Of a DNA stretch of 39,801 nucleotides, positions 1-39,801 are shown in pieces. Numbering within the stretch: the first letter of the stretch is position 1; each line of letters begins with the position of its first letter. Under the pieces are notes generated by a model. That model saw only the letters and a list, made by a program, of their open reading frames with translations. It did not search any database and was not told the DNA's origin. Where the stretch lies: the NCBI GenBank assembly GCA_902766095.1, contig CACXCN010000016.1:1-39801 (forward strand), in the 5' to 3' direction. This DNA comes from an uncultured Selenomonas sp. Lineage in GTDB: Bacteria; Bacillota; Negativicutes; Selenomonadales; Selenomonadaceae. Position numbers and translations under genes: made by a program.

Positions 1-504
1 GACATTCGGGCATGCCTCCAGGCAGCAGCCGCAGGTCATGCAGTGGGAAATCTCATAGGCCGTCTGTGCCGTGTAGGGATTCTGGATAGGTGCGTCCTTG
101 GACTCCCAGCTGCCATCGATCTCCACCCAGCCCTGGATGCGCTTGAGGCTTTCAAACATCACGGAACGGTCGATGAGCAGGTCGCGGATGACCGGGAAGG
201 TGCGCGCAGGAGCGAGATGGATCGGCTGCGCAAGCTCATCAATCAGAGCGCAGCAAGCCTGGCGGCCCACACCGTTGATGACCATCATGCAGGCACCGCA
301 AACCTTCTCGAGGCAGTTGCACTCCCAGACGACCGGCGCGACGCGCTTGCCGTCAGAGGTCACCGGATTCTTCTGTATCTCCATCAGGGCAGCAACAACA
401 TTCAGGCCCGGACGGTAATCTACATCGAACTCCTGCGTATACGGCTTCTCTTTCGGGCCGTCCTGGCGCTCGATGATGAAATGTACTTTTTTCTGTTCTG
501 CCAT
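1..504 (-). CDS. sdhB: Succinate dehydrogenase/fumarate reductase iron-sulfur subunit (partial, C-terminus beyond window)
   Basis: This subunit passes electrons between the flavin of SdhA and the membrane cytochrome b. The first 168 residues are visible; the 3' end runs off the left edge. The N-terminal ferredoxin-like domain carries the [2Fe-2S] ligand pattern (CNCLEKVCGAC followed by a further Cys in GRQAC). The last visible residues hold the start of the second cluster region, CMTCGCCLEACP. The start at 504 is supported by a purine-rich AGGGGAGGA ribosome site and lies 18 bases after the sdhA stop, so the two are cotranscribed. Whether the complex works mainly as fumarate reductase or succinate dehydrogenase cannot be told from sequence; the neighbouring fumarase genes fit fumarate reduction. 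Confidence 0.95.
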   Translation of the reverse strand, partial: MAEQKKVHFIIERQDGPKEKPYTQEFDVDYRPGLNVVAALMEIQKNPVTSDGKRVAPVVWECNCLEKVCGACMMVINGVGRQACCALIDELAQPIHLAPARTFPVIRDLLIDRSVMFESLKRIQGWVEIDGSWESKDAPIQNPYTAQTAYEISHCMTCGCCLEACPNV

Positions 505-522
505 TGTGCTGATCCTCCCCTA

Positions 523-2439
523 TTACTCTTTCTTCGCGACAGCATAGTTACGCGGACGCGGCTTGATGTAGGAGTGGTCAAACTCCATATAGCTGACTTT
601 CGGCAGCTCGGTCTCCGGATCATAGTCAACGATGGTCGTGTACATGAAGTGCTTGTCATCGCGGTCCATGAAGATGAGGTCATCGCTGTCATCCATAGCG
701 CGGCCGGTTTCCTTATCGAAATGGAAATCGCCATGCTCTTCCTTCAGCTTGGCCTTGAGATCCTCGTCCATCTTGTTCCAGTCGGACTCGAGGACGATCT
801 TCGCATGGGCACCACGCGACTCGTTGCGGTTCAGAGCGCCGGCCGTGATGACCATAGCATAGAGGATCATGTTGCGCAGCTGGCGCACGAACATGGCCTC
901 CTGGTTGGCTACCGTGCCGTGGTCGGTCACGCCGATATCATCCCAGCGCTTGAGGATGCCCTTGAGCTCCTCGAGGCACTTGGCCAGGCCGACATTATCG
1001 CGCTCGATGGAGACATATTTGTACATGATGTCGCCCATCTCATGATGCAGCTTGTGTGCATTCTCCGGGCCATTCATCTGACGAATCTTGTCGAACTGGT
1101 CCTGGCACTCCTTGACGGCCGCATTCATCTCCTCGGCCGTCAGCGCATCGCCGAGCTCGCCGCTGCGGGCCCAGGCCATGGCCTCCGGGCCCGAGATAGT
1201 GCCCGAGTAAGCTGCCGACAGCAGCGAGTTCGCGCCGAGGCGGTTCGCACCATGATACTGGTAGTCGCACTCGCCGGAAGCCATGAGGCCCGGGATGTTC
1301 GTGCGATGCTTGAGGTCGACCCAGATACCGCCCATGGAGTAGTGAACCGACGGGAATATCTCCATCGGGACCTTGCGCGGATCCTGACCGACGAATTCCG
1401 AGTACATCTCGAGGATGCCGCCGAGCTTGCGCTCGAGGTAGGCAGCCGGGATATGCGACAGGTCGAGGTAGACACGGTTCGGGTTGTGCATGCCGAGGCC
1501 CATGTGGACGCAGACCTTGTAGATGGCACGCGAAGCGACATCACGCGGCACGAGGTTGCCGTATGCCGGGTACATATCCTCGAGGAAGTACCAGCGCTCT
1601 TTCTCGCCGGTCTCCGGGTTCTTGCGATAGACCCAGACGCGGCCGCCCTCACCGCGGCAGGCCTCGGACATCAGACGGTTCTTATCCGAGCCCGGCACAG
1701 CGGTCGGATGGATCTGGATGAACTCCGGATTCGCGATATGGGCACCATCCTGATAGACGGACGAGACAGCCGAGCCATTGCAGATGGTCGAAGCCGTGCA
1801 GCGGCCGAACACCTGGCCAGGGCCGCCCGTTGCGAGGATGACGACCTCGGCCGGGAATGCCTTGATCTCGTTCGTGTTCATGCTCTGGGCTACGATACCA
1901 CGGACAGCACCCTGCTTGTTGCGGATGATCTTGATGAATTCCCAGTATTCATATTTCGTTACGCTGCCGAGCGTCTCCCATTTGCGGACCTGCTCATCGA
2001 GAGCATACAGGAGCTGCTGGCCCGTCGTGGAGCCGGCGAAGCAGGTACGCTTGTTCTTCTGACCACCGAAGTTGCGCAGGTCGAGCACGCCCTCAGCCGT
2101 ACGCGTGAACGGCACGCCCATGCGGTCGAACATCTTGATGAGCTTCGGAGCTGCCTCGACCATGCCCTTGACTGCACGCTGATCAGCCAGGAAGTCACCG
2201 CCGTAGACCGTATCATCGAAATGCTCATAGACCGAGTCATGCTCGCCCTTCGTATCCATGCAGGCATTGATGCCGCCCTGTGCGCAGAGAGAATGCGAGC
2301 GCTTGACCGGGCAATAGGAGAACAGGTCGACGACGAACTCTTTCTTCTTGTCCTCGCAGATTTTGATCGTAGCCATGAGGCCGGAGAGACCACCGCCGAC
2401 TACGATGATATGCTTCTTTTCTGGTTCTTTGTTAGCCAT
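523..2439 (-). CDS. sdhA: Succinate dehydrogenase/fumarate reductase flavoprotein subunit
   Basis: Catalytic subunit that interconverts fumarate and succinate at a covalently bound FAD on the inner face of the cytoplasmic membrane. It has 638 residues, normal for the Bacillus/Wolinella-type enzyme. Visible features are the dinucleotide-binding GGGLSG at residues 15-20, the flavin-linking histidine at about residue 49 in RSHSLCAQGG, the substrate-site HPTAVPG motif in the middle, and GECDYQYHGANRLGANS toward the C-terminal half. It sits between sdhC and sdhB, the usual C-A-B order. The long open frame antisense to it is a composition artefact. Confidence 0.97.
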   Translation of the reverse strand: MANKEPEKKHIIVVGGGLSGLMATIKICEDKKKEFVVDLFSYCPVKRSHSLCAQGGINACMDTKGEHDSVYEHFDDTVYGGDFLADQRAVKGMVEAAPKLIKMFDRMGVPFTRTAEGVLDLRNFGGQKNKRTCFAGSTTGQQLLYALDEQVRKWETLGSVTKYEYWEFIKIIRNKQGAVRGIVAQSMNTNEIKAFPAEVVILATGGPGQVFGRCTASTICNGSAVSSVYQDGAHIANPEFIQIHPTAVPGSDKNRLMSEACRGEGGRVWVYRKNPETGEKERWYFLEDMYPAYGNLVPRDVASRAIYKVCVHMGLGMHNPNRVYLDLSHIPAAYLERKLGGILEMYSEFVGQDPRKVPMEIFPSVHYSMGGIWVDLKHRTNIPGLMASGECDYQYHGANRLGANSLLSAAYSGTISGPEAMAWARSGELGDALTAEEMNAAVKECQDQFDKIRQMNGPENAHKLHHEMGDIMYKYVSIERDNVGLAKCLEELKGILKRWDDIGVTDHGTVANQEAMFVRQLRNMILYAMVITAGALNRNESRGAHAKIVLESDWNKMDEDLKAKLKEEHGDFHFDKETGRAMDDSDDLIFMDRDDKHFMYTTIVDYDPETELPKVSYMEFDHSYIKPRPRNYAVAKKE

Positions 2440-2467
2440 TTTAGACTCCTTTTCTAGCAGTAGTATC

Positions 2468-3094
2468 TCACATCACGAAATAGCTGCCCATGAAGGCGAG
2501 CGTGATAACGCAAAGGAGAGCGCAGAGCAGCATGCTGAGCACACCGATGACATTCTGGATGCGCGGGCCTTTGGCGATGCCCCAGGTCATGCAGAACGTC
2601 GTGATACCGTTGCAGAAATGGAAGATAGCTGCAAACATGCCGAGGATGTAGATGATAGCGACAATCGGGCTGCCTGTGAAATAGCTCTGCAGGAGCTCAT
2701 AGGATATCGGCGTGCCCGTAATGCCCTTCGTGAAAATGCGGAGATAGAACACGTGCCAGATCAGGAACACGACGAGGAACCAGGCCGTCCAGCGCTGCAG
2801 CGCGAACTGCCAGTTGCGGATATAGCCGAGACGGCCGGGGTTGTTATTCGCCTGCAGTGCGATGTATATGCCATAGATTGCATGGAACAGCAGCGGAATA
2901 GCGATACCACAGATCTCGAGCATCAGGAATATTGGCTTCGGGATGAGTTCCATCATAGCCAGCGAGCCGTTCAGGGCTGCTGCGCCGCCGAGGGCCATCG
3001 AATTCGTGAAGATATGCTCGAATATGACCATACCCAGAATGAAGAGGCCGACTAGCGAATGCAGACGACGCAGATAAAAAGTTGTGTGAAACAT
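2468..3094 (-). CDS. sdhC: Succinate dehydrogenase cytochrome b558-type membrane subunit
   Basis: Single membrane anchor of a class B (Bacillus/Wolinella-like) complex; it binds heme b and exchanges electrons with quinone. The 208-residue protein has about five hydrophobic helices and several membrane histidines suitable as heme ligands (in RLHSL, FEHIF, FHAIYG, WHVFY and HFCNG). The start at 3094 (MFHTTFYLRR) is preferred over the longer frame beginning at 3127, because AGGAGG lies seven bases upstream. It is the first gene of sdhCAB. An 83-base gap containing a GC-rich hairpin separates it from the fumarase gene upstream. Confidence 0.93.
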   Translation of the reverse strand: MFHTTFYLRRLHSLVGLFILGMVIFEHIFTNSMALGGAAALNGSLAMMELIPKPIFLMLEICGIAIPLLFHAIYGIYIALQANNNPGRLGYIRNWQFALQRWTAWFLVVFLIWHVFYLRIFTKGITGTPISYELLQSYFTGSPIVAIIYILGMFAAIFHFCNGITTFCMTWGIAKGPRIQNVIGVLSMLLCALLCVITLAFMGSYFVM

Positions 3095-3134
3095 TCTATA
3101 CCTCCTAAATATCTTGGAGCAAACCACCGCAAAA

Positions 3135-3156
3135 CCTCCCCTCCGGAGAGGGAAGG
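3135..3156 (-). terminator. GC-rich hairpin between the fumarase and sdhCAB genes
   Basis: An imperfect palindrome (CCTCCCCT-CCGG-AGAGGGAAGG on the plus strand) is followed on the minus strand by GGTTTTG. It may act as a leaky terminator or mRNA processing site separating fumarase from sdhCAB expression. It resembles the CCTTCCCCTCAGGGGAAGG hairpins found elsewhere in the window and may be a degenerate member of that repeat. Confidence 0.4.
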
Positions 3157-3177
3157 CATCGCGGCAGCACCATCCGA

Positions 3178-3744
3178 TCAGTATCCCTTCAGGGTGCGGT
3201 ATTTCGCCTGGTTCTGCTCATAGAGGTTGTTGCCCTCGCAGTCGATGACGACGATAGCCGGGAAGTCCTCTACGGTCAGACGGGCGACAGCCTCCGGGCC
3301 GAGCTCCGGATAAGCCAGCACTTCGTACTTCTTGACGGACTTGGCGATGAGCGCCGCAGCACCACCGACAGCAGCGAAGTAGGTAACACCATTCTTGATC
3401 ATGGATTCTACTACTTCCTTGCTGCGGGAGCCTTTGCCGATCATGCCCTTGATGCCCTGCTCGAGCATGGTCGGGGTGTAGGCATCCATACGACCAGAGG
3501 TCGTCGGACCGCAGGAGCCGATCGGGTCGCCCGGCTTCGCCGGTGTCGGGCCCAGGTAATAGACCATCTGGTTGTGCCAGTCAACCGGCAGCTTCTCGCC
3601 GCGAGCCAGAGCCTCCGTCATCTTCTTATGCGCAGCATCACGAGCTGCTATGATCTCACCAGTGATGAGGACGGCGTCGCCCACGTGGAGCTTGCGCGAC
3701 ATCTCCTCAGTGAATGGGGTATGTATCTTTATCTGTTCAGCCAT
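3178..3744 (-). CDS. Class I fumarate hydratase, beta subunit
   Basis: Small subunit of the two-component iron-sulfur fumarase (Fe-S hydro-lyase, tartrate/fumarate type, C-terminal region), which with the alpha subunit hydrates fumarate to malate. It has 188 residues, the normal length for the stand-alone beta chain. The conserved core GSCGPTTSGRMD (substrate-binding loop) and the basic KGSRS segment are visible. Two ATGs are adjacent; the second (3744) is better spaced from GGAGG. It follows the alpha gene by 28 bases. TtdB (tartrate dehydratase) is the close alternative, but the neighbouring sdh genes favour fumarase. Confidence 0.92.
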   Translation of the reverse strand: MAEQIKIHTPFTEEMSRKLHVGDAVLITGEIIAARDAAHKKMTEALARGEKLPVDWHNQMVYYLGPTPAKPGDPIGSCGPTTSGRMDAYTPTMLEQGIKGMIGKGSRSKEVVESMIKNGVTYFAAVGGAAALIAKSVKKYEVLAYPELGPEAVARLTVEDFPAIVVIDCEGNNLYEQNQAKYRTLKGY

Positions 3745-3772
3745 CATTATTCCTCCAATCCTCTATCAGCTA

Positions 3773-4615
3773 TCAAAGCACGCGCGAAGCATGGCGCATA
3801 GCATGGCAGCAGATGGTAACTGCAACCGGCAGGCCGGCGATATGAGTCGGGCCCCACTCGATATTGACAGCGAGTGCCGACGTCGTGCCGCCGAGCTGCG
3901 GTCCGATACCCGTCTGATTTATGAGGTCGAGGAGTTCACCCTCGAGCTTGGCATAGCGCGGATCCGGATTGCGCTGATCGATGGAGCGCGTCAGCGCCTT
4001 CTTCGACAGCAGGGCAGCGCGGTCCATCGTACCGCCGATGCCGATGCCGACAACCATCGGCGGGCACGGATTCATGCTGGCATGCAGGATGATGTCCATG
4101 ACGGCATGCTTGACGCCCTCGACGCCATCGGCCGGCACGAGCATGCGCACGCCGGATTTGTTCTCCGAGCCAAAGCCCTTCGGAGCGATCGTGATCTTCA
4201 GCTTGTCACCCGGAACGATCTTCGTGTAGATGACGCCCGGCGTGTTGTTCTTCGTGTTCACGCGGTTGAACAGCGGCTCAGCCACGACCGACTTGCGCAG
4301 GTAGCCCTCGGTGTAGCCTTTGGCGATGCCCTCATTCACGGCATCCTCGAGCAGGCCGCCAGTGATGTGCAGATCCTGGCCGACCTCGAGGAATACGATG
4401 GTCATGCCGGTATCCTGGCAGTACGGACGATCCTCGGCGCGGGCGATCTCAGCATTCTTGATGATCTGATCAAGAACGTTCTGGCCGACCGGCGACTTCT
4501 CCGTCTCACGGCCGCGCTTCAAAGCCTCATAGACGTCCTTCGGCAGATAGTAAGCTGCCTCTTTGCACATCTGAGCCACATTCTCAGTGATTTGTTTTGC
4601 ATCTAGCTCTCGCAA
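3773..4615 (-). CDS. Class I fumarate hydratase, alpha subunit
   Basis: Large subunit of the oxygen-sensitive [4Fe-4S] fumarase. With the start at 4615 it has 280 residues, typical of this subunit. Candidate cluster cysteines are C66 (YCQDTG), C184 (NPCPP) and C269/C270 (ICCHAMRH). The start is a TTG codon: the in-frame ATG at 4630 lies inside the sequence ATGGGAGGG, which itself supplies a strong Shine-Dalgarno seven bases before the TTG. Only the TTG gives the family-typical N-terminus MRELDAKQIT. It leads a fumarase-sdh cluster in the direction of transcription, consistent with the malate to succinate branch of fermentation. Confidence 0.92.
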   Translation of the reverse strand: MRELDAKQITENVAQMCKEAAYYLPKDVYEALKRGRETEKSPVGQNVLDQIIKNAEIARAEDRPYCQDTGMTIVFLEVGQDLHITGGLLEDAVNEGIAKGYTEGYLRKSVVAEPLFNRVNTKNNTPGVIYTKIVPGDKLKITIAPKGFGSENKSGVRMLVPADGVEGVKHAVMDIILHASMNPCPPMVVGIGIGGTMDRAALLSKKALTRSIDQRNPDPRYAKLEGELLDLINQTGIGPQLGGTTSALAVNIEWGPTHIAGLPVAVTICCHAMRHASRVL

Positions 4616-4703
4616 AATAATCCCTCCCATAAATCTTCGAATCTCCATGTGCCGTTGCGGAAACCTCGGCACCGTCACATTGATTCCTGCACTTATCTAT
4701 TCT

Positions 4704-4712
4704 ATTTTACCA
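4704..4712 (-). promoter_or_regulatory. Extended -10 promoter element for the fumarase genes
   Basis: On the minus strand TGGTAAAAT matches an extended -10 (TGnTATAAT-like). It lies about 90 bases before the fumarase alpha start. No good -35 hexamer is visible at the usual distance, as expected for an extended -10 promoter. Confidence 0.4.
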
Positions 4713-4777
4713 CAGAAACAGAAAATCCTGCCTCGGCAAAAAAAAAGCTCTTATTTTTACGTCTGTCCGACGGGGCA

Positions 4778-5263
4778 TCATCTCATGCGGACCAGCTTGA
4801 TGCCCGGCAGCAGATTGGGCTGCAGATCGAGCAGCAGGAAAGAACCATCCGCATCGTCGCGGGGACGGGCCACGCTGCCGGGATTCAGCACCGTTATCTC
4901 ACCGAATGCGATTTCTGCCACATGCGTATGGCCATAGACGGCGATATCGGCACCCTGCTCAGCCGCCGCTTTCTCGAGATAAGCCGTCGTATAACCCACG
5001 CCGTATATATGCCCATGCGTCAGGAATATGCGATGCCCGGCCACATCCAGCACGCGCGAATCCGGCATACCGGTGCGCGGCCAGTCGTTATTACCAGCCA
5101 CCATCGCCACCTCGCAGCCGCTCATGCGTGCGAGGTACTCGGCATCGTTCGTGAAATCCCCGGCATGCAGCCACAGCTCTACGCCGGCGGCTTCAGGACG
5201 CTTCAGCATCTCATCGATCGCCTGCGTATCACCATGACTATCGCTGACTATGCCCAGTTTCAT
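4778..5263 (-). CDS. YfcE/MJ0936-type metallophosphoesterase
   Basis: Small 161-residue calcineurin-like phosphodiesterase with two metal ions in the active site. All motif blocks are present in order: DSHG near residue 8, HAGDF, GNND, a central LTHGH and C-terminal YGHTH. Relatives hydrolyse phosphodiester substrates in vitro; the physiological substrate is unknown. Its start codon overlaps the rdgB stop by four bases (ATGA), so the two are translationally coupled. It is last in an rph-rdgB-phosphoesterase operon. Confidence 0.93.
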   Translation of the reverse strand: MKLGIVSDSHGDTQAIDEMLKRPEAAGVELWLHAGDFTNDAEYLARMSGCEVAMVAGNNDWPRTGMPDSRVLDVAGHRIFLTHGHIYGVGYTTAYLEKAAAEQGADIAVYGHTHVAEIAFGEITVLNPGSVARPRDDADGSFLLLDLQPNLLPGIKLVRMR

Positions 5264-5892
5264 TTCAAGTACTCCTCCAGCTTGGCCACCATGGCGCGCA
5301 GCGCGGCTCCGCGGTGGCTGATCTTATCCTTCTGCTCGAGCGTCAGCTCAGCGATCGTATGCCCCGGATAAGCCTCGACGTAGAAATAAGGATCATAGCC
5401 GAAGCCTCCATCGCCCCGCGGCCCCTGGTCGACGCGCACGACGCCATCGCAGCGTCCCTCGGTCTCAAGCTCGCAGCCAGGCTCACGCAGCGCCGCATCC
5501 TTTGCCGGTGCATCGACGAATACGAGCGCACAGCGATAGTCGGCCGGCGACTCCGTCCGACCGATCTTGCCCAGCTCAGCAATGAGTTTCGCGTTATTCG
5601 TCTCATCGTCGGCATGATAGCCGGCATAGCGCGCCGAGTGGATGCCCGGTGCTCCGCCCAGAGCCTCGACCTCTATGCCCGAGTCGTCAGCGATGCAGGC
5701 ACAGCCCGTCTGCTTTGCATAGAACTCCGCCTTGATCTTCGCATTCTCAGCGAAAGTCGTACCATCCTCTACGGCCTCGGGCAGATCTCCGAAATCGGAA
5801 AGCGCGACGACCTCTACCGGCAGGGCTGCCAGTGCCGTGCGCATCTCGCGCACCTTGCCCTGATTCTTCGTGGCTATAACGATCTTCTTCAT
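5260..5892 (-). CDS. rdgB: XTP/dITP diphosphatase (non-canonical purine NTP pyrophosphatase)
   Basis: Removes dITP, XTP and ITP from the nucleotide pool by hydrolysis to monophosphates, preventing their incorporation into DNA. The 210-residue protein shows the family signatures: ATKNQGK at the N-terminus (phosphate binding), a central DDSGIEV, GGFGYDPYF and C-terminal SHRGAA. The start at 5892 (MKKIVIATKN) is chosen because it matches the family N-terminus and has AGGAG upstream; the frame could extend to 5916 but with no better signal. It lies 69 bases downstream of rph, a common Firmicute pairing. Confidence 0.95.
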   Translation of the reverse strand: MKKIVIATKNQGKVREMRTALAALPVEVVALSDFGDLPEAVEDGTTFAENAKIKAEFYAKQTGCACIADDSGIEVEALGGAPGIHSARYAGYHADDETNNAKLIAELGKIGRTESPADYRCALVFVDAPAKDAALREPGCELETEGRCDGVVRVDQGPRGDGGFGYDPYFYVEAYPGHTIAELTLEQKDKISHRGAALRAMVAKLEEYLK

Positions 5893-5961
5893 ATAAAACC
5901 GTCTCCTGACTTGCAAACTAGTTTCACTGAAACCATAGCCTCTACTCCGACTGCACCAGCA

Positions 5962-6717
5962 TCAGCCCTCGCGGCCGACGTACCAGCCCAGATCATCGCC
6001 GAGCACGTATTTCTCATACTCGATGAGCTCGCGACAGCCCTTTTCGCCCAAGCGCAGCAGCGCGCTCAGCTCATCATGAGTGAATGGCCGTCCCTCACCG
6101 GTGCCCTGCACCTCGACGAACGAGCCGCTCCCCGTCATGACGATATTCATGTCGACAAGCGCCGACGAATCCTCCTCATAGCAGAGATCGAGGATCGGTC
6201 CCTCCGTCGCGCTGATGCCCACGCTGATAGCCGCGAGGAAGTCCCGCACCGGAAAGATGCTCCGTTTCTCGCCCTTCTTATAAAACGAGGCACAAGCCTC
6301 GACGAGCGCCACGAACGCCCCCGTGATCGAAGCCGTGCGCGTGCCGCCATCCGCCTCGATGACATCGCAGTCGATATTGATCGTGCGCTCACCAAGCGCT
6401 TTCGTATCGACGACCGAGCGCAGTGAGCGACCGATGAGCCGCTGGATTTCCTGCGTACGACCGTTCTGATGACCATGCACCGCCTCGCGGGCCGTACGCT
6501 CCGACGTCGCACTCGGCAGCAGCGAATATTCCGCCTTGATCCAGCCCTCACCGGTGCCGCGCAGGAAAAAGGGCACCCGCTCCTCGACACTGGCCGCGCA
6601 GATCACGCGCGTATGCCCCATCTCGATGAGCACCGAGCCTGCCGGCCCGTGCTGGAAATGCCGGCGCATCGAATACCGGCGCATCTTGTCCACCGGCCGG
6701 AAATTAAGTCTCGCCAT
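5962..6717 (-). CDS. rph: Ribonuclease PH
   Basis: Phosphorolytic 3'-5' exoribonuclease that trims the 3' ends of tRNA precursors. The 251-residue protein matches the family throughout: [31 protein letters not shown], the phosphate-binding arginine segment [15 protein letters not shown], and [19 protein letters not shown]. The start at 6717 (MARLNFRP) follows AAGGA; the longer frame upstream would translate the promoter and is unlikely. First gene of the rph-rdgB-phosphoesterase operon. Confidence 0.96.
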
Positions 6718-6745
6718 GCAATCCTTCCTTCTCTTTATCCCATAT

Positions 6746-6754
6746 ATAATACCA
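6746..6754 (-). promoter_or_regulatory. Extended -10 promoter for rph
   Basis: The minus strand reads TGGTATTAT, an extended -10, about 30 bases before the rph start. The -35 position (TTATTT at 17 bases) is weak. It lies just downstream of the 6774-6812 terminator, as expected for a promoter opening a new transcription unit. Confidence 0.45.
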
Positions 6755-6773
6755 TAAAACATACAATAAAATA

Positions 6774-6812
6774 AGGGGTGAGCGCATAAATATTTCTTAT
6801 GCACTCACCCCT
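6774..6812 (-). terminator. Intrinsic terminator upstream of rph
   Basis: A 16-base-pair stem with one mismatch (AGGGGTGAGCGCATAA pairing with its complement) and a seven-base loop is followed on the minus strand by TTATTTTATTG. It would end transcripts arriving from the 7073-9699 gene group. Confidence 0.7.
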
Positions 6813-6850
6813 CCAATCACTATTCCAAGCCTTTTGCGCCCTCAATAGGG

Positions 6851-7066
6851 GATGCTCTTTAAAAGCTGCCCCCACTGGGGGAAGTGCCGAGCGTAGCGAG
6901 GCGATAGGGGTGGCGAGATGTCAAGCTGCGTTGCGATATCATATTGATGGATCGGCTGCCTAGGCTTTTCGTTTGTGGGCCGTTTCCGCTTTAGCACTTG
7001 AGTCTATTTACCATCTCGCCACCCCCACCACCGCTAGCGCGGTTCCCCTCCCCCAATGGGGGATGC
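6851..7066 (+). repeat. Interspersed repeat, copy A
   Basis: This 216-base noncoding element matches 29469-29690 in inverted orientation. In order it contains the joint GATGCTCTTTAAAAGCTGCC, the hairpin CCCCCACTGGGGG, a conserved GTGCCGAGCG-GCGAGGCGAT segment, an inverted pair GGGGTGGCGAG/CTCGCCACCCC enclosing a variable centre of about 100 bases, then CCACCGCTAGCGCGGT and a second hairpin, CCCCCAATGGGGG. Parts of the centre are also conserved (GGGCCGTTT, CTTTAGCACT, GAGTCTATTTA). No transposase is present; a MITE-like or REP-type nonautonomous element is likely. It fills the gap between the CofE-like gene and the 6774-6812 terminator. Confidence 0.8.
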
Positions 7067-7072
7067 CTCTAT

Positions 7073-7735
7073 TTACTTGCTCTCCTGATACTGGCGATAG
7101 TTCTTTATGATGCAGATCGGTGTCTTCTGGCTGGCATTGCCGAACGGATTATCGATCAGGAGCTGCGCCGCCTTCTGGCCGTCCACGCCATCGGTCACAC
7201 CGACCACGCGCGAGCGCTTGAGGTCATTGACATCAGCGATCATCGCGCCGAAGCAGCCCAGCCGCTCTTTTATCTTCTTCACGACCTCGTTCGGATGGGC
7301 CGGACCATAGACGATGCACTTATCGAACGGCGGCATCGTGCCCGTCACATCATCGATGAGCGCGGTCTGCTCGCCACCCCATTTGTAGAACAGGCCGTTC
7401 TGGCCCACGAGCTTGCCGAGGAAACCGGCGAACAGAGCGAAAGCGACGCGCCATTTGCCCTCGACGTCCATGAGCGACTGCATGCCATGCGGGCTGGCGA
7501 GACTGCCATAGTCCGGTATGAAGCGGCAGCAGAACTGCGCCACGCGCGTGATATGCAGTTCCTCCGGACGCACGAAGCGTCCCTGCGTGATGGCCACGAC
7601 ACTCTCTGCACAGCAGAGCAGGTCGTCCGGGCCGATCTTGCCCTTCGTATAGCGCTCGATGGCGTCCACGATATCATCTTTCTCAGTCAGAATGCGCGTC
7701 GGCACTGGGATGAGGTCGAGTTTTGCTTCTGTCAT
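7073..7735 (-). CDS. CofE-like (coenzyme F420-0:L-glutamate ligase family) protein
   Basis: The 220-residue protein resembles the F420-0:gamma-glutamyl ligase fold (CofE/FbiB N-terminal family). It shows the early segment [17 protein letters not shown], corresponding to the family's strand-helix carrying the conserved 'xxVSKxEGR' region, and a later [17 protein letters not shown]. Fermentative Negativicutes are not known as F420 producers, and no cof gene is visible here, so the true substrate is probably a different acceptor for a glutamyl or amino-acyl ligation. It follows the unknown membrane protein by 12 bases and is the last gene before a terminator. The family call is reasonably secure; the function is not. 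Confidence 0.72.
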
Positions 7736-7747
7736 GTCTACTCCTCC

Positions 7748-8308
7748 TCAATCCTGGGCGAGCGCTACGCCCGCCAGCTTCGCAATCTCTTCCGCCGGTA
7801 TGACCAGACGGATTTTCCGGTAATGGCACGGGGTACGTCCCGTCTCGAGCCAGATGAAGTCGAGCGGCAGGTCGACCATATGGCTCAACGCCTCATCGAG
7901 ACTCAGCCCCTTGCGCGGCGTCAGACGGACTTTCGCGTATATGTTCAGCACATCCTCGTGATGAGCATCGCCCTTCTTCTGGATCAGCACAGCCTCGAAA
8001 TACTCATCCTCGCGCGGATAGCCCTCACGCTCCGCCTTGGCCCGTACCTCGATGCCATCGTACTGCTCGTACGGGAGCTCCGAGCGTACCATCGCATCCA
8101 TTATCGTCGCGCACTGCTTGCCCTCGTCGCGGAACGTCAGCTTCTGCGAGAGCTCAAGCGAGTTCTCATCCTTATGCTCGAGCGTCCAAGGTGCCGAGGT
8201 ATCGACCACTACTTTCTCCGTGCCCAGTACCTTCAGCACGATTTCTGCCAGCACGATTACCGCCAGAATTACGATGAGGACGATGTCCACTATCATCGCT
8301 GCTGTCAA
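7748..8308 (-). CDS. Membrane-anchored protein of unknown function
   Basis: I do not recognise this 186-residue protein. It has one N-terminal transmembrane helix (about residues 5-28, rich in I, V and L), then a soluble domain of mixed, partly charged sequence with no catalytic motif I can name. The start appears to be TTG at 8308, ten bases after AGGAG; the in-frame ATG four codons later is too far from that site. It sits between the YbgC-like thioesterase (74-base gap) and the CofE-like gene (12-base gap), so the three are probably cotranscribed. Orientation of the soluble part (cytoplasmic or periplasmic) is uncertain. Confidence 0.75.
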   Translation of the reverse strand: MTAAMIVDIVLIVILAVIVLAEIVLKVLGTEKVVVDTSAPWTLEHKDENSLELSQKLTFRDEGKQCATIMDAMVRSELPYEQYDGIEVRAKAEREGYPREDEYFEAVLIQKKGDAHHEDVLNIYAKVRLTPRKGLSLDEALSHMVDLPLDFIWLETGRTPCHYRKIRLVIPAEEIAKLAGVALAQD

Positions 8309-8382
8309 AACGTATCAACTCCTATGCAAAAATATATATGAGACAGCAACATTGCTGCCCCCCTCCATTACCAGCGGGAAAG

Positions 8383-8823
8383 TTATTTCCTGCCGAATAC
8401 CGGCTCTTTATCCTCAAGGCGCATGGCCTCAGCCAGCACCGTGTAATACTTATCCGGCAGGCGCGTGATATGACCTGTGTCCTGCCGGGTGAAAACATTC
8501 TGCGTGTGCCCCATGACGAGCACCTGGTCCTCGCCCTTCCGACGCACGACATAGTCGAAAGCCATCTTCGCTTTCGTCAGGGCCGTCGCTATCGTCTCGA
8601 TTTCGAGCACATCATCGAAATGTGCCGGAGAAACATATTTCGCAGCTACGTCGGTGATGGGGAAAACGAAGCCGTCCTCCATGAGTCCGCCGAGCGTGAT
8701 GCCATAGCGCCGCAGATACTCCACGCGGCCGATCTCGAACCAGCGGATGTAGTTCGCATGATGGACGACCGCCATCGCATCTGTATCATAGAAATTCACC
8801 CGATGCTCCGCAATAACTGACAT
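8383..8823 (-). CDS. ybgC: Acyl-CoA thioesterase, YbgC/4HBT family
   Basis: Small hotdog-fold thioesterase of 146 residues that hydrolyses short acyl-CoA or acyl-ACP thioesters. The N-terminal active-site block YDTDAMAVVHHANY holds the conserved Asp of the 4-hydroxybenzoyl-CoA thioesterase family, followed by WFEIGRVEYLR. It lies 87 bases after murI in the same direction. The usual tol-pal context of ybgC is absent here, so the in vivo substrate is open. Confidence 0.9.
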   Translation of the reverse strand: MSVIAEHRVNFYDTDAMAVVHHANYIRWFEIGRVEYLRRYGITLGGLMEDGFVFPITDVAAKYVSPAHFDDVLEIETIATALTKAKMAFDYVVRRKGEDQVLVMGHTQNVFTRQDTGHITRLPDKYYTVLAEAMRLEDKEPVFGRK

Positions 8824-8910
8824 ACAGTCATCTCCTGCCGAAAATACATATCCATAATATCTTCTATAGACTAAAACAAAACCACTCTAAAGTCAAGCTG
8901 ACCAGAGCCG

Positions 8911-9699
8911 CTATACATCCACCTCATCGAGGCGCTTCAAAAAACGTCCAAGCCGTGCCAGCTCTGCGGGGTCGGTCACGTGACGTCCGCTGTAGTAGTA
9001 GTCTACCGGCGGCACTGCCCCCTCACGCGGCCCGGCCAGCTGGCCGGCAGCCTGCAGCTGACGGATGAGCTCGCGCACCGTCCCCTCATTGCCATCGAGG
9101 ATCTGCATATGATCCGGCAGCAGCGCACGCATCGTATCCTTGAAATAATTGAAATGCGTGCAGCCAAGCACGACCGCCGAATACTCGGAAAGATCATATT
9201 TGCTGAACTCACCGCGCAGATAATCGACGACAGCCGGCGACGTGAACTCCTCACGCTCAGCGAAGGTCACAAGCTCCTGCAGCGGATTCAGGTCGATGAG
9301 ATGATGCTGGTCATAGCGCACGAGCAGATCATGGAGCTTATCTCCACGCACCGTCACATTCGTCGCCGTCACGATGACGCGATGCACAGGGTCGCGGTCG
9401 AGCGCCAGCTTCGCCGCCGGCTCCATGCCGATGATCGGCACATCGTAGCGCTGACGCATATCGCGCACCGCCACCGATGTCGCCGTATTGCAGGCGACGA
9501 CGATAGCCTTTACCCCCTGCTGCACGATGAAATCAAAGGCCTCCGCCACGAAGCTCTTGATCTCGGCCCGCGTCTTCAGTCCGTACGGCACATGATCCTC
9601 ATCGGCGAAAAACAGGAACTCCTCGCCCGGCAACATCTGCATCGCCCGATGCAACACCGAGAGCCCGCCGAGCCCCGAGTCAAAAAATGCGATCTTCAT
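8911..9699 (-). CDS. murI: Glutamate racemase
   Basis: Makes D-glutamate for peptidoglycan by cofactor-independent racemisation with two cysteines. The 262-residue protein has the N-terminal FDSGLGG, the first catalytic cysteine C70 in ACNTAT, and the second, C180, in LGCTHF. It has its own promoter (9740-9768) divergent from the tRNA promoter and is likely the first gene of a murI-ybgC-unknown-CofE-like operon. The Shine-Dalgarno GGGAG is about 12 bases from the ATG, slightly long. Confidence 0.96.
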   Translation of the reverse strand: MKIAFFDSGLGGLSVLHRAMQMLPGEEFLFFADEDHVPYGLKTRAEIKSFVAEAFDFIVQQGVKAIVVACNTATSVAVRDMRQRYDVPIIGMEPAAKLALDRDPVHRVIVTATNVTVRGDKLHDLLVRYDQHHLIDLNPLQELVTFAEREEFTSPAVVDYLRGEFSKYDLSEYSAVVLGCTHFNYFKDTMRALLPDHMQILDGNEGTVRELIRQLQAAGQLAGPREGAVPPVDYYYSGRHVTDPAELARLGRFLKRLDEVDV

Positions 9700-9739
9700 G
9701 AATTTAATTCACTCCCTATAGCTTGCGCCACACGTCCTC

Positions 9740-9768
9740 ATTATAGCACCCTCCCTGTTGGTGTGCAA
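9740..9768 (-). promoter_or_regulatory. Sigma-70-type promoter for murI
   Basis: On the minus strand TTGCAC (9763-9768) and TATAAT (9740-9745) are separated by exactly 17 bases, with the murI start about 40 bases beyond. It is back to back with the tRNA promoter; the two -35 boxes are six bases apart. Confidence 0.8.
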
Positions 9769-9774
9769 AATTAT

Positions 9775-9804
9775 TTGACAGGTGTACCTATTATTTGCTA
9801 TAAT
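9775..9804 (+). promoter_or_regulatory. Consensus promoter for the serine tRNA pair
   Basis: TTGACA (9775-9780) and TATAAT (9799-9804) lie 18 bases apart, and TTGC before the -10 adds an extended -10 character. The first tRNA begins 14 bases after the -10, as expected for a strong stable-RNA promoter. Confidence 0.85.
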
Positions 9805-9817
9805 TATTATCGCATTT

Positions 9818-9906
9818 GGAAGGGTGTCCGAGTGGTTTAAGGAGCCGGTCTTGAAAACCGGTGATGTCGCAAGGCACCGTGGGTTCGAATCCCACCCCTT
9901 CCGCCA
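9818..9906 (+). tRNA. tRNA-Ser (anticodon UGA)
   Basis: The acceptor stem GGAAGGG pairs with CCCTTCC, with discriminator G and an encoded CCA at 9904-9906. The anticodon loop CTTGAAA gives anticodon TGA. A long variable arm, typical of class II serine tRNAs, separates the anticodon stem from the T arm (GTGGG-TTCGAAT-CCCAC). Length is 89 bases with CCA. Confidence 0.97.
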
Positions 9907-9907
9907 T

Positions 9908-9998
9908 GGAGTGGTACTCAAGTGGCTCAAGAGGACGGTTTGCTAAATCGTTAGGCTGGGTAACCGGTGCGGAGGTTCGAATCCTCTCCACTCCGCCA
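9908..9998 (+). tRNA. tRNA-Ser (anticodon GCU)
   Basis: The acceptor stem GGAGTGG pairs with CCACTCC, with discriminator G and encoded CCA at 9996-9998. The anticodon loop TTGCTAA gives GCT, reading AGC/AGU serine codons. A long variable arm is present. It follows the UGA isoacceptor by one base, so both mature from one transcript. Confidence 0.97.
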
Positions 9999-10009
9999 TC
10001 AAGCAATCA

Positions 10010-10040
10010 AGAAGCTGTTGCACGCGCAACAGCTTCTTTT
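10010..10040 (+). terminator. Intrinsic terminator of the tRNA-Ser transcript
   Basis: A perfect 12-base-pair stem (AGAAGCTGTTGC with its complement) and loop ACGC is followed by TTT. It lies 11 bases after the second tRNA. Confidence 0.85.
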
Positions 10041-10069
10041 GTTATAACGTCTTGATGTCGACATCTACT

Positions 10070-10112
10070 AAAAAGAGCTATGGAAATCTTTGTCATCTCC
10101 ATAGCTCTTTTT
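10070..10112. terminator. Bidirectional terminator after tpsB
   Basis: AAAAAGAGCTATGGA at 10070-10084 pairs perfectly with 10098-10112 across a 13-base loop. The flanking A and T runs give a U-tract in both directions. It lies about 10 bases past the tpsB stop and would end the flagellin/tpsA/tpsB transcript. Confidence 0.85.
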
Positions 10113-10121
10113 GTCATGATT

Positions 10122-11813
10122 TTACCAGTTCTTCCCCATCAGGAACCAGACTCGGTTGTGGGCGCGGGCGTCTTCGCTCAGGTTGGCATCGCTGCCGATG
10201 CGGCGGGCGTAGTCGAGGCGGGCGAACCAGTCATCTGGTTTCGTATAGGACAGGCCCAGTCCCCAGCCAGCCAGCGTCATGCCGCTCGAGAACTGACCAT
10301 GGACCTGATCGTTATAGACGCGGTCAGGGGTATGCGATTTGCTGTAGCGCACATGGCCATAGTCGAAATAGGTGCTGAGCAGCAGCCCCGGTACATCGGT
10401 GTAATAGCGGAACTCAGCCGTCCCCATGATGCCGACATCACCTGAGCCGGTGCCCTGCGGATAGGCGCGTATGCCATTGGCACCGCCGAGGTACATTTCC
10501 TCGGAGCCGTCGAGATCGTTATCCGCGAGCTGGCCCGAGGCTTTCAGCATGACATCGGTGCGATGGCCGAGGCACTGCGTCGCAGTGGCATCGAATGCAG
10601 CCTTCGTATAGCTGCCCTCCACCGCTGTATAGGGAATGCCGAGACGTCTCCGGTAGTCATTATCGATGACCGCATTGCCCATCGTCACCGTGCCATTGTA
10701 GCTCAGGGCGAAGCCATTGCGCTGCTCGGAGCCGGTCAGACCGACGTGGATGCTGTTCGAGTGCTTGCGCGTACTGTAGTGGAACAGATCGATATCATCC
10801 GTCATACGGCGATAGTCGTAGCCGTAGATGAACTTCATCTGGCTGCGCGTCAGATGGTAGAGTGGCCGGCTGCCGAACAGGCTGTAGGTATATGCCTCGC
10901 CGTTCGCATCCATGGCGCTGAGCTCGCCGCCGACCTGGTAATCCATACGGCTGAATCCCACGCCGAGCGATGTACCGCCATGACCTATGAGCATCTCGTA
11001 GTTCGCATAGTAGTCGTGCATGTGGTCATTCGACAAGAGCGTACCGACGCTGGCGCGACTGCCAGTGCCGCCGATATCGTAAAGGTTCTCCTGCAGGCCG
11101 TAGCGATAGCGGCCCGTGTTCTTGCTGCCGTAGTTCTCGACATAGAGCACGGTGTTATCGCCCTTGCCCTCCTCGATGCGCACGGTGAGGTCGCTCGTGC
11201 CGAATTTCTGGCCCGGCCGCAGGACACCGACGGCGCGCGTACCGCTGACGTCGGAGATCGAGTAGAGCGTCGTCTCGAGCTGGCCGGTGCGGATGATATC
11301 ATCCGCCTTCAGCCCGTTCAGGAAGCCCTGCGCTACGCGCTCCTTGAGCTTGCTGTGGTTCTCTATCTTCACAGCACCATAGCGGCCGGGGATGATGCGC
11401 AGCGTGACCATGCCATCACTGCTCTCCTGCGCCGGCACGTACGCCGCAGCGGCCGGATAGCCGTGCTGGCGGCAGTAGCGCGTGAGCTGGTTGATCGTCG
11501 CATTGAGGTCGCGCATCGTGCGGTTCTCGCCCATGCCGTCCTGCAGGATCTTCGTGAGGTCGCCATGGTCGAGCTCGAGCTCCGGCGCCTCGAGACGGAA
11601 ATTAGTTATCGTGAAATGCACTTCCGGGGCGCCCGCAGGCTTTGCGGGCGTCTCATCGTGTACCTCGGCTTTTCCACCCTGAGGAATCTGGGATGCGACA
11701 TCCTGCCCCGGCCGATTCAGCGAAGGGGCAGCCTGCACGAGGCCGCTCGTGCCGAGCGCCAGCGCCAGGCTGAGCCCCAGCGCAGCCGCCTTGTTCATGC
11801 CTGTCCTACTCAT
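10122..11813 (-). CDS. Two-partner secretion transporter, ShlB/FhaC/HecB family (TpsB)
   Basis: Outer-membrane beta-barrel of the Omp85 superfamily that exports its partner exoprotein from periplasm to cell surface. The 563-residue precursor has a signal peptide (MNKAAALGLSLALALG...VQAA), a linker, POTRA-like domains (about residues 65-215), and a 16-strand-type barrel to the C-terminus. The lid-loop motif of the superfamily (VRGY-like) appears as GIRAYPQG near residue 455, and the protein ends in an aromatic residue. It starts 23 bases after the stop of the giant exoprotein gene, the standard TpsA-TpsB arrangement. Its presence is direct evidence for an outer membrane. Confidence 0.93.
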   Translation of the reverse strand: MSRTGMNKAAALGLSLALALGTSGLVQAAPSLNRPGQDVASQIPQGGKAEVHDETPAKPAGAPEVHFTITNFRLEAPELELDHGDLTKILQDGMGENRTMRDLNATINQLTRYCRQHGYPAAAAYVPAQESSDGMVTLRIIPGRYGAVKIENHSKLKERVAQGFLNGLKADDIIRTGQLETTLYSISDVSGTRAVGVLRPGQKFGTSDLTVRIEEGKGDNTVLYVENYGSKNTGRYRYGLQENLYDIGGTGSRASVGTLLSNDHMHDYYANYEMLIGHGGTSLGVGFSRMDYQVGGELSAMDANGEAYTYSLFGSRPLYHLTRSQMKFIYGYDYRRMTDDIDLFHYSTRKHSNSIHVGLTGSEQRNGFALSYNGTVTMGNAVIDNDYRRRLGIPYTAVEGSYTKAAFDATATQCLGHRTDVMLKASGQLADNDLDGSEEMYLGGANGIRAYPQGTGSGDVGIMGTAEFRYYTDVPGLLLSTYFDYGHVRYSKSHTPDRVYNDQVHGQFSSGMTLAGWGLGLSYTKPDDWFARLDYARRIGSDANLSEDARAHNRVWFLMGKNW

Positions 11814-11836
11814 TTATCAAACCACCTTTATCTGTA

Positions 11837-14800
11837 TCAAGCCGAGACATTGACCCCGGAGCCCTCAGTCTCGAGGCTGGCGCTGCCAGTCGTGCCGGCA
11901 GTGCTGCCGGTCGTCTCAGAGCTCAGTTTGCGTTCTTCGCGCTGGCTGGTGTCCTCGGCGCTATTGCCGGTCAGGTTCGTCGTCGTGCCATCAGACTCTA
12001 TTGCCGCCGTGCCACCCGACGTCGCCGTCGCAGCAGGCTCCGCTGCCAGTGCATGACCCTCGATCGTGAGACCGCCCGATCCTGTCGAGCCGGGCAGCTC
12101 GCTGACTATAGCCGCCGAGGCATCGAGCGCATCGCCGCCAGCGAGATTCACGACCTCGCTGCCCACGATGGACATATTGCCGCTATAGCCGGCTCCGCCG
12201 TCGAGGTTGGCCATGACCGTCGTGCTGCCGCCGGATGTGGTATACGCGATCGCAGCCTCTGCAGCCCGGTTGCCATTGTTGCCGAAATCATGCGAGCTCT
12301 GCTCGTAGATCGTGTTATCCGGCCGTACCTGTCCCTTCGGATTGACGGTCTCGTGGTACTCGCGTCCGGCTTCGAACATCCGCACGTAGAAGGCTGTGCT
12401 ATTCGCATCTGCCTGTGCAAACGTATAGTTGTTGCCGTAGTTGCCCGAAGTCTGACCATTATAGTAGCCATAGATCGGATAGCGTCCCCAGATCTGCGTA
12501 TCGGTCGTACTCGGCGTAGCATAGGTGAAATTTCCTTGGTTGGCACTCGTGTCCTCACCATTGATCCAGCCCGTGACATAGCCGGTGAAGTCAGGCGAAG
12601 CCTGGCCGGTCAATATCGAAGCCGGTGTCGCTACAACCGTAAGACCGCGGCGATGGATGAGCCCTGTGCCCGTCGTCGTCGTGCTCTGCGCACCTGTCGA
12701 GTCGAGCTGATAGTTCGTATTGTCTATGCTGACCGTATAGGTGACTGTGCGGGCCGTCTCGGAGGCGTTCTCGCTGTCAGCGGCATTGGCCGAGCTGAAT
12801 ACGCCATTCACCGTGCGGCTCAGATCAGCGACACTCTGGCCACTGGCCAGGTTGCCGATGGTGACATAGCTCTCCGGCGAGATCACATTCGTCGTGCCAT
12901 CGTAGGTCTTTTCGGTCTGCGATGTCGTGAGCGTCAGCGTGCGCGGCGTGATGACACCTGTATTCGAGACGAATTTCTTCGTCAGCGTACCATCGCTCTG
13001 CGCTGCAGCATCCGTGTCGATGGTATCAGACGACGAGGCGCGCACGAGCTCGTAGTTCTGGTTGTCCCAGACGATCTGGTAGTCGACACCGATCTTGCCC
13101 TTGCTGCCGATGGCCTTGCCATCCTCATACTCATTAGCATCGCTCGACTCGTATACCGGCGTGCCCGTGAGCGTCACATTGACGGTATCACCCGTGATGA
13201 CGTTGCTGCGGTCGATATTGAGGTTCGCAGCCGTCGCATAGTTGCCCGTGACGGCCGTTGTGCCATCGTAGACTTTCGTCGGGGCATTCAGGGCCGCGAC
13301 TGTGATCATGCGCGGATAAATGGTGCCCGTGCCCGTCAGCGTCTTGTCGTCGCCGAGGCCGGTGACTTCGTAGTTCGACGCATCAGCGCCGCCAAAGTTT
13401 ATATTGCTGTAGGTGACCTGCTGCGTCGTGACCGCGCCGCTCGAGGTGCGGACGACATTCGGCGAAGCATAGGCCGCCGATATAGAGTCAGCCAGTATCG
13501 AGAGATCGTCACCAGCCACTACGCCGGTATGGCCGCCCGCAGACTGCTCCATATAGACATTATCCCTGTAATCGACCGTCGTCTGCGTACCATCGGACTG
13601 CGTCAGCTTGCCATAGGCGTTAGCGTTGCCGTCGTAGGTCTTGTCGAGGCCAGTCGTCTGCTTCAGTCCGACCGTGACCTGGCGGCGACGGATGTCGCCG
13701 GTGGCGCCGGTGTAGTCCTGCGTCGCTGTCGTCGCAGTGCCGGTGATATCGAGCGTATAGTTCCCGGTACCGCTGCCGGAGAGCGTCAGCGTGTAGGTCA
13801 GGCCTTTGCCATTCTGCAGCGCATCGGCCGAGCCGATATCCGCATTCCGGTCGTCATAGGCCACGGTAGTCGCACTGTTCACAGTGCCCTTTGCGGCATC
13901 AGCCGCCAGCACATCGGCATCCGACCAGCCGGTCGCATCTTTCTCTGTCGAAATGACGAGCCGGTCGCGATAGTCGACGGTCGCCGTCGTACCATCCGCA
14001 TGCGTCTGCCCATCGGCCCACTTGTTGCCATCGTATATCTTCACGAGATCCGTGGCATCCTTGAGCGAGGCATTGATGATGCGTGGCGTGATGCTCGCCG
14101 CATTCGCATGCGTTACGACCGACGTATCGGAGCTGTAGCTGTCCGCATTCGTGACCGTCGTGAGTGCCTTCGCCGTAGCCGCCGTCATCTCGTAGTTGTT
14201 GTCCACGATGACGTTGCCCTGGCCATCGCCGCTCGTGATGGTCTTGTAGTCCGGGGAGAGCTCGACCGTGTATCTGAGGCCGAGATCTTTCCCCACGCCC
14301 GAGTGTTCCTGATCGTAGTTGTCACTGTCGGTGTAGACAGCGTCAGCGATGGAGTAGGTCAGTGCCGTGCTCGGACCATTGCCGAAATCGGCATGCAGGC
14401 CCTTCAGATAGGCGGACGGATCATAGACCTTGCTCGTCGTGTTGTACTCGCGCGAGACCGGACCCGCCCAGTCGGCATGCACCTTGTCCGCCGTGATGAC
14501 GAGCGGCAGGATACGGCCCTTCTGCATAGCTTCGCCAAAGTATTTCGTATCGGCGATCGTGTAGTTCGACGCGATGGCCTTCGTCGCGTCGTCGCCATTC
14601 TCCTGCATGTAGGCAAGGGCCTTGCCGATGCCGGTATAGTAGACGGCCCGGTCCGTCACGGCGTTGTTCGCGTCGCGGTTGACATTCGCCGTCGCCGTCG
14701 TATCCTGGCTGTCGCCGCCGATGACGTAGCTGCCCGCTATGAGCTTTTTCGCAGCGTCCGAAAGGGCGAAGTTCTCATCACCAGCCTGCAGGCCAGTGAG

Positions 14801-17800
14801 CGTAGGCGTTATGGTATCGATGTTGCTGCTGCCGTTATAGTCCTTCACCTGACGAGCGAAGTCGATCGAGAGCGTCGCCTTATCGATGATGCCATTGCTG
14901 CTCGTCAGGCTGCTGATAGTCGGGGCACCGGTCGTGCCCTGAGCCGACGAATCGTAGAGCGCGTAGTTGCTGGCCTTGTCGCCCAGCAGCTGCAGCTGGT
15001 ACGTCAGCGTCTTGCCCGTGCCGGCGTTGCCATTGTCGTAGGTGACCTGCGTCGAGGCCGTATTCAGCGTCACGCCATCGGTGCCGACAAGGCCATCATT
15101 GGCGCCAGACGACAGAATGACATTGTCCATGGCTTTCGCCTGGGCCACGCCCGTATTCTTTGCACCATTGTAGACGCGCTCGATGGTGACATTATTGCCG
15201 AGCGAGACATATATCGGGCGCACCGTGATTGAGGCCCGGTTCGCATGACCGCTGCCGTCTGCATTCGCATTCGTGAGCGTCGTGAGCTTCGCGGCTTCGG
15301 ACGTGCTCAGCTCGTAGTTGTTGTCGACGACATAGTTGCCTGCCGCCTTGTTGCCGACCTGATTGTAGTTGAACGTCAGGCCGTATTTCAGGCCGAGGTC
15401 GCTGCCGACATCGCTCTGCGGTTTGCTATAGTCAGAGCTTGACGTGAATTCTGCCGAATTTATCGTATAGTTGTTGAGATTTACATTCTGATTCGTGCCA
15501 TCTACAGTCACCGCAGCCGTGAGACCGTTCAGGTAGTTCTCGGGATTATCGACCTTCGGCGTGCCATTGTAGACGCGCGAGATATCGTTCCAGGAGGCCT
15601 TCACATCGTTGGCCGCTATGGTCAACGGCGTGATGCGGCCCTTTGCATCGGACTCGGAGTAGTACTTCGTCGCATCGATGGTGTAATTATTCGCAATCGT
15701 CTGCGTCGCTGCATCGACACTGCCGTCGGTCTGCATGTAGTTCAGCGCCTGATCGATGCCCGTGTAGCTCACAGCGCGGTCGATGACATTGTGCTGGCTG
15801 TCGCGGTTCACGTCAGACGTCGTCTGCGTGCTATCTGTGCTGCCACCTGTCACATAGTTCCCCTGAATGAGGCTGATGGCGCCGGCCGCGAGCTGCAGGC
15901 TGTCACCACCCACGAGGCCCGACAGCGTCGGAGAAATCGTAAGCACATCGGACTTGCCATCATAGGCCTTCACCTGACGGGCAAAGTCGATTGAGAGCTT
16001 CGCCTTGTCGATGATGCCATCGCTGCTCGTCAGGCTGCTGATGGTCGAGGCACCAGTTGTGCCCTTGCTGGACAAGTCGTAGATGGCATAGTTGCCAGAC
16101 TTGCCTCCCAGCAGCTGCAGCTGGTACGTCAGCGTCTTGCCCGTGCCAGCGTTGCCATTGTCGTAGGTGACCTGCGTCGAGGCGGTATTCAGCGACACAC
16201 CATCGTTACCGAGGAGCCCCTCATCCGTGCCGGTATTGATGATGACATTGTTCATGGCATCGGACTGTCTCACGCTCGTATCACTCGTGCCGTCATAGGT
16301 ACGCTCGATATTCACATAGCTCGCGTCGGTCGTCGGCCGCAGTGAGACATAGACCGGGCGCACCGTGATATCGCCAGTCGATGTATATGTATGGCCATTG
16401 AAGCTGGCCGCATCGGCCGCCGACAGCGTGAAATCGCCCAGCACCGTGGAACTCAGCCCCGCCAGCGTGAATGTCACGCCATGGCCGGTCGTGACATCGG
16501 TCTGGCCATTATCGTAGGTGGCCGCCGAGAGGTCGAACGCGATGGGGACCTTCGAGTGCGTCTTTTCGGTGTATATATCCAGATATTTCGCAACATCAGC
16601 CATCGCTGCGCTGCCCTGATATTTTACGGCGTCAGTGCCGTCATAAATCTTCGTCGTTTTCAGCGGATCCACCTTGATATCATTCAACGAGAGGTCGCGA
16701 CGCGTTATCATGCCGAGCTGGGCTGCCTCCGTATAGGTGGCTGTATCGCTGGCGAGCGCATAGTTGCCTGCCACCGCATTGCCGCCCGTCACCGTGCCCT
16801 TGGCCAGTGCATCCTGCAGGTTCGTATACTGCACGGCTTTATAGCCGACCACCTGAGTCGTCGGATCATAGTTCACGTGCTCATTGACTGTGAAAGTACC
16901 GGTCGCCGAGGTCGTGCCAGCCGCATCCGTATAGGCTGTATCCGTGCCCGTACCGGTAGTCCAGGTACCGTAGTTGCCGGTGATCGCAGCGTCAGACAGC
17001 GTGATCGTCTCGCCGTTCACGCCGGTCAGCGTCCCCGAGGCCAGCGCCGTCGTCTCCCGATTGCCCTGGCTGTCGATCGTGGTATCAGCCGTATGCTCGA
17101 TATCGGCACTGGCGTCGAATATCTTCTGCGCATAGGCAAATGTCGGCGTCTTTAGCACGTAGGGCGATATGATGCCCGTATCGGTCAGCGTCACACTGGC
17201 CGCGCCCGTCGCCGTGCCGTTCGTCAGCGCTGCCGTATCGGTATTCGCCGCATCGAGCAGCACATAGTTGCCCGCCGAATTGCCGGTCAGCTTCACGGCA
17301 TAGCTGACATTTTGCGCCGTCGGATTCTTGTCGGCATCATAGGCGACATTCGGACTCTGGTAGGCGCTGTTGCTATTGAGATTCGTCGTGTCGAGGCTGG
17401 CCGCATCGTTGGCGATGATGCCGTCGAGCACGACATTGCCCCTCGAGTTGCGAACGAGATTCGTACTGCCGTTATAGACCTTGTCGAGCGAGACATAGCC
17501 CGCAGCTGTCTTGTCTTTGACCGAGGCCACGACATATTTCGGCGTGATAGTGGCCGCAGATGTCAGCGTCAGCGTACCATTGCTATAGTTTGTGATATTT
17601 TTCCAATCATAGTTATTGGCCCAGTCGCCGAGCGTCAGCGTGTAGGTGGCTTTCGTTGCCTGCACCGTTGGCGAATCATAGACCGCTCCCGCGATGGTGT
17701 AATCGCCGCCCGTCGACGCTGTCGTCAGGGTACGTTTCACGCCATCTACCGTCAGCCCCTGATTGGCGCCCGTGAGGTAGTCAGATGCTGCCGCTTGGCC

Positions 17801-20800
17801 CGCCTGATACTTCCATCCCGAGTGGTCATAGGCCACGCTATTACTGGCATCGTAGACTTTCGTTATATTGCCGAATGTCGCGGTGATATCCTTGCTGGTG
17901 ATAGATTTCTTGCCGATATCGCCGAGATTCACGACCGTGAATTTATCTGCATTCGTCGCGGCCGTAGCCGAGGTATTCTTATCCGTATAGTTGATATAGG
18001 TCACATAGTAGTTATTCGCATCCGTACCGGACTTCGCGAGCTGGTAGGTCACGAGTTTATCCGTACCCACGTTCGCATCATCATAGGTTGCCGACTCGGA
18101 CTTCCCATTGCTATCGGCCGCCGTCTGATACCCGATTGTCACACTATCGCCTCTCTGAGGCGTATAGGTCAGCGTGGCCGCCGGCGTCACATAGTTGTCC
18201 TTGTCATAGGTCTTCGTGGCCTTGGAGATGGTAAGCGCCAGCGGAGCCTGCTTGATATTGCCGGTGGCATTCAGCGTTCCGTTCAGATTTTTGCCGCTTG
18301 TATCGACAAGCGTATAATTGCCCGCACTGTCGCCGCTCAGAGTGAACGTATACTGTATCGTCTTATCGTTCAGGCTGTGGCCGCTCAGAGCCTGGCCATC
18401 CTTATCGAGATTGGCATTCTTGTCCGTATAGGCCGCATTGACCGAGAGGTTGCCTAGGTCGCTGTCATATATCGCGGTGGCGCTGTCGGTGCCATTGCCG
18501 GCGCGATGCGCCAGTGCGATTCCCTTGCTCGCATCGAGACTATCGCCCTTGACGTCAAAGGCCTTGAGCGTAGTGTCGTATGTCTTCGTGAAAGGCGTAT
18601 CCGATGCACTGACCTGCACGAGGCGTGGTGTGATGACACCGACTGTCTTATCACTACCGTTGTTGACTGTCGTGCGCAGCAGGCCATTGCTCAGCAACGA
18701 GCTGTCGAACTCATAGTTATCGTTCGACGTGCCGACATTCAGCGAATAATACACGGACTGCTTGGCACTGTTGTTGCTGTTCTTTGATTCATAGACAGGC
18801 GCCGTACTCGTCGATATGGTATAGGTAGTATCGCTCGTCGTGCTGCCGCTGCCCTGGGTAAAGGTCAGGCTGTTGCCATTCTCATCGGTAGCGGTGAGAT
18901 TGCCGACATAGGACTTCACGTCTCCCTCGACAGCATCGCTGTTGTCGTATTCCTTTGTAATAGATGTATATCCATTTGCCAGAGCCAGATTGACCCCGGT
19001 GATCTTCAGCTTCTCTATCGTGCCTTTGCCCCTATAAGCTGTGGATCCCAGCTGATAGTTGCGTGCTGAGTCACCACTCAGCGTCACACCACCATACGTC
19101 ACCGTCGTAGCGTCCTTGACATTGGCGCTATCGTAGACGGACTGTGCCGCATCGTAGCTGACTGTCACCTTATCGCCACTTACGAGATTGCTGACCGTCG
19201 CCGTCACATTGCCGCCACTGCTATTCTTCGAGTTGCCAAAGGCGTTCGTACCATCATAGGTACGATGAGCATCGTCAAACGTCAGCTGGACCGTGCGCGG
19301 CGTAATCGTGCCCGTGTTGCGCACGGCATCGCCGGCCGCTCCGAGTTTTATGGTCTTATCCCCGCTCACGCTGGTACTGCTAGTGTCCTTCTGAAGGACA
19401 TAGTTATGCAGTTTCGTCGCATCGCCGGTCAGGCCGACAGTGTAGGTGACGTTGTTCTGATTCTCGATGACGTTGCCGGAGGCATCGCGCTTGACGTTCT
19501 TATCCTCGTATTCGGCCGAGATCTTCCAGGCCACGCCATCTGTGGTGCCAGCCGTGCTATCATCTGCGAGAAGCTTCTTCGAGCTGCTGTCATATACGAT
19601 ATAGCCGCCACCGACTTTCGTATAGTCGGTATCTGTGCCCTCCTTGACCGTCACATTGCCATCGTATTCCTTGTTGATGTTATTTTTGCCGGTCAGGTCG
19701 AGTATGAGCGTGCGCGGCGTGATGCTGCCCTCACCGAATACATTGTAGCTGCCGCTGCTGGTCAGTTCTTTGGCGGAGTCAGACGTCGTACCTATCTTGT
19801 AGTTGCTCAGCGGATGATCGGTCGTATCACTCGTCGTCGCGCCGATTTGATAGGCGATCTTCGTCGCCGTGTCCACATCCACAGCTGCATTGCCACTGTC
19901 ATCCGTGAAATAGGACGTGGCATTATCGGCCATCTTGAACGTTATGTAATTCTTATCAGCGTCGACGAGTCCCTGAGACGTGTTGGAGTCATTCGTCGTG
20001 AATGTCGCCCCCGTCGGCACATTGTATGTCGACGTACCGTCGTAGATCTTCGTATGACTGGTGTCGCCCTGCACGGTAAAGGTACTCGTATCGATGAAGC
20101 GGCGGTTGATGTAGCCGGTGGCGTAGATCGTGCCGCCGGTGACGCCGGCATCCGTCGTAGTGCCCGTCGAATAGTCCTTCAGTCCCGCGCGATAGAGCGT
20201 ATTGCCACTGGCATCTATGAGCTTGTAATTGCCCGCATCCTTGCCCGTGAGCTTGATTCCCGTATACTTCACAGCATAGGCCGTGCCGCCCTCGTTCGCA
20301 TTGTGCTCCTCGGTCGTCAGATCCGTGCTGTCAAGATATTTGCCGTCAGTGCCAGTCCCCGATGTATCAAGCGAGACATCATCTGCCGTCTTGGTAGTCT
20401 TGCCATCTGTTCCGGTAGACGATGTGGATGCTTTATCAGCTTCATTGATGACGAATACTTTCGTATTTACTTCCGCAGTTGCCGTGCCATCATATATCTT
20501 ATCTACCGTTCCATTCGTCTTATAGCCGATGGCCCTTTGCGTGATATCGCCAAGTGCCTTGATATTCGTGCCAGTCGCATCGTCAGTGCCAAAAGTCACT
20601 GACTTGGTACTCAAAATATAGTTGCTATAGCCTGGCTTAGGAGTAAGGCTGGCACCACCATATAGGTGAATGGTCTTATTGAGGCCGGCATTCGCGTCCT
20701 GGATAGTCGAACCATAGCCCGTGGTATTTTCTCCAGTCAGATTCGTGAAATAGCCATACAAATTCTCCGTAGTTATCGAGGCAGTGTTATCATTCGGAAT

Positions 20801-22795
20801 GATGCCGCTGCCATTACTGCCAGCCAGCAACGCTTTCTTAGTCGCATCGGTCAGCTCAGCCGAGCCGTTGTACTCCTGGCTTACATGGGCAAGGTTATTC
20901 GCAGTAATCGTCGCCTCACGCGGCAGGATGGTCACATTGTTGCCGATGAGCTTATAGCCGTGCTGCGTCGTGATGAACAGGGCACGGGAGGTAGCCGATG
21001 TCGCACTGGTGCCACCTACGACATTAGCATCGAGCGGGTCATTGCTGGAGCTCACACTGCTATTGTACTGATAGGTATTCTTGCTCAGCAAACCTTGACT
21101 GATGGCCTCGGCCCCCGTCAGGCCATTGCTCAGCGTCACGGCGCTGGCCCAGTCGGTAACCGTATTGCCGTCAGCATCGACGATCCGGACCGGAGCCGCA
21201 TTATAGGTCAGCTTCAGATCCGCGCCATTATTCGAGCCCTTATCCGCCTGGCTCGTGCTGTCGCCCGTCGCCTTATTGAACGCCGTATAATCTTTGTTCT
21301 CATGGTCATAGTTGTAGTTGACCGTGACCGTGCCCTTGAGAAACGCCGTGAGGATCGGCAGCTGGCCGTCCTGCTTCAGCCAAGTAGTGTCTTTAAGGCT
21401 GGTGAAATTACTAGTGGCTGTCGCTCCCTCAACATTCCCTGATGCATTGGTTACCGTTCCTCTTGAAAGGACCTTCTTCCCCGCCGTAACATAAGAATTC
21501 TCTATATCCAAATATCCTTGAGGAAATAGCTCCACAATAGAAGCATCTGTATCATAGGCATTGGTAATCTTTACCTGATGTGCTGCCCCAGTATTTGTAG
21601 AAGAGACAACACCAACCAAGGAAGCAGAGCCATTACCACTACCATATACGGTATCCATCGTCGCAGTATCTGCATAGCCGGCAAGCGCAGCCGCGTAGGT
21701 CCCGGATATCGTGCTGTTCTCGACATAGGCATTATTAATATTCGTACCATTCACCGCACGACCCGCCAGTACGCCGATACCGCCGCTACCTGCTATCGTA
21801 GCCAGATTCGTACTGGCCCCGCTGACCGTGGCCCCGGTCAGGCCGAGATTGTAGATATGCGCGCCGGAAAGCGCGCCAAAGAAGCCCGTCGGGCTGCCGG
21901 ACGTCCCGGTCACCTTCAGGCCGCTGATCTCATGGAACATCCCGTCGAACTGGCCGCTGAACGTCGGGATGACGGAATTCGTATAGCTGCCGGTCAGCAC
22001 CAGATCCTGCCCGAGCATATAGTTGCCGCTGCTGGTTACCTGCGTCAGCGCTGTCTCATCATTGATGAGCTTAAAATCATTACTGCTGGCCGCCACGCTG
22101 CCGTTCACCGTATAGCCCAGCGCCGAGGCGGCATTATTATCATAGCCGATATGCGCATAGCCGCTCGCTGTGACAGCGACGTCCTTCAGCGGCGTCGAGC
22201 CATCAGTGGTGATATTGCTGGTATTGCTGAACCGGACGTTCTGACCGACGACGGTCACTGAAGTTGCCTGCACCTTGCCGAGGTTCACCACATCCGCGTT
22301 TCCAGCTGTGGTCCCGAGTACGTTGGCGGGACTGGTCGACATATTGGCATAGTTAGCCGCGGCATCCGTTGCCGTCTGAGTTGAGACATAGAGATTCCCC
22401 ACGTCGACGGAGGCTGATTCGCCGAATATCACGCCATGTGGATTCACAATATAGACGTTTTTGCCGCCCTTTATCGTGCCATTGATCTGCGAACTGGCAT
22501 CGCCCGTGACGATGTTCAGATAGTTATGAGCATTATCTCCCGTTTTCTCGCCCTTATCAAATATGACGGACTCGTCCTTCGCCACAGAGAAGTCCTTCCA
22601 GTTAATGACGTTGTTGACATTCTGGCTGGTGATATTCGTGGTCTTGCCATCGACATCTACCGTCACATCGACCTTTTGCACACTGTTGTCCAGCACCGGA
22701 GCCGCGGCGGCTGACGGTACGACCGTGAACATGCCCGCCGTGACGGCGAGACTGATCTGTGCCGCCAGTTTTTCTCTATAGCTGAACCTTTGCAT
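11837..22795 (-). CDS. Giant two-partner secretion exoprotein (TpsA), filamentous haemagglutinin-like with YDG repeats
   Basis: About 3650 residues, predicted to form a long surface or secreted fibre. The start at 22795 (MQRFSYREK) begins a signal peptide ending PSAAAA; the frame could run to 22924, but that part would translate the intergenic hairpin. The TPS secretion domain follows (about residues 30-230; VNNVINWKDFSV and NPHGVIFGES are hallmarks). Next comes a GLUG-like stretch (FDGMFHEISGL). Then about 22 YDG-type repeats run from about 20,880 down to 12,870, each opening with a Y-D/N-G or related core such as TKIYDGTA. A C-terminal MBG-like domain (about 12,680-12,390) and a Ser/Thr/Gly-rich tail end the protein. 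I saw no cysteine and no anchor motif. Two neighbouring stretches are near-identical duplicates (14060-16370). Partner pore: tpsB, 23 bases downstream. Role as adhesin or biofilm factor is inferred from family. Confidence 0.93.
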   Translation of the reverse strand: MQRFSYREKLAAQISLAVTAGMFTVVPSAAAAPVLDNSVQKVDVTVDVDGKTTNITSQNVNNVINWKDFSVAKDESVIFDKGEKTGDNAHNYLNIVTGDASSQINGTIKGGKNVYIVNPHGVIFGESASVDVGNLYVSTQTATDAAANYANMSTSPANVLGTTAGNADVVNLGKVQATSVTVVGQNVRFSNTSNITTDGSTPLKDVAVTASGYAHIGYDNNAASALGYTVNGSVAASSNDFKLINDETALTQVTSSGNYMLGQDLVLTGSYTNSVIPTFSGQFDGMFHEISGLKVTGTSGSPTGFFGALSGAHIYNLGLTGATVSGASTNLATIAGSGGIGVLAGRAVNGTNINNAYVENSTISGTYAAALAGYADTATMDTVYGSGNGSASLVGVVSSTNTGAAHQVKITNAYDTDASIVELFPQGYLDIENSYVTAGKKVLSRGTVTNASGNVEGATATSNFTSLKDTTWLKQDGQLPILTAFLKGTVTVNYNYDHENKDYTAFNKATGDSTSQADKGSNNGADLKLTYNAAPVRIVDADGNTVTDWASAVTLSNGLTGAEAISQGLLSKNTYQYNSSVSSSNDPLDANVVGGTSATSATSRALFITTQHGYKLIGNNVTILPREATITANNLAHVSQEYNGSAELTDATKKALLAGSNGSGIIPNDNTASITTENLYGYFTNLTGENTTGYGSTIQDANAGLNKTIHLYGGASLTPKPGYSNYILSTKSVTFGTDDATGTNIKALGDITQRAIGYKTNGTVDKIYDGTATAEVNTKVFVINEADKASTSSTGTDGKTTKTADDVSLDTSGTGTDGKYLDSTDLTTEEHNANEGGTAYAVKYTGIKLTGKDAGNYKLIDASGNTLYRAGLKDYSTGTTTDAGVTGGTIYATGYINRRFIDTSTFTVQGDTSHTKIYDGTSTYNVPTGATFTTNDSNTSQGLVDADKNYITFKMADNATSYFTDDSGNAAVDVDTATKIAYQIGATTSDTTDHPLSNYKIGTTSDSAKELTSSGSYNVFGEGSITPRTLILDLTGKNNINKEYDGNVTVKEGTDTDYTKVGGGYIVYDSSSKKLLADDSTAGTTDGVAWKISAEYEDKNVKRDASGNVIENQNNVTYTVGLTGDATKLHNYVLQKDTSSTSVSGDKTIKLGAAGDAVRNTGTITPRTVQLTFDDAHRTYDGTNAFGNSKNSSGGNVTATVSNLVSGDKVTVSYDAAQSVYDSANVKDATTVTYGGVTLSGDSARNYQLGSTAYRGKGTIEKLKITGVNLALANGYTSITKEYDNSDAVEGDVKSYVGNLTATDENGNSLTFTQGSGSTTSDTTYTISTSTAPVYESKNSNNSAKQSVYYSLNVGTSNDNYEFDSSLLSNGLLRTTVNNGSDKTVGVITPRLVQVSASDTPFTKTYDTTLKAFDVKGDSLDASKGIALAHRAGNGTDSATAIYDSDLGNLSVNAAYTDKNANLDKDGQALSGHSLNDKTIQYTFTLSGDSAGNYTLVDTSGKNLNGTLNATGNIKQAPLALTISKATKTYDKDNYVTPAATLTYTPQRGDSVTIGYQTAADSNGKSESATYDDANVGTDKLVTYQLAKSGTDANNYYVTYINYTDKNTSATAATNADKFTVVNLGDIGKKSITSKDITATFGNITKVYDASNSVAYDHSGWKYQAGQAAASDYLTGANQGLTVDGVKRTLTTASTGGDYTIAGAVYDSPTVQATKATYTLTLGDWANNYDWKNITNYSNGTLTLTSAATITPKYVVASVKDKTAAGYVSLDKVYNGSTNLVRNSRGNVVLDGIIANDAASLDTTNLNSNSAYQSPNVAYDADKNPTAQNVSYAVKLTGNSAGNYVLLDAANTDTAALTNGTATGAASVTLTDTGIISPYVLKTPTFAYAQKIFDASADIEHTADTTIDSQGNRETTALASGTLTGVNGETITLSDAAITGNYGTWTTGTGTDTAYTDAAGTTSATGTFTVNEHVNYDPTTQVVGYKAVQYTNLQDALAKGTVTGGNAVAGNYALASDTATYTEAAQLGMITRRDLSLNDIKVDPLKTTKIYDGTDAVKYQGSAAMADVAKYLDIYTEKTHSKVPIAFDLSAATYDNGQTDVTTGHGVTFTLAGLSSTVLGDFTLSAADAASFNGHTYTSTGDITVRPVYVSLRPTTDASYVNIERTYDGTSDTSVRQSDAMNNVIINTGTDEGLLGNDGVSLNTASTQVTYDNGNAGTGKTLTYQLQLLGGKSGNYAIYDLSSKGTTGASTISSLTSSDGIIDKAKLSIDFARQVKAYDGKSDVLTISPTLSGLVGGDSLQLAAGAISLIQGNYVTGGSTDSTQTTSDVNRDSQHNVIDRAVSYTGIDQALNYMQTDGSVDAATQTIANNYTIDATKYYSESDAKGRITPLTIAANDVKASWNDISRVYNGTPKVDNPENYLNGLTAAVTVDGTNQNVNLNNYTINSAEFTSSSDYSKPQSDVGSDLGLKYGLTFNYNQVGNKAAGNYVVDNNYELSTSEAAKLTTLTNANADGSGHANRASITVRPIYVSLGNNVTIERVYNGAKNTGVAQAKAMDNVILSSGANDGLVGTDGVTLNTASTQVTYDNGNAGTGKTLTYQLQLLGDKASNYALYDSSAQGTTGAPTISSLTSSNGIIDKATLSIDFARQVKDYNGSSNIDTITPTLTGLQAGDENFALSDAAKKLIAGSYVIGGDSQDTTATANVNRDANNAVTDRAVYYTGIGKALAYMQENGDDATKAIASNYTIADTKYFGEAMQKGRILPLVITADKVHADWAGPVSREYNTTSKVYDPSAYLKGLHADFGNGPSTALTYSIADAVYTDSDNYDQEHSGVGKDLGLRYTVELSPDYKTITSGDGQGNVIVDNNYEMTAATAKALTTVTNADSYSSDTSVVTHANAASITPRIINASLKDATDLVKIYDGNKWADGQTHADGTTATVDYRDRLVISTEKDATGWSDADVLAADAAKGTVNSATTVAYDDRNADIGSADALQNGKGLTYTLTLSGSGTGNYTLDITGTATTATQDYTGATGDIRRRQVTVGLKQTTGLDKTYDGNANAYGKLTQSDGTQTTVDYRDNVYMEQSAGGHTGVVAGDDLSILADSISAAYASPNVVRTSSGAVTTQQVTYSNINFGGADASNYEVTGLGDDKTLTGTGTIYPRMITVAALNAPTKVYDGTTAVTGNYATAANLNIDRSNVITGDTVNVTLTGTPVYESSDANEYEDGKAIGSKGKIGVDYQIVWDNQNYELVRASSSDTIDTDAAAQSDGTLTKKFVSNTGVITPRTLTLTTSQTEKTYDGTTNVISPESYVTIGNLASGQSVADLSRTVNGVFSSANAADSENASETARTVTYTVSIDNTNYQLDSTGAQSTTTTGTGLIHRRGLTVVATPASILTGQASPDFTGYVTGWINGEDTSANQGNFTYATPSTTDTQIWGRYPIYGYYNGQTSGNYGNNYTFAQADANSTAFYVRMFEAGREYHETVNPKGQVRPDNTIYEQSSHDFGNNGNRAAEAAIAYTTSGGSTTVMANLDGGAGYSGNMSIVGSEVVNLAGGDALDASAAIVSELPGSTGSGGLTIEGHALAAEPAATATSGGTAAIESDGTTTNLTGNSAEDTSQREERKLSSETTGSTAGTTGSASLETEGSGVNVSA
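14060..16370 (-). repeat. In-frame tandem duplication of about 1.1 kb inside tpsA
   Basis: Two successive segments of about 375 codons, each with three YDG repeats, are closely similar. Matching DNA landmarks are 14984 and 16109 (CAGCAGCTGCAGCTGGTACG; offset 1125), 14843 and about 15967, and 15204 and 16344 (offset 1140). Stretches of tens of bases are nearly identical, while other parts have diverged, so this is a duplication by unequal recombination that has since drifted or been partly homogenised. Confidence 0.8.
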
Positions 22796-22833
22796 TCCTA
22801 CTACCTCATTCCTTATCCCTGGAAATGTTCCCT

Positions 22834-22848
22834 GAATAACTGTTATTC
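22834..22848. promoter_or_regulatory. Perfect 15-base palindrome upstream of tpsA
   Basis: GAATAAC-T-GTTATTC lies 39-53 bases before the tpsA start. The symmetry fits a dimeric regulator's operator, but no regulator gene is visible nearby and no clear -10/-35 pair could be assigned. Confidence 0.35.
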
Positions 22849-22860
22849 CTATCACTGATG

Positions 22861-22922
22861 AAAAAGCTCCCGCCGGGAAAGAGCCAGTGCCCAGCGCACT
22901 TCCCTCAATCCGTACGGGAGGC
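22861..22922 (-). terminator. Possible terminator between flagellin and tpsA
   Basis: On the minus strand CTCCCG (22915-22920) pairs with CGGGAG (22867-22872), with a smaller GTGC/GCAC hairpin inside the loop, followed by CTTTTTC. The loop is long and the stem short, so termination may be partial, leaving readthrough from flagellin into tpsA possible. Confidence 0.35.
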
Positions 22923-22939
22923 AATATATTTTTTATTTT

Positions 22940-24268
22940 TTACTGCAGCAGGCTCAGTACCTGACTCAGATTTTGGTTGGCCTGGGCCAGCATGGCCTGC
23001 GAGGCCTGCGCGATGACGTTGTCCTTCGTATAGGCGGTTATTTCGGCCGCCATATCGGCATCGCGGATCGTCGAGACCGAGGCCGTCGTGTTTTCCTGGG
23101 CCGTCACGATATTGGCTGATGTATAATCCATGCGGCTGTCCGCCGAACCCAGATCCGTTTGCTGATCGAGCGCCTTCTTCAAGGCATTATCAAGAACATT
23201 TATCGCTGCATTCGCTTGAGCCTGCGTGCCGATCTGCAGCGTGCTGCCGTCGGTCGCCCGCAGCCCGAGCGCAGTCGCGCGCATATCGGTCAGACCGACC
23301 TTGACGGACTGATTGGCGCTTGTCCCCGTCTGGAATACGAACGCGTTGTCCGGGGACGGATCCTGGGCACGGACTGCCTCCTTGAAGTTATTCAGCGAGG
23401 TATTCGCGTTCGACCGCGGCTGGCCGTAGCGGTCCGCCGCCGTAAGCGTCAGACCGGATATCTGCCCATCCAGTCCTGGTTGCGTAGCACGGAATGTGAC
23501 CGCATTCCCCCTATCGGCTGTATAGACCGCATTGCCGAATTGGTCGGTGCCAATCTGAGAATCATACGAGATCGTCGAAATATCGCCCGTTGGATTTTGT
23601 TTATTCAAATTATGTGTAATATTAAACAGATCGAAGAACATATTATCCCCCACGGTAAAGGGGTCGGAGATATAGGTAATTCCCTGCTTCACATAGGACA
23701 CGGTAATCGTATCCGAGCTCTGCAGTTGCAGCGAGTTGCCGGTGCGGTCCGTCAGATCGGTTAAAGCCGTGAAAGCATTGGTATCCGCGCCAAGACTCTC
23801 ATTGCTCAGCGAGGTATAGGTCCCCGGGTATTTCACCTCGCTATTATGCGAGCCATCGAGCAGCGTGATGCCATTGAAGGTCGACGTCGCATTGTCGTCA
23901 ATCTGGTCAGCGGCCTGATCAAGTTCTTTCTGTATCGTGGCCCGGTCGATGTCGGTGTTCGTGTCGTTGGCCGCATTGATGACTTTCTCCTTCAGCGTGC
24001 GCAGTATGTCGACGGTCGACTGCACGGCACCCTCCGCGGTGCCGAGCAGGCTCTGGGCATTCTGTGTATTGTCGTTGTCCTGGTCGAGACCGCGGACCTG
24101 TACGTCCATGCGATCCGATATCGCATACCCCGAGGCATCGTCACCGGCGGAATTGATTTTCTGACCCGAGGCCAGTTTCTTGAGGTCCTTGGCAGCCGTG
24201 CCCTCGGTCTTCACGAGTACATTCAGTGTTTTCTGAGCCGGCATGTTGTTCTTTACAGTCAGTGCCAT
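22940..24268 (-). CDS. fliC: Flagellin
   Basis: Filament subunit of 442 residues. The N-terminal D0/D1 region (MALTVKNNMPAQKTLNVL, then LASGQKINSAGDDASGYAIS) and the C-terminal D1/D0 region (SADSRMDYTSANIVTAQEN, ending ANQNLSQVLSLLQ) are well conserved. The central 140-340 region is a variable surface domain. The start at 24268 follows GGAGGAATTGATT. No other flagellar gene is visible. The gene has a sigma-28-like promoter 70 bases upstream and lies 145 bases before tpsA on the same strand. The missing aromatic and hydrophobic signals of a secretion leader are normal, since flagellin uses the type III flagellar path. Confidence 0.95.
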   Translation of the reverse strand: MALTVKNNMPAQKTLNVLVKTEGTAAKDLKKLASGQKINSAGDDASGYAISDRMDVQVRGLDQDNDNTQNAQSLLGTAEGAVQSTVDILRTLKEKVINAANDTNTDIDRATIQKELDQAADQIDDNATSTFNGITLLDGSHNSEVKYPGTYTSLSNESLGADTNAFTALTDLTDRTGNSLQLQSSDTITVSYVKQGITYISDPFTVGDNMFFDLFNITHNLNKQNPTGDISTISYDSQIGTDQFGNAVYTADRGNAVTFRATQPGLDGQISGLTLTAADRYGQPRSNANTSLNNFKEAVRAQDPSPDNAFVFQTGTSANQSVKVGLTDMRATALGLRATDGSTLQIGTQAQANAAINVLDNALKKALDQQTDLGSADSRMDYTSANIVTAQENTTASVSTIRDADMAAEITAYTKDNVIAQASQAMLAQANQNLSQVLSLLQ

Positions 24269-24337
24269 AATCAATTCCTCCGTCTATGAAAATCTCTGCC
24301 CCGCTGCCGGTGCAGAATCCGCCTTTTTCTATCTATT

Positions 24338-24364
24338 GTATCGACAGATGCACGGTCGAACTTA
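24338..24364 (-). promoter_or_regulatory. Sigma-28 (FliA/SigD)-type promoter for flagellin
   Basis: On the minus strand TAAG, 15 bases, then GTCGATAC closely fit the flagellar sigma consensus TAAA-N15-GCCGATAA/T. The -10 ends 70 bases before the flagellin start. Confidence 0.7.
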
Positions 24365-24617
24365 AATCGAAAATCCAGCGCCACCATACGAGCGCCCCAG
24401 TTCCAATATTATATTATACTGAAAACCCACCGTCAGTGCAATATAGATATGATCCACCGCTCCTTCAGGCTCCGGATAATTTTTACAGAAGATTTACAAA
24501 GGAACTATAGCACCATTCTCATTTTGTTCTATACTATTAATGTATGGCCTCCTGGCAGGATTTTCTAATCCGTCGGCGAAATAGTCATACAGTATAATGA
24601 AAGAAAGGATTGATTGC
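24365..24617. other. Divergent intergenic region between flagellin and the polyphosphate operon
   Basis: AT-rich noncoding stretch. Beside the flagellin promoter at its left border, it holds a TATAAT at 24593-24598 just before the Ppx-like gene, without a convincing -35 box, and TTTACA-N18-TATAGC near 24490-24520. The plus-strand promoter therefore cannot be assigned with confidence. Confidence 0.4.
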
Positions 24618-26138
24618 ATGGCTGCAAAGAACCTTTATGGCATTATCTATATGTCCACAGCCAAGCTTGAAATGCTCATCGTGAGCCTGAAGCCGCTGTC
24701 TGTCATCGAGCACATGGCCTCGGCAAAGTTCGTCCAGCGCATGGACAAGTCGAAGATCTACCAGAATGAGCTCAGCAAGATCGTATTCTCGCTGCAGGGA
24801 TTCCATCAGGTGCTCAAGGACTATGGCGTCAAGCGGTACCACTTCTGGGCCAGCCAGCAGCTCATCGACGATGTCACGGCCCGCTACCTCGGCGAGCAGA
24901 TCGAGGTGCGCACAGGCCTTGAGGTCACCTGGCTCAATACGAGCCAGATCAATTTCCTGCGCGCGACCGCACTCATGGGCGGCACGAGCCTGTTCCACCA
25001 GCTGACCGAGCGCCCCACCTACCTGCTCTCCATCGGCTCGGTGGCCGCCACCCTGTCCTATTTCGATCAGGGGAAATTCGTCCATGCCTGGAATATCGGG
25101 CTCGGCTACCTCGAAATCGACCAACTCACGAATGACCTGCGCCACTCGGCTACGGATGTCAGCAATATCTGCAACGACTACATCGTATCGAAGCTGCAGG
25201 CCCTGAGCCACCGGCTGGCAGGTGCCGCACACAAGACCAACCTCGTGCTGCAGGATTTCTCGTATTTCAACGACATGGTGCTGCAGCCCGGCGAGGATAT
25301 CGCGCCGCTGTCCGAGAAGCAGTTCCGCTCGACCGAGCAGGATAACCTGCACGCCTCGCAGGACTACCTGCAGCGCCATTTCAATATCGATGAAAACGAG
25401 GCGGCCCGCGTCATACCATCGCTGCTGATGATCCGTCAGATCATCGCGCTGACCCATGCCGACCACCTCTACCTGACGCGGCTCAATATCCTGAACGGGC
25501 TGGCCCTGCATCAGGCCTCGCACGAGGGACTGCTGAAGACCGATTTCGACGATATCATACGCACCGTGGCGGACAACCGCGCGCGGCGGTTCCAGGCCGA
25601 TGACGCCCACCGCAATATTACGGTGAAGCTGGCGCTCCACCTGTTCGACCAGCTGAAGAAGCTGCACCGCCTCGGCAAACGCGAGCGCCTGCTGCTCGAG
25701 ATCGGCGTGCGGCTCGAGGATCTCGGCAATTTCATCCAGGCCCACGGCCACTACCGTCACTCGGCCTATATCATCGAGGCGAATCCGGTCATCGGCCTCT
25801 CGGACGATGAGAATGAGATCATCGCCGAGATCGCGCGCTACCACAGCGCCGAGGCACCGGAGGTGCGCCAGCATCACTACAGTCACCTCGGAGCCGACAT
25901 CCAGATGACCGTGGCCAAGCTCGTCGCCATCGTCCGCCTGGCTGACGCTATGGATGACTCCCGCCAGCAGAAAATAAAGCATATCAGCGTATCGGTCCGC
26001 GATGATGCCGTCGTCATAACCGCCCACTCCGTGGAGAACCTGTCGCTCGAGGAATGGGCGTTCCAGCACAAGGCGAAGCTGTTCCGCGAAGTCTACGGTA
26101 TCCCGGCAGTACTGAAGCAAAGGAGGTCGCTCAAGTAA
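24618..26138 (+). CDS. Divergent Ppx/GppA-like protein with C-terminal HD-like domain
   Basis: The 507-residue protein has the layout of long Ppx/GppA exopolyphosphatases: two actin-like lobes (about 1-290) and a helical HD-type C-terminal domain (about 320-480) containing HGHYRHSAYII. However, the key motifs are degenerate. The first phosphate loop, normally DLGSNSxR, reads YMSTAKLEM (residues 11-19). The DxGGGSTE loop reads IGSVAAT (139-145). The HD motif reads EDLG. It may therefore be catalytically inactive and regulate or scaffold polyphosphate metabolism. The start at 24618 follows AAAGGA at eight bases; an upstream in-frame ATG overlaps a TATAAT. It is one base from ppk1, clearly cotranscribed. 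Confidence 0.85.
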   Translation: MAAKNLYGIIYMSTAKLEMLIVSLKPLSVIEHMASAKFVQRMDKSKIYQNELSKIVFSLQGFHQVLKDYGVKRYHFWASQQLIDDVTARYLGEQIEVRTGLEVTWLNTSQINFLRATALMGGTSLFHQLTERPTYLLSIGSVAATLSYFDQGKFVHAWNIGLGYLEIDQLTNDLRHSATDVSNICNDYIVSKLQALSHRLAGAAHKTNLVLQDFSYFNDMVLQPGEDIAPLSEKQFRSTEQDNLHASQDYLQRHFNIDENEAARVIPSLLMIRQIIALTHADHLYLTRLNILNGLALHQASHEGLLKTDFDDIIRTVADNRARRFQADDAHRNITVKLALHLFDQLKKLHRLGKRERLLLEIGVRLEDLGNFIQAHGHYRHSAYIIEANPVIGLSDDENEIIAEIARYHSAEAPEVRQHHYSHLGADIQMTVAKLVAIVRLADAMDDSRQQKIKHISVSVRDDAVVITAHSVENLSLEEWAFQHKAKLFREVYGIPAVLKQRRSLK

Positions 26139-26139
26139 T

Positions 26140-28302
26140 ATGAGTGAGATAAAGAAGAAGTATACCCGCACCGATTACTATACGAACCGCGAGCTCAGCT
26201 GGCTTGATTTCAATGCGCGCGTGCTCGAGGAGGCCCGCAACGTCGACAATCCACTGCTCGAGCGCGCGAATTTCCTCGGCATCACGCAGAGCAACGTCGA
26301 TGAATTCTTCATGGTGCGCGTGGCTTCGCTCTACAAGCTGGCCGCCGGCGGCGTGCAGTCCGTCGACAGCTCCGGCATGACCGCCTATGCCCAGATCCTG
26401 GCCGTATCGGAGCGCGAGCATGAGGCCGTAGCCGAGCGCTACAACATATACAACAAAGCCCTGCTGCCCGAGCTGGCCCGGCAGGATGTATTCATCCGCC
26501 GCATCAAGGACCTGAGCGACAAGCAGTATGATATCCTGCGCCGCTACTACGATGACGAGATCTATCCGGTGCTGACGCCGATGGCCGACGACTCGTCCCG
26601 CCCGTTCCCGTTCCTCAAAAACAACTCGCTGAACATCGCCGTCCAGCTCATCGATGACGACTCGCGCGACAAGAAGTTCGCCACGGTGCGCGTGCCGGAC
26701 ATATTCCCGCGCCTCATCCCACTGGCCGAGGAGGAGAATGCTTTCGTCCTGGCCGAGGATGTCATCCGTGAATTCCTCAACACCCTGTTCCACGGCTACT
26801 CGATCACGAGCGTGGCCGCCTACCGCGTGACCCGCGATATGGACCTCGATGTGGCCGAGCAGGATGCCCCGGACCTGCTGCGCGCCGTGCAGACACAGCT
26901 GCGCGCCCGCGAGCACGGCTCCGTCATGCGCCTCGAGGTCGAGGCCGGCATGGATGAGGAGCTCTGCAACCACCTCATCGAGCGTCTCGGCGTCGACGAG
27001 AACGCCATCTACCGCATCAACGGCCCTATAGACCTGACATTCCTCAAAAAGCTCTCGGGAGCCGTGTCCGACCATGACGATCTGCGCTACAAGCCGTTTG
27101 AAAGCTACAAGAATCCTGACCTCGTCATGGAGAACAACAATATATTCGAGCATATACGCGAAAAAGACTACCTCATGCAGCACCCCTACGACTCGTTCAG
27201 CTCGGTCGTGAACTTCATCCATCAGGCAGCCATAGATCCCGAGGTCCTCGCGATAAAGATGACGCTCTACCGCGTCTCCTCCGGCTCGCCCATCATCAAA
27301 TACCTGGGCCAGGCAGCTCAGGCGGGCAAGCAGGTCACCGTCCTCGTCGAGGTCAAGGCCCGGTTCGATGAGCAGAACAATGTGCGCTGGTCGCGCCAGC
27401 TCGAGAAGATGGGCTGCCATGTCATATACGGTCTCGTCGGCCTCAAGACCCACTCGAAGATCGCGCTCGTCATCCGCCGCGACGAGGACGGCATCCGCCG
27501 CTACCTGCACCTCGGCACCGGCAACTACAACGATGTCACGGCCCATTTCTATACCGATATGGGGCTATTCACCTCGGACCGCGAGCTCGGCGTCGATGCC
27601 TCCAATCTGTTCAACATGCTCTCGGGCTTCTCGCGCCCGCCGTATTTCCACAAGCTACACATATCGCCGCACCGCATCCGCAAATTCATCTATGAGAAGA
27701 TTGACGCAGAGATAGAGGCTGCGAATGCCGGACGTCCGGCTCTCATAAAGATGAAGATGAACTCGCTCTCCGACCCTGATGTCATCGCGAAGCTCTACGA
27801 AGCCTCAGCCGCCGGGGTGAAAATCCAGCTCATCGTGCGCGGCATCTGCTGCCTGCGTACCGGCATCCCGGAGGTCAGCGACAATATCGAGGTTCACTCC
27901 ATCGTCGGCCGCTTCCTCGAGCACAGCCGCATCTATTATTTCTATCATGATGGCAACGAGGACATCTACCTGGCCTCGGCCGATATGATGACCCGCAACC
28001 TCGACCGCCGCGTCGAGCTGCTGTTCCCCATCGAGCAGGAGGACCTGCGTCATCGCACCATGCGCATATTCGAAATCATGTGGGCTGACAACGTTCAGAC
28101 CCGATTGCTGGTGCATGACTGCTTCACTCACATAAACCGCCGCAACCAGGAACCCATCAACAGCCAGGAGCGCTTCATCGCCCAGGCTGCCCGGCAGATC
28201 GAGAAACAGAAAGAGGCTCGTCGTGCCGCCAAGGAGAATCCTGGTGTATTCACTCCCATGCAGCGCCATGAGGAGACATTTGAGGAAAAGAGGGATTCCT
28301 AA
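26140..28302 (+). CDS. ppk1: Polyphosphate kinase 1
   Basis: Builds long polyphosphate from ATP reversibly. The 720-residue protein carries all four domains. The autophosphorylated histidine is H438 in GLKTHSKIALV, and the second conserved histidine is H595 in RFLEHSRIYYF, positions matching the E. coli enzyme closely. Arg/Asn/Lys-rich nucleotide site segments (NRELSWLDFN near residue 17, KMTLYRVSSGSPI) are intact. It lies between a degenerate Ppx-like gene (one-base gap) and a canonical Ppx (ppk stop directly abutting the next ATG), so synthesis and breakdown are encoded in one operon. Confidence 0.97.
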   Translation: MSEIKKKYTRTDYYTNRELSWLDFNARVLEEARNVDNPLLERANFLGITQSNVDEFFMVRVASLYKLAAGGVQSVDSSGMTAYAQILAVSEREHEAVAERYNIYNKALLPELARQDVFIRRIKDLSDKQYDILRRYYDDEIYPVLTPMADDSSRPFPFLKNNSLNIAVQLIDDDSRDKKFATVRVPDIFPRLIPLAEEENAFVLAEDVIREFLNTLFHGYSITSVAAYRVTRDMDLDVAEQDAPDLLRAVQTQLRAREHGSVMRLEVEAGMDEELCNHLIERLGVDENAIYRINGPIDLTFLKKLSGAVSDHDDLRYKPFESYKNPDLVMENNNIFEHIREKDYLMQHPYDSFSSVVNFIHQAAIDPEVLAIKMTLYRVSSGSPIIKYLGQAAQAGKQVTVLVEVKARFDEQNNVRWSRQLEKMGCHVIYGLVGLKTHSKIALVIRRDEDGIRRYLHLGTGNYNDVTAHFYTDMGLFTSDRELGVDASNLFNMLSGFSRPPYFHKLHISPHRIRKFIYEKIDAEIEAANAGRPALIKMKMNSLSDPDVIAKLYEASAAGVKIQLIVRGICCLRTGIPEVSDNIEVHSIVGRFLEHSRIYYFYHDGNEDIYLASADMMTRNLDRRVELLFPIEQEDLRHRTMRIFEIMWADNVQTRLLVHDCFTHINRRNQEPINSQERFIAQAARQIEKQKEARRAAKENPGVFTPMQRHEETFEEKRDS

Positions 28303-29412
28303 ATGGAAAATTTCGTCGTCATCGACCTCGGCTCGAACTCCATCCGTCTGCGCATCACGCAGATCATGGATGGCAATTTCCTGCGGGTCACCCACCAGAT
28401 GAAGGACTATGTGCGCCTATCGGAGAACATGGGCCCCGAAAGGACGCTCAAGGAGGAGCCGATGCGGCGCACCATCGAAGCCCTGAAGAAATTCAAGGGC
28501 ATCATCGACGGGCTGCCCAATACGCGCATAAAGGCAATCGGCACGGCGGCTACGCGCCAGGCTAAGAATCAGAAAGAGTTCCTGAAGCGGATCAAGGATG
28601 AGGTCGGACTGGATCTCGAGGTCATATCCGGCGAGCGCGAAGCCTATCTCGACTATCTCGGCGTCGCTCATACGCTGCCGCTGCACAACTGCCTCGTGAT
28701 GGATACAGGCGGTGCCAGCACGGAGCTCATCCTCGTCAAGGACGGCCAGCCCGTGAACCTCACGAGCCTGCCTTTCGGCTCCGTCACGATCTCCCAGCAG
28801 TTCCACCTCGAGGATGCCATATCGGCGGCAAACCTGTTCCAGGCGATGACCGTCGTCGAGAAATCGCTCTCGAACCTCGACTGGCTGCTCAATGCGCACA
28901 AGATACCGCTCGTATGCCTCGGCGGCTCGAACCGCACGCTCGCGAAGATCGCACGCAACCGCTGGATATCCGACTCGGATGAGGTGCCGGATATCCATGG
29001 CTTCTCACTGCCGGCGGATGACGCAACCGATATCATGACCGAGCTCGTCTCGAAAGACCGAGCCGGCCGCGATGCCATATCCGGCCTCACGAGCGACCGC
29101 TCCGATGTCATCGTCGGCGGACTCACGCCGCTCGTGCTCATACTGCGCATCTGCCACATCGGCGAGATCGTATTCTCGAACCACGGCCTGCGCGAGGGCT
29201 GCCTGTTCGAATATCTGGCCAAGCGCCAGGCCGAGCAGCCGACCGTGCTGAACATACCGAAGCCGCCAGCGCCGACCATCGTCACGCTCGACGACCTCGC
29301 CAGCGGCCGCGTCACCCCACCAATGGCCGCCGCCGTATCCGGAGCCATCACATCGCCCAAGGACAAGAAGGAAAAGAAGCACAAGAAAGATAAGAAGAAA
29401 AAGAAGAAGTAA
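28303..29412 (+). CDS. ppx: Exopolyphosphatase / guanosine pentaphosphatase (Ppx/GppA), short form
   Basis: Releases phosphate from polyphosphate chain ends or hydrolyses pppGpp. The 369-residue protein lacks the HD domain of long forms. Active-site features are intact: DLGSNSIRL (residues 8-16), GTAATRQAKN, the catalytic glutamate E111 in SGEREA, DTGGASTE (134-141) and FSNHGLREG. The start codon directly follows the ppk1 stop. Its C-terminus is unusual: after a Pro/Ala-rich linker it ends in a tail of about 18 residues that is almost only lysine with a few Asp, Glu and His, which could bind the polyanionic substrate. Ppx versus GppA activity cannot be separated by sequence. Confidence 0.93.
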   Translation: MENFVVIDLGSNSIRLRITQIMDGNFLRVTHQMKDYVRLSENMGPERTLKEEPMRRTIEALKKFKGIIDGLPNTRIKAIGTAATRQAKNQKEFLKRIKDEVGLDLEVISGEREAYLDYLGVAHTLPLHNCLVMDTGGASTELILVKDGQPVNLTSLPFGSVTISQQFHLEDAISAANLFQAMTVVEKSLSNLDWLLNAHKIPLVCLGGSNRTLAKIARNRWISDSDEVPDIHGFSLPADDATDIMTELVSKDRAGRDAISGLTSDRSDVIVGGLTPLVLILRICHIGEIVFSNHGLREGCLFEYLAKRQAEQPTVLNIPKPPAPTIVTLDDLASGRVTPPMAAAVSGAITSPKDKKEKKHKKDKKKKKK

Positions 29413-29429
29413 AGGCACCATATTTCAAG

Positions 29430-29468
29430 CCTTCCCCTCAGGGGAAGGTGGACCGCCTAGCGGTGGTG
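29430..29468. repeat. Repeat-family end hairpin after ppx
   Basis: CCTTCCCCTCAGGGGAAGG (29430-29448) is a perfect palindrome followed by GGACCGCCTAGCGGTGG, the same end structure as the longer repeats. Copy B directly follows, so elements are joined end to end. Confidence 0.6.
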
Positions 29469-29690
29469 GGCAGCTTCTAAAGAGCATCCCCCTCTGGGGG
29501 AGGAGGACCGCGCTAGCGGTGGTGGGGGTGGCGAGCCAGTAAATAGACTCGAGTGCTAAAGCATAAACGGCCCGCCTGTCGAAAAGCTTAAACCGCCGAC
29601 CAATCAAATTGTTACCGTGACGCAATTCAGTAGCTCGCCACCCCTATCGCCTCGCTGCGCTCGGCACTTCCCCCAGTGGGGGCAGCTTGC
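29469..29690 (-). repeat. Interspersed repeat, copy B (inverted relative to copy A)
   Basis: This 222-base element, read on the minus strand, matches copy A (6851-7066) closely over both outer parts: CTGCCCCCACTGGGGGAAG, the GTGCCGAGCG segment, GGGGTGGCGAG, CTCGCCACCCCCACCACC and GCTAGCGCGGT. The inner centre is less alike but shares GGGCCGTTT, CTTTAGCACT and GAGTCTATTTA. It is noncoding; short open frames across it are fortuitous. Confidence 0.8.
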
Positions 29691-29699
29691 ATTACAAAG

Positions 29700-29724
29700 C
29701 CTTCTCCTCAGGAGAAGGTTTTTT
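29700..29724 (+). terminator. Terminator for the polyphosphate operon, made from a repeat hairpin
   Basis: CCTTCTCCT-C-AGGAGAAGG is followed by six T. It lies beyond repeat copy B and before the symporter promoter. Confidence 0.75.
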
Positions 29725-29739
29725 CTTTACACAATTTGC

Positions 29740-29767
29740 TTGACATCTATATGTAATCTGTTATAAT
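29740..29767 (+). promoter_or_regulatory. Consensus promoter for the symporter gene
   Basis: TTGACA (29740-29745) and TATAAT (29762-29767) with 16-base spacing; the likely transcript start is about 50 bases before the start codon at 29827. Confidence 0.85.
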
Positions 29768-29826
29768 GTAAACAATATTAAACATGTATGTTTTCAGAAA
29801 GGAAAACAGAAAGAAGGTATTCCAAT

Positions 29827-31140
29827 ATGGCAGAAGAAAAACAATCTGTCGAGCAGGCCAAGGCCGAGGCTTTGAAGAAAACCGACCTCGGTGCCAGCCG
29901 CCGGCAAATGCTGCTCTGGTTCGGTGCCCTCATCGTCGGTGCCCTGCTGGGCTGGCTCGGACTGAAGCCGCTGAACGATCTGTTCAATTTCATCGCGACG
30001 GTGTTCACGCGCCTATTCCAGTTCGTCGCTATCCCGACCATCGCCCTGGCCGTCATCACCACACTATCATCCCTCGGTGCGAAGCAGGAGACGAAGCGCA
30101 TATTCGCTCATGCGGTCGTCTATACGCTGCTCACCACGATATCTGCTGCGGCCATCGGACTCATCCTTTATCTCTGGATTGCCCCGGGCAATCTCCCGGC
30201 TGATGTCGTCGGCGCCGGTACGGCGGCCATCCCGACGGACAAGGTAGGCAACCTCTCCTACTATGACCATATCCTGTCCGTCATCCCGAACAACGTCCTG
30301 CAGCCGTTCCTGGCTGGCAATGTCCTGTCGGTAATGATCATCGCTGCATCGGTCGGTCTCGCGCTGGCCTTCATGCCGAAAACGGAGAACCGCGCGATCC
30401 TGCTGAAAGGCCTCTATGGCCTGCAGGAGCTGTTCTTCACCCTGATCCGTGCGATCCTCTGGATCCTGCCGGTCGGCATTCTCGCTTTCGCCGGCCAGCT
30501 CTCGGCCCAGATCGAGGCCGGCGTCATCGTCGGGGCGCTCGGCAAATATGTCGCTGTCGTGCTCGGCGGCAACTGCATCCAGTTCTTCATCGTGCTGCCG
30601 CTGTTCCTGCTCGTACGCGGCCTCAATCCCTGGCAGGTATTCAAGAAGATGTCGCCGGCCATCGCCGTGGCCCTGTTCACGAAGAGCTCGGCTGGTACGC
30701 TGCCGGTCACGCTAGCGGCCGCTGAGACGAACCTCAAGGTCAATAAGAAGGTTTCCCGCTTCGTCCTGCCGATATGCACGACGATCAACATGAACGGCTG
30801 CGCGGCCTTCATCCTCGTGACGTCGCTGTTCGTCATGCAGAATGCCGGCTTCGACCTCTCGCTCGGCAATATGATCATCTGGCTCTTCATCGCCGTGCTG
30901 GCCGCCATCGGCAATGCCGGCGTGCCGATGGGCTGCTATTTCCTGACACTCTCGCTCATGTCCTCCATCGGTGCCCCGATCGGCCTCATGGGCGTCATCC
31001 TGCCGATCTACACCATCATCGATATGATAGAGACGGCAGAGAATGTCTGGTCCGATTCCTCCGTCTGCGCCATGACCGACCACGATCTGCGCGGCACGCT
31101 AGACGACGAGGAAACCGAGCCAGCCACCAGCATCTCGTGA
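29827..31140 (+). CDS. Dicarboxylate/amino acid:cation symporter (DAACS, GltP/DctA-like)
   Basis: Inner-membrane secondary transporter that takes up acidic amino acids, C4-dicarboxylates or Ser/Thr with Na+ or H+. The 437-residue protein has many membrane helices, the hairpin signature SSAGTLPVT (about 290-298) and the helix 7 motif TTINMNGCA, a variant of NMDGTA. The Asp-to-Asn and Thr-to-Cys changes in that motif resemble neutral amino acid (SstT-like) members more than glutamate carriers, so substrate is uncertain. The start at 29827 follows GAAGGT; the longer frame from 29788 lies too close to the promoter. A possible link to the succinate/fumarate genes is speculation. Confidence 0.9.
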   Translation: MAEEKQSVEQAKAEALKKTDLGASRRQMLLWFGALIVGALLGWLGLKPLNDLFNFIATVFTRLFQFVAIPTIALAVITTLSSLGAKQETKRIFAHAVVYTLLTTISAAAIGLILYLWIAPGNLPADVVGAGTAAIPTDKVGNLSYYDHILSVIPNNVLQPFLAGNVLSVMIIAASVGLALAFMPKTENRAILLKGLYGLQELFFTLIRAILWILPVGILAFAGQLSAQIEAGVIVGALGKYVAVVLGGNCIQFFIVLPLFLLVRGLNPWQVFKKMSPAIAVALFTKSSAGTLPVTLAAAETNLKVNKKVSRFVLPICTTINMNGCAAFILVTSLFVMQNAGFDLSLGNMIIWLFIAVLAAIGNAGVPMGCYFLTLSLMSSIGAPIGLMGVILPIYTIIDMIETAENVWSDSSVCAMTDHDLRGTLDDEETEPATSIS

Positions 31141-31150
31141 CACTTCGGAG

Positions 31151-31210
31151 CCTTCCCCTCAGGGGAAGGCATAGCATGAAAAAGGAGCTGCTTTCGCAGC
31201 TCCCTTTTTT
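31151..31210. terminator. Bidirectional terminator between symporter and OPT transporter genes
   Basis: First a repeat-type palindrome CCTTCCCCTCAGGGGAAGG (31151-31169), then a strong hairpin GGAGCTGC-TTTC-GCAGCTCC (31184-31203) with AAAAA on its left and TTTTTT on its right. It ends both convergent genes. Confidence 0.88.
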
Positions 31211-31226
31211 ATACGATTTTTATCTC

Positions 31227-33158
31227 TCAGGCATTCTTGATGCGCTTCGCCATGGCGAATATGAACATGCACAACAGGAAGTACATGATGATGCCCAGGA
31301 ATGTCGCTGTCGGCGAGTTGGACCAGGCTTTGGCGAACCAGTCGATGCCGGCGATGTGCAGCACGGCGCTGATGAGGCTGCCGATCGCGCCGCCGGCGAC
31401 GAAGCCGGAGGCCACGGTATTGCCCTCGCTGAGGCGCTTGGCGCTCACCTTTTCATCATCGCTGCTGTGCGAGACGAAATACGAGATCAGGCCACCCACG
31501 AGCACCGGCGTATTGATGCCCATCGGCAGATAGGCACCAAGCGCGAAGGCGAGCGGCGGGACTTTCATCATCCAGAGCAGCACGGCGAAGAACGCGCCGG
31601 CCATATAGAGCGGCCACGGTGCCGCGCCGCCGTCCATCATCGGGCTGACGATGGCCGCCATGGCATTCGCCTGCGGCGCAGCCAGCGCGCCCTCGCCCGT
31701 ATAGCCATAGGCGCTATCCATCAGGAACACCACGCCGACCGAGACAATGCTCGACAGTACGATGGACACGATCTGCCAGCGCTCCATCTTGCGCGGAGTA
31801 GCGCCGGTCAGATGCGCGACTTTCAGCTCGGACATGAAGTTGCCGGCGACTGCCAGCGTCGCACAGAGGAACGAAGCCATCATGAGGATGGCGATGATGC
31901 CGGCTTTGCCGCTCATGCCGACATTCAGCATAGCGACCGACGAGACGATGAGCATGAATATGGTCATGCCGGACACCGGCTCATTACCAGTAAAGGCGAT
32001 GGAGCTGATACCCACGACGGAAAGCATGAGCGAGAACGCGATGACGAGGACGAAAGCCACGATGGTCTGCGCCAGGCTCTGCGACAGTGTCAGATGGAAG
32101 AAGATGCCGAACAGGATAGCGATGATGACGCTGCCGAAGAAGATCTGCGACATGGGCAGATCCTGCTGCGTGCGCAGCAGCTTGGCCTCAGCCAGCGGCG
32201 TGCGATGGAACAGGTCGGCCACAGCGCTCTTCGCCACGCGGATGACAACTCCGGACATCGAGAGCAGACCGATGATGCCCGACATGGCCAGCATGCCGAT
32301 GCCGATATGGCGCACATACTGCGAGAAAACAGCATTCACTGGGGCATCCGCGAGCAGCATGGTCTGGCCACCCACCGTCATGACATGGTCGCCACCGAGA
32401 TAGTAGGCCACCGGTATGCAGACGAGCCAGGAAAAGAACGAACCAGCGGCGATGATGGCCGCATAGCGCAGGCCGGTGAAATAGCCGATACCCAGCAGGG
32501 CCGCATCGTTGTCGAGGCTCAGCACGAGCTTGTATTTGTCCGCCAGGACCTGCCCCCAGTGGAACGTCGTCGTCGTCAGCAGCTCCTGCCACCAGCCCAG
32601 CGTATTCAGCACGAAATCATAGGCCATGGCGATCGCGCCGCTCAACAGCATCAGATGAGCTTTCGAGCCTTCGTTGGAGTTCAGGACCTCCGCAGCGGCA
32701 CTGCCCGAAGGGAACGGATAGTAGCTGTCCATCTCCTCGCAGAAATAACGGCGGAAGACCGTCGCCAGGAACACGCCGAGCACGCCGCCGAGTATGATCG
32801 GCACGACCATCTCGACAAATGAGACATCTCGGATGCCGAGTATGTACAGTGCCGGCAGGATGAACATCGCTCCGCCGATGATATTCGTACCCGCACTGGC
32901 GATGGCCTGGATATGGACCGTCTCCGGAAAAGCATTGCGACGATGGAACAGCACGGCCATGCCCATAGCCAGGACCGAGACCGGTGCGAAAGCATCGACA
33001 GTCTGACCAATCTTCAGGCACAGATAGCCGACCGCCAACGCGAACAGGACTGCGAAGAACAGCCCCCAGAATACGACGTAGGAGTTGATCTCCTCGTAGT
33101 CCTTGTCCGGCGACATCCGCGGTTTGTACGGATGTCGCACATTACCTTCTTGTGACAT
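31227..33158 (-). CDS. OPT family oligopeptide/metal-chelate transporter
   Basis: Large inner-membrane carrier of 643 residues with about 14-16 hydrophobic helices, of the bacterial OPT family (oligopeptide, siderophore or metal-chelate uptake). Family-typical parts are visible: the N-terminal GQTVDAFAPVSVLAMGM helix, YYPFPSGSAAAEVL, the central GNEPVSGMTIFMLIVSS, and FALGAYLPMGINTPVLVGG near the C-terminus. The start has GGAGG at 12 bases (33158). It is preceded by a repeat element and followed by a shared terminator, so it is a single-gene unit. Substrate not predictable. Confidence 0.92.
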   Translation of the reverse strand: MSQEGNVRHPYKPRMSPDKDYEEINSYVVFWGLFFAVLFALAVGYLCLKIGQTVDAFAPVSVLAMGMAVLFHRRNAFPETVHIQAIASAGTNIIGGAMFILPALYILGIRDVSFVEMVVPIILGGVLGVFLATVFRRYFCEEMDSYYPFPSGSAAAEVLNSNEGSKAHLMLLSGAIAMAYDFVLNTLGWWQELLTTTTFHWGQVLADKYKLVLSLDNDAALLGIGYFTGLRYAAIIAAGSFFSWLVCIPVAYYLGGDHVMTVGGQTMLLADAPVNAVFSQYVRHIGIGMLAMSGIIGLLSMSGVVIRVAKSAVADLFHRTPLAEAKLLRTQQDLPMSQIFFGSVIIAILFGIFFHLTLSQSLAQTIVAFVLVIAFSLMLSVVGISSIAFTGNEPVSGMTIFMLIVSSVAMLNVGMSGKAGIIAILMMASFLCATLAVAGNFMSELKVAHLTGATPRKMERWQIVSIVLSSIVSVGVVFLMDSAYGYTGEGALAAPQANAMAAIVSPMMDGGAAPWPLYMAGAFFAVLLWMMKVPPLAFALGAYLPMGINTPVLVGGLISYFVSHSSDDEKVSAKRLSEGNTVASGFVAGGAIGSLISAVLHIAGIDWFAKAWSNSPTATFLGIIMYFLLCMFIFAMAKRIKNA

Positions 33159-33301
33159 TTAGCAGTAAAACCTCCAATAGCTTGCACGAACTCCCGCATT
33201 TGTCCGTGACGCATATAAATATAATGTATTTGTCCACGTCAGGTGGATAAACAACACCTATCTAGTGTAAAACTATTACGCTGCCATGTCAACCGAAAAT
33301 T

Positions 33302-33478
33302 AAAAAAAGCCTTCCCCTGAGGGGAAGGTGGCTCACGGCGTAGCCGGGAGACGAAAGAGGTGTAGCCAGAGAAAATCGCTACGTAGAGTCTTTGCTCGAA
33401 GTATAGAGCCATGTTCCAACCCACCTCATCCACCGCTGACGCGGTCCCCCTTCTCCTGAGGAGAAGGCTATAAAGTAC
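33302..33478 (-). repeat. Repeat element, related family (copy C), with terminator hairpin
   Basis: Noncoding element filling most of the 360-base gap. Its ends are the palindromes CCTTCCCCTGAGGGGAAGG (33310-33328) and CCTTCTCCTGAGGAGAAGG (near 33450-33470), with GACCGCGTCAGCGGTGG next to the latter on the minus strand, the end pattern also seen beside copy B. The interior differs from copies A and B. On the minus strand the left palindrome is followed by seven T, so it can terminate the HAD phosphatase transcript. A further AGCCTTCC/GGAAGGCT hairpin lies at 33481-33511. Confidence 0.65.
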
Positions 33479-33518
33479 GAAGCCTTCCTCTAAGTGGAAG
33501 ACTGGAAGGCTCCGCATT

Positions 33519-34319
33519 TTATTCCAATATCAGATGCTCGATACCCCAGGCGGCGCCGTCGGCGTCTACGTCTGGCACGGTGTAGCGCGCGATGGCCTTT
33601 ACCTCGGGCTGGGCATTCCCCATGGCGACAGCTGTGCCTACGGTCTGCATCATCTCGATATCATTCAATCCGTCGCCGAAAGCTATGCTGTCCTGTACCG
33701 GTATCCCGAGATATTTCAGCGCGTGGAGTATCCCGCTCCCCTTCGTGACGTCCGCGGCATAGAGCTCCATGTTCTTTTTATGATAGGGATCCATGAGTCC
33801 GGTCAGCCCCGGCAGGGACAGCAGCTCGTGGAATGCGCCGCCGCCCTCCGCTTCGAAGGCAAAAAACTCCATCTTGCAGGTATCGACCTCCTCCGGTGCA
33901 AACGTGCGGACAAAACGGCCCACATCGATGCCGATGCCCTGATAGAACCGTGCCAGCCCTGTGAATTCCGGGCGCAGATAGACATGATGTGCGCCCTGCA
34001 GGATGTACTCGATCCCCTGTTGCTCGCAAAGCGCTATGATATCCCGCACCTGTGCCTCTGGCAGCGGCTGTTCGTAGATACACTTCCCATCGACGAATAC
34101 GGCCGCGCCATTCATGAGCACGTAGCCATCGAATAATCCCTGCTCCGTAAGTTCCGGGTCGAGATAGTCGAGCGGCCGCCCGCTTGCGATGAATGTCCGG
34201 TGCCCTGCCTGCCGCAGTCGCAGGATTGCCTGCCGCGTCGGCTCCGTCATCTGCGGGCGTTGATTCATGATGTTGATGAGCGTCCCATCGATATCGAAAA
34301 ATATGGCTTTCGTCGTCAA
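33519..34319 (-). CDS. Cof-type HAD-IIB phosphatase
   Basis: Haloacid dehalogenase superfamily phosphatase of 266 residues, acting on small phosphorylated metabolites such as sugar phosphates or FMN. Motifs in order: FFDIDGTL (nucleophile Asp), IASGRP, a lysine in HKKNMELYAADVTKG, and FGDGLNDIEMM near the C-terminus. The start is TTG at 34319, seven bases after GGAGG; there is no suitable ATG, and an upstream frame to 34382 has no ribosome site. The cap domain is the type C2B. Neighbour upstream is the broken comM. Confidence 0.92.
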   Translation of the reverse strand: MTTKAIFFDIDGTLINIMNQRPQMTEPTRQAILRLRQAGHRTFIASGRPLDYLDPELTEQGLFDGYVLMNGAAVFVDGKCIYEQPLPEAQVRDIIALCEQQGIEYILQGAHHVYLRPEFTGLARFYQGIGIDVGRFVRTFAPEEVDTCKMEFFAFEAEGGGAFHELLSLPGLTGLMDPYHKKNMELYAADVTKGSGILHALKYLGIPVQDSIAFGDGLNDIEMMQTVGTAVAMGNAQPEVKAIARYTVPDVDADGAAWGIEHLILE

Positions 34320-34406
34320 ATAAAATCCTCCATCCCCTAGTTCCCCATCTTTTATAGAAATACAGCCTGCTTGCCCATGCAATAGGCACTCCAGCCGGCA
34401 TGCCGC

Positions 34407-34892
34407 TCACTCCACATCGAGCCCGATATCGTTGCGGAGCTGGATAGCCTCAGCTATATGCGGCGCCGCTATATCCGGCGAGCCGGCCAGGTCGGCTATG
34501 GTGCGGGCTACCTTTATTATACGGTCATAGGACCGGGCCGACAACAACATTTTCTTAAAAGCAGCGGCCAACAGCTGCTGGGCCTGCGGCTTCAACGGAC
34601 ATTCCTGCTGGAGCACGGCATGGTTCATCTGTGCGTTGCAGAATATGCCGTATTTCTGCAGACGGCGCTGCTGGATTTTGCGTGCCGCCACGACGCGGGC
34701 CCGGATGACCGCTGACGGCTCTGCCCGGCGCTTCGAGGTCAGCTCCTCATATTTCACACGCGATACCCTGATATGGATATCAATGCGGTCGAGCAACGGT
34801 CCTGATATCTTGCGCGTGTAGCGCTTGATCTCGGTCGGCGTGCAGTTGCATTCGTGATCCGGGTCGCCCTGATAGCCGCACGGGCAGGGATT
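34407..34892 (-). pseudogene. comM: comM (Mg-chelatase-like AAA+ helicase) 3' fragment, cut by insertion
   Basis: The residual frame encodes the last 160 or so residues of ComM/YifB, beginning at NPCPCGYQGDP and containing ISGPLLDRIDIHI and the C-terminal RSYDRIIKVARTIADLAG. ComM is a hexameric helicase that helps branch migration in natural transformation. Sequence to the right of about 34893 (upstream for this gene) is not ComM; the open frame continues by chance into element DNA up to 35006, where its apparent start lies within a terminator. Full-length ComM is about 500 residues; the N-terminal ATPase part is missing from the window. No frameshift is seen in the remaining portion. Confidence 0.9.
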
Positions 34893-34904
34893 CCCTATCC
34901 CATA
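34890..34904. other. Probable attachment junction (element/comM border)
   Basis: The border lies in the sequence ATTCCCTATCCCATA. ComM homology ends at the AAT codon of NPCPCG (34890-34892), and the sharp change to AT-rich DNA begins a few bases later. The exact core dinucleotide cannot be set without the other end of the element. Confidence 0.65.
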
Positions 34905-34973
34905 TATAATGATACAATTTAACGATGAACCCCATTTGAACCCCCCCTCATACAGTATTTTTCCCCATAATTG

Positions 34974-35015
34974 TAAAAAAATGCTCCCATTACGATTATC
35001 ATACATAATGGGAGC
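34974..35015 (-). terminator. Terminator at the end of the element's recombinase operon
   Basis: GCTCCCATTA (34983-34992) pairs perfectly with TAATGGGAGC (35006-35015). On the minus strand it is followed by ATTTTTTTA. It shields comM' from element transcription. Between it and the TrpF-like gene, 35016-35094 holds nothing recognisable. Confidence 0.88.
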
Positions 35016-35094
35016 CTCTTTTATTCCACTAGCCTAATTCCAAACCATTCTCAAAACATAACATTCTTAGCCCCTTGATTGTCCCGCAAAGTGC

Positions 35095-35694
35095 TTATCC
35101 TGCCAGTCTACTTCCAATTCTTCTAAAGAAACCACGAATCTTCTTAACATCCCCGTCAAACTCTGTATCACTAGACACATCAATGGCATATGGATGGAGC
35201 CGCTTGTTTACCATCCCTACGTTTTCCCTGCTGATGTTGTCTGTAACAATCACGGACTTGTTAACCTTGGAAATGTCCTCAGCAATTTTGTGCCATTCCT
35301 CTGTTCCGACTGGCTTGCCAATGTTCAGTAATATCATTTCTGCCGGGTATTTATTCGCCAAATCAACAGAAAAGTCCTCTCCATATCTGAATCGCTTAAT
35401 TACAGGGCATGAAATCTGTCTTGCATATTTTTCATCCTCATCCCCATCGAGTTCGACATATTCCAAGCCTACTTTAGCTACTAATTGATTTACGACAGTT
35501 AAGTCCTCGTTTTTAAATACTCCTACAGTCCTGGCGTCCGGGACTTGTTGAGCTAAAACCGTCGCTCTCCCCAATGATATGCAGTCACTATTATCTTTAT
35601 CAAATACAAAAGTTATAAAAGCAGCGCCACATTCTTCAGCTGTTTTTGCCGTTAGCATATCTTTAACTCCTGTAACCATAGCCCTGATTTTCAA
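35095..35694 (-). CDS. TrpF-like (phosphoribosylanthranilate isomerase fold) probable pseudoenzyme
   Basis: The 199 residues follow the TrpF beta/alpha barrel pattern: an N-terminal strand, CGAAFITFVF, TVGVFKNE, VELDGDE (80-86; usual VQLHGDE), ILLN (121-124), RENV (156-159) and PYAIDVSSDTE (168-178; usual PxAVDVSSGVE). But the catalytic residues look lost. The KICGI cysteine corresponds to T8 in MVTGV, and the catalytic Asp of LLLD is N124. The phosphate-binding GGLNPEN reads DNISREN. So isomerase activity is unlikely. The start is probably TTG at 35694 after AGGGGGGGATAAGG. It sits downstream of two recombinases on the element, ending in the terminator beside the attachment site. The base composition matches the element, not the host. 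Function unknown. Confidence 0.75.
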   Translation of the reverse strand: MKIRAMVTGVKDMLTAKTAEECGAAFITFVFDKDNSDCISLGRATVLAQQVPDARTVGVFKNEDLTVVNQLVAKVGLEYVELDGDEDEKYARQISCPVIKRFRYGEDFSVDLANKYPAEMILLNIGKPVGTEEWHKIAEDISKVNKSVIVTDNISRENVGMVNKRLHPYAIDVSSDTEFDGDVKKIRGFFRRIGSRLAG

Positions 35695-35789
35695 CCTTAT
35701 CCCCCCCTCTGTGGCTAATATTCGTCAATTCCCCCAAAAGTCCTTCACATACATACAATTTATATTTATGTACACATTTCGCCATTCTT

Positions 35790-37358
35790 CTAGCATTCTA
35801 CCGAAATCTCTATACCGCCTACAAATGTAAAGACCACCTTCTGCTTCGTATACACAGTCAGGTACTCAACTATCCCAGCCCATAAGTTTTCATCGAACTC
35901 GAGAGCACCTATCCCCAGCTTACCAAACTTATCTATGAATATATCTATCTTAATTCCCAATGCTTCATGATTCTTTATTTCTTCTTCAATTTCATCTGAC
36001 CTTGTCAGATTTTGCTCATATTTTCCATACATTTCTGTATATTTCCTGTTATACTCATCCTGATTCTGCACTACTTTGGCATTATCAGATATCATTGAAC
36101 GCAGTTCGTTATCAAGACGTGTTATTTCATCATGCACCCTTTTTTGCTCATCTATCAAACCTGCTGTGTCAGCCTTCTGTCTAAGTATCTTCAAATTATG
36201 TATTACCTCAGCCTTATCTGTAATCATCAAATCCATTGCCTTCAGAAACCATCTCTTTATCTGTTCCTCAGTTACTACCGGCGTTGAACACCATTTGTCG
36301 TATCTATACTTATGGTTGCATCTATACACCTGCTTGCGATATTTATCATTTGAATGCCATACCTTTGCTCCATACCAGCCCCCGCACTCTCCACATTTAA
36401 TTTTCGATGAGAATACGCTTACTCCACTATACCTTCTAGAAAAGCCTTCACGTTTCGCAAATTCTGCCTGTACAAGTGCAAAAATCTCAGGCTGGATAAT
36501 CGGCTCATGGTGCCCTTCTATGTAATACTGAGGAAGTTCCCCCTCATTCTTTTTCCGCTTCTTCTGCAGGAAATCTATGGTGTACTCCTTTTGTAACAAA
36601 GCATCGCCTTTATACTTCACATTTTTGAGGATAGATATTATTGTGCTGGCATACCAACGTTTTCCCCCCAAGGCTGTCATGCGTCCCCTGCGCTCCAACT
36701 CCTGCTTAATGGCATAGCAGGATAATCCGGAAAGAAATAGTTTGTAGATGAGTCTTACCGTATTGGCTTCTTCCCTGTTAATTGCAAAATCTTTGTCGTA
36801 TCCTAGAAAACGATCATGCTGTAAGATTACCTTGCCATCGGCAAATGCTTTACGTATCCCCCATGAGGTGTTTTCAGATATACTCCGACTTTCCTCCTGC
36901 GCCAGACTACTCATGATTGTTATGAGCAATTCTCCTTTACTGTCCAGAGTCCAAATATTTTCTTTTTCAAAATACACCTCAATGCCTTTATCCTTTAGTT
37001 TCCTAACTGCTGTTAGAGAATCAACTGTGTTGCGTGCGAACCTGCTTATGGATTTAGTCACAATAAGATTAATTTTTCCCGCCAATGCATCATCAATCAT
37101 TCTATTGAATCCATCACGGCGTTTGGTGTTTGTCGCCGTTATGCCTTCATCCGAGTACATACCCACGAACTCCCAATCGTCATGACTGCTTATGTAGGAC
37201 TTGTAGTAATCCATTTGTGCTTCATAGCTGGTCTGCTGATCTTCATGGGCGGTAGATACCCTTGCATATCCTGCCACCTTCCGTTTTACTCTGCCATGAA
37301 CCGGGGTCATGGTAAACCTGTTCAATGTGGCAGGAATTTTGGTTACTCTCGCTGCCAT
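35790..37358 (-). CDS. Large serine recombinase (second of the pair)
   Basis: Site-specific recombinase of 522 residues that cuts and rejoins att sites through a serine. The resolvase domain opens at about residue 26 with GYARVSTAHED, S35 being the nucleophile, and includes SISRFARNTVD. The recombinase domain follows (about 200-300), then a zinc ribbon (CGECGGWYG ... RCNH ... WCSTP) and a coiled coil (about 390-460) typical of large serine integrases. Its start overlaps the end of the upstream recombinase by 16 bases, indicating translational coupling. With its partner it presumably integrates or excises the element at comM. Confidence 0.93.
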   Translation of the reverse strand: MAARVTKIPATLNRFTMTPVHGRVKRKVAGYARVSTAHEDQQTSYEAQMDYYKSYISSHDDWEFVGMYSDEGITATNTKRRDGFNRMIDDALAGKINLIVTKSISRFARNTVDSLTAVRKLKDKGIEVYFEKENIWTLDSKGELLITIMSSLAQEESRSISENTSWGIRKAFADGKVILQHDRFLGYDKDFAINREEANTVRLIYKLFLSGLSCYAIKQELERRGRMTALGGKRWYASTIISILKNVKYKGDALLQKEYTIDFLQKKRKKNEGELPQYYIEGHHEPIIQPEIFALVQAEFAKREGFSRRYSGVSVFSSKIKCGECGGWYGAKVWHSNDKYRKQVYRCNHKYRYDKWCSTPVVTEEQIKRWFLKAMDLMITDKAEVIHNLKILRQKADTAGLIDEQKRVHDEITRLDNELRSMISDNAKVVQNQDEYNRKYTEMYGKYEQNLTRSDEIEEEIKNHEALGIKIDIFIDKFGKLGIGALEFDENLWAGIVEYLTVYTKQKVVFTFVGGIEISVEC

Positions 37359-38866
37359 ATTTTCACCGTCCCATCTTTTAATTCGTATCGAAGCTTATCA
37401 TCAAATACCTGCATCTTCCGCACCCTTTCTACAAATGCCGGCTCACCATCCGTCACTTCAAGGATGCTGGCTGTTGCCCGCCGCAGTTCATCATCCGTAA
37501 GAACCTTAAGGGTGCATTGGCTTTTAGGAGCCGGACACCCCCACCTTATTGCCTTCACGCAGGGTTTCCAGCTGAACCGTCTCAACGGGGTACCGCACTT
37601 CCCACAAAACAACCTGCCCTTGAATCCGTTGTTCATAAGGGTGCCACCGTACTTCCTGCCCACATTCTTGACCCTTCCATCATTCAGATAGAATTCAATG
37701 CGATCACCATAGACAACAATTTTTTCAACCAATCTGCAGAATTCATCATCAGTAACTTTACCTACTACCGATTCGGTTGCCGTTTCAAGTTCCATTTCTC
37801 TAAGAATATGCATATCGCAAACTGAAGTACCCTTTCTCTCTCTTGTATTACATACCCATTTTTTCGTAAATTCCGGGTGATTCCTGCTTACGCCTCGCCT
37901 ACTGACCCCTGCACCACAATTACCGCATTTTATTTTGCCCGCGAACTTGGTATGCTGAGGATTTCGATTTGGCGCGGCCTCTGCTCTTTTTTGACGGATG
38001 ATTACAGCCCGTTCGTAATCTTTGAACGAAACCAAAGGCTCAAACACATCTTCCACGGCATATCTCGGAAGTTCTCCCCGATTGAGTTTCCGAACATGAT
38101 TTTCATTGTGGTAATGCTTTTGAAGAATCATCGTTCCTGTGTACGAGGGATTTGTTACGATATCCTTGATTGTACTAGCATCCAGAGGAACTCCGTTATT
38201 CCCTATTACCCCTCGCATTTTCAAATCCTTTGCAATAGCGTATCCTGACTCTCCTTCAATGTAGCGCTTGAAAATCTCCTTCACTATTTCTCCCTGCTCA
38301 GGTATGATACGATACTTCACCCCATCCCAATTATAGCCGAATGTTTGCTTATGGCCGTTCGGGATTCCTTTTTCGAATTTTTTTCTCAACGCCCACTTAA
38401 TATTTGTGGATATGCTTTCGCTTTCAGCTTGAGCAAACGAGGCTAAGAGCGTTAGGAGCAATTCCCCATCTGCGGAGAATGTTGCTATCCCTTCACGCTC
38501 AAATCTGACTTCCACCCCGATATCCTTCAAATGACGGACGGTATTTAGACAATCTACGGTGTCTCTTGCGAAACGGCTTATGGACTTTACCAGCACAATG
38601 TCAATCTTGCCAGCATCACAGTCTGCCAAAAGTCTCTTGAATTCCCCCCTGCCTGCTATGCTGGTGCCTGTTATTCCTTCGTCAAAGTATACCCCCGCAT
38701 ACTCCCATTGGGGATTGCTTTGTATTTTCTTACTGTAGTAGCTAACCTGTGCTGACAGTGAATGTAGCATTTGCTCTGTCTCCATTGATATGCGGGCATA
38801 CGCAGCCACCCTTTTCCTAGGTGGCAAACTTTGCTTATCTAGCATGATCTTCTTTATTGTAGCCAT
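37343..38866 (-). CDS. Large serine recombinase with two zinc ribbons (first of the pair)
   Basis: A 507-residue recombinase. The resolvase domain has AAYARISMETEQ with nucleophile S27, GITGTSIAGRGEFKRLL, and SISRFARDTVD. A recombinase domain (about 190-290) follows. Unusually there are two zinc-ribbon-like cysteine sets: CGNCGAGVSRRG ... WVCNTRERKGTSVC and, later, CGKCGTPLRRF ... WGCPAPKSQC, with no long coiled coil between them. The start at 38866 follows GGGAGGTGCAGAAA; the frame upstream to 38911 is not needed. It lies 44 bases after the SHOCT-like gene. The two recombinases differ clearly in sequence, so they are not a recent duplication. Confidence 0.93.
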   Translation of the reverse strand: MATIKKIMLDKQSLPPRKRVAAYARISMETEQMLHSLSAQVSYYSKKIQSNPQWEYAGVYFDEGITGTSIAGRGEFKRLLADCDAGKIDIVLVKSISRFARDTVDCLNTVRHLKDIGVEVRFEREGIATFSADGELLLTLLASFAQAESESISTNIKWALRKKFEKGIPNGHKQTFGYNWDGVKYRIIPEQGEIVKEIFKRYIEGESGYAIAKDLKMRGVIGNNGVPLDASTIKDIVTNPSYTGTMILQKHYHNENHVRKLNRGELPRYAVEDVFEPLVSFKDYERAVIIRQKRAEAAPNRNPQHTKFAGKIKCGNCGAGVSRRGVSRNHPEFTKKWVCNTRERKGTSVCDMHILREMELETATESVVGKVTDDEFCRLVEKIVVYGDRIEFYLNDGRVKNVGRKYGGTLMNNGFKGRLFCGKCGTPLRRFSWKPCVKAIRWGCPAPKSQCTLKVLTDDELRRATASILEVTDGEPAFVERVRKMQVFDDKLRYELKDGTVKIWQRE

Positions 38867-38910
38867 TTTCTGCACCTCCCTTTTGGTATCATATTCCCGT
38901 AAATCCCGCA

Positions 38911-39096
38911 CTATAGCAAGTCAATATTTGAGAATACTTCTCCAATAATCGGTCTGTATTTTTCCTGCATTTTAACTTCAAAATCTCTATACTCATCCTC
39001 GGTAATCAAACCTTCTGCTATCATTTTTCGCGCCACTGACATAGTCATTTGGTACACAATTTCCCTGCGCCCCTCAGCTTCATTCACGATTGTCAC
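38911..39096 (-). CDS. Small SHOCT-like protein of the element
   Basis: About 61 residues. The C-terminal two thirds, with ARKMIAEGLITEDEYRDFEVKM, resemble the SHOCT/short C-terminal-type helical motif (an 'LIT-x-EEY' pattern) found in small proteins encoded before serine recombinases. The likely start is GTG at 39096, overlapping the upstream zinc-ribbon gene by 17 bases and using an AAGGATAG site. Role unknown; it may regulate or assist recombination, judged only from position. Confidence 0.7.
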   Translation of the reverse strand: MTIVNEAEGRREIVYQMTMSVARKMIAEGLITEDEYRDFEVKMQEKYRPIIGEVFSNIDLL

Positions 39097-39490
39097 CACC
39101 AAATCTATCCTTGATATAACACTCGTGAGAACAGTACTTACGTTTTTTATTCCCGTAAACAATAAACTGCTTACCACAATAAAAACATCTTAACTTATAG
39201 GTTGCTTTGCGTTTAACCATATTAAGATGGCCATTCCACCAATGATTACGACAATAATCAGAACAGAACTTTTTAGTTTTTCTCCCCGGTATTTGTTTAA
39301 TACGTGCTCCACAATATTTACATCTATGATTATCATCAGGCTTAGATTGAGCAAGATTCCCGCCCAGCCCATTTCGCCTGCAATAGGTTTTGATTGTATT
39401 CTCGCTAATTCCCATCAGCTTCCCAATAACCTTATATCCTTCTCCTAACCTACGATGCTCCTCAATAAAAGTTTTTTGTTCTTCTGTCAT
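39080..39490 (-). CDS. HTH and double zinc-ribbon protein of the element
   Basis: The 136-residue protein has an N-terminal helix-turn-helix (about 8-42, HRRLGEGYKVIGKLMGISEN, as in phage or resolvase-associated DNA-binding domains) and two zinc-binding sites: C57/C60/C76/C80 and C102/C105/C120/C124. The start at 39490 follows GAGGTGATTTTC; longer starts would run into the holin terminator. It leads the recombinase operon and may be a transcriptional regulator or recombination directionality factor. No specific function is known to me. Confidence 0.82.
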   Translation of the reverse strand: MTEEQKTFIEEHRRLGEGYKVIGKLMGISENTIKTYCRRNGLGGNLAQSKPDDNHRCKYCGARIKQIPGRKTKKFCSDYCRNHWWNGHLNMVKRKATYKLRCFYCGKQFIVYGNKKRKYCSHECYIKDRFGGDNRE

Positions 39491-39543
39491 GAAAATCACC
39501 TCTATAGTAGAGCCACGGCAGAAGCAAAACTTCGTGGTTTTGA

Positions 39544-39582
39544 TAAAAAAAATGCCCACCGCAGTTCGACCTGCAGTGGGCA
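39544..39582 (-). terminator. Terminator directly after the holin gene
   Basis: TGCCCACCGCAG (39553-39564) pairs with CTGCAGTGGGCA (39571-39582) with one mismatch. The minus strand continues with a run of T. It separates the holin transcript from the recombinase operon. Confidence 0.85.
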
Positions 39583-39590
39583 ACATTCAA

Positions 39591-39801
39591 TTACTTACTC
39601 TTCAGCTGTTTCATGACATCCGTCAATTTTTCCGGCACTGGCAACCCAATTCGAGCTGCATTCTCGATAATAGAAATTCCCTCGTTGGCACAGTAGAAGA
39701 AAATAACCGCCGTCCTAAGGACGCAACCACCACCAACCATATTAACATCCAGCACGTTGGCCACACCAACCAAGGCCATGATAAACACCTTCTGACAGAT
39801 C
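39591..39801 (-). CDS. Phage-type holin (partial, N-terminus beyond window)
   Basis: About 69 C-terminal residues are visible; the frame stays open to the right edge, so the GTG at 39788 is not a real start. The pattern LRTAVIFFYCANEGISIIENA followed by GLPVPEKLTDVMKQL is typical of the phage lysis/toxin secretion holin family (Cph1/phage holin 4). Holins form membrane holes that let the endolysin reach the cell wall. An endolysin is expected nearby to the right, upstream in this operon. Here it supports a phage origin for the element. Confidence 0.85.
   Translation of the reverse strand, partial: ICQKVFIMALVGVANVLDVNMVGGGCVLRTAVIFFYCANEGISIIENAARIGLPVPEKLTDVMKQLKSK

Follow-up and report, generated by a model that had tools for sequence, protein, structure and literature searches.

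We analysed a 39,801-nt stretch of the genome of an uncultured Selenomonas sp. (contig CACXCN010000016.1; called the window here) and found that one of its genes, at 35095..35694 on the minus strand, encodes a protein that has the whole fold of phosphoribosylanthranilate (PRA) isomerase, TrpF, and is almost certainly not a working PRA isomerase. We refer to this TrpF-derived pseudoenzyme as pseudo-TrpF. It belongs to a family of five loci, all on mobile elements, and it may have been re-purposed for binding in conflicts between elements, phages and hosts.

A TrpF barrel with an altered active site

The pseudo-TrpF of the window matched the Pfam profile PF00697 (PRAI) with 77.8 bits (cut-off 22.7) over residues 6-189 of a 198-aa chain, and phmmer aligned it end to end with solved TrpFs; all of its PDB sequence matches were TrpFs or TrpCF fusions. 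The NCBIfam TrpF equivalogs also matched, with scores far under their cut-offs (best 93 vs 212 bits). The AlphaFold model is a complete barrel with a mean pLDDT of 91.5. According to VIA-align 2, this model aligns with three structures of T. maritima TrpF (1dl3, 1nsj and 1lbm) with Z of 24.2-24.4 and rmsd of 2.1-2.3 over 184-191 residues. Only TrpFs were found in the top ranks of Foldseek and VIA, and a BFVD structure search returned distant barrels only. An earlier note on this DNA, made from the sequence alone, had claimed a resemblance to TrpF along the full length of the protein; the profile search, phmmer and the structure prediction bear this out, and the fold-supporting blocks it named (FVF, GVF, ILL and AIDVSS) are present.

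The catalytic residues of T. maritima TrpF are Cys7, the general acid/base, and Asp126, and its Arg36 forms a salt bridge with the carboxylate of anthranilate (PMC2667513). We compared the residues of 27 Selenomonadaceae TrpFs (host TrpF included) with those of the four full-length pseudoenzymes. The Cys7 position, which is Cys in all 27 TrpFs, is Thr in the window copy (T8) and Ser in the three other full-length members. Arg36 (fixed in 27/27 TrpFs) is Asp in all four pseudoenzymes (D37 in the window), and His83 (also 27/27) is D or N (D83 in the window). The beta-alpha-6 loop GGTG..F.W, present in 26-27 of the TrpFs, is deleted or replaced in the pseudoenzymes, and the GG of the phosphate loop, fixed in 27/27 TrpFs, is variable (GGLNPEN became DNISREN in the window copy). 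The Asp126 position is Asn (N124) in the window copy only, and Asp in the other four of the five members. The host TrpF is normal at these positions apart from one letter of GGTG.

The alignment thus confirmed all three changes listed in the earlier note (Cys to T8, Asp to N124, and GGLNPEN to DNISREN). The loss of key residues is wider than it had described, as Arg36, His83 and the GGTG loop are affected too, and in one respect narrower, as the change of Asp to Asn is confined to the window copy. Compared with TrpF (PF00697; 1lbm/1nsj and the S. ruminantium-group enzymes), pseudo-TrpF has the whole (beta-alpha)8 barrel and 55% identity to Selenomonas TrpF; it differs in lacking Cys7, Asp126, Arg36, His83, the GGTG loop and the GG phosphate loop, in having gained an acidic loop and an Arg, and in being borne by a mobile element in a host that has a separate normal trpF. 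No relevant paper on a TrpF pseudoenzyme turned up in the literature collection that was searched.

Four residues are invariant in the pseudoenzymes (n = 4 sequences) and absent from the TrpFs: D32, N35 and D37, all three in the beta2-alpha2 loop, and R101, which belongs to beta5 (199-residue numbering; D31, N34, D36 and R100 in the 198-aa numbering). The loop residues make up a gained acidic patch with the motif D32-x-D/E-N35-x-D37. Since beta5 and the carboxy-terminal side of beta2 are where these residues lie in the TrpF barrel, they would face the barrel mouth. At the level of sequence, this argues for a pocket that was remodelled rather than decayed, and the shared losses, the shared new invariant residues and a low dN/dS (see below) together suggest a re-purposed barrel under constraint.

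Origin and selection

The nearest enzymes are the normal TrpFs of the genus of S. ruminantium (g22; UBA3715, TAM6421), with up to 55% identity. In the tree, the four full-length pseudoenzymes form one clade (support 100/99), which is nested in a 13-row clade of S. ruminantium-group TrpFs (support 100/100). Because of this one clade inside the Selenomonas TrpFs, a single origin of the gene from a Selenomonas-type TrpF, and its arrival in the window host on the element, are most likely. The full-length members have intact reading frames and share about 49-62% identity. Pairwise dN of 0.27-0.33 and dS of 2.4-2.5 give a dN/dS of about 0.11-0.13, which is a rough value as dS is large and the other pairs are saturated; the gene looks to be under purifying selection.

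Mobile elements that carry the gene

In the window, pseudo-TrpF sits between the last of two tandem serine recombinases and the junction of the element with comM. The features are as follows (coordinates, strand, description).

34407..34892 (-) 3' part of the host comM (Mg-chelatase-like), split by the element; profile search
34889..34895 (.) element/comM junction, attR side; core deduced from a comparison with the contig C2 end
34968..35022 (-) strong hairpin with U-tract, likely the pseudo-TrpF terminator; folding, -22 kcal/mol, z -6.65
35095..35694 (-) TrpF-derived pseudoenzyme (pseudo-TrpF), 199 aa, TTG start
35790..37358 (-) large serine recombinase (Resolvase, Recombinase and Zn ribbon); profile search
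37343..38911 (-) second large serine recombinase, overlapping the first; profile search
39591..39788 (-) phage holin family protein, partial at the contig end; profile search

The stop codon of the recombinase at 35790..37358 is 95 bp upstream of the pseudo-TrpF start, and a G-rich Shine-Dalgarno-like stretch precedes the TTG. With the recombinase on the same strand, this short gap, and the strong hairpin and U-tract behind it, the gene does hold the last-gene position that had been proposed for it. The hairpin was found by folding and missed by a simple terminator scan, and promoter matches in the simple scan were no more than expected by chance. The 5' part of comM is on contig C2 (G000:C2:42831-43868); positions 2-347 of the comM model are on C2 and positions 346-499 in the window. 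The bases shared at the junction are GAA on the minus strand, at about 34891-34893, and the other junction is the very end of C2. The adjacency to an attachment site, also claimed in the earlier note, is therefore real, with comM split by the element. Contig C2 ends a few bases from the comM/element junction (G000:C2:43865-43871), possibly because integrated and excised forms were mixed in the population or because a repeat lies at the element end. G+C is 57% on the host side of the window vs 42% in the element, and the holin fragment at the contig end points to an element of the prophage type. On a different contig, the host has an intact trpF of its own; this true trpF adjoins a ClpB-like ORF, and no trp operon is evident around it.

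We searched 189 Selenomonadaceae genomes for further members, and outside Selenomonadaceae the search was covered by a pattern scan (84,980 species) and by phage and plasmid collections. The family comprises five loci, four full-length (the window, L034, L037 and L040) and a remnant on plasmid pSRC2; all are from Selenomonadaceae or from phages or plasmids linked to them. The pattern scan of genome contigs from the 84,980 species found the UBA3715 member (L034) only. A scan of IMG/VR for close relatives with a single protein gave no match; L037 and L040 were reached via alignments of family members, and further alignment or single-protein scans added no member. Searching GenBank phages by tblastn gave only matches of 24-33%, of the ordinary TrpF/TrpC kind and none from the family, and PHROGs gave one weak family of unknown kind only.

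The L034 member, from S. ruminantium UBA3715, lies inside a 15.6-kb element that is integrated at tRNA-Leu and encodes a tyrosine integrase; the direct repeats of the element (tRNA-Leu 3' end) are at 4056-4102 and 19653-19703 of L034. Shortly before its pseudo-TrpF are genes for a C5-methylase, an HNH endonuclease and Vsr (together a type II R-M/Vsr set), as well as the gene of a superinfection-exclusion protein, SieB. This element (L034:4026-19703) also carries HTH regulators, an amidase and a RadC-like gene, and it has the look of a small satellite, or of an integrative element, with exclusion genes as cargo.

The L037 and L040 members are on IMG/VR viral contigs of 79 and 80 kb, with ParA near the gene in both. 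The L040 contig encodes a phage DNA polymerase and an endolysin, and its pseudo-TrpF has the polymerase on one side and ParA on the other. A ParA of this kind is also encoded by the phage contigs L090 (92% identity), L092 (72%) and L094 (56%), which contain no pseudo-TrpF in the ParA-polymerase interval of the stretch that was analysed, so among phage contigs of this ParA kind the gene is present in two and missing from three. In addition to ParA, the phages of all five contigs encode a DnaE-like DNA polymerase and a Gp2.5-like ssDNA-binding protein, and this ParA phage group is possibly one of phage-plasmids. Neither of the viral contigs L037 and L040 gave a match to the holin family PF05105.

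The pSRC2 remnant (L003:8061-8420) is an N-terminally truncated family member of about 120 aa, annotated as a hypothetical protein. A mutator-type transposase ORF (by reading of the ORF) is found about 1.6 kb downstream of it.

The gene thus lies within element boundaries and is optional among close relatives. Given the split comM with its att junction, the tRNA-Leu repeats at UBA3715 and the presence/absence pattern among same-ParA phages, pseudo-TrpF is very probably an optional cargo gene of mobile elements.

Relation to the serine recombinases

Homologues of the window recombinases are found in 50 of the 189 Selenomonadaceae genomes, often as neighbouring pairs. Pseudo-TrpF was found in none of 19 elements with homologous serine recombinases; in related elements the slot after the recombinase contains FMN reductase, a macrodomain protein, DUF4268, DUF1848, other or unknown genes, or host genes. 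As the 19 related elements lack the gene and the contents of the slot vary, the place beside the recombinase is a cargo slot, and the pairing is incidental rather than functional. This slot, which extends from the last recombinase to the element end (L070-L088), is a possible place for new defence or counter-defence genes.

The functional tie to the recombinase that the earlier note had drawn accordingly does not hold, and recombinase binding, one of the new roles it suggested, is unlikely on the same evidence. As a partner of the serine recombinase, pseudo-TrpF would be e.g. a directionality factor, which would suit a gene that is on the same strand, 95 bp downstream of the recombinase and adjoining the att site. 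Against it, the other members belong to elements with a tyrosine integrase or ParA, or to a plasmid, and we give a recombinase partner next to no credence. A directionality factor was rejected as there is no joint encoding with the recombinase in the 19 homologous elements.

Proposed role and competing explanations

We propose that mobile elements captured a TrpF gene of the S. ruminantium group a single time and that it was turned into a protein that keeps the barrel and no longer acts as a PRA isomerase. The Cys that transfers the proton, the Arg that binds anthranilate, the His and the loops that grip phosphate were lost in the process, and a new acidic patch and R101 became fixed near the mouth of the old active site. 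The gene now travels as optional cargo of prophages, ParA phages, integrative elements and plasmids. The remodelled mouth of the protein may bind a ligand other than that of TrpF, or a protein of the host or of a phage, and this binding may aid the element in superinfection exclusion, defence or counter-defence. The data show the fold, the losses and gains, the single origin, the link to mobile elements and the pattern of presence and absence; that the protein acts by binding, and in conflicts, is our inference. As a whole, the explanation of a captured TrpF that became a cargo binder with a conflict role is one that we consider just as likely to be right as wrong.

The conflict-type role in itself is tentative, and we put it slightly short of an even chance. 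It is suggested by the R-M/Vsr/SieB neighbourhood and by a presence/absence pattern that is typical of such genes (which is not proof); defence or exclusion genes adjoin pseudo-TrpF in only one of the five contexts, the UBA3715 element. Prophage cargo blocks often mix unrelated genes. The earlier note had listed anti-defence and ligand sensing among the possible new roles: the signs of a new role stand (a TrpF fold without its active site, carried on mobile elements), apart from the recombinase tie, and anti-defence, defence and ligand binding gain support from the neighbourhood in UBA3715. Like SieB and R-M prophage cargo, pseudo-TrpF is optional and occupies variable slots in prophages, phages and integrative elements, and in one element it adjoins such genes; it differs from them in its descent from a biosynthetic enzyme and in having no PADLOC model match (window and L040 proteins, E 0.01; PADLOC is without counter-defence coverage). 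Phages are known to use ligand sponges, such as Tad1, Tad2 and Acb2, for counter-defence. Their folds are unlike pseudo-TrpF, and the possible likeness is in the proposed mode only, a small element-borne protein that binds without turnover. Whether the family is a new kind of conflict protein, in which the former active site would catch a defence signal or an invader's factor via the acidic/Arg cluster, is doubtful.

The main rival to binding is a new enzymatic activity, as most members keep the Asp and Ser/Thr replaces the Cys. Ser/Thr8, the kept Asp and the acidic loop (possibly metal-binding) could form a new active site for another sugar-phosphate or nucleotide-like compound: Asp126 is kept in four of five members, Ser/Thr is found in all four members that reach the Cys position, and the D-x-D/E-N-x-D motif and the Arg are newly invariant. 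However, the window copy lacks the Asp too (N124), neither of the phosphate-binding loops that typify TrpF, GGTG and GG, is left, and no motif known from other families of barrel enzymes turned up, with only TrpFs on top in Foldseek and VIA; we regard a new enzyme as unlikely. Pseudoenzymes commonly regulate their parent enzymes, and with its descent from the TrpF of the same host group, pseudo-TrpF might instead modulate the host tryptophan pathway, pairing with TrpF, TrpC or TrpB or holding an intermediate, and so alter tryptophan supply in lysogeny or infection. This is distinctly improbable: with Arg36 reversed to Asp and the phosphate loops lost, the old ligand should not bind, and no trp genes adjoin pseudo-TrpF at the five loci.

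Two further explanations leave the protein without a new function. The truncated pSRC2 copy and the lost active site would be expected of a decaying, functionless trpF copy, but four frames are intact at about 49-62% identity and dN/dS is low in the computable pairs; a decaying pseudogene, very improbable in our estimate, was rejected on the dN/dS values and the shared gained residues. A PRA isomerase that still works, by way of an unusual active site, would account for the significant PRAI score and the TrpF fold. Here neither catalytic residue is kept, Arg36 and His83 are replaced, the two loops on the phosphate side are altered or missing, and the host has an intact trpF; the comparison of active-site residues and loops with 27 TrpFs led us to reject a working TrpF, the chance of which we consider minute.

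Pseudo-TrpF makes a clear case of a host metabolic enzyme that was captured and re-purposed by mobile elements. Since its parent lineage, its losses and its newly fixed residues can all be named, the new function is testable by mutating a handful of residues. If pseudo-TrpF does act in phage-host or element-element conflict, a biosynthetic barrel would join the known toolbox of such conflicts, and a gene annotated as 'phosphoribosylanthranilate isomerase' on a phage or plasmid would not automatically be a tryptophan gene.
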